NCBI GenBank assembly: GCA_017958225.1
Contig: JAGDDD010000032.1
Coordinates: 1-50,713, forward strand
Source: Alphaproteobacteria bacterium
Lineage (GTDB): Bacteria; Pseudomonadota; Alphaproteobacteria; CAAHEQ01; UBA3637
DNA: 50,713 nt
Direction of reading: 5' to 3'
In this document: piece by piece, positions 1 through 50,713 of the stretch
Position numbering within the stretch: the stretch's first letter is position 1
Layout: each line of letters opens with the position of its first letter
Notes under the pieces: model-generated
The model's database searches: none
The model's input: only the letters and a program-made list of their open reading frames with translations
Told to the model about the DNA's origin: nothing
Made by a program: the position numbers and the translations under genes

Positions 1-1
1 G

Positions 2-1333
2 GAAGAGTTCGACCTGTCCGAATATCAGCCTAACAATGAGGCTTATCCGAATATACAAATTGCCGGTTATGCCGGATCGTTTGAGGTCAGCGACAAGACA
101 ACGGCGTTTGAGGTGACTTTAACAGATATAGAAAAAGCGGTCTGTGACAAGATAATGAACTCGGGTTGGGATCAACCGTATATGATCTATGTCAATAATA
201 TGCCCAATGGTGCGTGTGAGGACACCAACGCGATGATTTTTGCATTTAACAACACGCTGGACACAGAAGCACCGGCATGTAACCCGCGCAACGGGTGGAA
301 CGACGACCATCAAAGGTGTGAGCCTTGCGCTGACGGGTATGGCAAAGACGGAGATCAGTGCGCGCAATGTCCGGCTGACACTTATCAATATGGCGACGAG
401 TGTCGTGACTGTCCGGCAGGTTCAGAAACCGAGGCCGGCGCGACGGAATGTCCTTGTCCTGCCAATCGTATTTGGAACGCCGAAGCCGGCACATGCGACC
501 TATGCCCTGCGAATACTTACAAGACGGATGATTATACCTGTAAGGCTTGTCCGGAAGGGGCGACATCGGCAGAAGGGTCTGTGGCTGGCGATAACGCTTG
601 CACTTGCCCGGGCTCGACATGGGTGGCGAACATAGAACAATGCGATCCGCCTTTGTGTAAAGATCGCTCGGCGTGCGCGTCGTGGGCAGCGGATGCCAAT
701 GGCTATGCCTGTGAAAAAGAGGGCAATGCCGAATTCGGTGTGTGCAATAAATATTATTTCAGAAAATGGATTGAAGGCACCGGCTCGCAATATTTTGATC
801 CTGAATTGACGCTTGATGAATATGATGCAGTGATTGCCCAGTTTGAAAATACAGATTTAACACAAAACAGATGTTGGTTTTGGGGTGTCAATCACGATGA
901 CTCACAAGTGGGTTGGTCGCGCTCTCAAATCTCCTATTCGCAAAGTTCATTTTTGGGCTATGGCGGCAACGGTTATGTTGTCGGAACACCGACGCAAGTT
1001 TTTGGCAAAGAATTGACGTCAGGTCCCCACGTGATTCGTATGGAAAATAAAAAGTTTTATGTGGATAACGATGTTGCGAATTTTACCGGCAAGACATATA
1101 CATACAGTACGGAATCTAAAACCTGTATCTTTTGTTGTGTGGGCAATGCTGGAAACTTTGGGACGCCATCAAAGGCGAAAATGTGGTATTTCCAGGCCTA
1201 TAAAAACGGCGAGTTGGTGGCGGAATATAAGCCGGCGGTCAATTACCAAAACAAGCCGGGCATATACGATACCCAGGAAGATGTGATGTATTACAACAAA
1301 GGCTCGGGCGAGTGTAATATCTCGGCCGATTAA
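2..1333 (+). CDS. Cysteine-rich surface protein with pilin-like and lectin-like regions (5' partial)
   Basis: The frame is open from base 2, so the true start lies left of the window; 443 residues are visible. The first ~90 residues contain a segment (VCDKIMNSGWDQPYMIYVNN) that resembles the core of PilS/PilV-type type IV pilins, a weak match made from memory. Next comes a ~150-residue array of CP-x-CxxCP repeats like eukaryotic GCC2/GCC3 or EGF-like modules. The last ~190 residues look like the beta-sandwich, lectin-like domain found at the C-terminus of many gut bacterial surface proteins, ending in the typical YDTQEDVMYYNKGSGE pattern. Probably exported and disulfide-bonded. Function unknown; adhesion is an inference. 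Confidence 0.7.
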   Translation, partial: EEFDLSEYQPNNEAYPNIQIAGYAGSFEVSDKTTAFEVTLTDIEKAVCDKIMNSGWDQPYMIYVNNMPNGACEDTNAMIFAFNNTLDTEAPACNPRNGWNDDHQRCEPCADGYGKDGDQCAQCPADTYQYGDECRDCPAGSETEAGATECPCPANRIWNAEAGTCDLCPANTYKTDDYTCKACPEGATSAEGSVAGDNACTCPGSTWVANIEQCDPPLCKDRSACASWAADANGYACEKEGNAEFGVCNKYYFRKWIEGTGSQYFDPELTLDEYDAVIAQFENTDLTQNRCWFWGVNHDDSQVGWSRSQISYSQSSFLGYGGNGYVVGTPTQVFGKELTSGPHVIRMENKKFYVDNDVANFTGKTYTYSTESKTCIFCCVGNAGNFGTPSKAKMWYFQAYKNGELVAEYKPAVNYQNKPGIYDTQEDVMYYNKGSGECNISAD

Positions 1334-1338
1334 ACAAG

Positions 1339-1367
1339 TTGCCTTTTTGTTGGGTTTGGTGTAAAAT
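1339..1367 (+). promoter_or_regulatory. Promoter for the leaderless lipoprotein gene and queH
   Basis: TTGCCT (1339-1344), 17 bp, TAAAAT (1362-1367). The -10 ends 7 bases before the ATG at 1375 and there is no Shine-Dalgarno sequence, so transcription probably starts at or next to the A of the start codon. Confidence 0.6.
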
Positions 1368-1374
1368 CTTTTCC

Positions 1375-1659
1375 ATGAAATACGGATGGTGTCTTTTATT
1401 GTTTTTAACCGCGTGCGCGCCTTATATAGACGAGCGGCGTGAGGCAGGGCAGATTGCACATGTCGGACAATCTAAACCGGATCGCGTGGCGATTTGTTAC
1501 CATGGTTGGCGCACCGATGATGACGAATTGTTAAAAATGGCAGAACAGGCCTGTGCGCAAACCGGTCGTGTGGCGCGCTACGATGACACAAAATACTTTA
1601 ATTGCGCCTTTTTCACGCCGAACACGCGCTTTTTCAAATGTGTTCCCAAAGGAAAATAA
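1375..1659 (+). CDS. Small lipoprotein, hypothetical
   Basis: 94 residues. The N-terminus MKYGWCLLLFLTACAP is a lipoprotein signal with lipobox LTAC and acylated Cys14, so it should be membrane-anchored. The rest has several cysteines and the pattern CYHGW...LLKMAEQAC...FNCAF...TRFFKC, which I recall from short alphaproteobacterial lipoproteins of unknown role. The ATG at 1375 is preferred over the upstream alternative because the signal peptide starts there and the promoter -10 lies just ahead. The stop overlaps the queH start (TAATG). Confidence 0.7.
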   Translation: MKYGWCLLLFLTACAPYIDERREAGQIAHVGQSKPDRVAICYHGWRTDDDELLKMAEQACAQTGRVARYDDTKYFNCAFFTPNTRFFKCVPKGK

Positions 1660-2195
1660 TGCGGTTGCTGTTGTTGTCTTGTTGTGCGCCTTGTTCCTGC
1701 GCCGTCATCGAGTCTTTGGCTGAGCAAAAGAAAGACTTTACTGTTTTGTTTTATAACCCGAATATTGCCCCTGAGGCCGAATACCAAAAACGCCTGGCCG
1801 AAAATAAACGCGTCTGCCAACAATTTGGCGTGCCTTTTGTTGATTTACCCTATGAGCCGGAAGCGTGGAAAAACTGCACACAGGGCTTGGAAAATGAGCC
1901 GGAACGCGGGCGACGCTGTGCGGCCTGTTTTGAGTTGCGGTTACGTCGGGCTATGCGTTATGCGCAAGAAAATCATTTCGATGTCGTCAGTTCTGTGTTG
2001 GGTGTTTCCCGCTATAAAGATTTGGACCAGGTCAATGCGGTTGCGGACAAGGTGTCGGCCGATGTGGGCGTGCCTTATGATAAAACAAACTGGCGCAAAG
2101 GCGGCCTGCAAGAACGTCGCGCTCAACTGATTAAAGAGTTGGCGCTTTACCAGCAAACTTATTGCGGGTGCGCCCCGTCGTTAAAAAAGAATTAG
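1659..2195 (+). CDS. queH: Epoxyqueuosine reductase QueH
   Basis: 178 residues, the usual length for QueH (DUF208), which reduces epoxyqueuosine to queuosine in tRNA, replacing QueG in many bacteria. Visible hallmarks: CCAPCS near the N-terminus (Cys8, Cys9, Cys12), the CAACFELRL motif (Cys87, Cys90), the VSRYKD segment and the C-terminal YCGC (Cys169, Cys171). These cysteines bind the metal centre in the family. Start chosen at 1659 because it overlaps the upstream stop and the CC motif must sit near the N-terminus. Its stop overlaps the convergent infC stop by 4 bp. Confidence 0.93.
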   Translation: MRLLLLSCCAPCSCAVIESLAEQKKDFTVLFYNPNIAPEAEYQKRLAENKRVCQQFGVPFVDLPYEPEAWKNCTQGLENEPERGRRCAACFELRLRRAMRYAQENHFDVVSSVLGVSRYKDLDQVNAVADKVSADVGVPYDKTNWRKGGLQERRAQLIKELALYQQTYCGCAPSLKKN

Positions 2196-2743
2196 GGTTT
2201 GGCCCCAATTGGCGCCAAGCGCATGCTCATCATTTTGCCTTCTAATTTCGGCTCTAATTCCGTTTTGGCAATGTCGGCCAATTGTTCCTGCATACGCGTC
2301 AGCACGGACACGCCTTGATCCTGATACGACATTTCGCGTCCGCGGAACTTCAAGGTGAATTTGACTTTGTTGCCTTCGGTCAGGAAGCGTTGTGCGGCTT
2401 TTAATTTCACATTAAAGTCGTGAATATCAATCATCGGCGTGAGTTTGATTTCTTTAATTTCGACGACTTTTTGTTTTTTCTTTGTTTCGTTTTTGCGCTT
2501 TTGGAGTTCGTATTTATATTTACCAAAATCTAAAATCTTGCACACAGGCGGAACAGAATTGGGCGAGATTTCCACAAGGTCCAAGCCTTCTTGTTGTGCT
2601 TTGTAAATCGCTTCGCGCGTCGGAACAACGCCTATGTTTTCTCCGTTGGAAAGAATAAGCCGCACTTCGCGTACTTTAATCATTTCGTTGGCTCTGGGTC
2701 CGTCATTGGCGGGGTTAAAGCCCTTTGTATTATCGGTAAATAT
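2192..2743 (-). CDS. infC: Translation initiation factor IF-3, probable AUA start
   Basis: IF-3 binds the 30S subunit and checks start-codon pairing. The family core is clear: GPRANEMIKVREVRLI, LDLVEISPN, PPVCKILDFGKYKY, the lysine-rich linker, and RGREMSYQDQG in the C-terminal domain. An ATG exists at 2755-2753, but it has no Shine-Dalgarno sequence and itself overlaps a perfect GGAGG (2753-2749). That GGAGG lies 5 nt ahead of ATA at 2743-2741, which I take as the start (183 residues). Rare start codons in infC are the known basis of IF-3 autoregulation. It is last in the hpf-ptsN-rnhA-infC strand; rpmI and rplT, the usual partners, are not next to it. Confidence 0.9.
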   Translation of the reverse strand: MFTDNTKGFNPANDGPRANEMIKVREVRLILSNGENIGVVPTREAIYKAQQEGLDLVEISPNSVPPVCKILDFGKYKYELQKRKNETKKKQKVVEIKEIKLTPMIDIHDFNVKLKAAQRFLTEGNKVKFTLKFRGREMSYQDQGVSVLTRMQEQLADIAKTELEPKLEGKMMSMRLAPIGAKP

Positions 2744-2748
2744 ACTGT

Positions 2749-2753
2749 CCTCC
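2749..2753 (-). promoter_or_regulatory. Shine-Dalgarno site that selects the AUA start of infC
   Basis: GGAGG on the minus strand, 5 nt upstream of ATA (2743-2741). It overlaps the only nearby ATG, so it cannot serve that ATG. Confidence 0.7.
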
Positions 2754-2778
2754 ATTTATGGGTTGATGAGAAGTTACT

Positions 2779-3237
2779 TTATAGTGAATCCTTGTTAAAA
2801 TCAAGTTCTTTTTTCAAGATAGCCTCGCGCGCCAAAGAATCCACCAGCTCGTTATTCGGATCGCCGGCATGACCTTTCAGCCAATGCCAATGGAGCGTAT
2901 GTCGCGCGGTTTCTGTCTCCAATTGCTGCCACAAATCTGCGTTGGCCACAGGTTTATTCGCAGCGGTTTTCCAATTTTTCTTTTTCCAGCCGGGCAACCA
3001 GTCTTGAAAGCCATTGGCCACATACTGACTGTCGGTAAATAAGTCGATTTCGCACGGCTCCTTTAATTCCTGCAAGGCGCGGATAACCGCGGTCAATTCC
3101 ATACGATTATTGGTTGTCGGATCTTCGGCTCCGCTGATGTGTTTTGTGTGTCCTTGATAATTTAACACAGCTGCCCAGCCGCCCTTTCCGGGGTTTCCGC
3201 TGCAAGCACCGTCTGTGTAAATCACGACTGTTTTCAT
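2779..3237 (-). CDS. rnhA: Ribonuclease HI
   Basis: 152 residues, typical for RNase HI, which cleaves the RNA strand of RNA-DNA hybrids. The four catalytic carboxylates are visible: Asp9 (YTDGACSGNPG), Glu47 (NNRMELTA), Asp69 (LFTDSQYV) and Asp133 (ELVDSLAREA), with the flexible-loop histidine in KGHAGD. The ATG overlaps the ptsN stop by one base (TAATG), so translation is probably coupled. Confidence 0.96.
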   Translation of the reverse strand: MKTVVIYTDGACSGNPGKGGWAAVLNYQGHTKHISGAEDPTTNNRMELTAVIRALQELKEPCEIDLFTDSQYVANGFQDWLPGWKKKNWKTAANKPVANADLWQQLETETARHTLHWHWLKGHAGDPNNELVDSLAREAILKKELDFNKDSL

Positions 3238-3689
3238 TAATCGTTGTCGGCTTTTTTAATCAAATTGATAACGTCTTCCGCTGTTTGTGCCTGACGCAGT
3301 TGCGTGCAAACCGCTTCATCGCGCAAAAGTTTGGAAATGCGCGCCAAGGCTTTCAGGTGATCGGCCCCCGAATCTTCGGGAACTAACAGCACAAACAACA
3401 AATCAACCGGCTGACCATCGACAGATTCAAAGTCAATCGGTTTGACGCGCACAAACGCACCGAATAAGTCTTTTAAATTCGCCAAGCGGGCGTGCGGAAT
3501 AGCCACACCACGACCAATGCCGGTGGTGCCTAACCGTTCGCGCTCTACCAACGCACCGAAAATAACTTGTTCTTCCAGTTGAATCTGTTTCGCACACAAG
3601 GCGGAAATGTTTTCCAAGACTTGCTTTTTGCTGCTGCCCGAGACGTCTAAAAAGACATCTTCAGTTTGGAGAAAATCTTTAATTTTCAT
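3237..3689 (-). CDS. ptsN: PTS IIA-like nitrogen-regulatory protein PtsN
   Basis: 150 residues of EIIA-Ntr type. The phosphorylated histidine is His66 in GVAIPHARL. The end DHLKALARISKLLRD is characteristic. It takes phosphate from a PtsO/HPr-like carrier and relays nitrogen and potassium status. The likely HPr donor (ptsH) and HprK are encoded at 38077-38864. It follows hpf by 15 bp, as in the alphaproteobacterial rpoN-hpf-ptsN order, but rpoN is not here. Confidence 0.93.
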   Translation of the reverse strand: MKIKDFLQTEDVFLDVSGSSKKQVLENISALCAKQIQLEEQVIFGALVERERLGTTGIGRGVAIPHARLANLKDLFGAFVRVKPIDFESVDGQPVDLLFVLLVPEDSGADHLKALARISKLLRDEAVCTQLRQAQTAEDVINLIKKADND

Positions 3690-3704
3690 CAGGAATACCC
3701 GTTA

Positions 3705-4256
3705 TTATTTGCCCTGTTTGGGATTGACCCAACCGATGTTACCGTCCGGACGACGATACACCATGTTCAATTCCCCATGTGCGGAGTTGCGGAACAATAA
3801 AGCCGGCGCATCCGTCAAATCCATGCGCATCACGGCGCCACTGACGGAGCAAATCGGCAATTCCATTTGTGTTTCGGCAATGATAACCGGCGCATCAGCT
3901 GCGACTTCTTGTGTTTCATCCGATTCTATGACGGACACAGGCGCCATTTCGATTTTTTCGTTGCGGTGTTCAACCAAACGATCTTTATAACGATTCAATT
4001 GACGGGAAATACGCGCCACAGCTTGATCCAGCGCGGCATAAGCGTCGGTCGCTTTAGCTTCGCCTTTCATCAACAGGCCCGACGTCGGATGGACGGTGAT
4101 TTCGGCCTTGATGCTTTCTCTTTCTTTGGAAAAGACAATAGAGGCACTGACCGCGGAAGTGAAATACTTTTCAACAGCCTTGCCCAACGCTTCTTCGGCA
4201 TAAGCGGGCATGTTTTCGCCCAAGTTAATGTGCTTGCCTGTAATATTTATCTGCAT
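3705..4256 (-). CDS. hpf: Long-form ribosome hibernation promoting factor
   Basis: 183 residues. The N-terminal ~100 residues have the HPF/RaiA fold pattern (MQINITGKHINLGENMPAYA ... YAALDQAVARISRQLNRYKDR). After an acidic linker, the C-terminal dimerisation domain ends DAPALLFRNSAHGELNMVYRRPDGNIGWV. The long form dimerises 70S ribosomes into 100S particles in stationary phase. An AAGGATG Shine-Dalgarno sequence precedes the ATG. First gene of the minus-strand operon hpf-ptsN-rnhA-infC. Confidence 0.94.
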   Translation of the reverse strand: MQINITGKHINLGENMPAYAEEALGKAVEKYFTSAVSASIVFSKERESIKAEITVHPTSGLLMKGEAKATDAYAALDQAVARISRQLNRYKDRLVEHRNEKIEMAPVSVIESDETQEVAADAPVIIAETQMELPICSVSGAVMRMDLTDAPALLFRNSAHGELNMVYRRPDGNIGWVNPKQGK

Positions 4257-4384
4257 AATTTCATCCTTTATCTAAACAAACAGAATAGATACAGCCTATA
4301 AGAAAAGTTTTATCCTGTCAAGTTTTTCTTTCTTTGATTGTTTTTAGGGTGGCTTTGTGGTATGCTAAAGGCAAAGGAAAGCTG

Positions 4385-5431
4385 ATGTCGTTCGGTGTTT
4401 ATATCCATTGGCCTTATTGCCTGTCCAAATGTCCTTACTGCGATTTTTTCTCGCGGGCGGTATCTCCTGACGCAACGCTGATCGAGGCCTATCAAGCCGA
4501 AATACAGCGCCTGCCCAAGCGAACGGTCACCAGCGTGTTTTTCGGGGGTGGCACGCCTTCTTTGATGCAGGAAAAAGATATTTCGGCGCTGTTAGAGGCG
4601 GTAGCAGTGCGTTGCGGCCTGTCGCCGGATGCGGAAATCAGCCTAGAAGCCAATCCGGACGCTATAGATATGCCTAAAATGAAGGCGTTGCATGCCTTGG
4701 GCGTGAATCGCCTGTCGTTGGGGGTTCAGTCGTTATCTGACGATTCTTTGCAGTTTTTAGGGCGGCATCATGATGCGAAAACAGCGCGGTTGCGCATAGA
4801 ACAAATGGCGCGTATCTTTGATAATTGCTCTATCGATTTGATGTATGCGCTGCCTTTTCATACCCTGTCCGCGTGGGAAAAAGAGTTGGCCGAGGCATTG
4901 ACCTATGATTTGCCGCACTATTCCCTGTATCAACTGACGATAGAGGAAGGCACGCCTTTTGCCAGGCAGGGGGTAAAACCGGCAGACGAAAATGTCGCGC
5001 GCGACCTGTTTTTACAAACGCTGGAGCAAATGGAAAAGGCCGGAAAACCGTGGTATGAGGTATCTAATTTTGCGCAAAAAGGCTTTGAATGCCGGCACAA
5101 TCTAGGCTATTGGCTGGGCAAAGATTATGCAGGTATCGGGCCGGGGGCGCATGGCCGCTACGGGTGTGTGGCTACGGAAAATCCTTGTTCTGTGCCTTTA
5201 TGGCGGCAACAGGGGACACAGAAAACGCGCCTGTCAAAACAAGAAAGATTTGAAGAAAAACTGTTAATGGGCCTGCGCTTGCGCCAAGGTTTTTCAACGC
5301 GTCATTTGGCGCCGAAAGCCGTTCAGAGAGCCATTGACAACGGATGGGTCGTGCGCACAAAAAACAAGGTGGTTTTGACGCAAGAAGGGTTGTTGATGCT
5401 CAACCCTTTGACCGTATTGTTATGTCCGTAA
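4385..5431 (+). CDS. hemW: Radical SAM heme chaperone HemW
   Basis: 348 residues. The radical SAM cluster motif is CLSKCPYC (Cys12, Cys16, Cys19), followed by FFGGGTPS. Neither the N-terminal extension nor the extra residues of true oxygen-independent HemN are present, and the length and short C-terminus fit HemW, which carries heme. ATG 4385 is preceded by AAGGAAAG; the longer frame upstream lacks similarity. Ends one base before the convergent lipoprotein stop. Confidence 0.88.
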   Translation: MSFGVYIHWPYCLSKCPYCDFFSRAVSPDATLIEAYQAEIQRLPKRTVTSVFFGGGTPSLMQEKDISALLEAVAVRCGLSPDAEISLEANPDAIDMPKMKALHALGVNRLSLGVQSLSDDSLQFLGRHHDAKTARLRIEQMARIFDNCSIDLMYALPFHTLSAWEKELAEALTYDLPHYSLYQLTIEEGTPFARQGVKPADENVARDLFLQTLEQMEKAGKPWYEVSNFAQKGFECRHNLGYWLGKDYAGIGPGAHGRYGCVATENPCSVPLWRQQGTQKTRLSKQERFEEKLLMGLRLRQGFSTRHLAPKAVQRAIDNGWVVRTKNKVVLTQEGLLMLNPLTVLLCP

Positions 5432-5432
5432 A

Positions 5433-6683
5433 TTATTGCCAGAAAGAAAACGGTGATGAGCGGCGCTCTTCCTCTTCCATAAAGGTTTCGGACGCGCTTT
5501 CAATCAGGCGGAAGCGATTTTTCGGGCGAATTTGAGACACGCCTAACAAGCGTTCGGAGGTGCCGTCTGTGCGGAAACGGAACAGGCCGTCTGTGCCTCT
5601 GAAGCCGTTCGGTTGCGTCAATTCGTCTTTGGTAACTTGCCCGTCTTGGCCTAAAAACGCAATCAATTTGACGGCGTCATACGACAAAGAGGCCAGGCGG
5701 ATGGGCTTTTTGCCATACGCTTCCTGATATTTCGTGGCAAAAGCTTCGTAATCCGGCCGTGCTAACGAGGGGAAATAACTGCCAATCAGTGCGCCTTCTT
5801 TGGTCAGCGACGGATCATGCCATTGCGACATGCCGACAAACATGACCACATCCGGTGTGACATCATACAAGGCAAATAAAGCCGCAATCGACTTTAACCG
5901 GTTTCCGTCATCGGCGATGAGCAAAGTATCAAAATCCAATTTTTCGGCAATCGGCGTTTCATCTTCTGCCTTGTCTTTGCGTGTGGCTAAATCAGGCGGC
6001 AATACCTTGAGCACATACGGTTCAAAGTTGATATAGGTTGGGTTATAAAACGATTCGGCCGCCAGTGTCATCCCGCAATTTTCTGCGGTTTGTTTGGCAG
6101 CGAGATAAGTGATATCGCCGGCTTTGCTGTCGGGCGCCAAAATCGCCAAACGGGTTTTGCCTTGCTCACAGGCAAAGCGCACAATGCGTTCCATTTGTTC
6201 AGACAAGGACAAAGCCATGGTATAAACGCCTTTGCCCAACACATCCGGATCCGAGGAAAAAGCAATAACAGGTATGTTGCTCCATTGCGCCGAATCTTTA
6301 ATCGCTTTGACTTCGTCAGCAAAAACCGGACCTAAAATAATTTGGATGTTTTCACTTTTGGCTTTGCGGAAGGCTTCTTGTGCACCTTCGGCCGTGCCTT
6401 TGGTGTCGTAAAATTGCAAAATCAAATGGTCATTATTGCTGTCAAATTGGGCCAGCAGAGCGGCGTTGCGCAAACTTTCTCCCAACTTGGCTTGTTCGCC
6501 GGTCAAGGGCAAAAACATGCCGGCGCGCACGGTGTGTTGTGCGGTCAGCAGGTCGTCATAAACAGTGCCTTCCGTGCTTTGATACGGTGATAAATCCATA
6601 GGCAAGGGGGCATATTTGTCCGCGCTATGCTGACATCCGGCAAGTACCAAACAAGCCACAAAAAGTGCAAAAATATGTTTCAT
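5433..6683 (-). CDS. Penicillin-binding protein activator, LpoA-like lipoprotein
   Basis: 416 residues. MKHIFALFVACLVLAGCQ is a lipoprotein signal (lipobox LAGC, Cys17). The body has the type I periplasmic-binding fold seen in LppC/LpoA and Leu/Ile/Val-binding proteins: PLTGEQAKLGESLRNAALLAQFD, then IILGPVFADEVKAI and VPVIAFSSDPDV. E. coli LpoA activates PBP1A from the outer membrane; the N-terminal TPR half of E. coli LpoA is missing, as is usual in alphaproteobacteria. The divergent neighbour rsmI matches the common lpoA-rsmI-yraN-dolP arrangement. A longer upstream reading frame overlaps rsmI and is not credible. Confidence 0.85.
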   Translation of the reverse strand: MKHIFALFVACLVLAGCQHSADKYAPLPMDLSPYQSTEGTVYDDLLTAQHTVRAGMFLPLTGEQAKLGESLRNAALLAQFDSNNDHLILQFYDTKGTAEGAQEAFRKAKSENIQIILGPVFADEVKAIKDSAQWSNIPVIAFSSDPDVLGKGVYTMALSLSEQMERIVRFACEQGKTRLAILAPDSKAGDITYLAAKQTAENCGMTLAAESFYNPTYINFEPYVLKVLPPDLATRKDKAEDETPIAEKLDFDTLLIADDGNRLKSIAALFALYDVTPDVVMFVGMSQWHDPSLTKEGALIGSYFPSLARPDYEAFATKYQEAYGKKPIRLASLSYDAVKLIAFLGQDGQVTKDELTQPNGFRGTDGLFRFRTDGTSERLLGVSQIRPKNRFRLIESASETFMEEEERRSSPFSFWQ

Positions 6684-6761
6684 ATGATTCGTCTTTTGTT
6701 TTTTGATGACTTCTGTTATACTGATTTTTAGATTTATTTTCAACAAAAAAAGGAAGTGGGT

Positions 6762-7598
6762 ATGTCCGGTCTGTATCTTGTATCTACACCTATCGGTAAT
6801 TTGGGGGATGTGTCGGCGCGCAGTCGTGAGGCCTTGGAACAGGCGGATGTGCTGGCTTGCGAGGATACGCGTAACGCAAAAAAATTGCTTACCTTGTTGG
6901 GCATTGCTTACCCGAAAACTTTTTTGGCTTATCACGAATATAATGCCGACAAAATGCGTCCGAAGTTGTTGGCCTTGCTGCAGCAGGGGCAAACAGTTGT
7001 TTTGGTGTCCGATGCGGGCACGCCTTTGATTTCGGATCCAGGTTATCGTTTGGTGCGCGATTGCCTGGATGCGCATATTGCGGTGGTGCCTATTCCCGGT
7101 GCCAATGCCGTGTTGCCGGCCTTGCAGTTGTCGGGGCTGCCGACGGACAGATTTTTATTCAATGGTTTTTTGCCGCATAAGCAAGGGGCGCGCAAAGCCG
7201 AGTTGGCCCTTTTGAAAGATATTCCTGCGACGCTGGTGTTTTATGAATCTCCGCATCGTGTGCCGGAAACTTTGGCGGATATGTTGGACGTTTTCGGGGA
7301 CAGAGAGGTCGCCGTTGTGCGCGAATTGACCAAAAAGTTTGAAGAGGTGCGCCGTGGCACTTTGGCCGAATTGTCGCAATTTTATGCGCAAGAAGGGCAT
7401 CCGGTGGGCGAGATCGTTTTGGTGGTCGATCGTGCCTCGGGGCAGGCGAAAACTTATGATATTTCTGCTATGTTGGAACAGGAACTGAAAGAAAAAACAC
7501 TGCGGGATGCGGTGGATGCCGTGACGAAAAAAACAGGTCTGGATAGGAAAAAAATATATGCGCAAGCCTTGTGTATCAAAAACAACAAAGACAATTAG
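6762..7598 (+). CDS. rsmI: 16S rRNA (cytidine1402-2'-O)-methyltransferase RsmI
   Basis: 278 residues. Tetrapyrrole-methylase-type SAM fold with family motifs LYLVSTPIGNLGDVS, CEDTR, VSDAGTPLISDPGYRLV, PIPGANAV and FYESPHR. It 2'-O-methylates C1402 in the decoding centre. ATG 6762 is preceded by AAAGGAAG. The 3' end overlaps yraN by 41 bp. Confidence 0.95.
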   Translation: MSGLYLVSTPIGNLGDVSARSREALEQADVLACEDTRNAKKLLTLLGIAYPKTFLAYHEYNADKMRPKLLALLQQGQTVVLVSDAGTPLISDPGYRLVRDCLDAHIAVVPIPGANAVLPALQLSGLPTDRFLFNGFLPHKQGARKAELALLKDIPATLVFYESPHRVPETLADMLDVFGDREVAVVRELTKKFEEVRRGTLAELSQFYAQEGHPVGEIVLVVDRASGQAKTYDISAMLEQELKEKTLRDAVDAVTKKTGLDRKKIYAQALCIKNNKDN

Positions 7599-7959
7599 GG
7601 GCGAAAGCGCCTATCGGTCCGGACATTATGCGGAACGGGCGGCTTGTTGGTTGCTACGCCTGAAAGGTTATCGCATTGTGCAACGCAATGTGCGTGTCAG
7701 TAAAATGGCCGGCGCGTCTGAAATAGACATTGTGGCACGCAAAGGCAAAATGTTGGTTTTTGTTGAGGTTAGAAAACGCGCGACCTTTGACCTGTGCGCC
7801 GAGGCGATTACACCGAAAGTGCAACGCCGGTTTGTGCGCTCGGCCGATTTGTTTTTAGCACGCAATCCTTGGGCGGAAGATATGTCGGTGCGCTTTGATT
7901 TGATATGGGTGGCCGGTTGGCATCTGCGTCATATTCAAGACGCGGTGAGGGGAGAGTAA
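7558..7959 (+). CDS. yraN: YraN/UPF0102 family nuclease-like protein
   Basis: 133 residues. The core SEIDIVARKGKMLVFVEVRKR is the restriction-endonuclease-like E-x-D-x-V pattern of UPF0102, preceded by YAERAACWLLRLKGYRIV. The biochemical role is unsettled. The ATG at 7558 lies inside rsmI but has a good AGGAA site 8 nt upstream, and no later in-frame start would keep the family N-terminus. It sits directly between rsmI and the BON lipoprotein, as in many proteobacteria. Confidence 0.9.
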   Translation: MRKPCVSKTTKTIRGESAYRSGHYAERAACWLLRLKGYRIVQRNVRVSKMAGASEIDIVARKGKMLVFVEVRKRATFDLCAEAITPKVQRRFVRSADLFLARNPWAEDMSVRFDLIWVAGWHLRHIQDAVRGE

Positions 7960-8541
7960 ATGCGCAGATATCTCCTGTTGATTGCCTGTTGTTTGCTCTG
8001 CGCTTGTCAGTTTTTGGGCTCGTTGTATCATGTCGGCGATTTTGTCGGCACCATGGCGCTGGATGATCGCTCTAATGAGGACGATTGGCTGGATACGCAA
8101 ATCAATGTCAATATACGCCAAAAGTTTTTGTCGGAAAAAGCCAGTTATGTGCTGGATATAGAAGTGACCGTCTTTGAAGGGGAGGTGCTGATTACGGGCG
8201 CTATTCCCACGATTTACGATATGGAGCAAATTGTCGATATTGTGTGGCAGACGCCACATGTGAAAAAAGTGTATAACTATATGCGCCTTGAAAATCCGGA
8301 CTATTTTGTGGACAGTGCCAAAGACGCCTTGGCCGCCTCTTCTGCGCGGTCCGGTTTGACGATGGCACAGGATGTGCGGTCGGTGAACTATAAACTGACG
8401 GTGGATGACGGTGTGCTGTATATTTTGGGCATTGCGCAAGATGCTGAAGAATACAGACGCGTTTTGGATGTTGTGGAAAATATCACCGGTATCACGCGCG
8501 TGGTGTCTTTGGTGCGGTCTGCGGATGAAAATTTAGATTGA
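7960..8541 (+). CDS. dolP: Two-BON-domain outer membrane lipoprotein, DolP-like
   Basis: 193 residues. MRRYLLLIACCLLCACQ is a lipoprotein signal (Cys16). Two BON repeats follow: about residues 45-110 (INVNIRQKFL ... VTVFEGEVLITGAI) and 120-190 (NYKLTVDDGVLYILGIAQDAEEY). DolP (YraP) supports outer-membrane integrity and BAM function in E. coli. It starts right after the yraN stop. Its TGA stop lies inside the TTGACT -35 of the tolC promoter. Confidence 0.88.
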   Translation: MRRYLLLIACCLLCACQFLGSLYHVGDFVGTMALDDRSNEDDWLDTQINVNIRQKFLSEKASYVLDIEVTVFEGEVLITGAIPTIYDMEQIVDIVWQTPHVKKVYNYMRLENPDYFVDSAKDALAASSARSGLTMAQDVRSVNYKLTVDDGVLYILGIAQDAEEYRRVLDVVENITGITRVVSLVRSADENLD

Positions 8542-8566
8542 CTTTTATGCGCGCGCCTTTTATCTT
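8538..8566 (+). promoter_or_regulatory. Promoter of the tolC-macAB operon
   Basis: TTGACT (8538-8543), 17 bp, TATCTT (8561-8566). The -35 contains the stop codon of the upstream gene. A GAAGGAG Shine-Dalgarno sequence precedes the ATG at 8587. Confidence 0.6.
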
Positions 8567-8586
8567 AGTTTGTTGAAGGAGTTTTT

Positions 8587-9927
8587 ATGTTAAAAAGCGC
8601 GTTTTTGCTTCTATTTTGTATGTGCGCCTTTTTAGCCCAGGCCGCAGATCCGCTGGATGTGTATCCGCAACAGCCGGAGAAATTGTGCGCCGAGAAAACC
8701 ACCGACGAGGCCTGGAGCCTTCTTGATGTCATGACGATGGCGATTTGTCGCAATCCGACATTGAAATATCGGTTCTTGGCGACGCGTGTGTCCGCTGCAC
8801 AATACGGGCAGAGCCTGTCTAAATATTTTCCGACGCTCAATGGCACCGCCGCTTTAACCCCTTCCATTCAAAAACAAAAATCTCGTTCATCGAATAAAAG
8901 CACAGATTTGTCGGCGCAGTTGGCCTTGAACTGGCTGTTATTGGATTTTGGCGCGCGTGGTGCACAGGCGGCTCAAATGCAGGCGTATTTAGAGGCTGCG
9001 CAATCGAGCTATGACAGCTCTTTACAACAATTGCTTTATGATGTGTCCAACGGGTATTATTCTGTTTTGTCAGCTCAGGAAAACCACGAGGGCTTGCAGA
9101 AAAGTGAAGTCGCGTCAAAAAAAGCCTATGAGGAAGCGCAAAGCCGCTTTAAATTAGGGTTGGTGCCTAAATCAGATGTGTTGCAAGCCGAAACTGCCTA
9201 TGCGCAAGCGCGTTTGGCGTCGGCGGTGGCACAAAAGAACATACAATTGCGCAAAGGGGCGTTGGCTCAACTGTTATCGATTGCGCCGGATACGCCTTTT
9301 ACGTTGAAAATGCCCAGCAAAAAAATTGTCAAAGAAAATGAGTTTGAAGATTTTAACGGCCTGATAGATACCGCATTTGCCCAACGTCCTGACTTGAAGG
9401 CGGCTTGGCACAATGTCTCGGCAGCACAAGAGGCTATTACGGCAGCGCGTTCGGACGGGTTGCCTTCCTTGTCGGCAACGGCGCGTGCCGGTGTGGGCGA
9501 TGATTTGCGTGCCGGTGATGATACTGTCTATAATGCGACGGCCGGTTTGACGCTCAATGTGCCTTTATTCACCGGTTTCCAACATACCTATAAAGTGGAG
9601 CAGGCCGAAGCGGCTTATGCTCAAGCGCAAGAGGAATTGGAGCAGTTAAAAAATACCATTCAAAAAGAAGTGTGGGACGCTATTCAAAATTATCGCACCT
9701 TTTACACCACACATCAAATCAGCAAAACATTATTACGCAGTGCCGAAGAAAGCGAAAAAGTGGCTTTTGCATCCTATAAGGTGGGCAAACTCAACATTCT
9801 TTCCCTGTTAGATGCACAGACACAATTGGCCAATGCACGCATTGAATACAACACCAGTTTCTATAACTTTTTAATTGCCAAAGCCGATGTGTTAAGGACT
9901 TTGGGACAGATGGAGCAGAAAAAATGA
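8587..9927 (+). CDS. tolC: TolC-family outer membrane channel
   Basis: 446 residues with signal peptide MLKSAFLLLFCMCAFLAQA. Two outer-membrane efflux protein repeats are visible: LNWLLLDFGARGAQAAQMQAY in the first and LTLNVPLFTGFQHTYKVEQA in the second, each followed by long alpha-helical stretches and the SRFKLGLVPKSDVLQAE / ASYKVGKLNILSLLDAQ pair typical of TolC. It forms the outer-membrane tunnel. The stop overlaps macA (ATGA), so it is dedicated to the MacAB pump encoded next. Confidence 0.9.
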   Translation: MLKSAFLLLFCMCAFLAQAADPLDVYPQQPEKLCAEKTTDEAWSLLDVMTMAICRNPTLKYRFLATRVSAAQYGQSLSKYFPTLNGTAALTPSIQKQKSRSSNKSTDLSAQLALNWLLLDFGARGAQAAQMQAYLEAAQSSYDSSLQQLLYDVSNGYYSVLSAQENHEGLQKSEVASKKAYEEAQSRFKLGLVPKSDVLQAETAYAQARLASAVAQKNIQLRKGALAQLLSIAPDTPFTLKMPSKKIVKENEFEDFNGLIDTAFAQRPDLKAAWHNVSAAQEAITAARSDGLPSLSATARAGVGDDLRAGDDTVYNATAGLTLNVPLFTGFQHTYKVEQAEAAYAQAQEELEQLKNTIQKEVWDAIQNYRTFYTTHQISKTLLRSAEESEKVAFASYKVGKLNILSLLDAQTQLANARIEYNTSFYNFLIAKADVLRTLGQMEQKK

Positions 9928-11057
9928 AGAAAAGATGGATCATTATTCCGGGCGTTATCATAGCGGCAGGTGTCGGTTTATATTTTATGTTTAAAAGTTC
10001 GGACAAATTGACACGCCAGCAATTTGAATTTGTGAAAGCGGAGCGGGGCAACATTACGGAAACAGTGACCGCCACAGGCACTTTGCAGCCGATCAATATT
10101 GTCAGCGTCGGCACACAGGTGTCCGGTATTATTGAAAAAGTTATGGTGGATTACAATGACGAAGTGACCGAGGGGCAGATTTTGGCCGAATTGGATAAAT
10201 TGCTTTTGACGGAAACACTGCACGAAACGCAAGCGGCTTTAGATTTAGCCGAATCAAAATTAAAAGTAGCCGAACTCAATTTTTCACGCTACCAAGATTT
10301 GTATAAGCAAGATTTAATTGCCAAAGCCGAAATGGAAGACGCGGAAATTGCGTTGGCAACGGCGCAGTCAGCGTTGAAAAGCGCGCAAGCAGCCTATAAC
10401 AAAGCAAAACAAAATCTGGGCTATGCGCAAATCGTATCCCCTGTGTCCGGGACAGTTGTGTCCAAAGAGGTGGAAGAAGGGCAGACCGTGGCCGCGTCTT
10501 TCCAAACACCGACTTTATTCACGATTGCTGAAAACTTGAAATTGATGCAAATTGAAGCCAATGTGTCCGAAGCGGATATCGGTAAAATCAAGCCGGGCAT
10601 GGAAGCCACTTTTACGGTGGATGCTTATCCGACAGATACCTTTACGGGCACGGTGAAACAAATTCGCTTGAAGCCGACCGAAACACAAAACGTGGTGATG
10701 TATACGGTGGTAATTGATGTGCCCAACGATGACAAGCGCTTGTTGCCGGGCATGACCGCCTTTGTGTCCATTATTACCTCGGCTAAAGAGGATGTCTTGC
10801 GTATTCCCAATACGACGATTCAATTCAAACCGTCGGCGCGGTTGCGCCAGAATATGAAGGGGCAACGCCCGACCAATTTGAAGCCGACAGAAGTCGTTGT
10901 GTATTCCTTTGAGGCTGGACAGATTGTGCCGCATATTGTTGATTTAGGCTTGCTCGATGTCGATTATGCCGAGGTTGTGGAAGGCCTTTTGGAAGGGCAG
11001 GAAGTCATTTCCGAGTTTATTGAAAATAAAACCAGCAGTTTCTTTGGTAGAAGATAA
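9924..11057 (+). CDS. macA: MacA-type periplasmic adaptor
   Basis: 377 residues. N-terminal membrane anchor (about residues 5-23), then a biotinyl-lipoyl-like half (VTATGTLQPINIVSVGTQVSGIIEKVMVDYNDEV), an alpha-helical hairpin (about 90-165), the second lipoyl half (AQIVSPVSGTVVSKEVEEGQTV) and a beta-barrel. It bridges TolC and the MacB pump. ATGA overlap with tolC and TAATG overlap with the ATPase gene. Confidence 0.9.
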   Translation: MKKRWIIIPGVIIAAGVGLYFMFKSSDKLTRQQFEFVKAERGNITETVTATGTLQPINIVSVGTQVSGIIEKVMVDYNDEVTEGQILAELDKLLLTETLHETQAALDLAESKLKVAELNFSRYQDLYKQDLIAKAEMEDAEIALATAQSALKSAQAAYNKAKQNLGYAQIVSPVSGTVVSKEVEEGQTVAASFQTPTLFTIAENLKLMQIEANVSEADIGKIKPGMEATFTVDAYPTDTFTGTVKQIRLKPTETQNVVMYTVVIDVPNDDKRLLPGMTAFVSIITSAKEDVLRIPNTTIQFKPSARLRQNMKGQRPTNLKPTEVVVYSFEAGQIVPHIVDLGLLDVDYAEVVEGLLEGQEVISEFIENKTSSFFGRR

Positions 11058-11773
11058 TGTCCGAAAAACAGGTCGTCGTTCGCTTACAAGATGTGCGTAA
11101 AAGTTATTTCATGATGGGGGGCTTGACGCAACTCGTTTTGAAAGGCATTTCTTTTGAAGTGAAATCCGGCGAATTTGTGGCGATTATGGGTCATTCCGGT
11201 TCCGGTAAATCGACGCTGATGAATATTTTAGGCTGCTTGGATCGGCCGACGGCCGGTCAATATTGGCTAGATGGGCAAGATGTGTCGCAACAATCGGATG
11301 ACGAATTGGCGCGTGTGCGCAATAAAACGCTTGGCTTTGTCTTCCAAAACTTTAATTTGCTCACCAAACGCACCATTGTGGATAATGTGGCTTTGCCTTT
11401 GTTATATCAGGGCGTTGGCGTTGCCGAGTGCAAAAAACGCGCGTTAGAGATGTTGGACAGCGTGAAACTGCATGGTTATGAAAATTATTTGCCCAGTCAG
11501 TTGTCGGGCGGTATGCAACAACGTGTGGCGGTAGCGCGTGCGCTGATCAACGATCCGACGTTGATTTTGGCAGACGAGCCGACGGGTAACCTGGACACGC
11601 AAACCAGTAACGAAATTATGGACTTGTTCTGCGAACTCAATCGCAAAGGCATCACGATTATTTTAGTCACGCACGAACCGGATATTGCCCGCTATGCCAA
11701 ACGCTTGGTGCGTATTGCGGACGGCCTTGTCGAATATGACGGAGACGTCAAAGAAGATATGGAGATAAAATGA
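11057..11773 (+). CDS. macB: MacB-type ABC transporter ATPase
   Basis: 238 residues. Walker A GHSGSGKST, Q-loop FVFQNFNLL, signature LSGGMQQRVAVARAL, Walker B LILADEPTGNLD and H-loop VTHEPD are all intact. It belongs to the MacB/LolD/FtsE class. In E. coli MacB the ATPase and membrane parts are one protein; here they are split, with the permease gene starting 4 bp before this stop. LolD is a less likely alternative given the MacA and TolC neighbours. Confidence 0.88.
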   Translation: MSEKQVVVRLQDVRKSYFMMGGLTQLVLKGISFEVKSGEFVAIMGHSGSGKSTLMNILGCLDRPTAGQYWLDGQDVSQQSDDELARVRNKTLGFVFQNFNLLTKRTIVDNVALPLLYQGVGVAECKKRALEMLDSVKLHGYENYLPSQLSGGMQQRVAVARALINDPTLILADEPTGNLDTQTSNEIMDLFCELNRKGITIILVTHEPDIARYAKRLVRIADGLVEYDGDVKEDMEIK

Positions 11774-12987
11774 TAGGACGTATCTTAAAAGAGGCTTGGA
11801 TTTCTATCGCGGCGTATAAACTGCGCACCTTTTTGACGACTTTGGGCATTATGATCGGTGTGTCAGCGGTCGTGTTGATGGTGGCGGTCGGCCAAACGGT
11901 GCAAAATGTGATAGATGAAAGTTTTGCCAGTATCGGCGGTAATTTGTTGGTGGTCCTGCCGGGCGCTTCTACCAGTGGCGGTATTCGCACGGCGATGGGG
12001 CGGCCGACGGTTTCGCGTGATGATATGGACGCGATTAAAAAGTTAAAAGATGTGATGACGACTTCTTATGCGACGACTTCTAATGTTCAGGTCGTTTATG
12101 GCAAAAATAACTGGAACGCCAACATCATCGGCACAACGCCAGATTATTTAACGGTCGGCAACTGGGAAATTGAGCGCGGTATCGGCTTGACAGATCGGGA
12201 TATGAAGACGGCGGCCTCGTATGTTATTTTAGGGCAAAGCGTGATTGACGAGCTTTTTGGTATGGCTAATCCTATCGGGAAAACCGTGCGCTTGCAAAAT
12301 ATTCCTTTCCGCGTTATCGGAACTTTGAAAGCCAAAGGCGCCGGCTTGATGGGCGACGACCAAGATAACATTATCATTATGCCTTTTACGACGTTGCGTC
12401 AGAAAATCAGAGGGGCGCGCCAACCGCAAATGGTGGGCGTCGGCTTTGTGAAGGTGGATGCGGAAGAAAAATTGGATCCGGTGCAGCAGCGTGTGACCTA
12501 TTTGCTGCGCTCTCGCCATCATTTGAAAGAAAATCAGGAAGACGATTTTACGGTGCATAACATGGCGCAATTAGTGGATCAGATTAAAACGGTCGGCCTG
12601 TATTTGTCCTTGTTGTTGGGCGCGATTGCGTCTATTTCGCTGTTGGTGGGCAGTATCGGCATTATGAATATGATGTTGGTATCGGTAACGGAAAGAACAC
12701 GCGAAATCGGTATTCGTAAGGCCTTGGGCGCGCCGAACCGGTGGATTATGTTCCAGTTTTTGACCGAATCCATCGTTATTTCCTGTATGGGCAGTTTAAT
12801 GGGCTTGATTATCGGCGTGGCGCTTTCGCAAGTCGGCGGGCTGATTTTTGATAAGAACGTGCCGATTTCTATGTGGACAGTGGTGGTGTCCGCGTCGGTG
12901 GCTGTCGTCGTCGGCGTCGCGTCCGGCTTGTTCCCAGCCATTAAAGCCATGAAATTAGACCCGATTGACGCGTTGCGTTATCAGTGA
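11770..12987 (+). CDS. macB: MacB-type ABC transporter permease
   Basis: 405 residues. One N-terminal membrane segment (FLTTLGIMIGVSAVVLMVAV), a periplasmic MacB_PCD domain (about 45-275), then three C-terminal segments with the FtsX signature ERTREIGIRKALGAPNRWIMFQFLTESIVI. Together with MacA and TolC it would expel macrolides, toxins, peptides or lipids; the substrate cannot be read from the sequence. Its stop overlaps the convergent gene by 7 bp. Confidence 0.88.
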   Translation: MIGRILKEAWISIAAYKLRTFLTTLGIMIGVSAVVLMVAVGQTVQNVIDESFASIGGNLLVVLPGASTSGGIRTAMGRPTVSRDDMDAIKKLKDVMTTSYATTSNVQVVYGKNNWNANIIGTTPDYLTVGNWEIERGIGLTDRDMKTAASYVILGQSVIDELFGMANPIGKTVRLQNIPFRVIGTLKAKGAGLMGDDQDNIIIMPFTTLRQKIRGARQPQMVGVGFVKVDAEEKLDPVQQRVTYLLRSRHHLKENQEDDFTVHNMAQLVDQIKTVGLYLSLLLGAIASISLLVGSIGIMNMMLVSVTERTREIGIRKALGAPNRWIMFQFLTESIVISCMGSLMGLIIGVALSQVGGLIFDKNVPISMWTVVVSASVAVVVGVASGLFPAIKAMKLDPIDALRYQ

Positions 12988-13643
12988 TTTTTTATAAAAT
13001 GATGTTGCCAGCAGGCCAACACGGCCCATAACGGAATAAACATTTCCAGGCCTTCTTCGATCAGCGTTAAATAAGGCATAACCTGGTCGCTGACGGGCGT
13101 GCCTGTCCATTTGTAATAGTTACCATGAGCGCGATCGACGCATTTGGACACGATGGTGGTAGCGCACAAGCCGGCAATACTCCACGACAAGCCATTGCCT
13201 TTGAACAAGCCTTTGAGCAAGGGCAACGCGGTGCGTATGACAATATAGAGCGCCACAATGGCCACGATGGCTAAAATCGCTAAGGCTCTTATTTTCTCAC
13301 ATAGCGGGTTATGCGGGTTGGTGAAAAAGCGAATTTTAAAAGCGGTGGTGTCCGTTTGGGTCAGCATGTGCTGTATGCCGGCTTCACGCAAAACAGCTGC
13401 CACTAATAAAAACAACAAAGCCCAAAACAGCGTGCGCTTGCCGGTAAAATCTTTGTAAAAGACAAGCAAAGTGGCGATGGCCAAGCCATAGGCGGTATAA
13501 GTGGCGATGTCAATCAAGCCGCCGTCTTGCGTTTGCGCTTGGATGACTTCGGCGGGTAGCACAATACCCAGCAAGCCCAATACAAGGCACATCACAACAC
13601 CGAAAACCACCGACATTTTGGCAGAAATAAAAAATTGTTTCAT
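12981..13643 (-). CDS. Multi-pass membrane protein, unknown
   Basis: 220 residues with about six hydrophobic segments (for example residues 9-30, 48-62, 72-86, 118-135, 140-165, 195-212). Short polar loops carry KDFTGKRTLFW and SKCVDRAHGNYYKWTGTPVSDQ. I do not recognise a family. AAGGAAAAGACC precedes the ATG, so it is a real gene. Convergent to macB. Confidence 0.6.
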   Translation of the reverse strand: MKQFFISAKMSVVFGVVMCLVLGLLGIVLPAEVIQAQTQDGGLIDIATYTAYGLAIATLLVFYKDFTGKRTLFWALLFLLVAAVLREAGIQHMLTQTDTTAFKIRFFTNPHNPLCEKIRALAILAIVAIVALYIVIRTALPLLKGLFKGNGLSWSIAGLCATTIVSKCVDRAHGNYYKWTGTPVSDQVMPYLTLIEEGLEMFIPLWAVLACWQHHFIKNH

Positions 13644-13706
13644 GGTCTTTTCCTTTCTTTGTGTGCCAGTATAAAAAGATTACATAAAATTGCAAGAGGG
13701 TTTTTG

Positions 13707-13735
13707 TTGCGCGTGCATCGGAATTGTTTTACACT
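13707..13735 (+). promoter_or_regulatory. Promoter of the leaderless traX-like gene
   Basis: TTGCGC (13707-13712), 17 bp, TACACT (13730-13735). The ATG follows 6 bases after the -10 and has no Shine-Dalgarno sequence. Confidence 0.5.
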
Positions 13736-13741
13736 GATAAT

Positions 13742-14512
13742 ATGAGAAAAATAGTCAATGCCGATGGGTTAAAATGTGTTGCGCTGGTCGCTATGACGTT
13801 GGATCATATGGCCTATAACGGCCTGTTGCCACCATGGGTGCAATTTACGATCGGGCGTTTGGCCTTTCCTATTTTTGCGTGTTTGCTGACATATCATCTT
13901 TACACAAAACAGTTGTTTAAAAAATACACCGAGCGGTTGTTGTTTTGGGGCACGGTCACGATTTTTGCGCGTCCGGATTATCCCAATTTTGATATTTTCT
14001 TCACGTTCCTATGGCCGATATTGGCGATTTGGGGCGCGCAGAAGTTGAGCCAAATGCGGCTGCCGGCCCTATTGCACAATTTTTTGTTGGAAGGCCTGTT
14101 CGTGGCGGGCGCAATAGCGGCAGTGCATACCTCGTATGATGTCTATGGTTTTGTGTATGTCTGCCTGTGGTATTTTTGGTGGAAAAAGCCGAACAGTTGT
14201 TGCGCGTGTTTGCTCATTTTCTTTGGTGCGTTGTCCAGTATTACCTCGATGAGCCCGTTGTGCTTGGCTTCGGCGGCCTTGGTCACCGCCGGTCTGCTGT
14301 TTGTGTTGCCGGGCGGACGTCATTGGCTAAAAGCGAATTATTTATTTTATCCGTATTTTCCGGCGCATGTTTGGGCGCTGTCCTGTTGGGCAAAGCACAC
14401 GCTGATTGTGCCACACTTTCCGCTGTTTGTGTGGGTGTGGGCGGGGGTGTATTTTGCCCTCTATGTTTTCAGAAAACATATAAAAAGGCTTGACCTGAAT
14501 CCTGTGCGATGA
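13742..14512 (+). CDS. TraX-family membrane protein
   Basis: 256 residues. The start MRKIVNADGLKCVALVAMTLDHMAYNGL followed by IGRLAFPIFACLLTYHL matches the TraX family, multi-pass proteins named after the F-pilin acetylase but widespread outside conjugative elements. About seven hydrophobic segments are visible. No conjugation genes are nearby, so a chromosomal membrane acyltransferase-like role is the better inference. The start at 13742 fits both the family N-terminus and the promoter position. Confidence 0.8.
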   Translation: MRKIVNADGLKCVALVAMTLDHMAYNGLLPPWVQFTIGRLAFPIFACLLTYHLYTKQLFKKYTERLLFWGTVTIFARPDYPNFDIFFTFLWPILAIWGAQKLSQMRLPALLHNFLLEGLFVAGAIAAVHTSYDVYGFVYVCLWYFWWKKPNSCCACLLIFFGALSSITSMSPLCLASAALVTAGLLFVLPGGRHWLKANYLFYPYFPAHVWALSCWAKHTLIVPHFPLFVWVWAGVYFALYVFRKHIKRLDLNPVR

Positions 14513-14518
14513 TAACAT
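14490..14518 (+). promoter_or_regulatory. Promoter of small ORF 14549-14692
   Basis: TTGACC (14490-14495), 17 bp, TAACAT (14513-14518), overlapping the end of the traX-like gene. Confidence 0.55.
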
Positions 14519-14548
14519 ACCCTTATCGTTTATGAAAAGAGGTCATGC

Positions 14549-14692
14549 ATGACAATATATCCGACAAAAATTATCGACGGCACCAAGGTCATTATTATGG
14601 TGGATGAGTGGGACAAAGAGCCCACAAAGGTGACGACGCATGAGCCACCGTGCAAGCCTCTGACACCTGCCAAAGAAAACGAAAGAGAATAA
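14549..14692 (+). CDS. 47-residue hypothetical protein
   Basis: Reads MTIYPTKIIDGTKVIIMVDE, then a charged, proline-rich tail ending KENERE. It has its own promoter, an AAAAGAGG Shine-Dalgarno sequence about 7 bases before the ATG, and a strong terminator starting at its stop codon. A monocistronic unit with all three signals supports a real small protein. No family recognised. Confidence 0.6.
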   Translation: MTIYPTKIIDGTKVIIMVDEWDKEPTKVTTHEPPCKPLTPAKENERE

Positions 14693-14720
14693 AGGCATTT
14701 GGCTTTCAAATGCCTTTTTT
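14691..14720. terminator. Bidirectional intrinsic terminator
   Basis: 11-bp stem AAAGGCATTTG / CAAATGCCTTT with a 5-nt loop, T-run on the plus side and A-run on the other. It can serve the small ORF (+) and the SIMPL gene (-). Confidence 0.85.
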
Positions 14721-14725
14721 ATGGG

Positions 14726-15442
14726 CTATTCCAAATAATATTCAACCGTAGAAACGACGCGAATCTTTTTGTTGATTTGGTCGCGTTCGGTTTGTTCCGG
14801 CACTTCCTCGCGCGGCAGGATGGAGAACACACCCTGACTGGCAGAACGAATCTTGCCGACTTTAGATTGTGAGTTTTTGGCGAACTCGTCAGCAGCCTGT
14901 CGTGCGTTTTGCGTTGCCTCTTTTAACATTTGCGGCTTGACCTCATTGAGGCGCGTGAATAAGTAAGAAACGCCGTTGCCATAGGTGTTAAAACTGACCC
15001 CTTGCGACACCAAATCGCCGATTTGCGGATATAAACGACTGATTAAATCGACCTGCGTGCTGCGAATCGTCAAAGCCTGGTTGAGTGTGTAACGCGCAGA
15101 AATAGAGCTTTTATCGCGATACGCGTCGGCATAGGCATCCTGCATAGTTAAGCCCTGCACGATGATTTCATCCTCGTTAAAGCCGGCGTCAGATAAAAAC
15201 TTTTTAATGGTTTTTTCTTGTTGCTCAATATGCTTTTTCGCCATAGCCAAGTTGTTGTCGGCCGCCTGGAAGCGAATATTCCAAATCGCCAAGTCGGACA
15301 CGACATCTTTTTCGGCCAAACCTTTGACCTTGACCGTGCGCATATCAAACGCAGTTTTATAGTAATAATAACCCGGGAAAAAGCCACCGACAGCCAAGCC
15401 GACAGCGACCAAAACGCCGATAATGTTTGTTGATGTTTTCAT
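14726..15442 (-). CDS. SIMPL-domain (DUF541) envelope protein
   Basis: 238 residues. N-terminal membrane anchor (IIGVLVAVGLAVGGFFPGYYYY), then a SIMPL domain starting TVKVKGLAEKDVVSDLAIWNIRF and ending VGKIRSASQG. The family includes E. coli YggE-like proteins; its role is poorly known. The anchor is probably uncleaved. ATG 15442 is preceded by GGAGG. Monocistronic. Confidence 0.85.
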   Translation of the reverse strand: MKTSTNIIGVLVAVGLAVGGFFPGYYYYKTAFDMRTVKVKGLAEKDVVSDLAIWNIRFQAADNNLAMAKKHIEQQEKTIKKFLSDAGFNEDEIIVQGLTMQDAYADAYRDKSSISARYTLNQALTIRSTQVDLISRLYPQIGDLVSQGVSFNTYGNGVSYLFTRLNEVKPQMLKEATQNARQAADEFAKNSQSKVGKIRSASQGVFSILPREEVPEQTERDQINKKIRVVSTVEYYLE

Positions 15443-15522
15443 GACATAACCTCCTGATCTGACAATAAGAATAGTGGCTTTCCCTGCGCCTGTCAATGTC
15501 TTTTGAAAGTTCAAAAATAAAG

Positions 15523-15551
15523 TTGTCTTTTTGTCGGGGGTGTGCTACCTT
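15523..15551 (+). promoter_or_regulatory. Promoter of the acetyltransferase gene
   Basis: TTGTCT (15523-15528), 17 bp, TACCTT (15546-15551). Confidence 0.5.
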
Positions 15552-15572
15552 TATCAAAAAAAGGAGTACGCC

Positions 15573-16196
15573 ATGAATAAAGTCAAACGTCGTTTATTAA
15601 AGCCGGTCGTGCAGTTGTGCGCCCTGTTTATTCGCGACAAAGAGCGTCGCAAACTGTTTCGCAAAAATATCTTGTTAGACGATACGATTCACTGGCCGGG
15701 GCATTCGTATGCCATGAAGCCTTTTCGCGTAGAAAATCCCGACACGCGCATCGGCAAATATGTGTCTATTGCGCAAAATGTGCAACTCGGCTTGCCGCAA
15801 CATCCGCTCGATATACTTTCCACCAGTCCGGCGATTTATGGCAAGGTCAAACGCTATACCGACGCGGCGGTGTATAATCGCCCTTGCATTATCGATCATG
15901 ATGTGTGGATTGGCTCGTCCGTCTTGGTCATACAGGGTGTGCATATCGGCACAGGTGCGGTGGTGGCTGCCGGTGCGGTCGTGACGAAAGATGTGCCGCC
16001 TTATGCCATTGTCGGTGGTGTGCCGGCACGCGTTATTCGCTATCGCTTCACGCCGGATGTGATTAAAAAATTACTGGCGTCTTGCTGGTGGGATCTGCCT
16101 GAGGCGGAGATTAAAAAGTTAGCGTTTGATGATATGCCTAAATGCTTAAAACAGCTGGAATCCTTGCGTAAAAAATATCCTTTGCAAAATCAATAA
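15573..16196 (+). CDS. Left-handed beta-helix acetyltransferase, CatB-like
   Basis: 207 residues. Hexapeptide repeats run from [15 protein letters not shown] to [53 protein letters not shown], and the C-terminal extension [19 protein letters not shown] matches xenobiotic acetyltransferases (CatB/Vat type) and related sugar acetyltransferases. The substrate cannot be assigned. A QHPLD motif carries the histidine expected near the active site. AAGGAG precedes the ATG. Confidence 0.82.
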
Positions 16197-16244
16197 AGAG
16201 CATTATACTTAACTTATCTTTCATATCAACAATAGGAGAAAAAG

Positions 16245-16607
16245 ATGAAAAAGATTCTTTTTGCAACCGTTATTTCTTGCCTTTTGGCAACGGCTTCTTT
16301 TGCGCAATTCGGTGGTGGCTTTGAAGGTCCGTCCGCGGCGGATCAGGCGCCGATGAGCGTCAAGCAAGCTGTGGATTCTTGGGATAACACAAAAGTGGTT
16401 TTGCGGGGTCGTATTGTCAATGCTTTGGGGGATGAAAAATACACCTTTACCGATGGTGCGGATGAAGTCATTGTGGAAATTGACGACAAGCTGTGGGCCG
16501 GCCGGAAAGTCAGCCCGGAAAACACCGTGCAAATCTTCGGCGAAGTGGATAAAGATATGTTCAAGCCAACCGAAATTGAAGTGTATTCTTTGACCATTCA
16601 GCAGTAA
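16245..16607 (+). CDS. YgiW/YdeI-family periplasmic OB-fold (BOF) protein
   Basis: 120 residues. Signal peptide MKKILFATVISCLLATASFA with an AxA-like cleavage site, then the BOF domain: VVLRGRIVNALGDEKYTFTDGADEVIVEIDDKLW and VQIFGEVDKD. Relatives in enterobacteria are stress-tolerance proteins. AGGAG precedes the ATG, and a TATACT -10 lies at about 16205. Confidence 0.88.
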   Translation: MKKILFATVISCLLATASFAQFGGGFEGPSAADQAPMSVKQAVDSWDNTKVVLRGRIVNALGDEKYTFTDGADEVIVEIDDKLWAGRKVSPENTVQIFGEVDKDMFKPTEIEVYSLTIQQ

Positions 16608-16611
16608 GTTT

Positions 16612-17169
16612 TTGAAAATAAATATTGATTTTTTTACGCGCTTTTTCGCACAGGATTTCCTGTTCGAATACAGCCATGTGAACTATACGGACATGGTGGG
16701 TGGTCGTCGCTGTTTCCATATGGATTGCAGCGGGTTTGTGGCGTGGAGCCTGATGCAAATGGGCTATGTGCGCGCTCTAGTGGAATTGCGGTCATTTTTA
16801 AAGGCGCATGATTTTATCAAAATCAACCGCTTTTTTTGTAAGGATTTTGCTTTTATTTTTCGACGTAAAAAACAGTTTAAATATTGGTCGTTTCTTACCG
16901 AGCCTGTGTCGGGGTGCCTTCTGATTATTCTTTTTTCCGACGGCAACGGGCATTGTATGTTCGTGGACAAGGTGCTGGCAAAAGGGGCTCTGCGTGTGAT
17001 TGACTGCACACGCTATCCGCATAAAAATGACACGCGCGCCGACAAGCCCGGTATCGGGGTCGGCGAGATTACCTTGGAGCGCACACAAGGCCGTTGGTTT
17101 TACAACTCCAATCATTCTGCGCATTCAAAAAGCCAAGTGGATGTGTATTTTGTCTTGCCGAAAAAATAG
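16612..17169 (+). CDS. NlpC/P60-like cysteine peptidase family protein
   Basis: 185 residues from a TTG start 4 bases after the upstream stop; no clear Shine-Dalgarno sequence, so coupled translation is likely. MDCSGFVAWSLMQMGY (Cys39) is the NlpC/P60 nucleophile motif, and GNGHCMFVDKV (His114) fits the second catalytic residue, with Asp131 a possible third. A lysine-rich insert (about 64-92) separates them. No signal peptide, so the substrate may be intracellular rather than peptidoglycan. The family match is moderate. Confidence 0.6.
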   Translation: MKINIDFFTRFFAQDFLFEYSHVNYTDMVGGRRCFHMDCSGFVAWSLMQMGYVRALVELRSFLKAHDFIKINRFFCKDFAFIFRRKKQFKYWSFLTEPVSGCLLIILFSDGNGHCMFVDKVLAKGALRVIDCTRYPHKNDTRADKPGIGVGEITLERTQGRWFYNSNHSAHSKSQVDVYFVLPKK

Positions 17170-17178
17170 TGTTTTATC

Positions 17179-17207
17179 TTGAACGCGCACGCATATTCTG
17201 ATATGCT
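17179..17207 (+). promoter_or_regulatory. Promoter of the HAD nucleotidase gene
   Basis: TTGAAC (17179-17184), 17 bp, TATGCT (17202-17207), overlapping no other signal. Confidence 0.55.
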
Positions 17208-17226
17208 GAATTGAAAGGATATGCGT

Positions 17227-17904
17227 ATGAAGAAGATCCCTATATCTTTTGATTTGGACAATACCGTTTTTGATGTGTCTGACCTGTATTTGGACGCGTG
17301 GCGCGCCACACGGCAACAGCAACCCGAAAAAACAAAAGGCTATCCGACCCGTTGGGATTTTTATAACGATCCGGCTTTTCCCAAAGTGGTGAGCGATTAT
17401 TTATTGGACGCGTTTTTAAATGGCGCGTTGTTGCGCTACAGCTGTTCCGAGATGGTAGCGGAGCGCCTGAACGCGCTGATTTGTCATCCGCAATATGATG
17501 TCTTTTTTATCACGGATCGGCCGGACGAATTGGACAGTTACGGGCAATTGTTGCGCAATAAAATCCACGTGGCGGAAAGTCACTTGATTGTCTCGCACGA
17601 AAAACACAAAACTTTGGCAAAATTGGGCATACGTATTCACTGCGACGATAATCCGTTGGTGTTGGAGCACCTGACCCCACACTTTCAAGGCACGTTGCCT
17701 GTGCTGATGAGCAATGCGAAAACGCTGTATAATCACTATGTGCGCAACCGCAAATTGGACTTTGGACGGCAGAGCGTGCCGGTGCCTATGTATCAAAACC
17801 TGTCGCAAGCGTTGGCCGATTTTGATGCGATTGTCGATACGCTGATGTGCTGTTTGGACTTTGCAAAGAAAGCGCGCAAAACGAGGACGGCGAAAAAAGA
17901 TTGA
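17227..17904 (+). CDS. 5'(3')-deoxyribonucleotidase-like HAD phosphatase
   Basis: 225 residues. HAD motif I is ISFDLDNTVFDVSD (DxDxT), motif II FFITDRP, motif III Lys in KHKTLAKLGI and motif IV HCDDNP, with a helical cap between I and II, as in NT5C-type nucleotidases. Two ATGs compete at 17221 and 17227; AAAGGA lies 1 nt from the first but 7 nt from the second, so 17227 is chosen. The substrate is not certain. Its TGA stop lies inside the next promoter's TTGACT. Confidence 0.75.
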   Translation: MKKIPISFDLDNTVFDVSDLYLDAWRATRQQQPEKTKGYPTRWDFYNDPAFPKVVSDYLLDAFLNGALLRYSCSEMVAERLNALICHPQYDVFFITDRPDELDSYGQLLRNKIHVAESHLIVSHEKHKTLAKLGIRIHCDDNPLVLEHLTPHFQGTLPVLMSNAKTLYNHYVRNRKLDFGRQSVPVPMYQNLSQALADFDAIVDTLMCCLDFAKKARKTRTAKKD

Positions 17905-17928
17905 CTTATAGGGTTGATGCTTTACAAT
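17901..17928 (+). promoter_or_regulatory. Promoter of the nucleotidyltransferase gene
   Basis: TTGACT (17901-17906), 16 bp, TACAAT (17923-17928). Confidence 0.5.
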
Positions 17929-17958
17929 AAAACTTATCAACAGAAAAGGAGGGAAACT

Positions 17959-18393
17959 ATGAAAACTTATTACATTGTCTCGGGCGGTTTTGACCCTATT
18001 CATGAAGGGCATGTGGAAATGATTAAAGCGGCCGCGGCCGCCAGTGACGGCGTCATCGTGTTGGTCAATTCGGATGATTGGTTGGTGCGCAAAAAGGGCA
18101 AGTTTTTTCAAACTTTTTTCACGCGTAAAACGATTTGTGAAAATCTAAAAGGGGTCATTTGCGCCCTGGGTTTTGATGATTCAGATAACTCGGCCAGCGA
18201 GGGTTTGAAACAGGTCAGAGAGATGTATCCCGACGACCATTTGGTCTTTGCCAACGGTGGCGATCGCGGTAAAGAAAATATCCGCGAAGATAAGGCCTGT
18301 GCCGATTACAACATTGATAAAGTTTTCGGTGTCGGCGGTAATAACAAGGCTAATTCTTCCAGCTGGATTTTGGAAAAGTGGAGCCAAAAATAA
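17959..18393 (+). CDS. Cytidylyltransferase-like nucleotidyltransferase
   Basis: 144 residues. SGGFDPIHEGHVEMI carries the HxGH nucleotide-binding motif, like RfaE2, TagD and PanC. The middle, VLVNSDDWLVRKKGKFF, fits the same class, but the usual ISTT/S signature is replaced by KANSSSWILEKW. Probable activation of a phosphorylated sugar or alcohol; the substrate is unknown. AAGGAGG precedes the ATG. Confidence 0.75.
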   Translation: MKTYYIVSGGFDPIHEGHVEMIKAAAAASDGVIVLVNSDDWLVRKKGKFFQTFFTRKTICENLKGVICALGFDDSDNSASEGLKQVREMYPDDHLVFANGGDRGKENIREDKACADYNIDKVFGVGGNNKANSSSWILEKWSQK

Positions 18394-18420
18394 GCCCGTT
18401 GTCCGTGTCGGATTATGCGG

Positions 18421-18999
18421 TTATTTTTTGCGCTTGCGTGCGGTTTGCTCGCTCATGTGATAAATGAAAACGCGTGTCTGAAACCCAAACAGTTGAGAGA
18501 CGACTTTTTTATGCGCTTTCCAGCCTTTAATCTGAAAGACTTCTGATAAAATAATGGTCGATTTTTTCAAAGAGCGTGCTAATTTTTGCGCGTATCCTTT
18601 TTCGGATAACCAATAGCAGATAACGACATCAATAGACGACAGATTTTCTTGCATTACATCGGCTTTGATGACACGCACATTGGGATATTTTTTCAAGCGT
18701 AATTTGGCTAAATAAAACGGCAGCGGATTCCACTCATAGCCGATGAATTTGTGCTGGGGAAATTGTCGGGCCAGGCGCGCCAACAGACAACCGTCGCCAC
18801 AGCCTAAATCGGCCACGACAAGCGGTTTGCGCGCGCTTTTTAAAATCTTGGCCGTTTCCTGTAACAACGTATGTTTAACCTTACCAAAAGAGGGAATATA
18901 GGGTGGGTATTGCCAACATTTAAACACAAAAAAGGAGGCCACGACCCACAGGAAAAACAGCCACGCCAAAATATATATTAAAATCGCAATAACTAACAT
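18421..18999 (-). CDS. Membrane-anchored class I methyltransferase
   Basis: 192 residues. N-terminal membrane segment (about 2-27), then YPPYIPSFGKVKHTLL and SAM motif I VVADLGCGDGCLLARLA, motif II IGYEWNPLPFYLAKLR and VRVIKADV. The order of a membrane anchor, a PYxP segment, then a Rossmann fold recalls the FAM173/ATP synthase c-subunit lysine methyltransferases, which is an inference. The post-motif region is short. Confidence 0.72.
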   Translation of the reverse strand: MLVIAILIYILAWLFFLWVVASFFVFKCWQYPPYIPSFGKVKHTLLQETAKILKSARKPLVVADLGCGDGCLLARLARQFPQHKFIGYEWNPLPFYLAKLRLKKYPNVRVIKADVMQENLSSIDVVICYWLSEKGYAQKLARSLKKSTIILSEVFQIKGWKAHKKVVSQLFGFQTRVFIYHMSEQTARKRKK

Positions 19000-19060
19000 A
19001 ATTATTTTTTAACACTCCGCTCCGTTTAATGCAACCGATTTTTCAAAATAATCGGCGGAC

Positions 19061-19780
19061 TCACGAACTGTTGGCTTGCGTTTTTTGCCAAAACTCGGTC
19101 TTGGCTTTGTCTAACTGTTGACGGAATTCGTCGTTGGCGTTTAAGCGATTGAGCAAGATTGAGGTCAGCAGGCGGGCCGCATCTACGTCGCTTTGAAAGT
19201 GAAAGCCGACAATGACGCGACTTTCGCCATATTCAAATCCGCGTTGTAAGATGGCATCTTGGCGTGCGGGGTTGATTTGTGCCAAGGCCAAAGCAACGGC
19301 CCAGCCCTGTGTTGTGTGTCCGGACGGGTAAGAGGAATTATGCTTTAACGTTATTTCGTCTTTAGGCACGGGCGTCGGCTCGTTAAATTGCACAAAAGGT
19401 CGGTTGCGCATGGTGCGTTTTTTGGCTTCGTCTTTACAGATGACGGCCGTTGCGAATGTGCGCTCTAACAGCGCCCAGATTTCCGGTGTATTTTCGGGCG
19501 AAATCTGCAACCCGAAAGGTTCGGAATAGATTTGGGCCAGATAGGTCAAACGATCGTTGGCGTCCTCTATGGCTTGTTTGCCACGTTCGGTATCGCGCTG
19601 GGTCTTTCCCCACTGATAACGTTGCCAATCGTTATAAAAAGCGGCCTCGCTCGGTTGCGGCGGCAAGGGCAGAAAGGCAGCGCCCGTTGAAATCTCTTCT
19701 TTGGTCAAATACGCCGGCGCTTTGGCATAGCCCGCCGAACAGGCCAACAGCAACAATAAAATCAGAAATATTTTTTTCAT
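19061..19780 (-). CDS. Class A non-specific acid phosphatase (PAP2)
   Basis: 239 residues with signal peptide MKKIFLILLLLLACSAGYA. The full signature is present: KKRTMRNRP (K-x6-RP), SSYPSGHTTQGWA (PSGH) and SRVIVGFHFQSD (SR-x5-H-x3-D). Enzymes of this PhoN-like class release phosphate from many esters in the periplasm. A longer GTG start 9 bases upstream is possible but the signal peptide favours 19780. Confidence 0.9.
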   Translation of the reverse strand: MKKIFLILLLLLACSAGYAKAPAYLTKEEISTGAAFLPLPPQPSEAAFYNDWQRYQWGKTQRDTERGKQAIEDANDRLTYLAQIYSEPFGLQISPENTPEIWALLERTFATAVICKDEAKKRTMRNRPFVQFNEPTPVPKDEITLKHNSSYPSGHTTQGWAVALALAQINPARQDAILQRGFEYGESRVIVGFHFQSDVDAARLLTSILLNRLNANDEFRQQLDKAKTEFWQKTQANSS

Positions 19781-19855
19781 AAGACACACCCTGTCAAAGT
19801 AAAACCTATGCTCAAGGCTATCAAAAAAAGCAAAAAAGTCAAAGCGTTTTTTATG

Positions 19856-19884
19856 TTGTCATTTGCGATTTTATGTGCTAGCGT
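19856..19884 (+). promoter_or_regulatory. Promoter of the DUF378-like gene
   Basis: TTGTCA (19856-19861), 17 bp, TAGCGT (19879-19884). Confidence 0.45.
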
Positions 19885-19918
19885 AAAATCGATGTTTTTA
19901 ACATGAAAGGAGAATCAT

Positions 19919-20089
19919 ATGTTAAACACAATTTGTTATTGGTTAGTTGTCGTCGGTGCCTTAAACTATGGCTTGATGGCTTTTGGTTTTAATTTCTTGG
20001 AAAAATTGCCGGCGAATATCGGTTCAGTGGTCTCTATCGCGGTTGCGGTGGCGGCGATTGTTACCATTTTCAAAAACGTGAAAAAATAA
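19919..20089 (+). CDS. DUF378-like small membrane protein
   Basis: 56 residues. Starts MLNTICYWLVVVGALNYGLM and has two membrane segments (about 5-24 and 33-50), with LVVVGALNYGL and IGSVVSIAVAVAAIVTIF matching DUF378 (YuzA-like). Function unknown. AAAGGAG precedes the ATG. It has its own promoter and a strong terminator. Confidence 0.82.
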   Translation: MLNTICYWLVVVGALNYGLMAFGFNFLEKLPANIGSVVSIAVAVAAIVTIFKNVKK

Positions 20090-20111
20090 TTTTTCACAGA
20101 GATTTTTTCAA

Positions 20112-20144
20112 AGAGCCCGGCCTTAACTCCGGGCTCTTTTTTTT
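20112..20144 (+). terminator. Intrinsic terminator of the DUF378-like gene
   Basis: 9-bp stem AGAGCCCGG / CCGGGCTCT, 8-nt loop, then eight or more Ts. Confidence 0.9.
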
Positions 20145-20161
20145 ATGGTCAAAATTTTTTC

Positions 20162-20189
20162 TTGCATTATTTTTGATTTAGATTACAAT
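20162..20189 (+). promoter_or_regulatory. Promoter of the structured leader RNA
   Basis: TTGCAT (20162-20167), 16 bp, TACAAT (20184-20189). Predicted start near 20196, right at the first hairpin. Confidence 0.55.
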
Positions 20190-20195
20190 CATACT

Positions 20196-20473
20196 TGCGT
20201 ATGTGGGAAACCGGATACGTTGAGTGCCTGTAAGGGTGCAAGAGAGCTGTCACAAGCTCAATTTCTCGGGGTGGGTATCAAACACCCTACCCAAAAAGGT
20301 GTGTTTTCTTTCTGAACGAGAATAACTACCTTTTCCTATGTCCCAGATCTTATGGTCGGGGAGCCCGTAGCGTATGTTCAGAGGTTATGCAAATAGCCTT
20401 AAAGGCTACGGGAATCATTTCGAGAAATTTGATTGTGAACTCTCCGACCACCTGTCTAGCGCAGGTGGTTTTG
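20196..20473 (+). ncRNA. Structured leader RNA or riboswitch-like element upstream of the TRL-like gene
   Basis: This ~280-nt stretch has no credible ORF. Pairings found by eye: a 5' hairpin with a GAAA loop (20198-20219); GAGCT/AGCTC (20244-20259); GGGTG/CACCC (20269-20287); helix A, 20260-20268 with 20421-20429 (9 bp); helix B, 20354-20357 plus 20360-20363 with 20442-20449; helix C, 20364-20371 with 20405-20412 (8 bp), stacked on B. A and B interleave, so they form a pseudoknot or exclude each other. B shares three bases with the terminator stem at 20447. The Shine-Dalgarno sequence of the next gene lies only ~15 nt past the terminator, leaving no room for another promoter. It matches no riboswitch, tmRNA, 6S, SRP or RNase P signature I know. 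Confidence 0.6.
20447..20473 (+). terminator. Terminator or attenuator at the end of the leader RNA
   Basis: 8-bp stem ACCACCTG / CAGGTGGT with a 7-nt loop and a short TTTTG tail. The weak T-run and the gene 28 bp beyond fit conditional termination. Confidence 0.65.
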
Positions 20474-20501
20474 TTTATGTATTTTAAGAAAGGACAATCA
20501 A

Positions 20502-20924
20502 ATGAAAAAAGTATTACTTGCAACCTTGGCTACGTTGGCCTTATCTGCTTGTGTCGCAACACATCAAGGTGTCCCGACAGGCACATTAACATTAGGTGGT
20601 GTGGAAAGCAACAGAACGGCCAATATTCAGATTGGCCCGAAGGTGTCCGGCAATGCCAAAGGCACCGTTGTTTTGGGCTTTATTAAATTGGGTGATGATA
20701 CCAAATATGCTGATGGCGTGAATTTTGGCATGGGCGGTTTGGTTTCTCCGCTCGATCCGACGGCCGATTTGAAAGCAGCTGCCGCGTATAAGGCTGTTAA
20801 ATCAGGCAATGGTGACGTGTTGTATGCTCCCATTTATGAAGTTGAAGAAGAAAATTACGTCTTGTGGAAGAAATACAACGTTAATGTCAATGCTTACTCC
20901 GGTAAGATTACAGGCATTAAATAA
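20502..20924 (+). CDS. TRL-like family lipoprotein
   Basis: 140 residues. MKKVLLATLATLALSACVAT is a lipoprotein signal (Cys17). The body matches the TRL-like family: GTLTLGG, a glycine-rich TVVLGFIKLGDD, ADLKAAAAYKAVKSGNGDVLYAPIYEVEEENYVLW and a final SGKITGIK. The family is named after a tRNA-associated locus; a tRNA-Gln lies 1 kb away here. Function unknown. AAAGGA precedes the ATG. Expression probably depends on read-through of the leader terminator. Confidence 0.8.
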   Translation: MKKVLLATLATLALSACVATHQGVPTGTLTLGGVESNRTANIQIGPKVSGNAKGTVVLGFIKLGDDTKYADGVNFGMGGLVSPLDPTADLKAAAAYKAVKSGNGDVLYAPIYEVEEENYVLWKKYNVNVNAYSGKITGIK

Positions 20925-20935
20925 GATGCATGTGT

Positions 20936-20965
20936 ATGGGAGGCTTGTGCCTCCCATGCCTTTTT
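20936..20965 (+). terminator. Intrinsic terminator of the TRL-like gene
   Basis: 9-bp stem ATGGGAGGC / GCCTCCCAT with loop TTGT, then GCCTTTTTG. Confidence 0.8.
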
Positions 20966-20977
20966 GAAGCGAATATG

Positions 20978-21048
20978 GGTCCTCGTCCGGCGCCCACAAC
21001 CCAAACAAAAACCCCCGATAAATGGGGGCTTTTTATTGGCTGGACTCG
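20978..21048. repeat. Direct repeat copy A (tRNA-Gln 3' flank duplicate)
   Basis: About 70 bp closely related to 21872-21952. It contains the CCCCC/GGGGG hairpin (21012-21028) and, on the minus strand, CGAGTCCAGCCA, which is the tRNA-Gln 3' end with nine bases deleted. See also copy C at 21779-21801. Confidence 0.75.
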
Positions 21049-21118
21049 TTGTGCGATTTCCGAGCTACATTTGAGTCAATAATCCAATGCCAATGGCTGC
21101 GAAGGATACAACAGCCAG

Positions 21119-21694
21119 TTATTTATCTCTTTCATCCATTCGTGGATCTTTTGTAAAAGTATTGCCTACTTCCTCTTTGATTGCTGCATACTCAGCGTAT
21201 TGTCGAGCAAGCGAGCAAACGGCGGCAAAACTAGCGCCACTGTGCCCTTCATCCAATCCTGGTACCATTTTATATTGTGTTGTAACAGAGGCGTGTATAA
21301 AACTGTCAATGTTTCCGAGCGATTTGCATTTTTCAAAGACTCTTTGGGCATCCGCCACAATGCGTTGGTCCAACTTTCCGCCATCATCGTAGTTTTCATA
21401 TCCTTTAAAGTATTCTAAAAAAGTAAAAGGCTCATGTATAGCCTTATATGTTGAGTATCGTCGAGCAAGAGAACAAACGGCAGCAAAACTGGCGCCACTG
21501 TGTCCTTCATCCAATCCTGGTACCATTGTATTTTGTGTTTTAACAGAGGCGTGTATAAAACTGTCAATGGCTTTAGGAGATTTTAATGTTTCGAAGACTT
21601 TTTGGGCATCCGCCACAATGCGTTGGTCCAACTTTCCGCCATCATCGTAGTTCTTATATCCTTTAAAGTAATCTGAAAAAGATTTTATTTGCAT
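21119..21694 (-). CDS. Protein with internal tandem duplication, unknown
   Basis: 191 residues in two near-identical units with an 86-residue period (about 7-86 and 93-172). Each reads YFKGYxNYDDGGKLDQRIVA, then FIHASVxTQ, MVPGLDEGHSGASFAAVCSL and AR(R/Q)Y. The DNA is also nearly identical between units (258-bp period; compare 21351 and 21609), so the duplication is recent. No signal peptide and no known family. GGAG precedes the ATG. It lies between copies of the tRNA-Gln 3' end and looks more AT-rich than its neighbours, suggesting acquisition. Confidence 0.65.
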   Translation of the reverse strand: MQIKSFSDYFKGYKNYDDGGKLDQRIVADAQKVFETLKSPKAIDSFIHASVKTQNTMVPGLDEGHSGASFAAVCSLARRYSTYKAIHEPFTFLEYFKGYENYDDGGKLDQRIVADAQRVFEKCKSLGNIDSFIHASVTTQYKMVPGLDEGHSGASFAAVCSLARQYAEYAAIKEEVGNTFTKDPRMDERDK

Positions 21695-21778
21695 ATGAAA
21701 CTCCTTTATTGTTGTTACCAATATGAAGTGTAGCACATAGTTATATTGATGTCAAGAAACTATCAGTTTTTCTCCTTT

Positions 21779-21801
21779 AGCTGGGATGCCTCGAAACCAA
21801 G
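21779..21801. repeat. Copy C, degenerate tRNA-Gln 3' end
   Basis: On the minus strand CTTGGTTTCGAGGCATCCCAG resembles the T-arm and acceptor end of the tRNA-Gln at 21932-22005, with one base inserted and several deleted. Possible old attachment site. Confidence 0.5.
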
Positions 21802-21871
21802 GGCTTTCGTGAGTTGCTGGTTCGGAAGTGGCAAAATTCAGTGCTTTGATAGAGGGACGTTCGCCGAAATT

Positions 21872-21952
21872 GGTTCTTGTCCGGCACCCACAACCTAAAC
21901 AAAAACCCCCGATAAACGGGGGCTTTTTTATTGGCTGGGATACCTGGACTCG
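21872..21952. repeat. Direct repeat copy B (tRNA-Gln 3' end and flank)
   Basis: Partner of 20978-21048. It includes the tRNA 3' end and the following terminator. Confidence 0.75.
21906..21922 (-). terminator. Terminator of tRNA-Gln
   Basis: 6-bp stem CCCCCG / CGGGGG with a 5-nt loop. On the minus strand it is followed by GTTTTTG-type tails and lies 10 bp past the tRNA end. Confidence 0.75.
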
Positions 21953-22005
21953 AACCAAGATATGCGGAGTCAGAGTCCGCTGTTCTACCATTAAACTATA
22001 TCCCA
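21932..22005 (-). tRNA. tRNA-Gln (anticodon CUG)
   Basis: 74 nt with encoded CCA. Acceptor TGGGATA/TATCCCA, D-arm TTTAATGGTAGAA, anticodon stem GCGGA/TCCGC with loop CTCTGAC (anticodon CTG), T-arm GGTTCGAGTCC, then GCCA. The promoter at 22019-22047 is near-consensus. Confidence 0.95.
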
Positions 22006-22018
22006 ACAGGATGGGCTT

Positions 22019-22047
22019 ATTATACGCAAAGTCGATAAAAAACGCAA
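22019..22047 (-). promoter_or_regulatory. Promoter of tRNA-Gln
   Basis: TTGCGT (22042-22047), 17 bp, perfect TATAAT (22019-22024), 14 bp before the tRNA. Confidence 0.8.
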
Positions 22048-22066
22048 GTGTTTTTTGAAAAACGCG

Positions 22067-22996
22067 TTACCACACGTCCGAGGCTTGTATCAGCAAGGTC
22101 ATATCTTTGGGTAACGGCGCGGACCATTCCATATACTTTCCCGTCGTCGGATGAATAAAGCCCAAGGTGGCCGCGTGCAGCGCTTGTCGCGGGAAAAGGC
22201 GCAAAATATCGGGCGTGCCTTTCGGCGCGTGTCCATAGGTGGCGTCGCCCACAAGCGGGTGCTTGATAGAGGTCATATGCACACGAATTTGGTGCGTTCG
22301 GCCCGTTTCCAATCGGCACTCAATCAAAGACGCCTTGCCGTTGAAAAGGGGCTTGATGAGTTGATAGTGCGTTTTCGCCGGCTTGCCTTTGGGCACAATC
22401 GCCATCATTTGCCGGTTATGCGGCGAGCGCCCGATATTGCCCTCTACCTTGCCAGAGGCCGGACACAAGCCATACACAATGGCCTGATAAGTGCGCGTCA
22501 TGGTATGTTTAGCCAATTGCGCGGCCAAGTGCTGATGCGCTGTGTCATTTTTAGCCACAACGAGCAGCCCGCTGGTGTCTTTATCGATGCGATGGACAAT
22601 GCCCGGCCGCTGAACACCGCCTATGCCGGACAAAGAGCCTTTGCAGTGCGCCAACAACGCATTGACCAAGGTGCCTTCATGCACGCCCGCGCCCGGATGA
22701 ACGACCATGCCGGCCGGCTTGTTGATAACCAGCAAATCCGCGTCCTCATAGACAATATCCAAAGGAATCGCCTGCGGTTTTGCCGTTGCCGGTTGTGCTT
22801 CGGGCACACGAATCGTGAAAGCGTCGCCAGTGTGGATTTTGTCTTTGGGCTTGACAGGCGGTGTCACACACCCTTCGGTCATCAGGCGACTTACCTGCAC
22901 ACGCGACAGGCCGCTTTTTTGGCTTAAATGCTTGTCGGCGCGCGTGCCTTCTTCATCCGGTGTGGCCGGCTCAATTGTCAAGATTTTTTCAGTCAT
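22067..22996 (-). CDS. rluD: 23S rRNA pseudouridine synthase, RluD family
   Basis: 309 residues. N-terminal S4 domain (about 17-62), then the pseudouridine synthase core with VINKPAGMVVHPG and the catalytic HRIDKDTSGLLVVAK (Asp138), plus GRTHQIRVHMTSIKHPLVGD. RluD modifies helix 69 of 23S rRNA; RluC/RluA cannot be fully excluded. ATG 22996 lies 6 bases after a perfect TATAAT with no Shine-Dalgarno sequence, so it is probably leaderless. Divergent from the rotor operon. Confidence 0.88.
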   Translation of the reverse strand: MTEKILTIEPATPDEEGTRADKHLSQKSGLSRVQVSRLMTEGCVTPPVKPKDKIHTGDAFTIRVPEAQPATAKPQAIPLDIVYEDADLLVINKPAGMVVHPGAGVHEGTLVNALLAHCKGSLSGIGGVQRPGIVHRIDKDTSGLLVVAKNDTAHQHLAAQLAKHTMTRTYQAIVYGLCPASGKVEGNIGRSPHNRQMMAIVPKGKPAKTHYQLIKPLFNGKASLIECRLETGRTHQIRVHMTSIKHPLVGDATYGHAPKGTPDILRLFPRQALHAATLGFIHPTTGKYMEWSAPLPKDMTLLIQASDVW

Positions 22997-23002
22997 GAGA
23001 AC

Positions 23003-23008
23003 ATTATA
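23003..23008 (-). promoter_or_regulatory. -10 of the leaderless rluD-like gene
   Basis: TATAAT on the minus strand, 6 bases before the ATG. TTGCGT lies 16 bp further upstream. Confidence 0.6.
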
Positions 23009-23034
23009 GTGCTTTTTATGCAGAACGCAAAGTT

Positions 23035-23089
23035 TTAACCAAAAATTCACTTCTCTCTATCATAATACATAATGTTAAAGTCTGTTCAA
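23035..23089 (+). promoter_or_regulatory. Rotor operon promoter region with CtrA-like site
   Basis: TTAACC (23035-23040), 17 bp, TATCAT (23058-23063) is a weak promoter. TTAA-N7-TCAA (23075-23089) differs from the CtrA box TTAA-N7-TTAA by one base, and TTAACC is itself a CtrA half-site. CtrA control is an inference, but CtrA drives the fli genes in other alphaproteobacteria. Confidence 0.35.
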
Positions 23090-23100
23090 AGAGGGAAAAA

Positions 23101-23973
23101 GTGAGTTTTGGGGCTAAAAACAAGGTGTTTGCCGGCTTTTTAATGTCCGTGTTGCTTTCGGCATGCGTGGCAGCGGTGCTGGTATGCCTGGCCTTGGCTT
23201 TGCCGGCTGTGTCATCTTGGCGCAGTGCCGAGCCCGTTCAGGATCCCTCTGTTTCGTTGGCTTCCTCGCTTTCCGCATACGCGCGCGTGCAGACGCAATA
23301 CGAGGCTCAAATTGCCTCGGCAACGCAGGCTTTGCTTGAAAAAATGGTCGGTGTCGGCCAGGTGGAAGTGCGTGTTCGTGCCTTGATGCGCTTTAACCAG
23401 AACAAAGTGGATACCGAAGTCTTTAACCCGCAAATGCCGGCGATTAAATCGTCTCGGCTGTCCGATAAAGGCGAGGAAATCGAATACGCGTTCTCTAAAA
23501 AAACAGTTCAAACCCTGCAGGAAGGCGGCGAGGTGCAGCAATTGTTCGTCGCCATCGTGCTCAACAAAGGGGCTGTGTCGCCGGCCATGCAGCAAAAAGT
23601 GGCCTCAGTCGCGCAATTGGCGGTGGGCTTTAATGCGGAACGTGGCGATGTGTTGGAAGTGGTGGAAATGCCCTTTGCGCAATCGAAATGGTCCGTGCTG
23701 TTAGCGCGTGCGTCAGCGCCGGTGGCAGTTTTGGTGTTCTTGCTGGCTACGGTTTTGTTAGTGGCGGCTGTGCGGGGCTGTCGCGTGTTCTTTGCGCCTC
23801 ATGTGGTTTTAACCGCGACAGATTTTCACGCGCCTCAAGTTCTGCCTTCGGCGCAAATCGTCGGACGTATTCATCCGGAGGCTATTAACCGCCTGCACCA
23901 GTTTGTGGATAATAACCAAGAGCAAACACTGATGGTGTTGCGCCAATGGTTAGATATGGGGGATGGCTCATGA
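23101..23973 (+). CDS. fliF: Truncated FliF-like MS-ring protein (RBM3 only)
   Basis: 290 residues against ~550 for FliF. GTG start with AGAGGG ahead. A membrane segment (9-34) is followed at once by the RBM3 ring domain (about 60-190: TQALLEKMVGVGQVEVRVRA, VDTEVFNPQMP, LAVGFNAERGDVLEVVEMPF), a second membrane segment (206-226), and the FliG-binding tail (EAINRLHQFVDNNQEQTLMVLRQWL). RBM1 and RBM2 are absent, and no remnant of them lies upstream, where the divergent rluD-like gene sits. So it is a shortened protein, not a frameshift. It probably forms an inner-membrane ring carrying FliG. The stop overlaps fliG (ATGA). Confidence 0.85.
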   Translation: MSFGAKNKVFAGFLMSVLLSACVAAVLVCLALALPAVSSWRSAEPVQDPSVSLASSLSAYARVQTQYEAQIASATQALLEKMVGVGQVEVRVRALMRFNQNKVDTEVFNPQMPAIKSSRLSDKGEEIEYAFSKKTVQTLQEGGEVQQLFVAIVLNKGAVSPAMQQKVASVAQLAVGFNAERGDVLEVVEMPFAQSKWSVLLARASAPVAVLVFLLATVLLVAAVRGCRVFFAPHVVLTATDFHAPQVLPSAQIVGRIHPEAINRLHQFVDNNQEQTLMVLRQWLDMGDGS

Positions 23974-24986
23974 CGCAACTGACCTATGAACAACTGACGG
24001 GCGAGCAAAAAACAGCCATTTTCCTGTTGGCGTTGGGCGAAGAGGGCATCAAAAGCCTGTTTGAAAAAATGTCGGATGTGGAAGTGCGGCGCATTTCCAT
24101 GACGATGGCGCGCCTGGGCCATGTGAATGCGGCTTTGGTCAAGCGCGTGTTGCAAGACTTTGTGCAACAGACGGAAGCGCCGACGTTGTCTTTTGACCCG
24201 ATGAAGACGGAACAGATGTTGCAGAGAACTTTGCCGGTGGATAGAAGCGAGACCATCTTGGATCGTATCAAAGACACCATGGGGTGCGATACCTGGGACA
24301 AGTTGGGGGCACTCAATCCGCGTGTTGTGGCCGACTACCTGAAAAAAGAATATCCGCAAACGGTGGCAGTGGTGTTGGCGCACATGCCGGCATCGGCCGG
24401 GGCTAAGGTATTAGACTTGTTGCCGGAATCGTTTGCGTTGGATGTGATGTTGCGCCTGTTACGTTTGGATGATGTGCAAAAAGACGCTTTGTCCGATATC
24501 GAAAAAACCTTAAAAACCGATTTGCTGGACAAGGCTGAGGCGCCTCAATTGTTGCGGCCTGCTGACAAGTTGGCTGATATCTTCAACCAATGGGACGGGG
24601 AGACGGCGGCACAGATGATGCAGGCGTTGTTGGAGCGGCAAAAAGAGGCGGCAGAGCAAGTGTTGTCGCGCTTGTTCCAATTTGCCGATTTTGCGCAAAT
24701 GGATCCGCAAAGTGTGCGTTGCGTTTTGCAGTCGGCAACGGAAAATACAGTCGTTTTGGCGTTGTATTCTGCGCCTGAGGCTGTCAGAAACGCCCTGTTG
24801 CAGCCTATGTCGGCCGGTGTCCAAAAACGTGTGCTGGCGGCGGTCCAGGCGTTACAAGATGTGAAGGAAAATGCCGTGGTGCAAGCGCAAACGGAATTGG
24901 TGGCCTTGGCCAAGCAATTGGCTCAAGAGGGGCACATTTCGTTGCCTTTGCGCTCTCAAGATAATACAGGAAAGGAAATATCATGA
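23970..24986 (+). CDS. fliG: FliG-like rotor protein lacking torque residues
   Basis: 338 residues, normal FliG length. The N-terminal FliF-binding domain (EQKTAIFLLALGEEGIKSLF), middle domain with KEYPQTVAVVLAHMPASAGAKVL and C-terminal domain are all present. Aligned without gaps to E. coli FliG recalled from memory, the torque residues are replaced: Lys264 by Tyr266, Arg281 by Gly283, Asp288 and Asp289 by Ala290 and Ala291; Arg297 becomes Lys299. Interaction with a stator therefore looks lost while assembly regions remain. Overlaps fliN by ATGA. Confidence 0.9.
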   Translation: MTQLTYEQLTGEQKTAIFLLALGEEGIKSLFEKMSDVEVRRISMTMARLGHVNAALVKRVLQDFVQQTEAPTLSFDPMKTEQMLQRTLPVDRSETILDRIKDTMGCDTWDKLGALNPRVVADYLKKEYPQTVAVVLAHMPASAGAKVLDLLPESFALDVMLRLLRLDDVQKDALSDIEKTLKTDLLDKAEAPQLLRPADKLADIFNQWDGETAAQMMQALLERQKEAAEQVLSRLFQFADFAQMDPQSVRCVLQSATENTVVLALYSAPEAVRNALLQPMSAGVQKRVLAAVQALQDVKENAVVQAQTELVALAKQLAQEGHISLPLRSQDNTGKEIS

Positions 24987-25303
24987 ACGAACAACAAAAA
25001 GAAGCCTTTTTAAGATTGGCAGAACGGGCCTTAAATGCGGCGTCGGCCAGCAAGGAAAAACCGGATAAAGCTTCTCTGGCACCCTTGTATGATGTGCCGG
25101 TGCAAATTACCGCTGTTTTGGGCAGAACGACGTTGCCGATTTGTGATGTGTTAAAAATGGGTGTCGGCTCTGTGGTGGCGTTGGATAAGCCTGTGGGCGA
25201 AGATGTCGATATCTATGTGAATAATCGCTTGATTGCGCGCGGAGAATTGGTGGAAAAGGACGGTCATTTCGGTGTGACGTTGACGGAGATTCTCAAAGGG
25301 TAA
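24983..25303 (+). CDS. fliN: FliN-like C-ring protein
   Basis: 106 residues. The C-terminal SpoA domain is well kept: LYDVPVQITAVLGRTTLPICDVLKMGVGSVVALDKPVGEDVDIYVNNRLIARGELVEKDGHFGVTLTEIL. The short N-terminus is helical. FliN forms the lower C-ring with FliM; no FliM is encoded here. Gene order F-G-N matches Caulobacter fliF-fliG-fliH-fliN minus fliH. Confidence 0.92.
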   Translation: MNEQQKEAFLRLAERALNAASASKEKPDKASLAPLYDVPVQITAVLGRTTLPICDVLKMGVGSVVALDKPVGEDVDIYVNNRLIARGELVEKDGHFGVTLTEILKG

Positions 25304-25309
25304 TCTTTT

Positions 25310-26272
25310 ATGCGCATCAAAACCTATTTTGCTTCGTCCATAGCGCAGGCCATGCAGGATATACGCCGGGAGTTCGGCAATGATGTTCTGGTGTTATCTA
25401 CGCAACATGTGACAGGCGGTGGCGTGCGCGTTACCATAGCCATTGAAAATACTTCCCTGGATGATGAGATACAATCGGCGCTGTCGGATGCGCCACAGGG
25501 GGCGTGCTATCAGGTTATACAAAAAGCCTTGACCTATCATCGTGTGCCCGAATTGCTGGCCGAACGTTTGCTGACCGCACTGCAGGGAGAAAATCTGACG
25601 TCGCCTGAAGCCGCCTTGGCGCGTGCTTTGGATAAAACAATCTCTTTCTTGCCGTTGCCGACAGCCGCGTCCAAGCGTGCGTTCTTTTTTGTCGGTCCGT
25701 CGGGCAGCGGTAAAACCATCGTGGCCGCCAAAATGGCGGTGCGCGCTAAATTGGCCAATCAGCGTATTTGCCTGGTGACAACGGATACAAAACGTGCGGG
25801 CGCTTTGGAACAACTGTCGGCTTTTGCTAAAATCTTGGATGTGCCGGTGGTGCAGGCGCGCTCAACAGAGCAATTGGCGCAGGTCATAGATACTATGCGT
25901 GCGCAGGGCGATTGGGTGGTGGTGGATACGGCCGGCGTCAATCCTTTCTTACCGCAAGATATGCACTACCTGCAGGAACTGAAAGGCTCTATTGTTGGTA
26001 TTGAGCCGATTTTGGTGTTGCCGGCCGGGCTGGACGCTATGGAAAGCGCAGATATTGCCCAGGTGTTTTCTGCTATGGGTTGCAAGCGCCTGTTGCCGAC
26101 GCATTTAGATATGGCCTGTCGGATTGGCAATATTTTGTATGCGGCACAAAAAGCGGCGTTGAGTATCGCTGATGGGGGGATGTCGGCCTATGTTTCCGAA
26201 GGCTTTTGTTCGTTAGATCCCGTCATTATGGCGCAACTTATTCTTCATCAACAACAGGGGAAAGCAGCATGA
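25310..26272 (+). CDS. flhF: FlhF-like SRP-family GTPase
   Basis: 320 residues. Starts MRIKTYFASSIAQAMQDIRREFGNDVLVLST, the FlhF B-region, then an N-domain and a G-domain with P-loop FVGPSGSGKT (129-136), DTKRAGALEQLSAFAKIL, VVVDTAG and THLD. FlhF marks the pole for flagellar assembly in other bacteria. It is shorter than typical FlhF because the linker is reduced. ATGA overlap with flhG. Confidence 0.9.
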   Translation: MRIKTYFASSIAQAMQDIRREFGNDVLVLSTQHVTGGGVRVTIAIENTSLDDEIQSALSDAPQGACYQVIQKALTYHRVPELLAERLLTALQGENLTSPEAALARALDKTISFLPLPTAASKRAFFFVGPSGSGKTIVAAKMAVRAKLANQRICLVTTDTKRAGALEQLSAFAKILDVPVVQARSTEQLAQVIDTMRAQGDWVVVDTAGVNPFLPQDMHYLQELKGSIVGIEPILVLPAGLDAMESADIAQVFSAMGCKRLLPTHLDMACRIGNILYAAQKAALSIADGGMSAYVSEGFCSLDPVIMAQLILHQQQGKAA

Positions 26273-27063
26273 GCATTTCACGCATTATATCACTCCCTTC
26301 AAAATTAGCGGTGTCAGACAATGCCGCATCACGCAATAATTTAATTGCAGTGGCGTCCGGTAAAGGCGGAGTCGGCAAAACGTGGCTGTCCGTTTCATTG
26401 GCGCATTTGTTCGCCAAAGCCGGTCAGCGCGTTTTATTGTTTGACGGTGATTTGGGCTTGGCCAATGTGGATATTCAATTGGGCTTGATTACGCCTTATG
26501 ATTTAGGGGCGGTGATTGCCGGCAAGATTCCTTTGACCCATGCGATTGCACCTTGTAAGGCGGGTGGTTTTGATGTGATTGCCGGTCGTTCCGGTTCGGG
26601 CAGTTTGGCCAGCATGCCGGTATCCCGCTTGCAGATGATGTTTGATGATTTGCGCTTGGTGGCTCAACAATATGATAAAGTCATTATTGACTTGGGTGCC
26701 GGCGTGGAAAGAGCGGTACGTCTTTTTGCCGAAAATGCCGGCAAATTGTTGGTGGTGTGTTCGGATGAGCCGACCTCTTTAACGGATGCGTATGCGTTTA
26801 TTAAAATTATTGTCAAGGAGAATCCAAAAATAGATATTCGTGTCGTCGTCAATGCGGTGTTGTCCGTGCGTGAGGGAGAGCGGACGTTTGCGACGTTGCA
26901 GAAGGCCTGTAAAGGCTTTTTGAACTATACACCATCGTTGGCAGGTATTATTCGAAAAGATGCGCGTGTGCGTGATGCTATCCGGTCGCAAACTTCGATT
27001 ATTACCACTTATCCGGATGCCGATGCGGTGTCGGATGTTTTGAAAATAGCGCAAACACTATAA
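26269..27063 (+). CDS. flhG: FlhG/FleN-like MinD-family ATPase
   Basis: 264 residues. Deviant Walker A VASGKGGVGKTWLSVSLAHLF, switch LFDGDLGLANVDIQLGL, VIIDLGAGVERAVRLFAENA and the VVNAVLSVREGERTF segment fit FlhG. FlhG counts flagella by stimulating FlhF and contacting the C-ring. A C-terminal amphipathic helix resembling a membrane-targeting sequence is not obvious. The start at 26269 overlaps the flhF stop. Confidence 0.9.
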   Translation: MSISRIISLPSKLAVSDNAASRNNLIAVASGKGGVGKTWLSVSLAHLFAKAGQRVLLFDGDLGLANVDIQLGLITPYDLGAVIAGKIPLTHAIAPCKAGGFDVIAGRSGSGSLASMPVSRLQMMFDDLRLVAQQYDKVIIDLGAGVERAVRLFAENAGKLLVVCSDEPTSLTDAYAFIKIIVKENPKIDIRVVVNAVLSVREGERTFATLQKACKGFLNYTPSLAGIIRKDARVRDAIRSQTSIITTYPDADAVSDVLKIAQTL

Positions 27064-27079
27064 ATAAAGATTATGAAAC

Positions 27080-27108
27080 TTGACTTTTGTGCATAAAATG
27101 TTTATTTT
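27080..27108 (+). promoter_or_regulatory. Promoter of secA
   Basis: TTGACT (27080-27085), 17 bp, TATTTT (27103-27108). Confidence 0.5.
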
Positions 27109-27140
27109 CTCATTATAAGAATTAGAAAGGTTATACGAAT

Positions 27141-29708
27141 ATGTTGTTAAAACGTCTTTTTGGCTCCTCTAATGACAGATATTTGAAGCAATTGCAAAAA
27201 ATTGTGCGGCAGATCAATGATTTGGAAGCGTCTGTGGCGGCTTTGTCGGACGAGCAATTAAAAGCACGCACGCCGTGGCTGAAGGAACGTTTGCAAAAAG
27301 GCGAAACCTTGGATGATATTTTGCCGGATGCTTTTGCAACGGTTCGCGAGGCAGCCAAAAGAACCTTGGGCCAAAGACATTTTGATGTGCAGTTGATGGG
27401 CGGTATTGTGCTACACCGCGGTCAAATTGCCGAAATGAAAACCGGTGAAGGTAAAACATTGGTGGCCACTTTGCCTGTGTATTTAAATGCCTTGACAGGC
27501 AAGGGCGTGCATGTCGTTACCGTCAATGATTATTTGGCTAAACGCGACTCCGAGTGGATGGGTGCGATTTATCAATTTTTGGGTCTGTCGGTCGGGTGCA
27601 TTATTCACGATTTAAACAGTGCCGGACGCAAAGCCGCTTATGCGTGCGATGTGACTTATGGCACCAACAACGAATTCGGTTTTGATTATTTGCGCGACAA
27701 TATGCGTTTCCGCTTGGAAGATATGGTCCAACGGCCCTTTTATTATGCCATTGTGGACGAGGTGGATAGCATTTTAATTGACGAAGCGCGCACGCCTTTG
27801 ATTATTTCCGGTCAGGCGGAAGATTCCTCGGCGAACTATCAGGCGGTAGATTTGCTGATGCACCACTTGCGCCCCGAGCATTACGAAAAAGATGAAAAAC
27901 ATAAGACGGTTACCTTCACGGAAGCCGGTAATATCTTTATGGAAGAGTTGATGCAAAAAGCCGGTTTGATACAGGGCAGCCTGTATGATTTAGCCAATAT
28001 CGCTTTTGTCCATCATGCCGAACAGGCTTTGCGTGCGCATACCATGTTTGAACGGGATGTCGATTATATTGTCAAAGATGGCAAGGTTGTTATTGTGGAC
28101 GAATTCACCGGACGTATTATGGCCGGTCGGCGCTTTTCGGATGGCCTGCATCAAGCCTTGGAAGCCAAAGAGCATGTGAAAATTGAGGCCGAAAACCAGA
28201 CGGTCGCGACCATTACTTTCCAAAATTATTTCAGAATGTATCCGAAATTGGCCGGTATGACCGGAACAGCTATGACGGAAGCGGGCGAGTTAGACAGCAT
28301 TTATAAATTGCGTGTGATTGAAATCCCTGCCAATGTGCCTGTCCAACGTCAAGATTTACAAGATGAGATTTATGCGACGGCCGCCGAAAAATACGATGCC
28401 ATTATTAAAGAAATTGAAAAAGCGCATGCGCGTCGTCAGCCTTTGTTGGTGGGCACAACCTCTATTGAAAAATCGGAGTATTTGGCTGATTTGTTGCGCC
28501 AAAAAACAAACTTGCGTTTTGAAGTGCTCAATGCACGTCATCACGAACGCGAGGCCTATATTGTGGCTCAAGCCGGTGCGCCGGATGCGATTACCATTGC
28601 GACGAATATGGCCGGTCGCGGAACGGATATTAAACTGGGTGGTAATATTGATATGCGCATGAAAGAAACTTTGAAAGGCGATGAAACGCCGGAACAAGTG
28701 GCTGCTTTGCGCGAAAGATTACAAAAAGAAATTGACGAAGGTCATAAGATTGTTGTTGAGGCCGGCGGCTTGTATGTGATTGGCACAGAACGTCACGAAA
28801 ACCGGCGTATTGACAACCAGTTGCGCGGGCGTTCCGGTCGTCAGGGCGACCCGGGTATGTCCAAGTTCTATGTGTCTTTGGAAGATGACCTGATGCGCAT
28901 TTTTGGCTCGGATCGGTTAAAAAGATTGTTAAAGACGTTCCGCTTGCCCGAAGGCGAGGTTATTTCTCATCCTTGGATTACCAAAGCCATACAAAAAGCG
29001 CAACAAAAAGTGGAAGAATTGCACTTCTTGGCACGTAAAAATCTGTTAAAAATTGACGATGTGATGAACGAGCAACGCAAAGTCGTTTATGGGCAGCGCA
29101 AAGAGTTGATACAATCGGAAGATGTTTCCGCTGTGTGCCGCAATATGCGCGAAGAAACGATTGCCGGCCTGGTGACACAATATATGAGTGCGCATAAATC
29201 TGAAATAGATTATGACGGCTTGCGCGCGGATATCAAACATATTTTGGCGTTGGATGTGGATGTTAAAGCCTTTTTGGACGAAGGTAAAACCGCCGAAGAT
29301 TTGCAAGAGTATTTATCACAGCAGACACAAGCGGCACTTGACAAAAAGACAAAGCCTATTCCGCCCGATATTTTACAAGCGCTGGGCAAAGATATTTTGT
29401 TGCAGACATTGGATGCGGCCTGGAAAGACCATTTGCATGCGCTTGACTTTTTGAAAGCGGCAGTCAATATGCGCCAAGATCCGCTCAATGAATACAAGCG
29501 TGAAGCGTTTGTGTTGTTTGCAGATATGTTGGCACAATTGCGTCAGCGTGTGACGGTTTTATGGACGCATATTTCTTTTAATGTGACCGCGCCGGCACCG
29601 GCTCAAGTGGCACCTGCGGATGCATCAAAATTCAAAGATGTCGGACGCAACGAACCTTGTCCCTGCGGCAGCGGGAAAAAGTTCAAACATTGTCACGGAA
29701 AGATTTAA
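27141..29708 (+). CDS. secA: Preprotein translocase ATPase SecA
   Basis: 855 residues. Walker [16 protein letters not shown] (about 99-106), DEAD-like [16 protein letters not shown], the preprotein cross-linking domain, second nucleotide fold with [13 protein letters not shown] and [11 protein letters not shown], helical scaffold and wing, and the C-terminal zinc/SecB motif [14 protein letters not shown]. Slightly shorter than E. coli (901) owing to a short C-terminal linker. GAAAGG precedes the ATG. It drives Sec export. Its stop overlaps the convergent FTR-like gene by 4 bp. Confidence 0.97.
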
Positions 29709-29929
29709 GCTTTCGGTTTAATAAATAAATTGCAGTGGCAGTGCCCCATCTCTGCCACTTCTTTTTCGTGCTCGCCACACGGGCAAAAACCGCGGCTCAT
29801 ATCACACGGGCATTTGCCTTCGCACACATTGAGCGTGCGTGTGATAATTTTGTCGGCGTAGGGCGATAACTCATAGCCTTTGGCCTTGGCATATAAACTT
29901 AAAATGTGTTTGAAATGTTCTACCGTCAT
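29705..29929 (-). CDS. Ferredoxin-thioredoxin reductase catalytic-chain-like protein
   Basis: 74 residues. Cysteine pattern CPC-x6-CPC-x12-CHC ([14 protein letters not shown] ... [11 protein letters not shown]) resembles the catalytic beta chain of ferredoxin:thioredoxin reductase, which binds a [4Fe-4S] cluster beside a redox disulfide; spacing differs from the plant enzyme (CPC-x16-CPC-x8-CHC). Probably a redox or Fe-S protein. AGAGG precedes the ATG. Confidence 0.7.
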
Positions 29930-29940
29930 AAAAATACCTC

Positions 29941-30414
29941 TTATCCTAATACATGAAGAAACAATGTTAAAGTAGCGGCGGCGTAAATACCGGCGACAAT
30001 ATCGTCAGCCATCACACCAAACGCGTTATGCACTTTTTTATCAAAATAACTGGCTGGCCAGATTTTAACAATATCAAAAAAACGAAACAAAATAAATCCA
30101 CCGAGCAGGCAGAGCCACTGCGCATTGGCTAACCCATAATACAGGGGCAAAGTAAAAGACGTCAGTTGTCCGGCAACCTCGTCAATCACCACCAACGACG
30201 GATCCGGCTTGGTGTATTTGAGCACCTTGCGCGTTGCTATCCAACCGATAATAAACACAAGCGCGATGGCGATATACAACGCATCTAATGAATGATAGCG
30301 CAGCAAATACCAACACAATGGCAACGCCGCTAAAGAACCAAAAGTGCCTGACGCTTTGGGCGCATAACCGACGCCAAAAAACGAAGCAATTAAAAAGCAT
30401 AATTTTTTATACAT
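29941..30414 (-). CDS. pgpA: Phosphatidylglycerophosphatase A
   Basis: 157 residues. Family motifs GVGYAPKASGTFGSLAALPL, VVIDEVAGQLTSF, ILFRFFDIVKIWPASYFDK and GVMADDIVAG are all visible, with four membrane segments. It dephosphorylates phosphatidylglycerol phosphate in cardiolipin and PG synthesis. It ends 11 bp before the next gene on the same strand, which it probably leads (pgpA upstream of the FTR-like gene). Confidence 0.93.
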   Translation of the reverse strand: MYKKLCFLIASFFGVGYAPKASGTFGSLAALPLCWYLLRYHSLDALYIAIALVFIIGWIATRKVLKYTKPDPSLVVIDEVAGQLTSFTLPLYYGLANAQWLCLLGGFILFRFFDIVKIWPASYFDKKVHNAFGVMADDIVAGIYAAATLTLFLHVLG

Positions 30415-30451
30415 AATCTACCCTTCTTTTTCCGCATCATAGAAAAATCCG

Positions 30452-30480
30452 TTGAAAAGGTCAAGCGTTTGTTTTATGAT
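30452..30480 (+). promoter_or_regulatory. Promoter of the leaderless rlmH gene
   Basis: TTGAAA (30452-30457), 17 bp, TATGAT (30475-30480); the ATG follows 6 bases later. Confidence 0.6.
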
Positions 30481-30486
30481 GCCTGT

Positions 30487-30945
30487 ATGAAGATTTATAT
30501 TTTTGCACAGGGAAAATTAAAAGCCAACACGCCCGAGGCGCAGTTGATAAACTTTTATGCCAAACAATGCGCACACCCGATTATTATTCGTGAGTTCGAG
30601 GAAAAAAGAGCCTTGCCGCCGGCACAATTGAAACAGGCTGAAAGTCAAATGATGTTGGACGCGTTGCCGCCCGACTCTTATGTGGTGGCTTTGGATGAAC
30701 GCGGGGTGTCTATGTCCTCGGTGCAATTGGCAGATAAATTACAAAAGTGCTCGCAAACAGCCTCTAACTTGGTTTTTTGTATCGGTGGCGCCTTTGGGCA
30801 TGATGATATTTTGCGCCGGCGTGCTAACCTGGTTTTGTCTTTCGGGCAAATGACTTTGCCGCATTTTTTGTTGCGTGTTGTGTTGGTGGAACAAATCTAC
30901 CGCGCGCAGACTTTATGGGCGCATCATCCTTATCATAAAGAGTAA
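30487..30945 (+). CDS. rlmH: 23S rRNA (pseudouridine1915-N3)-methyltransferase RlmH
   Basis: 152 residues. SPOUT-fold motifs VVALDERG, FCIGGAFGHDD, LSFGQMTLPHFLLRVVLVEQIYRA and the C-terminal HPYHKE are diagnostic. It methylates pseudouridine 1915, which RluD makes, and a rluD-like gene lies 7.5 kb away. The start MKIYIFAQGKLK fits the family; there is no Shine-Dalgarno sequence and the promoter implies a leaderless message. Confidence 0.94.
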   Translation: MKIYIFAQGKLKANTPEAQLINFYAKQCAHPIIIREFEEKRALPPAQLKQAESQMMLDALPPDSYVVALDERGVSMSSVQLADKLQKCSQTASNLVFCIGGAFGHDDILRRRANLVLSFGQMTLPHFLLRVVLVEQIYRAQTLWAHHPYHKE

Positions 30946-30953
30946 TTTTCTCC

Positions 30954-30982
30954 TTGACATTCGCCAAGAAAAGTGCTTTAAT
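30954..30982 (+). promoter_or_regulatory. Promoter of gatCAB
   Basis: Perfect TTGACA (30954-30959), 17 bp, TTTAAT (30977-30982). Confidence 0.7.
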
Positions 30983-31012
30983 CCGCCCCATAACCAAAAA
31001 GGATATCAACAG

Positions 31013-31315
31013 ATGATGATGGATAAAAAAACAATTCAAGAAATGGCATTTTGGGTGCGTGTGCATATTCCTGATGCCGAAGCCGAAGAAATGGCAAAAG
31101 AGTTTTCCGAAACACTCAATTGGATGGGCGAGCGCTTCAAGAATCCGGAACTGCAGGCCTTAAAGCCGATGGTAACGCCGTTTGATGAGCCTATTCCTTT
31201 GCGTGACGATGTGGTAACCGATGGTAACAAGGCGGACGAAGTGTTGTCCAATGCGCCTTGTCATACCGATGAGTTTTTCGCTGTGCCTAAAATGGTGGGA
31301 GGCGAATCCTCATGA
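31013..31315 (+). CDS. gatC: Aspartyl/glutamyl-tRNA amidotransferase subunit C
   Basis: 100 residues. IQEMAFWVRVHIPDAEAEEMAKEFSETLNWM and the C-terminal LRDDVVTDGNKADEVLSNAPCHTDEFFAVPKMV match GatC, which stabilises GatA on GatB. Three ATGs in tandem at 31013-31021; AAGGA spacing favours the first. ATGA overlap with gatA. Confidence 0.93.
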   Translation: MMMDKKTIQEMAFWVRVHIPDAEAEEMAKEFSETLNWMGERFKNPELQALKPMVTPFDEPIPLRDDVVTDGNKADEVLSNAPCHTDEFFAVPKMVGGESS

Positions 31316-32697
31316 CCGATTTAACACAACATACTTTGCTTGAATTAAAACAAGGGCTGGATAAAAAAGAGTTTTCATCCGTTGAATTGACACAGGCGTA
31401 TTTAGCACGTATGGCCGAAAAGCGCCATTTGAATGCGTATATCACGGAAACGCCCGAAAAAGCTTTGCAAATGGCCAAAGAAAGCGACGAGCGTCGTGCC
31501 AAGGGCCAAGTGGGCTTGTTGGAAGGGCTGCCTTTGTCTGTTAAAGATATGTTCTGCACAAAGGGTGTGAAGACAACCGCCGCGTCAAAAATCTTGTCCA
31601 ATTTTATTCCGCCTTTTGAATCGACAACCACGCAGCATTTGTGGGATGCAGGCGCGGTTTTGTTGGGTAAGACAAATACCGATGAGTTCGCGATGGGCTC
31701 ATCCACTATTACCAGTTATTATGGGCCGACCTTGAATCCGCATGATGAAACAAAAGTGGCCGGTGGGTCTTCCGGTGGTCCTGCCTGCTCCGTGGGAGCG
31801 CATTTGTGCGCCGGTGCAACAGGAACGGAAACAGGCGGATCTATTCGTCAGCCGGCCAGTTTTTGCCGCGTTGCCGGTTACAAACCGACCTATGGTCGTT
31901 GCTCGCGTTATGGCGTGATTGCTTACGCGTCCAGCTTGGATGTGCCAGGCGTGTTAGGTCATACGGTCGCCGACTGTGCCTTGATGACACAGGTGATGGC
32001 CGGGCATGATCCCAAAGATTCTACCTCTTCTCATCGGCCTGTTGAGCCCTATGTGCAGATGTTAGATAAAAATATCACAGGGCTGAAAATCGGCTTGCCG
32101 AAGGAATACCAAGAATTACTGCCGGACAATTGGGAAAAAGCGCTGCAGTTTTTAAAAGAGCAAGGCGCCGAATTGGTGGATGTCAGCTTGCCACACACAG
32201 AAGAAGCCGGCATGGTCTATTACATTGTCTCTCAAGGCGAGGCCACAGCCAACCTGGCACGCTATGACGGTGTGCGTTACGGTATGCGCGTGGATGGAGC
32301 CACTTTGGATGAAATGTATATGAATACGCGTATGGACGGCTTTGGCGAAGAGGTTCGTCGTCGTATGATTTTGGGCACGTTCTTTACTTCGGCCAAAGGC
32401 TATTATGATTACTTTGTGCCGGCGCAAAAAATGCGTGCCTTGATTAAACAAGACTTTGATAAAGCCTTTGAACAGGTGGATGTGTTGTTCTCACCGGCGG
32501 TGCCTATTCCTCCCTTTACGGTTGAGGAAGCGCGCCACGGAGCGTCAAAAGGGCGGTTTAATGATACTTATTTGATGCCGTCGTGTCTGACCGGTTTGCC
32601 GGCCGGCTGTGCCAACAATGGCTTGCAGGTCATCGGCAAGATGTGGGATGACGCTTTGGTGTTAAAAGTTTTGGATGTTGTGGAGATGTGCAAATGA
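31312..32697 (+). CDS. gatA: Aspartyl/glutamyl-tRNA amidotransferase subunit A
   Basis: 461 residues. Amidase-signature triad: Lys78 in LSVKDMF, cis-Ser in GGSSGGPA (about 153), nucleophile Ser177 in [13 protein letters not shown]. It releases ammonia from glutamine for transamidation of misacylated Glu-tRNA-Gln or Asp-tRNA-Asn; a tRNA-Gln is encoded at 21932. [12 protein letters not shown] varies from the common FCGVVGLKPTYG. ATGA overlap with gatB. Confidence 0.95.
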
Positions 32698-34157
32698 CTT
32701 ATCGTATCACAGGAAAATCGGGCGAATGGGAATTGGTCTGTGGCCTGGAAGTCCATTGTCAAATCATTTCCGAAAGCAAGGTGTTTAGTGGTGCGTCAGC
32801 AGCCTTTGGTGCGGCGCCTAATCAGCATGTGGCCTTTTTGGATGCCGGTTTCCCGGGTCAATTGCCGGTGCTGAATATCAAGTGTGTTGAGCAGTGTATC
32901 AAAACGGGTATGGGCCTGAATGCCAAAATAAATAAGCACTCTGTCTTTGATCGCAAAAACTATTTTTATGGCGATTTGCCGACAGGTTATCAGATTACGC
33001 AACTGTTTTATCCGATTGTCGGCGAAGGCTATATCGAGGTGGAAACCGAAGACGGTAAGCGCAAAATCGGCGTGGAAAGATTGCATTTGGAACAGGATGC
33101 GGGTAAGTCGATTCACGATATGCACCCGACCTATTCTTATTTGGATTTTAACAGAACGGGCGTCGGCTTGATGGAAATTGTGTCCAAGCCGGATATTCGC
33201 TCTCCTGAAGAGGCGGGCGATTATTTGCGCAAACTGCGGGCGATGGTGCGTTATTTAGGCACATGCGACGGCAACATGGACGAAGGCTCTATGCGTTGCG
33301 ATATCAATGTGTCTGTGCGCCTTGTCGGCGAAACCGAGTTCCGTCATCGTGTGGAAATTAAAAATGTCAATTCGGTTAAATTCGTCATGCAGGCGATTGA
33401 TTTAGAGGCGCATCGTCAGGTGGAATTATACGAAGCCGGAGAATCTTTCCCGCAAGAGACGCGCTTGTTTGATGCGGCGTCGGGCGAAACGCGTTCTATG
33501 CGCAGCAAAGAAAATGCACTGGATTACCGTTATTTTCCGGATCCGGATTTGCCGCCTTTGGAATTGACGGATGAGTATATTGAAAATATTCGCAAGAACT
33601 TGCCGGAATTGCCGGAAGCCAAGCGTTTGCGCTTTATTGAACAACTCGGCTTGCCGGAATACGACGCGGGCATTTTGGTTGCGGACAGAGACACTGCCGC
33701 CTATTTTGAAAAAGCGGCGCAAGGGCAAGATGCCAAGAAAGTGGCTAACTGGGTCATGGGCGATTTGTTCGCGGCCTTGAATAAAGATTGTTTGGCGATT
33801 ACGCAAAGCCCTGTGGCGCCGGAACAGTTGGGCGCGTTGGTCGGCTTGATTACCCAAGGCGTTATTTCCGGTAAAATCGCAAAAGAAGTCTTTGAGGAAA
33901 TGTTCAAAACAGGCAAAAATCCGGATGTGATTGTCAAGGAAAAAGGCCTGGAACAAGTGTCGGATACGGGCGCGATTGAGGCTATGATTGCACAGATTTT
34001 GGCGGACAATATGGATAAGGTGGCCGAAATCCATGCCGGTAAGGACAAACTGAAAGGCTGGTTTGTGGGACAGATTATGAAAGCCTCACAAGGCAAGGTC
34101 AATCCCGGCCTGGCCAACCAACTGTTGGATAAAAAACTGGCCGAAACCAAAGCATAA
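32694..34157 (+). CDS. gatB: Aspartyl/glutamyl-tRNA amidotransferase subunit B
   Basis: 487 residues. Starts after a short leader with [13 protein letters not shown], then [44 protein letters not shown] and RCDINVSV. The C-terminal YqeY-like tail binds the tRNA elbow and ends [14 protein letters not shown]. Start chosen at the ATGA overlap (32694). A terminator follows. Confidence 0.96.
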
Positions 34158-34161
34158 AATG

Positions 34162-34184
34162 GGCGTCTTCGGACGCCTTTTTTT
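34162..34184 (+). terminator. Terminator of gatCAB
   Basis: 6-bp stem GGCGTC / GACGCC with a TTCG tetraloop, then seven Ts. Confidence 0.9.
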
Positions 34185-34199
34185 GTGTAACATACATAG

Positions 34200-34228
34200 T
34201 TGCTTTTAAGGATTGTTTGTGCTATGCT
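34200..34228 (+). promoter_or_regulatory. Promoter of hypothetical gene 34257-34820
   Basis: TTGCTT (34200-34205), 17 bp, TATGCT (34223-34228). Confidence 0.55.
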
Positions 34229-34256
34229 ATTGGCATATATTGGCAGAAAGGGGCAT

Positions 34257-34820
34257 ATGATGGCAACAAAAGAATATACGAAAGAAGAAATCCAGACGGC
34301 ATTGAATAAATTAAATTGGCAAGAGCCGACTCATTTTCGAAACAATCAGAAACAGCCGGATGGGAGTTATCTGTTGTTTCGTGTGCATGGCATTTGGAAT
34401 GATGAAGCCACAACGCGGCTACCAAAAGGCGTTGTTCATTTGACGCCTATTTTTGATCTGGCAGTCTTTCCCAGACAAAATCTGTCAGAATGTCATCTCA
34501 ATTTTCCGACGAAAACAAGATTGATGTTGTTGTCTGTATATAAAGGGAGTCCAGACAACATTTTTTACGGGGATTCTCAACTCGCCAATTCTACAAATGG
34601 GGCGTCTATTGGTCAGATTACTGCTTTCAATAAAAGAGACCATTACGAAACCAATAAATTACCAGAAAATGTGAAGATTGCTACATATATTACCGAGGGG
34701 ATGGGGTCTCTCTTAAGAATTGCTTTAGTATCTCCGGAGCTTGAAGATATGATAAAAACGAATGAACGTCCATATTCTCCTCAACAGTTGCAGAAACGAT
34801 ATGGAGAGGAATACGAATAA
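34257..34820 (+). CDS. Hypothetical protein, 187 residues
   Basis: Soluble, no signal peptide. Starts MMATKEYTKEEIQTALNKLN; later segments LPKGVVHLTPIFDLAVFPR and TRLMLLSVYKGSPDNIFYGD look like a mixed alpha/beta fold. I recognise no family. AGAAAGGGG ahead of the ATG and its own promoter support a real gene. The leader-terminator cassette region begins downstream. Confidence 0.6.
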   Translation: MMATKEYTKEEIQTALNKLNWQEPTHFRNNQKQPDGSYLLFRVHGIWNDEATTRLPKGVVHLTPIFDLAVFPRQNLSECHLNFPTKTRLMLLSVYKGSPDNIFYGDSQLANSTNGASIGQITAFNKRDHYETNKLPENVKIATYITEGMGSLLRIALVSPELEDMIKTNERPYSPQQLQKRYGEEYE

Positions 34821-34852
34821 AAACACGTTGAGATAGTTCTGTAAAATCGATC

Positions 34853-34917
34853 TTAACTAATGGTATTATTTTAGTGATACACCCTTGTATAAACATTCAT
34901 TAACAACTTTAAGGAGG
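34853..34917 (+). repeat. Duplicated promoter-leader block, copy 1
   Basis: TTAACT, 17 bp, GATACA, then TATAAACATTCATTAACAAC and TTTAAGGAGG. Nearly the same ~65 bp occurs at 37539-37604 before an unrelated gene; CTTTAAGGAGG also precedes 36800. Confidence 0.8.
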
Positions 34918-34924
34918 TAAAGAC

Positions 34925-36562
34925 ATGGCACTCTTAACAACAGAACAGGCTAATCAGAAAACAACCAATTTAGATTTAATGACGGCACAGGAAATTGTGA
35001 CCGCGATCAATACGGAAGACTACAAAGTGGTTAAGGCCGTCGAAGACTGTTTGCCTAGTATTACCGAAGCTGCAACTAAAATTGCTGAGCGTTTGAAAAA
35101 GGGCGGGCGTGTGTTTATTTTTGGCGCCGGCACATCGGGGCGTTTAGGCGTGATGAATGCTGTGGGTATTACGGAAAAATATGGTCTTAAGGCCGGACAA
35201 ATCAACGGACTTATCGCCGGCGGTGATCGGGCTTTGCGCTTTTCTATTGAAAACTCCGAAGATAATCGCGAGCAAGCGATTAAAGATTTAATGGCCTTTA
35301 AGCCGACAGAAAACGACGTTGTTTTCGGTATTTCGGCAGGTGGTGGCGCAGCATATATTTTACAGGTTTTGGAAACGGGAAAAGAGAACGGCCTATATAC
35401 CATCGGCTATAGTTCTAACAAGGAAGCGAAGCTGAAACAATATAGCCAGACGTTCATCAATCCGTTTGTCGGGCCGGAAGTTTTAACCGGCTCTTCGCGT
35501 ATGAAATCCGGCTCGGCGCAGGCTGTTACCTTGATGGTGTTGTTGGAATCCGCGGTGGCGCAGTTCAAAGGTAAAACTGCCAAAACTATTCCATCTAAGA
35601 TTATCGCAGATTTTAAAAAGGCGGCTCCGGCTGTGAAAAAAGAAATACCCCGCGTCACAAAGGCGGTCAATTTGATTGCCGACGCTTTGCAGGCGGGCGG
35701 TCACGTGTTTTATTTCGGTGCCGGTCCCAGCGGTCGTTTGGGCGTATTGGACGCTTCTGAATGTTGGCCGACTTTTGGTGTGGAACATGGCACGGTGAAT
35801 GGGCGCGTTGAAGGTGGCGATGCGGCTTTGCGTCAGTTGTTTAAACACACAAAAACCAAGTCTGCGCAAGCGGCAAAAGCGGACTTTGAGCGGACGGAAG
35901 TTGTGGGGCAGGGCGATAAGGCGGTTTCTATTGCTCCACCCGGAAAAAATGCAAAAGATATCGTGATTATTTTGGAAAACACGCCTTACAGTATGGCCGC
36001 CTTGAACGAGGCAAAAAAGCGCGGCTTAAAAACCATCATTTTCTCGACACAGAAAGAAGATCCTGTGTTGCCCAAAATGGCAGATGCTTATATCAATCCT
36101 AAAGTGTCGGCCGTTGCTGTTCCTTTGGCTACGAAGTTTGTGTTAAATACGTTGACAACCGCCTCTATGGTGCGTGTGGGCAAGGTGTTGGGCAACCGGA
36201 TGGTGGATGTGGCTGTGATGAACGATAAATTGAAAGATCGCGCTGTTCGCATTATCGCTGATTGTTGTCGCGAATATTTGGGCGTGGATGTCGTGCAGGA
36301 GAAAGCAGCCGACCTGTTGGCACAGGCGCAAGCGCTGGCCAAAAAACGCGAAGAAGATCCAAACCGCCATGTGGTGCCTGTTGCCATTGTTATGGGCGCA
36401 CTCGGTTGCGATGCCAAACAAGCCAGAGCATGGCTGGATCAAGACAAATTGGTGCGTGAGGTTGTGAAGAAACATCGGAGGTCTGCTAAAAAAGCAAAGA
36501 CGCCCCGAACGGTGGCTTGCCTGTGCGCTATGGTTAAAAACATACGCGCCAAGTCAAAATAA
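34925..36562 (+). CDS. Double-length MurQ/GKRP-like protein with two SIS domains
   Basis: 545 residues, about twice MurQ (~300), the etherase that splits MurNAc 6-phosphate. Two SIS domains: residues 6-215 (TEQANQKTTNLDLMTAQEIV, GAGTSGRLGV, GPEVLTGSSRMKSG) and 235-450 (GAGPSGRLGVLDASECWPTFGV, GKVLGNRMVDVAVMNDKLKDRA). Glu83 of E. coli MurQ aligns with Gly81 in the first half and Glu279 in the second; Glu114 aligns with Glu112 in the first and Lys310 in the second. One complementary site at the domain interface is therefore possible. Layout recalls eukaryotic glucokinase regulatory protein. AAGGAGG precedes the ATG. Confidence 0.8.
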   Translation: MALLTTEQANQKTTNLDLMTAQEIVTAINTEDYKVVKAVEDCLPSITEAATKIAERLKKGGRVFIFGAGTSGRLGVMNAVGITEKYGLKAGQINGLIAGGDRALRFSIENSEDNREQAIKDLMAFKPTENDVVFGISAGGGAAYILQVLETGKENGLYTIGYSSNKEAKLKQYSQTFINPFVGPEVLTGSSRMKSGSAQAVTLMVLLESAVAQFKGKTAKTIPSKIIADFKKAAPAVKKEIPRVTKAVNLIADALQAGGHVFYFGAGPSGRLGVLDASECWPTFGVEHGTVNGRVEGGDAALRQLFKHTKTKSAQAAKADFERTEVVGQGDKAVSIAPPGKNAKDIVIILENTPYSMAALNEAKKRGLKTIIFSTQKEDPVLPKMADAYINPKVSAVAVPLATKFVLNTLTTASMVRVGKVLGNRMVDVAVMNDKLKDRAVRIIADCCREYLGVDVVQEKAADLLAQAQALAKKREEDPNRHVVPVAIVMGALGCDAKQARAWLDQDKLVREVVKKHRRSAKKAKTPRTVACLCAMVKNIRAKSK

Positions 36563-36574
36563 CGACATTTTATA

Positions 36575-36602
36575 AAGAGCCTGTTATGCAGGCTCTTTTT
36601 TT
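36575..36602 (+). terminator. Cassette terminator, copy 1
   Basis: 9-bp stem AAGAGCCTG / CAGGCTCTT with loop TTATG and a T-run. Identical to 37465-37492. Confidence 0.9.
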
Positions 36603-36731
36603 ATGCTTTTCTGAGGTCTTGAAGCGTGCACAAAAAGGACGTTTGTGTTCACTTGGGGAAAGAGCAAAAGTGTGCAAAAAGAAATGGCTTAAATCAGCCA
36701 TTTCTTAATTTTAAAAAAACGAAAAAAGTGT

Positions 36732-36760
36732 TTGATTTAATTGTACGTTTGTGTTATACT
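36732..36760 (+). promoter_or_regulatory. Promoter of hypothetical gene 36800-37447
   Basis: TTGATT (36732-36737), 17 bp, TATACT (36755-36760). Confidence 0.65.
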
Positions 36761-36799
36761 TTTATACGTAACCAGCCCAGTAACTTTAAGGAGGAAAAT

Positions 36800-37447
36800 A
36801 TGAAAAAAGATATTAATGCAAAAAAAGCTAGTGTATCAAAAATTATAAAAGCACATTTAGCAAGAAAACAAGAACCGCGGAGCATTTCCATAGGAGAAGT
36901 GAATTATTGGGGAGACCATGTGTGTGGACACGACCCAAAGAATAGCTCTAGCTACTATGCTGTTCAATTACAACCCAATGATAAAGTGACCGGTGAAGAC
37001 GGTGAAGTGATTGCGACAGCGACACGCAAATACAATATTGCCTTGTTTGATCCTAAAACAGGCAAATGCAGCATGGGCAAAAAAGAAGATTTTATTATCT
37101 TTGACTTTTCCCCGCTGCCGACTGTAGCAGAGGTCGATGCCTATAAGGCGCGCGAGGCCAACCTTTCTAAAGCAGATCGCTATGCGCTGGATGCCTACGT
37201 CGCCCGGCAGTATGATTACGATACCCGCTCGACTCTTTCCCCCAAGTTATTCCGGGAACGTCGGGAAAATCTATTTAAATCTTTAATAAAAGATGCGGAT
37301 TTTTTGGCGGCTACGCTGAAAGCCGAAAAGGAATACCAGTCGATGAGCCCCAACCAGAAACGACTTCACGACCAACAGAGTATCGCTCGTCGCGATCAGG
37401 ATTTTGAGCGTTTTTTGCGTGTCCAGCGGGACAAGCGCGTCAAGTAA
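36800..37447 (+). CDS. Hypothetical basic protein, 215 residues
   Basis: Starts MKKDINAKKASVSKIIKAHL; rich in Lys and Arg throughout, no signal peptide. Contains ISIGEVNYWGDHVCGHDPKN and a C-terminal charged helical region. No family recognised; nucleic-acid binding is only a guess from charge. TTTAAGGAGG precedes the ATG; promoter and terminator make it a single-gene unit. Confidence 0.6.
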   Translation: MKKDINAKKASVSKIIKAHLARKQEPRSISIGEVNYWGDHVCGHDPKNSSSYYAVQLQPNDKVTGEDGEVIATATRKYNIALFDPKTGKCSMGKKEDFIIFDFSPLPTVAEVDAYKAREANLSKADRYALDAYVARQYDYDTRSTLSPKLFRERRENLFKSLIKDADFLAATLKAEKEYQSMSPNQKRLHDQQSIARRDQDFERFLRVQRDKRVK

Positions 37448-37464
37448 GATAATAATGCTTGAAA

Positions 37465-37492
37465 AAGAGCCTGTTATGCAGGCTCTTTTTTT
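37465..37492 (+). terminator. Cassette terminator, copy 2
   Basis: Same stem, loop and tail as 36575-36602. Confidence 0.9.
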
Positions 37493-37538
37493 GTGTGATT
37501 CGCTGTTGGCGGTTATCCCCTGTTTTGTAAAATCATCC

Positions 37539-37604
37539 TTGACAAATGGTGTATTTTGTGGTAACATACCCCTATATAAACATTCATTAACAGCTTTAAG
37601 GAGG
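37539..37604 (+). repeat. Duplicated promoter-leader block, copy 2
   Basis: Perfect TTGACA (37539-37544), 17 bp, TAACAT (37562-37567), then TATAAACATTCATTAACAGC and TTTAAGGAGG. Homologous to 34853-34917. Confidence 0.8.
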
Positions 37605-37609
37605 AAAAT

Positions 37610-37981
37610 ATGGTACATGTAGTCGTAGAGAAAGACCCAGAGCGTAACTGTGAAACAACCACATTGACGGGCAAAGGAGGGGAGACTTTCAGAATGACGG
37701 TTTATTATGATGAACAAACAAACGAAATAAACCGAATCGCTAATGAAAGAAAAATCAATGGCGGCGAATTCCAACTGTTTGGTCCGCAGTCAGAGTTAGC
37801 CCCGGATCCGGATGGGACGGTTATTAAGCAGGAAATCGTGCGTGCTAACGGGGAGAAAAAAGAACTTCCACCTAGTAAGTTTATAAAGAATGTGAAAAAG
37901 GAAGCACAAAACCGTTTGGCCAGAGATAAAAAGATTCAAGCAATTCAAAAAGCCAAAGGTGCCAACTCCAATGGCGGGTAA
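37610..37981 (+). CDS. Hypothetical protein, 123 residues
   Basis: Starts MVHVVVEKDPERNCETTTLT, continues with FRMTVYYDEQTNEINRI, and ends in a lysine-rich helix (KKEAQNRLARDKKIQAIQKAKG). No signal peptide and no known family. It uses the duplicated leader with an ideal AAGGAGG, implying strong translation. A terminator follows. Confidence 0.6.
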   Translation: MVHVVVEKDPERNCETTTLTGKGGETFRMTVYYDEQTNEINRIANERKINGGEFQLFGPQSELAPDPDGTVIKQEIVRANGEKKELPPSKFIKNVKKEAQNRLARDKKIQAIQKAKGANSNGG

Positions 37982-38005
37982 GATCCGTTATTATTGAATA
38001 AGAAA

Positions 38006-38032
38006 AACACCCCCTTGCGGGGTGTTTTTTTT
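38006..38032 (+). terminator. Terminator of gene 37610-37981
   Basis: 8-bp stem AACACCCC / GGGGTGTT with loop CTTGC, then a T-run. Confidence 0.88.
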
Positions 38033-38041
38033 ATGGTATGT

Positions 38042-38070
38042 TTGACTTTTGCGGTTGGGTGTGGTAGCCT
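38042..38070 (+). promoter_or_regulatory. Promoter of the leaderless hprK gene
   Basis: TTGACT (38042-38047), 17 bp, TAGCCT (38065-38070); ATG 6 bases later. Confidence 0.55.
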
Positions 38071-38076
38071 AACCTT

Positions 38077-38556
38077 ATGCAAAAATTACTTCATGCCAGT
38101 TGTGTTGAGTTCCACAAAAAAGGGATTTTATTGTTGGGCCCGAGCGGCAGCGGCAAATCGGAATTGGCTTTACGCCTGATATCGCTGGGGGCGCGTCTGG
38201 TGGCCGACGATTGTGTGCTTTTTGATGCGACAACCTTGCAGGCCGTCTGTCCGGACAACCTGTGCGGTAAAATGGAAATGCGCGGCGTGGGTATTGTGCC
38301 GATGCCCCATAAAAACAAAACGAAAATACATTTGTGTGTGGCCTTGTGCCCACGTGCGCAGGTGGAAAGATTTCCGCTGACCGCCGATACGTTTGAGGGC
38401 GTCCCTTTGCTGCATTTGTCCGGTCATGATGTGGCGGCCACAGCCGATAAAATCGCTTTTATTTGTCAAAACAAGAATATTCGGGCCTTTTTGCAGGCAG
38501 CGCAATCGTCTTCCCCTGTCGTGCATAAAAAAAATTGTTCTTTATCTAAATTATAA
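38077..38556 (+). CDS. hprK: HPr kinase/phosphorylase, short alphaproteobacterial type
   Basis: 159 residues, only the C-terminal kinase domain as in other alphaproteobacteria. Walker A LLGPSGSGKSELALRL (21-28), LVADDCVLFD and the signature MEMRGVGIV. It phosphorylates Ser46 of HPr. Start MQKLLHASCVEF lies 6 bases after the -10 with no Shine-Dalgarno sequence. Confidence 0.92.
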   Translation: MQKLLHASCVEFHKKGILLLGPSGSGKSELALRLISLGARLVADDCVLFDATTLQAVCPDNLCGKMEMRGVGIVPMPHKNKTKIHLCVALCPRAQVERFPLTADTFEGVPLLHLSGHDVAATADKIAFICQNKNIRAFLQAAQSSSPVVHKKNCSLSKL

Positions 38557-38563
38557 CTATAAT
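38535..38563 (+). promoter_or_regulatory. Promoter of ptsH
   Basis: TTGTTC (38535-38540), 17 bp, perfect TATAAT (38558-38563), inside the 3' end of hprK. Confidence 0.7.
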
Positions 38564-38591
38564 AGACCTATTCGTATTCAAGGGGTTGGTT

Positions 38592-38864
38592 ATGACGTCG
38601 TTTTCAATCGTTATTCAAAACAAAAAAGGCCTTCACGCGCGCGCTGCCGCGTTGTTCGTCAAAGAAATTGAACGTTTCCAATCGGAAGTGTGGGTCAGCT
38701 TTGGCGGACAAAAAGTGTCAGCACGCTCTATCATGGGCCTGATGATGTTGGCCGCCGGTCAAGGCAGTGTCTTGGAAATCGAGGTCAATAACGATGCGGA
38801 AAGCGCCGCTATCCAGGCCGCTTTGGTTGCCTTGATTGATGATAAGTTTCACGAAGGGGAATAA
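38592..38864 (+). CDS. ptsH: Phosphocarrier HPr
   Basis: 90 residues. Active His15 in KKGLHARAAALF and regulatory Ser46 in VSARSIMGLMML are both kept, so it can take phosphate from enzyme I and be a HprK substrate. The EIIA-Man gene (manX) that usually sits between hprK and ptsH in alphaproteobacteria is missing, so the output is probably PtsN (3237-3689). Confidence 0.94.
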   Translation: MTSFSIVIQNKKGLHARAAALFVKEIERFQSEVWVSFGGQKVSARSIMGLMMLAAGQGSVLEIEVNNDAESAAIQAALVALIDDKFHEGE

Positions 38865-38927
38865 ATGCGCAAGGGCATCTTTCACAAACCGATAACGCAC
38901 CTTATATAGTGACGGAAAGAGAACAAA

Positions 38928-39908
38928 ATGAGTTTTATGTGGCCTTGGGTTTTGCTTGCTGTCTGTGTTCCGTTCTTGGTGTATAAGTTGCTGCCGACTT
39001 CGGAACGCACCGATACTTCGCAGGCGGTTTCTTGGCCCTTTTTCGAACAATTAAAAAAAGGTTTGGAAAAAGATCCCGGGCAGGCCGGTCGCTTGGCGCG
39101 TTGGCTGTTTTTTGGCTTTTGGGTGTGCCTGATTGTGGCGGCGGCGCGGCCGGTGTATTGGACGGAGCCACTGATTTTGTCGCAGCAACAACGCAATTTG
39201 ATGTTGGTGTTGGATGTGTCCGGCTCTATGGAAGAACATGATTTTTCCGTCAATCAACAGGCCTTTTCCCGCCTGGATATTGTCAAGTATCTGACGCATG
39301 ATTTTTTGCAAAAAAGGCAAGGCGATCAGGTCGGCATGGTGCTGTTCGGCACGCGTGCTTATCCGTATGTGCCTTTGACGTCGGATGTGCAGACAGCCGC
39401 GCAGATGTTACAGGAAATGTCGGTCGGTATGGCCGGCGACAGGACCTCTATTGGGGACGCCTTGGTGTTAGCGCTGAAAAACCTGCAAAGTGCGCCGACG
39501 CAATCGCAAATCATTATTTTAATGTCTGACGGGCAGGCCAATGCCGGTATAGTGACACCTGAAAAAGCGGCAGAGTTGGCCAAGGAAATGGGTGTGAAAA
39601 TCTATACCATCGGCATTGGGGCGGGCGAGTATGCCCTGCCGAGTGCCTTTGGGTTGCCTGCCGTGGCGGTGGCCGGTGCGTTGGATGAACAGACGTTGCA
39701 AGAGATTGCACAAACCACGGGTGGCGCTTATTTTAGGGCAAAAACAACCCCAGATTTGGCGCAGATTTATCAGCATATCGAAAAATTAGAGCCGATTGAA
39801 CAGGAAAATCTGGTGGTGCGCCTGCACAAGGAATTGTTCTATATTCCCTGTATGTTGGCTTTGTTATTGTGCTGGCTCGGTTGTGCGTTGAAAGGGGCAT
39901 CCTCATGA
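38928..39908 (+). CDS. batA: BatA-like VWA-domain membrane protein
   Basis: 326 residues. Two N-terminal membrane segments, then a von Willebrand A domain with intact MIDAS (LDVSGSMEEHD) and MSDGQANAG, then a C-terminal membrane segment. Member of Bacteroides-type aerotolerance (Bat) operons, usually with a MoxR ATPase, which is absent here. ATGA overlap with the next gene. Confidence 0.88.
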   Translation: MSFMWPWVLLAVCVPFLVYKLLPTSERTDTSQAVSWPFFEQLKKGLEKDPGQAGRLARWLFFGFWVCLIVAAARPVYWTEPLILSQQQRNLMLVLDVSGSMEEHDFSVNQQAFSRLDIVKYLTHDFLQKRQGDQVGMVLFGTRAYPYVPLTSDVQTAAQMLQEMSVGMAGDRTSIGDALVLALKNLQSAPTQSQIIILMSDGQANAGIVTPEKAAELAKEMGVKIYTIGIGAGEYALPSAFGLPAVAVAGALDEQTLQEIAQTTGGAYFRAKTTPDLAQIYQHIEKLEPIEQENLVVRLHKELFYIPCMLALLLCWLGCALKGASS

Positions 39909-41536
39909 TTTTGATGCGTCCTTGGTTTTTAATTTTGCTGGTGGTGCCTTTCGTGCTGTTTCATGCACGAGATGTGGGCAAAATAGGCGCGTGGAAAAAG
40001 ATTTGTGATGCGCATTTGTTGCCCTATTTGTCCGTGAAAGTCAAAGGGCGTAAAAATGCTTTTTATAAATGGTATATCACGGTGTTGTGGGCGTGGCTTG
40101 TGTTGGCGGCGGCCGGGCCGGCTTTCCTGCAAAAGCAAAACGAGACTTTTTCGGAAAAGAAGGCGGTCGTGGCGGTGTTGGATATGTCGCCGGCCATGAC
40201 GGAGTCTTTGCTCAACGAGGCGCGGTTTAAGTTGTTTGATTTTGTGAAAACAACGCAAGCCGATGTGGGCTTTGTCATTTCGGATGCGCAGGCTTATACG
40301 GTTGTGCCGATTACGCCGGATAAAGCGATTATTCAACAGGTGTTGCCGACGGTGGATTCAACAGTGGCGCCTTTGACGGGTAGTGCGCCGGAAAAAGGCT
40401 TGCAACGCGCCGAAGAATTGTTGCAACAGGCCGGCTATACGCAAGGGCAGATTTTGTTATTGACTGCGGGTATCGTGGATATGCCGGCGTTGGAAAAAGC
40501 GGCACAAAAAATAACCTATCCGATTACTATTTTAGGCTTTGGCGAAAGTGCGCCACATCCTGTGTCTTGGCAAAAAGATTTTTGGAAGGACAGCAAGGGC
40601 GTTCCTTATCAGGTATCCTTGGATGCGCGCCGGCTCGGCAAGATTGGTTTTTATCAAAAAAGCGTGTTGGATAACCGTGATTTAGCGAAAATAGAACAAA
40701 AAACGGGCGAGATGGAGCGCACGCAACATCCTTGGGAAAATTATCAGGATGTCGGTGTGTGGCTGGTGCTGCTGGCCCTGCCTTTTGCGGCAGTTTTGTT
40801 CAGGCGCGGTGTTTTGTGGTGTCTGTTGTTCATGGCGCTATCTACGCCGTCGCAGGCAGCTTGGTTTATGCGCCAGGAGCAAGAAGTCTATGCCCTGCAA
40901 AAGCAAGGGGTGCGGGCCTATCGGCGCAAAGATTTTGAAAAAGCCGAACAATTTTTTGCTTCGGCCAATGATTTATATAACCAAGCCAATGCGCGCGCCA
41001 TGCAGCATGATTTCCCGGGAGCCATAGACTTGTATGAGCAAGAGTTGGCCCTGCATCCTGACAATGAAGATGCGCGGTTTAATCGCGATTATCTCAAGCA
41101 ACTTTTACAGCAACAGCCGCAGCAACAGTCGGGTGAGCAACAGTCAGGCGAGCAACAGGAGCCTTCGTCCGACAATAAGGATCAACAGGGTAATTCGCCA
41201 TCGTCTGCAGATGAGCAACAATCGCAAAATGGACAACAATCGACGGATGAACAGAAGGGCGAAAACGAACAACAGGGCTCATCCGAACAACAACCCTCTG
41301 ACCAGGGTGCAGACAATAAAGAACAGCAGGGTGGTAATGCTCAACAGGAGACGCAACAAGAGGCAGGGCAATCGCCAGAACAGCAACAGGCAGCACCTTC
41401 AACCGATGAGAGCCAGACGCCTGCCCAAGATAATTTTGAAAAGCAACAGCAACTGCAATGGTTGGGTAAAATCGAACCGGATGTCAGCGGACTGTTAAGA
41501 TATCGCCTGCGCAAACAGGCTGAGGAGGCTTTATGA
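39905..41536 (+). CDS. BatB/BatC fusion: VWA domain, TPR and Gln-rich tail
   Basis: 543 residues. Membrane segments near the N-terminus, then a VWA domain with degenerate MIDAS (LDMSPAMTE in place of DxSxS), a membrane segment, then TPR-like repeats (YRRKDFEKAEQFFASANDLYNQANA and ALHPDNEDARFNRDYLKQLL) and a long Gln/Ser/Glu-rich low-complexity tail (about 400-520). BatB and BatC are separate in Bacteroides. ATG at 39905 overlaps the batA stop. Confidence 0.82.
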   Translation: MILMRPWFLILLVVPFVLFHARDVGKIGAWKKICDAHLLPYLSVKVKGRKNAFYKWYITVLWAWLVLAAAGPAFLQKQNETFSEKKAVVAVLDMSPAMTESLLNEARFKLFDFVKTTQADVGFVISDAQAYTVVPITPDKAIIQQVLPTVDSTVAPLTGSAPEKGLQRAEELLQQAGYTQGQILLLTAGIVDMPALEKAAQKITYPITILGFGESAPHPVSWQKDFWKDSKGVPYQVSLDARRLGKIGFYQKSVLDNRDLAKIEQKTGEMERTQHPWENYQDVGVWLVLLALPFAAVLFRRGVLWCLLFMALSTPSQAAWFMRQEQEVYALQKQGVRAYRRKDFEKAEQFFASANDLYNQANARAMQHDFPGAIDLYEQELALHPDNEDARFNRDYLKQLLQQQPQQQSGEQQSGEQQEPSSDNKDQQGNSPSSADEQQSQNGQQSTDEQKGENEQQGSSEQQPSDQGADNKEQQGGNAQQETQQEAGQSPEQQQAAPSTDESQTPAQDNFEKQQQLQWLGKIEPDVSGLLRYRLRKQAEEAL

Positions 41537-42900
41537 AGTATATAATCGGGGCTTTGATGTGTCTGTTTTCCGTGGCGGTGCAAGCGGCGGTCCAAGTATC
41601 TGTTCGGCCTTTGACCGTTCAAGAAGGGGAGTCGGTGGAATTGACTATTTCGTCGGATACGCGCCAGGAAAGTGCGCCGGATTGGACACCTTTGCTTCAA
41701 GATTTTAATATCGGCGGACAAATGTATGCCGAGCAAGCCCAGATTATCAACGGGCAACAACAAACACGCTATCAGTTTATTATGCCTTTAACGCCGTTGA
41801 GTCGCGGGGAAGTGCAAGTGCCCTCTTTGACTTGGGGTGGTGAAACGACGCAACCAGTGGTGATTTCCGTGCAACCCGCCGACAGCAAAGAAGCGCCGGT
41901 TTTGATTACGGCTCAAACCGATAAAAAGCAAGTTTATGCCGGGCAGGGCGTGACCTATACCGTGCGTGTGTATGATAAAGCCGGCTTGTCTGACGGCGAG
42001 TTTATTGCCCCTTTGATTGAAGGTGGTGAAGTCCAAAAAATTGGCGATCCTGTTGCCTCATCCGAAACAAAAGACGGGAAGTGGTATCAGGTCTATGAGC
42101 AAAAGTATGTGTTGTTTGCGCCCAAAGCAGGAGCGGTGAAAGTAACGCCGGCGCGCTTTCAGGGCTATATTCAGGACAAAACAACCCAGCCGGCGCGGCG
42201 CAATTTGCTGTCTGTGTTCGGTATGCCGGATGATGTGTTCTATCGCGGTTTTTTGGATCGGCAACGTGAAATTACTTTGAAAGCCGAGCCGATAACATTG
42301 GAAGTTTTGCCACAGCCGGTGTCTTATCAAGGTTGGTGGTTGCCGTCAACGGCTGTTAAATTGCGACAAACTTTTACCCCCAATGCAACGGTGGCGCAAG
42401 TGGGCGAAAATATTGTGCAAAAGGTCGTTTTGACGGCGCAAGGCGTGATGCCGCATCAACTGCCGGATATTCAATTGCCAGACATCAAAGGCTTTAAGGT
42501 TTATCCGGGCGAAGCGCAAAAAACATTGTCTTATAACAAAGACGGGTTGGTCAGCCTGTTGGAAAAAACTTTTGTTTTGGTGCCTATTCAAAACGGAGAA
42601 TTGACGATTCCGCCCGTGTCTGTTCCCTGGTTTGATGTCAATACGCAAAAAGCGCAGGTGGTCTCTACACAGGCGCGCACATGGTTAGTGCAGGGCACGT
42701 TGCCACCCGTGACACAAGAGACGCCACCCGCAGAAATTGTGGCTTCTGCGCCCGTTGTGTCCGCCTATGCCGAAGAAAACAGTTGGTTGTGGTTTTTCGG
42801 TGGTTTTTGTGTGGGCGTTATGCTATGCGCCGGCGTCGGCTTGCTGTGCTTTTTCATCATGCACAGGCGCAGAAAATTGCCGGACTTGTATCCTTATTGA
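41533..42900 (+). CDS. batD: BatD-like oxygen tolerance protein
   Basis: 455 residues. Signal peptide MKYIIGALMCLFSVAVQAA, then several beta-sandwich repeats (VQVSVRPLTVQEGESVELTI, VTYTVRVYDKAGLSDGEF), a membrane segment (FFGGFCVGVMLCAGVGLLCFF) and a basic cytoplasmic tail, as in BatD. ATGA overlap with batB/C; the stop overlaps rpoH by 7 bp. Confidence 0.85.
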   Translation: MKYIIGALMCLFSVAVQAAVQVSVRPLTVQEGESVELTISSDTRQESAPDWTPLLQDFNIGGQMYAEQAQIINGQQQTRYQFIMPLTPLSRGEVQVPSLTWGGETTQPVVISVQPADSKEAPVLITAQTDKKQVYAGQGVTYTVRVYDKAGLSDGEFIAPLIEGGEVQKIGDPVASSETKDGKWYQVYEQKYVLFAPKAGAVKVTPARFQGYIQDKTTQPARRNLLSVFGMPDDVFYRGFLDRQREITLKAEPITLEVLPQPVSYQGWWLPSTAVKLRQTFTPNATVAQVGENIVQKVVLTAQGVMPHQLPDIQLPDIKGFKVYPGEAQKTLSYNKDGLVSLLEKTFVLVPIQNGELTIPPVSVPWFDVNTQKAQVVSTQARTWLVQGTLPPVTQETPPAEIVASAPVVSAYAEENSWLWFFGGFCVGVMLCAGVGLLCFFIMHRRRKLPDLYPY

Positions 42901-43751
42901 TTCTTCAATAATTTGGATAATTTTTGAAAAGCTTTGGCTTCAATTTGGCGCACGCGTTCGCGGCTGATATTGAAACGTTCGCCCAACTCTTCCAAAGTGA
43001 CAGGGTTTTCCTGCAGAAAGCGCGCCGCAACGATTTGTTGTTCGCGTTCCGACAAAGTCGCAATGGCGGCCTTTAATTGACTGTTTTGCAGGTTGGCTTC
43101 CTGTTTTTCAATCAGCGAATCTTCCAGATTTAAGGATGTATCAGCCAACAAGGCTTGCTTTTCCGTGGGGTTGTCGTCAAAAGCGGTCTCGTTGAGCGAG
43201 GTATCGCCATGCAAGCGCTGGTCCATATCCCACACTTCCTGTTCCGACACATTGAGTTGCGAGGCAATCTTTTGGACCGATTCCGTGTCCAAAGACGTGT
43301 TTTGATATAGACCTAATTTGGCTTTAATCTTGTTTAAGTTGTAAAACAGGCGCTTTTGCGTGGCAATCGTGCCGATTTTCACCAAGGACCAAGATTTCAA
43401 AATAAAGTCGGAAATGGCGGCTTTAATCCACCAAATCGCATAGGTGGATAAGCGGAAACCTTTATCCGGGTCAAACTTTTTAATGGCTTGCATCAAACCG
43501 ATATTGGCTTCGGATATTAAATCAGCCAAAGGCAAACCGTAATGGCGATAGGAGAGGGCAATTTTTGCGGCTAAACGCAAATGAGATGTGGTCAGAGTGT
43601 GCGCGGCCTCGACATCGTGATATTGAGCATAACGTTTGGCCAACATATACTCTGTATCCGCATCTAACATCGGAAACTGTGCGATTTCGCGCAAATAAAC
43701 TGAAAGAGAACGTTCCTGTAAAACAGGGGTCAATGTATAAGCGGTTGTCAT
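42894..43751 (-). CDS. rpoH: Heat-shock sigma factor RpoH
   Basis: 285 residues. Region 2 (LISEANIGLMQAIKKFDPDKGFRLSTYAIWWIKAAISDFIL), the RpoH box QKRLFYNLNKIKAKL and the region 4 helix-turn-helix TLEELGERFNISRERVRQIEAKAFQKL identify sigma-32. The ~90-nt leader contains GTGAGA/TCTCAC inverted repeats; a thermosensor role is possible. ATG 43751 has AAAGGACA ahead. Confidence 0.95.
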   Translation of the reverse strand: MTTAYTLTPVLQERSLSVYLREIAQFPMLDADTEYMLAKRYAQYHDVEAAHTLTTSHLRLAAKIALSYRHYGLPLADLISEANIGLMQAIKKFDPDKGFRLSTYAIWWIKAAISDFILKSWSLVKIGTIATQKRLFYNLNKIKAKLGLYQNTSLDTESVQKIASQLNVSEQEVWDMDQRLHGDTSLNETAFDDNPTEKQALLADTSLNLEDSLIEKQEANLQNSQLKAAIATLSEREQQIVAARFLQENPVTLEELGERFNISRERVRQIEAKAFQKLSKLLKNQ

Positions 43752-43891
43752 AATCTTTGTCCTTTCTTTAAGCAACAAATGATGCTCCCATAAGTGGCGA
43801 GCCGACAGTGAGAATCGCAATGATCTCTCACCTTTCTTGTATAATAACGCTTCCTAAATGAAAGTCAAGCAAAAAAATGCAGCGAGCTGAA

Positions 43892-44617
43892 TTATCTTCT
43901 CTGGCGTGCAAACAGGCGCAACAGGAACAAGAACAGATTGACAAAGTCCAGATACAAAGTCAGGGCCGCAATCACCGCCACAGAATCGAGCGCTTGCGTT
44001 GAAGTGGAGCGCTCATATAAATGGCGAATACGCTGCGTATCATAGACAATAAGGCCTGTGAAGATGCCGACACCGACAAGGGAAATCGCAAAGTCCAAGG
44101 CTGCACTGTGCATAAATATATTGACGACAATGGCAATCAGCAAGCCCCAAACGCCCATGCCCAAGATAGAGCCTATGGATGTTAAATCTCGCTGCGTTGT
44201 TTGGCCGTAAATGCTCAACGAGCCGAACATAATCGCGCAAATAAGGAAGGTGGTGAAAATGGTGCCCGGAGCATAAACTAAGAATATCGACGACAGGCTG
44301 AGACCCATTAACGCCGAAAAGATGCCAAATGTCCAAATGGCTTTCGAATAGTGTAAGTTTTTAACATCAGAATGTAACTTAAATACCAAGACAAAGGGGG
44401 CTAACAAGACAATCCAGCCGAGCAGGGAAAGTGTGTGCATACCTTCTACATTGGTGGAATACAGCCAACCCAAGACGGGTGGATGGGCGCCCAAGAACGC
44501 GCAAACGGCGGACAGGATAAGGCCCAGCGACATAAAGCGATACACTTTAATAAAATATTCGCGCAATTGCACATTGACGGATACGCGCGTGGTATGAGCA
44601 ACAGATGACGTTTTCAT
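43892..44617 (-). CDS. Bax inhibitor-1/YccA-family membrane protein
   Basis: 241 residues with seven membrane segments. VQLREYFIKVYRFMSLGLILSAVCAF and IVYDTQRIRHLYE plus LYLDFVNLFLFLLRLF are the BI-1 family signature. In E. coli YccA modulates FtsH; others act as calcium leak channels. GGGAGG precedes the ATG. Confidence 0.92.
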   Translation of the reverse strand: MKTSSVAHTTRVSVNVQLREYFIKVYRFMSLGLILSAVCAFLGAHPPVLGWLYSTNVEGMHTLSLLGWIVLLAPFVLVFKLHSDVKNLHYSKAIWTFGIFSALMGLSLSSIFLVYAPGTIFTTFLICAIMFGSLSIYGQTTQRDLTSIGSILGMGVWGLLIAIVVNIFMHSAALDFAISLVGVGIFTGLIVYDTQRIRHLYERSTSTQALDSVAVIAALTLYLDFVNLFLFLLRLFARQRR

Positions 44618-44647
44618 AAATACCTCCCTACTGTGATATATAGATAT

Positions 44648-44668
44648 ATAGGCGCCATCAGCGCCTAT
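44648..44668 (-). promoter_or_regulatory. 5' leader hairpin of the BI-1 gene
   Basis: 8-bp inverted repeat ATAGGCGC / GCGCCTAT with a 5-nt loop, ahead of the GGGAGG of the BI-1 gene; no T-run, so it is not a terminator. Confidence 0.45.
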
Positions 44669-44674
44669 TGCAAG

Positions 44675-44697
44675 AAAAAAGCCCTCGGCTGAGAGCT
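44675..44697 (-). terminator. Terminator of rpmG
   Basis: 7-bp stem AGCTCTC / GAGGGCT with loop AGCC, then six Ts; overlaps the rpmG stop. Confidence 0.75.
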
Positions 44698-44864
44698 TAT
44701 TTCATTTTCTTTTCAACGTATTTGGTGTGCTTACGTGTTTTGGGATTATACTTGTTCACTTCCATCTTTGCGGGTTTTGTGCGCGGATTTTTCTTCGCGA
44801 TATAAAAATGTCCCGATCCGTCGGTGGCTTCAAGTTTAATCTGTATTGTTGTCGGTTTTGCCAT
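44697..44864 (-). CDS. rpmG: Ribosomal protein bL33
   Basis: 55 residues. Starts [20 protein letters not shown] and ends [35 protein letters not shown] is the family core. This is the cysteine-free form, which does not bind zinc. AAGGGT precedes the ATG. Single gene. Confidence 0.95.
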
Positions 44865-44990
44865 TTGAGTAACCCTTCCTATTTATCATTAAAGATAAGT
44901 CATTATACGAACCATCCGCGAAAAGTCAAGTCTTTTTACATTTTTTTTATCAGGTTGTATTTTTTTGCTTGCGCTTTGTTTTAAAAAAGG

Positions 44991-45005
44991 TTAATATCTC
45001 GTTAA
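44991..45005 (+). promoter_or_regulatory. CtrA box upstream of ctrA
   Basis: Exact TTAA-N7-TTAA (44991-44994 and 45002-45005), 32 bp before the ctrA start, as expected for autoregulation. Confidence 0.75.
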
Positions 45006-45036
45006 TTGCTTAGAAATCATAGACAGGGAGCGTTTT

Positions 45037-45726
45037 ATGAGAGTTTTAGTCGTTGAAGATGACAAAATCATGGCCAATAACATCCGCATGATTCTTACCA
45101 AAGAAGGTATGGTCGTGGATGTGGAAAATATGGGCGAAGACGGCGTCGAAATGTGCAAACTGTATGATTATGATATCATCGTGTTGGACGTTTGGTTGCC
45201 GGATATTGACGGATTCGAAGTGATTAGACGTTTGCGCACCTTGAAAAATACGACTCCTATTTTGATTCTTTCCGGTCTGAACACGCCGGATAACAAGGTC
45301 AAAGGCTTTAACAGCGGCGCTGACGATTATTTGACAAAACCGTTTGCGAGTTCTGAACTGATTGCGCGGATTCGCGCTATTGTGCGTCGTTCGCAAGGGC
45401 ACGCCAGCTCGGTGATTCGCATTGGCGCATTGGAAATTGACCTGGCGTCTAAAACGGTTTCCGCCAATGGTAAGCCTATCCATTTAACCGGCAAAGAGTT
45501 TGCCATCTTGGAATTATTAGCGTTGCGCAAAGGCACAACCTTGAGCAAGGAACAGTTCCTCAACCACCTGTATGGCGGTATGGATGAGCCCGAGTTAAAG
45601 ATTATTGACGTCTTTATCTGCAAACTGCGCAAGAAATTGGCAGATGCGACGGGCGGACAAGACTATATCGGCACGATTTGGGGCCGTGGTTACCTGTTGA
45701 TTGATCCCAACGAGAAAAAGATTTAA
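45037..45726 (+). CDS. ctrA: Cell-cycle response regulator CtrA
   Basis: 229 residues. Receiver domain with phospho-acceptor Asp51 ([16 protein letters not shown]) and OmpR-type winged helix with the CtrA hallmark [28 protein letters not shown]. It controls cell-cycle and, in many species, flagellar and division genes. The C-terminus is NEKKI rather than the di-alanine ClpXP degron of Caulobacter CtrA, so turnover may differ. Convergent with chpT; the stops overlap by 4 bp. Confidence 0.96.
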
Positions 45727-46250
45727 CTTTTCAACGACACACGGATTGAAGAAGCCGTGGTTTGCACAACAAGGCGCACTTGTTGCTGGTTTGCCAACTC
45801 ATAGGCATATAACGCCGCTGCATTTTGCGCAGATATTTCGCCTTTGCCCGTCTGTAACAAGGGAACAAAGTCGGTTTTAACAGTAGCACCCTCGGCGGTC
45901 AGAGTATCGCCTTGCCGACGAATTACGCCTCCTTTGGGCAAAGAATCGGCCAACACCATACATACAACACGCTCCAAAGCACTCTCGCACGTGCCCTCTA
46001 ATTGCACAGGGACGTTGAGTGTGTTTAAATAGGCGGCGGTGGTATCTTTATCCAAACGATTTTGCAGGCCAAAGGTTTGACGGAAAAATTGCAAGCGCGC
46101 CACCAAATGGCCGGTCGCATTTTGCAACATCATTACGACATCGGCAGAAGAATCATCCATTAAAAGTTCCGTGCCGTTGAAAACAGAGCCCGCCAACCCC
46201 GATAAATCGTGGCTGATACGTGTATAAAGGCTGGGCCATAAATCAGACAT
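45723..46250 (-). CDS. chpT: ChpT-like histidine phosphotransferase
   Basis: 175 residues. [23 protein letters not shown] carries the expected phospho-histidine (His14) of the ChpT dimerisation helices. The degenerate HATPase-like C-terminal half is divergent. ChpT relays phosphate from CckA to CtrA and CpdR; adjacency to ctrA supports the call. The start shares one base with the sucD-like stop. Confidence 0.8.
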
Positions 46251-47134
46251 TATTTTCTCCGCGGCGTTAAGACTTTATGGACGGTTTTGCCTATATCGGC
46301 CGGCGATTCAACGATAACAGCTCCCGCTTGTTTTAATTTGTCGAGTTTATAGGCGGCGCTGTCCGTTGGATGGATGACAATGGCGCCGATGTTGCCCATA
46401 TAGGTTTGCGAGGGCACTTGCCGTCCGGCAATATAAGTGATTAAAGGTTTTTTCTTTGTGCGGCGCTTGTAAGATTGGGCCATTTTAATTTCAAAGTCGC
46501 CACCGATTTCGCCAATCAGCAAAATAGCGTCGGTATGCACATCTTTTTGGAACAGGTCAAAAATATCCGTATAGTTGGTGCCTAACACAGGGTAAGCGCC
46601 CAAGGCAACGCATGATGATACCCCCAAGCCTTTGCGCGATAATTGCTGTATGGCTTCATATAACAAAGAGCCGGAACGCGTGATAATACCCACATTACCC
46701 GCAGGGAATAAGTGCGCCGGCATGGTGCCGAGCATACACTCTTCCGCCGTGACCAGACCGGGCGAGGCCGGACCGATGAGGCGGGATGATGACTTTTTCA
46801 ACAAGGGCAACAACTTGAACATATCATGGACAGGCATACGTTCTGTCGTGCAAATAATCAGCGGTATTTTCGCCTTGATAGCAGCATAGATTTCGTCATA
46901 GGCCGATTGCGCTTGCGCAAAAATGACGCTGGCTTGCGGCTTGGTTTTCCGGACCGCCTCTTTGACCGAATTAAACAAAGGCACACCCAACAGGGTTTCT
47001 CCGCCATGATCAGGAGCAACACCGCCGACAATCAACGTGCCATAGGCAATGGCTTGTTCTGTATAGCGCAATCCGTCGGTAGACATGATGCCTTGGCATA
47101 AAACGCGCGTATTTTTGTTGACTAAAATACTCAT
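46250..47134 (-). CDS. SucD-like protein lacking the catalytic histidine
   Basis: 294 residues, normal for succinyl-CoA synthetase alpha. CoA-binding fold (SEQAIAYGT-like YTEQAIAYGTLIVGGVAP) and LIGEIGGDFE are kept. The phospho-histidine loop GHAGA is GNIGA, so the catalytic His (His246 in E. coli) is Asn248. The GFTGxQGTFH CoA loop is also altered. It cannot work by the standard phospho-His mechanism. ATGA overlap with the sucC-like gene. Confidence 0.82.
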   Translation of the reverse strand: MSILVNKNTRVLCQGIMSTDGLRYTEQAIAYGTLIVGGVAPDHGGETLLGVPLFNSVKEAVRKTKPQASVIFAQAQSAYDEIYAAIKAKIPLIICTTERMPVHDMFKLLPLLKKSSSRLIGPASPGLVTAEECMLGTMPAHLFPAGNVGIITRSGSLLYEAIQQLSRKGLGVSSCVALGAYPVLGTNYTDIFDLFQKDVHTDAILLIGEIGGDFEIKMAQSYKRRTKKKPLITYIAGRQVPSQTYMGNIGAIVIHPTDSAAYKLDKLKQAGAVIVESPADIGKTVHKVLTPRRK

Positions 47135-48315
47135 CAGGCAATCTCCCGCACAGATTGAACAATACAAGCTACCGCTTCATCCATAGAGTTTTTGACCACG
47201 AAGGGCAAGCCCGATTCAAACAAAATACGACAACCGATTTGCGCGTTTGTTCCGTCCATACGCACAACAATCGGCATGCCGACACTGATTTCTTGAGCGG
47301 CGGACACCAAGGCTTCGGCAATGGTATCACAACGTGCACTGGCACCAAAAATGTTGATGAGTATCCCCTCAATATCCGGCTCGGATAACATTTCCTTGAA
47401 AGCATAGGTAATACCTTCTTTGGTGGAGGTCGCACCGACATCCAACAGGCAGGCGGGTTTTCCTTCGTATCGGTGAATAAGATCCAAAGTCGCCATGCCC
47501 AGGCCGGACCCGTTGATCAGGCAACCGATATTGCCTTGTAATTTGATATAGCGGAAATTATTTTGTCGGGCGTGGCGTTGTGTGGAACTTTCCTCGTCCA
47601 TATCACGCAGGCTTTCGATTTCTTTGTCGGCCGGCACAGCATCCGGGTCAAACTTGATGGTGCCACCCATGGCAACCCATTTATTGTTTTGCGTAATCGC
47701 CAAAGGCTCCAAACGAACTTCAAAGGCCGAATATTTTTTGAAAACAGCAAACAGTGCTTGCAAGATACGGAAAGCGCGCATCAGCATCTTTTTGGGCACA
47801 CCCAAACGCATCAAAAACGACATGGTCCATAGGCGCGGCAGAGGCTTTTCCAAGTGTAAATCAACGCTGTAGGTTGTGCCTTTCACTTCGCCTTTTTCGG
47901 TCAAAGCCGAGCCCAACAGCACAATTTTTTGTTCGGTAAAACTGATGCGAATTGTAAATTGAAAGGCCTGTTGGACTTGCGCTGCCTCTTCAATATACAC
48001 TTTTTTGACTTCTAATTCTTGTGCGCCGGTGGTGGGCGTAACCAGGTGATTGAGCAACATTTTGCCGGCCTGCATCAACACCGCTTGAGGCGAGGTCGCC
48101 AAGCGAATGCCGCCACCTTTGCCGGCTTGCTCTTCAATAAAATGACCTTCGGCACGTGAGGAAGAATACACTTGCGCTTTGACATACCACGCCTCGCCCC
48201 CGATGCTTTGCGCGCAACGTTCGGCTTCGGTCGGGGTATAGGCAACGGCTCCCTTTAAAATAGGGATATCAAAGTCTTGAAAAATGCGTTTTACTTGAAA
48301 TTCGTGTATCTGCAT
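47134..48315 (-). CDS. SucC-like protein with altered ATP-grasp site
   Basis: 393 residues. MQIHEFQVKRIFQDF and GNIGCLINGSGLGMATLDLI are SucC-like. The nucleotide loop HAGGRGKAGGV is replaced by YSSSRAEGHFIEEQAGKGGGI, with an insertion. The metal ligands change: Asn of EINPL is Glu203 (RLEPL) and the Asp of CLDGK is Gly (about 217). Both subunits diverge together. A longer frame to 48576 lacks support. GGGAAG precedes the ATG. Confidence 0.82.
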   Translation of the reverse strand: MQIHEFQVKRIFQDFDIPILKGAVAYTPTEAERCAQSIGGEAWYVKAQVYSSSRAEGHFIEEQAGKGGGIRLATSPQAVLMQAGKMLLNHLVTPTTGAQELEVKKVYIEEAAQVQQAFQFTIRISFTEQKIVLLGSALTEKGEVKGTTYSVDLHLEKPLPRLWTMSFLMRLGVPKKMLMRAFRILQALFAVFKKYSAFEVRLEPLAITQNNKWVAMGGTIKFDPDAVPADKEIESLRDMDEESSTQRHARQNNFRYIKLQGNIGCLINGSGLGMATLDLIHRYEGKPACLLDVGATSTKEGITYAFKEMLSEPDIEGILINIFGASARCDTIAEALVSAAQEISVGMPIVVRMDGTNAQIGCRILFESGLPFVVKNSMDEAVACIVQSVREIA

Positions 48316-48388
48316 AACCGCTTCCCGCCTGTTCTTTTTTTTACAATAACCGAAAGCGTTTCGCTTGGCAAGATAATTTATAAAGCGC

Positions 48389-48417
48389 TTGCCTTTTATT
48401 CGTAAATTCGTTATGCT
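48389..48417 (+). promoter_or_regulatory. Promoter of the lptG-like gene
   Basis: TTGCCT (48389-48394), 17 bp, TATGCT (48412-48417). Confidence 0.55.
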
Positions 48418-48436
48418 AGGCGGTAAAGGATTGACA

Positions 48437-49540
48437 ATGTCTGTTATACCATCATTATTTAGTCGGTATTTAATCAAAAACTTTATTTTGGCTTTTGTGG
48501 CAGCGTTGGGCGCCCTGCAGGCCTTGATTTTGTTGTTTGATTCGATTGACTTGCTGCGACATGCCGCATCCCGCACGTATGTGACCTTTCTGGATATTTT
48601 TCAGTTGGCCTTTTTGAAATTGCCGCAGTTGATGCCGATTATTTTGCCGTTTGCCATTTTGATTGCCGCGTTGGTGACTTTTTATCGCTTGAGCAAGACA
48701 CAAGAGCTGGTCATTGCGCGCGCCGCTGGCTTGTCCGTGTGGAACATTATTTTGCCGATTATCGTTGTGACGGTGCTGATTGGCATCGGCAATATGACCT
48801 TGTTTAACCCGTTCTCGGCGATTATGTATAGAAAGTATCAGACAGAGTCGGCCGAAACTTTCCGTCATGCACCGGCTTTTTCATGGACGGACAAAGGCTT
48901 GTGGGTGCGTGAAAAGCAAGGCCACGACACCTTTGTTATTCATGCGGATAGCGTGCGACAAAACGGACAGGCCTTGTTTTTGCAGGATGTGCTGGTTTTA
49001 CAAATCAATGAAACAGAAGATTTAGAGCAACAAATTGAAATGAGTTACGGTGTGTTGGCCGATAACCAGTTGTCTTTGACCAGCGGTTTTGCTTATTCGG
49101 ATGCAGAAGGCAAACGCGCGTTGGCGTCCTATCAGATGCCGATCAATTTTTCTATCAAAGATATTTTGAGCACGTTTAACGAGCCGGAAGAGATTTCCTT
49201 TTGGCGCATGCCGCGCTTTATTCATCAGTTAGAGTTTGCCGGCTTTTCATCTACACGCCATAAAATGCACTATTATACCCTGTTTGCCGGTGTGTTTTAT
49301 TTCGTCGCTATGGTGCTGATTGCGGCCATCTTCGGCTTGAATACCAATCAACGACAGGGCGGGGCGTTGTATAAAACAACTTTGGCGTTCTTTTTCAGTT
49401 TCGTGCTGTTCTTTTTGACAAAACTGACTAATGCGCTGGGCGTATCAGGCGCGTTGCCGTTGTTCTTGGCGGCCTTTGCTCCCTCGCTGATTGTGATAGG
49501 TATCGGCGTAACAGTTTTGTTGCAACAGGAAGACGGTTAG
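48437..49540 (+). CDS. lptG: LPS export permease, LptF/LptG family (LptG-like)
   Basis: 367 residues with six membrane segments and a central periplasmic beta-jellyroll (about 120-260). LFSRYLIKNFILAFVAALGALQALILLFDSIDLL and ELVIARAAGLSVWNIILPIIV favour LptG. With LptB it extracts LPS for transport. LptF is not in the window. AAAGGA precedes ATG 48437. Confidence 0.78.
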   Translation: MSVIPSLFSRYLIKNFILAFVAALGALQALILLFDSIDLLRHAASRTYVTFLDIFQLAFLKLPQLMPIILPFAILIAALVTFYRLSKTQELVIARAAGLSVWNIILPIIVVTVLIGIGNMTLFNPFSAIMYRKYQTESAETFRHAPAFSWTDKGLWVREKQGHDTFVIHADSVRQNGQALFLQDVLVLQINETEDLEQQIEMSYGVLADNQLSLTSGFAYSDAEGKRALASYQMPINFSIKDILSTFNEPEEISFWRMPRFIHQLEFAGFSSTRHKMHYYTLFAGVFYFVAMVLIAAIFGLNTNQRQGGALYKTTLAFFFSFVLFFLTKLTNALGVSGALPLFLAAFAPSLIVIGIGVTVLLQQEDG

Positions 49541-50037
49541 TCGTCCGACCACAGCGCTTTTTGAGCTATTTCATAAGAAAATCCGGCGCGCGCCAAGCGG
49601 GCTAAATCTTTTTGCGCATAGGCTTTTTGCTGATCTTGCGGGCGGTATTTGCCTAACTTTTTCTTGGCAACCAACAAGGCGGCCGCTTGCGCATCCAACA
49701 CAGATCTGTCATCGTCCATACATTGCGCAATAATGTCTTCTGCTATGCCGGCCTGTTTTAATTTGCCCACGATCCAACGCACAGACTTGCCCGCCGCGCT
49801 ATAGGTGCGCCAAGCATTTTCCGCATAGCGCGTATCATTGACATAGCCTAACCGCACCATTTTGGCACACACTTCGTTGATCCACACAGGCACATCATCG
49901 GGCAGGTCGGCACCTTCTTTGCGTGCCCGCGCTACACGCCGCAACAGGACCTGTTTTAAGCGCGCCTGCGAACTTTCATAACGTTCCAGGTAAAACAGGG
50001 CGATATTTTCTAAACGTTGTTGTGTTATCTTCCTCAT
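49537..50037 (-). CDS. recX: Regulatory protein RecX
   Basis: 166 residues. Three helical RecX repeats: ALFYLERYESSQARLKQVLLRRV, RLGYVNDTRYAENAWRTYSAAGKSVRWIVGKLKQAGI and ARLARAGFSYEIAQKALW. RecX inhibits RecA filament extension. GTG at 50052 belongs to the GAGG Shine-Dalgarno region, so ATG 50037 is the start. The stop overlaps lptG by 4 bp. Confidence 0.87.
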   Translation of the reverse strand: MRKITQQRLENIALFYLERYESSQARLKQVLLRRVARARKEGADLPDDVPVWINEVCAKMVRLGYVNDTRYAENAWRTYSAAGKSVRWIVGKLKQAGIAEDIIAQCMDDDRSVLDAQAAALLVAKKKLGKYRPQDQQKAYAQKDLARLARAGFSYEIAQKALWSDD

Positions 50038-50065
50038 TGACTTGTGCCTCACAAAATCTTATTAT
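50037..50065 (+). promoter_or_regulatory. Promoter of lipoprotein gene 50088-50645
   Basis: TTGACT (50037-50042), 17 bp, TATTAT (50060-50065). Confidence 0.6.
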
Positions 50066-50087
50066 AAAGCAAAAAGGATAAAAGCAA

Positions 50088-50645
50088 ATGAAAAAATGGC
50101 TTGTTTTGTGTTTGGTCTTTTTGTTGGGCTGTATGCCTAAATATACCCCGACCGCGCGTATCAAAGATTATGGCGCGCAAGGTGCTTTGGTCTTGCCGGC
50201 GTCGCGTTTGGAAATGGAATCCTTGGTGGAACAATCGTCCACGTTGCCCCACATAGAACATCGTATGCCGCAATCGCCGGAAAAGGCGCTGTATAATTGG
50301 GCCTATATTCGTTTGCGCACGAATCAGGTGCGGGACCTGACCGCGCGTTTTGTGATTGAAGAGGCGTCGATGACCCGCGAAGATGACCCGCAAAAATGGC
50401 CTTGGCAATATGATAATTATAAATATACGCTGACGTGGAAGGTGCGCCTGCAGCTGACGGACAAAAAAGGCTTTATGCCGTTTGAGACGACGACGCAGGG
50501 CTTTGTCATGCGCACGTTACCGCAAAAAGCCAGTGTCAACGAAACGAAAGCCTTGTGGGCCGATATGCTGGACGAAATGGAAAGCCTGGTCAATGAGAAA
50601 ATGTCCAACGATATCGCCGATAATTTGATTGATTTTTCTTTCTAA
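50088..50645 (+). CDS. Lipoprotein, hypothetical
   Basis: 185 residues. MKKWLVLCLVFLLGCMPK is a lipoprotein signal (lipobox LLGC, Cys15). The body has HIEHRMPQSPEKALYNWAYIRLRTNQ and NYKYTLTWKVRLQLTDKKG, predicted beta-rich, and ends DNLIDFSF. It seems an alphaproteobacterial lipoprotein of unknown role. AAAAGGA precedes the ATG. Confidence 0.7.
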   Translation: MKKWLVLCLVFLLGCMPKYTPTARIKDYGAQGALVLPASRLEMESLVEQSSTLPHIEHRMPQSPEKALYNWAYIRLRTNQVRDLTARFVIEEASMTREDDPQKWPWQYDNYKYTLTWKVRLQLTDKKGFMPFETTTQGFVMRTLPQKASVNETKALWADMLDEMESLVNEKMSNDIADNLIDFSF

Positions 50646-50657
50646 ATCGGGTATAAA
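50629..50657 (+). promoter_or_regulatory. Promoter of tRNA-Gly
   Basis: TTGATT (50629-50634), 17 bp, TATAAA (50652-50657), 8 bp before the tRNA. Confidence 0.65.
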
Positions 50658-50665
50658 GAAAGCAT

Positions 50666-50713
50666 GCGGGTGTAGCTCAATGGTAGAGCGGAAGCTTCCC
50701 AAGCTTAAGACGA
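50666..50713 (+). tRNA. tRNA-Gly (anticodon CCC), 3' partial
   Basis: Acceptor GCGGGTG, D-arm GCTCAATGGTAGAGC and anticodon loop TTCCCAA (anticodon CCC). The window ends before the T-arm. Confidence 0.9.

Follow-up and report, generated by a model that had tools for sequence, protein, structure and literature searches.

A pseudoknotted leader RNA ahead of a putative lipoprotein gene: a probable cis-acting switch related to sRNA-Xcc1

The RNA preceding a putative lipoprotein gene in the analysed stretch of alphaproteobacterial DNA (contig JAGDDD010000032.1; 50,713 nucleotides (nt), hereafter the window) probably acts in cis, as a switch within the 5' leader of the mRNA for this lipoprotein, and belongs to a large superfamily in which sRNA-Xcc1 (Rfam RF02221) is also found. 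This reading is based on comparison of the window sequence with relatives from genomes, plasmids, and viral contigs.

The leader RNA and its pseudoknotted fold

Promoter, RNA, terminator, Shine-Dalgarno (SD) sequence, and ATG follow one another with tight spacing. The elements of the locus and of the predicted fold are:

20110 to 20139, + strand: terminator of the upstream DUF378 gene, shielding the leader RNA from upstream transcription
20162 to 20189, + strand: promoter of the leader RNA (-35 TTGCAT 20162-20167, -10 TACAAT 20184-20189, spacing 16)
20196 to 20476, + strand: leader RNA of about 280 nt, its 5' end inferred from the promoter and its 3' end from the terminator
20198 to 20219, + strand: P1, the hairpin at the 5' end, with a GAAA loop in the window copy and a stem that differs among copies
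20224 to 20240, + strand: P2 hairpin, missing from many copies outside the family
20244 to 20259, + strand: P3 hairpin (GAGC/GCTC), 95.5% paired, its 8-nt loop giving the 5' strand of helix C
20250 to 20255, + strand: 5' strand of helix C (UCACAA), partner of 20433-20438
20260 to 20268, + strand: 5' strand of helix A, partner of 20421-20429 in the P8 loop
20269 to 20341, + strand: variable domain with one or more hairpins
20342 to 20361, + strand: P5 hairpin (20342-20349 with 20354-20361, a strand also used by helix B)
20354 to 20363, + strand: 5' strand of helix B, GGUCGGGGAG, the candidate switching strand
20364 to 20412, + strand: P6 and P7 with a conserved internal loop (P6 20364-20371/20405-20412; P7 20382-20388/20393-20399)
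20413 to 20434, + strand: P8 (stem 20413-20417/20430-20434), its loop being the 3' strand of helix A, 20421-20429
20433 to 20438, + strand: 3' strand of helix C (UUGUGA), in the linker just 5' of the B 3' strand and overlapping the end of P8 by 2 nt
20440 to 20449, + strand: 3' strand of helix B, CUCUCCGACC, whose last 3 nt double as the base of the terminator stem
20447 to 20476, + strand: terminator (stem 20447-20454/20462-20469, U-tract 20470-20476), about 14 nt ahead of the SD
20490 to 20494, + strand: SD sequence AAGGA
20502 to 20924, + strand: downstream gene (ATG at 20502) encoding a 140-aa putative lipoprotein with an LSAC box

Folding of 20196-20480 yields -112.7 kcal/mol compared to -79.1 ± 4.8 kcal/mol for shuffled sequences (z -7.0), which, together with the covariation, bears out the original prediction of a structured RNA of about 280 nt at this place. 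The promoter assigned to the RNA likewise finds support, since most homologues have it at a fixed spacing from P1; in the majority of family copies the -35/-10 pair is spaced 16-18 nt and ends 6-8 nt ahead of P1. A separate promoter for the downstream gene was looked for on the + strand from the start of the leader RNA to the open reading frame (ORF), and no promoter-like site was found; the mere 25 nt between the U-tract and the ATG were counted as no room for a further promoter.

In a MAFFT alignment that was not fitted to the structure, 86.9% of the cells across the whole structure are paired, compared to 76.2% for shuffled and at most 49% for slid sequences, with two-sided changes at 40 pairs and at every pair of helix A. 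P1 was poorly aligned by this method (45% of cells paired). For 88 further copies, mostly independent in lying outside the seed and aligned by fitting to the model, 94.5% of cells are paired compared to 73.8%, with two-sided changes at 30 of 34 pairs. Helix C, a third long-range helix newly found here, has at least 6 Watson-Crick base pairs (bp) in 90% of the 172 copies with a recognisable P3 but in only 5.7% of partner-swapped combinations, and is built from 56 different sequence pairs. The mean duplex energy of helix A is -9.3 with its own partner and -6.0 with swapped ones. Finally, G-U cells outnumber A-C cells 718 to 64 (11 to 1), which argues that selection acts on the RNA sense strand.

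Helix A lies exactly where it had been placed (20260-20268/20421-20429), and both it and helix B covary in homologous leaders, the check that had been suggested. Helix B is real as well, yet its 3' arm had been drawn 2 nt short (20442-20449), the full helix comprising 10 bp (20354-20363/20440-20449). While the interleaving of A and B was thus borne out, the two are not alternatives to each other: the alternative to B is P5, and A, B, and helix C are predicted parts of one pseudoknotted fold. The sequence supports such a fold at the RNA level: enclosed by helix B, the P8 region is the docking site for helix C, formed by the P3 loop, and for helix A. A further tertiary contact, docking of a P1 GNRA tetraloop into the P6/P7 loop, was rejected; a crude scan of 51 family copies found GNRA as the loop of the longest 5' hairpin in just 16.

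Strand sharing by P5, helix B, and the terminator

The riboswitch- or attenuator-like geometry that had been proposed is seen in the pairing pattern, in which the strands of P5, B, and the terminator form an attenuator arrangement. The strand GGUCGGGGAG pairs either with an upstream strand, giving P5, or with CUCUCCGACC, giving B, and P5 and B are considered mutually exclusive because both pair with this same strand and P5 covaries with B. A P5 score of at least 6 is reached in 90% of copies, compared to 34% with shuffled upstream sequence. Where the GGUCGGGGAG strand varies, the partners in P5 and B both tend to follow. For example, across 45 variant copies P5 scores 8.0 with its own B 5' strand and 6.5 with those of other variants, though it fits the consensus strand nearly equally well (7.5). 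The window's genome contains two more leaders with different yet three-way matching strands, one preceding an outer-membrane protein gene (L345) and one a glycosyltransferase-like gene (L346).

As predicted, the terminator lies close ahead of the SD and its base overlaps B, by the last 3 nt of B in the window. Overall, the terminator stem takes in the last 3-4 nt of B, a short overlap, in 162 of 229 copies (71%) compared to about 57 with permuted bases, and in 48 of 51 copies of the family set alone. The full stem of the window terminator has an energy of -13.7 kcal/mol, and -6.1 kcal/mol without the bases shared with B. The minimum-energy fold retains P5 and the full terminator (-112.7 compared to -100.6 kcal/mol with B forced), in a calculation where pseudoknots are not scorable. 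The overlap is often missing from plasmid and viral copies of high GC content; without such a terminator, a copy needs another output. Sequestration of the SD by the 3' strand of B, considered as a general second mode, was not significant (5.1 vs 4.9 nt) and was dropped, while several striking cases of 7-8 nt were seen.

From this sharing of strands, we infer that P5 with the terminator represents an OFF state and the A-C-B fold an ON state. P5 would form first during transcription, and if it persisted, the full 8-bp terminator adjoining the U-tract would form, stopping transcription before the gene and releasing a short RNA that may also act in trans. If instead a ligand, a protein, or another condition stabilised the A-C-B fold, B would displace P5 and tie up the final bases of CUCUCCGACC, so that the stem would be shorter and set apart from the U-tract, permitting read-through into the gene. 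The conserved aptamer-like fold has an expression platform on a strand in common with it, as in riboswitches. Like terminator-type riboswitches and attenuators, the leader has an anti-antiterminator (P5), an antiterminator-like helix (B), and a terminator in series before the SD; unlike them, its regulon is not metabolically coherent and its terminator overlap comprises only 3-4 nt.

Relatives, downstream genes, and possible partners

Around 235 relatives were gathered from genomes, plasmids, and viral contigs. A blastn search with the leader RNA turned up relatives in 30 of 96 related genomes, and several in one genome were common; one 23-bp match (G000:C39) was dropped, as there was no core there. 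A core covariance model of 149 positions (R1) matches 38 of the 43 genomes of the family, a count that includes weak matches, some probably due to chance; across the class it matches 44 of the 385 sampled genomes, or about a tenth of the sampled alphaproteobacterial species. Weak R1 matches of about 28-36 bits, found in AT-rich genomes (G019 and G042, for example), were left out of the members. A DNA pattern for helix B led to copies in Rhizobium, Agrobacterium, Shinella, Brucella, Microvirga, Novosphingobium, Rickettsia, Acidobacteriaceae, and others, as well as in 28 viral contigs, and R1 confirmed nearly all of them. No feature was annotated under the RNA in the plasmid records among the matches listed, and the main text of a human microbiome RNA survey (PMC8040213) contains nothing on this RNA.

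Individual copies show further features. One on plasmid p42d of Rhizobium etli, for instance, stands upstream of an HTH gene. Two cores stand in tandem, the second directly 3' of the first, in G343:C6:523834-524090 (L101 and L172). An extra hairpin, UUGCGGGGGCGYACCGCA, is conserved 3' of B in plasmid, Rhizobiales, and Acidobacteria copies (e.g., L321 near 3200; L188, L193, L207, and other high-GC copies). The 1.1-Mb genome G026 carries about 20 copies (among them L014, L037, L038, L115, L118, and L119), several preceding prepilin-like genes whose N-termini have repeat-derived insertions (NVILSETKNL-like, CHSC..ENPAG).

The frequency of copies on conjugative plasmids (187 of the 236 plasmid records found by blastn) and the presence of sRNA-Xcc1 in integron cassettes (PMC12444791) could point to a DNA-level element, namely a cassette recombination site or single-stranded hairpin. 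Such an element is highly improbable, as it would explain neither the 11-to-1 excess of G-U over A-C nor a promoter fixed at the RNA start and a strand that is nearly always that of the gene behind. In addition, an informal look at the window for an integron or attC site revealed no array, only a single gene.

Most copies run directly into an ORF. Among the 138 whole-genome copies, the majority have the start codon some 10-31 nt past the end of the core-model match, the distance being more variable in plasmid and viral copies of high GC content. The 193 downstream proteins form 109 blastp clusters. A signal-peptide-like start is found in 48% of the proteins compared to 16% of other ORFs at the same loci (p 3e-17), and prepilin-like starts were picked out by their motif. 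Among the families matched in Pfam and NCBIfam are outer-membrane barrels, glycosyltransferases, HTH regulators, DNA methyltransferases, GmrSD, SNase, and DUF4268. In the window, the gene encodes a putative lipoprotein (19.5 bits for LPAM_1, cut-off 20), as had been proposed, but the description as TRL-like failed, with no match to Pfam TRL (PF13146) even at E<=10; the gene behind one relative (L015) does match this family. Nor is the RNA tied to one lipoprotein; it heads more than 100 unrelated gene families. Further along the window, 21122-21736 on the - strand encodes a 205-aa protein of two similar tandem halves with weak DUF2600 similarity.

Riboswitches for c-di-GMP also head diverse surface genes. 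The gene set behind the leader resembles such a surface regulon, and GGDEF domains occur in 41 of the 43 family genomes. Yet the RNA also occurs in four genomes that are at least 98% complete but have no GGDEF domain, three of them with 6-7 model matches, and no Rfam riboswitch was matched. c-di-GMP is hence unlikely as the signal, and a riboswitch for any known ligand is very hard to credit.

TraM is the TraR antiactivator and acts in quorum sensing of Ti-plasmid transfer. On pTiC58, a family copy lies between traH and traM, just upstream of traM at about 149940-150160, and the leader likewise stands between these two genes on other Agrobacterium plasmids:

24938 to 25175 (record about 149938-150175): traM leader copy (L329), A. 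fabrum C58 pTiC58

As cited in PMC7912708 and PMC7843513, QfsR is a Ti-plasmid sRNA tied to conjugation and quorum sensing (Diel 2019). The traM leader is also a Ti-plasmid RNA and, on what these citing papers say of QfsR, may or may not be identical to it. TraM protein drops in an Agrobacterium hfq mutant (PMC4201532), which would suit a leader whose fold is recognised by a host protein, RNA polymerase, or the ribosome, with antitermination and no small molecule involved. The presence of the RNA in many hosts, plasmids, and viral contigs, ahead of diverse genes, also fits such a reading, as the partner must therefore be general; however, the conserved joining regions suit a ligand pocket equally well, and this explanation is judged unlikely.

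Kinship with sRNA-Xcc1 and wider meaning

The window copy, scanned against Rfam to an E-value of 10, matched no family, and distant copies gave no match at gathering thresholds. The original prediction that the RNA belongs to no known class thus stands for the window copy, but not for the family, as intermediates link it to RF02221. Three plasmid copies match RF02221 below threshold over the same core, at 32-35 bits (best 35.1, cut-off 53), with an E-value of 9.6e-5 for 271 nt in one plasmid copy. Over the 385 genomes, RF02221 was found in 57, in 7 above the cut-off, and many sites coincide with those of R1 (e.g., G229:C1, G239:C1, G061:C58, G277:C2, G315:C1, and G399:C1); R1 also finds several RF02221 copies. 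In RF02221 copies the 5' domain is present, an ORF is close behind in most, and helix C occurs in 38 of 44 RF02221-scoring copies from alphaproteobacteria and other Pseudomonadota (24 of 29 outside the alphaproteobacterial set). Taken together, the sub-threshold matches, common loci, and 5' domain place the leader family as a divergent clade of the sRNA-Xcc1 superfamily.

The window RNA itself has the core fold, with helix B closing over an arm and a short hairpin, and the superfamily trait of a P3 loop complementary to the linker before the B 3' strand. The order of the core, B5-P6/P7-P8-B3, equals that of the Rfam consensus. The window RNA was filed as a sister clade and not as a member because it remains below the RF02221 gathering cut-off (53 bits) and lacks the conserved loop AAUACAAUACC / GGGGAAUAA, having GUAUGUUCAG / UUAAAG instead, with intermediates in between; the sRNA-Xcc1 loop motif AAUACAA corresponds to GUAUGUUCAG in the window family. 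RF02221 differs further in describing an 87-nt core only, without the 5' domain, helices A and C, P5, and the link to the terminator. P5 was not significant in RF02221-positive copies, and the P5/terminator platform is therefore, as far as sequence comparison goes, a clade-specific part of the superfamily. In some RF02221-type copies (L330, L333, L335, and L339), another P3-like hairpin lies 3' of the core, close to the SD, and its loop could also pair with the helix C linker as a possible alternative switch. In other Pseudomonadota, RF02221-type leaders precede genes judged from their sequence to encode phage antirepressor or Rha-like regulators (L348, L353, L356, and L373).

sRNA-Xcc1 was published as a trans-acting RNA of 88 nt, determined by RACE and Northern blotting (PMC2996969; Chen 2011, as cited in PMC12444791), and is multicopy in Aeromonas (PMC8780938) and in Xylella, where loci related to it carry sRNA annotations or are handled as sRNAs (PMC12189769). 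As the leader RNA has its own promoter and terminator, it could similarly act mainly in trans, with the downstream gene expressed only by leaky read-through. This is considered rather unlikely given the strict placement before an SD and ATG over 109 unrelated protein clusters, the strand sharing of P5, B, and the terminator, and the lack of a second promoter found for the gene. Moreover, sRNA-Xcc1 in the integron cassettes of Xanthomonas is likewise upstream of a gene, symE (PMC12444791), and cis and trans roles are not exclusive, so that the favoured cis-acting switch would leave room for both.

The analysis extends an 87-nt Rfam entry of little known function to an RNA of 200-280 nt in which two pseudoknot pairings covary and which may serve as a genetic switch. 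The family is large and mostly unrecognised, spreads wider than a single-locus view suggests, and heads genes including traM, HTH regulators, DNA methyltransferases, pilins, outer-membrane proteins, and glycosyltransferases. Tentatively, it could be speculated that these RNAs form a single riboswitch-like class, spread by plasmids, phages, and integrons over Pseudomonadota and beyond as a portable module that controls surface genes and genes gained by horizontal transfer and answers to one common signal; sRNA-Xcc1 would be a truncated view of this class. If the switch holds true, many mobile and surface genes may be under the control of a single signal.
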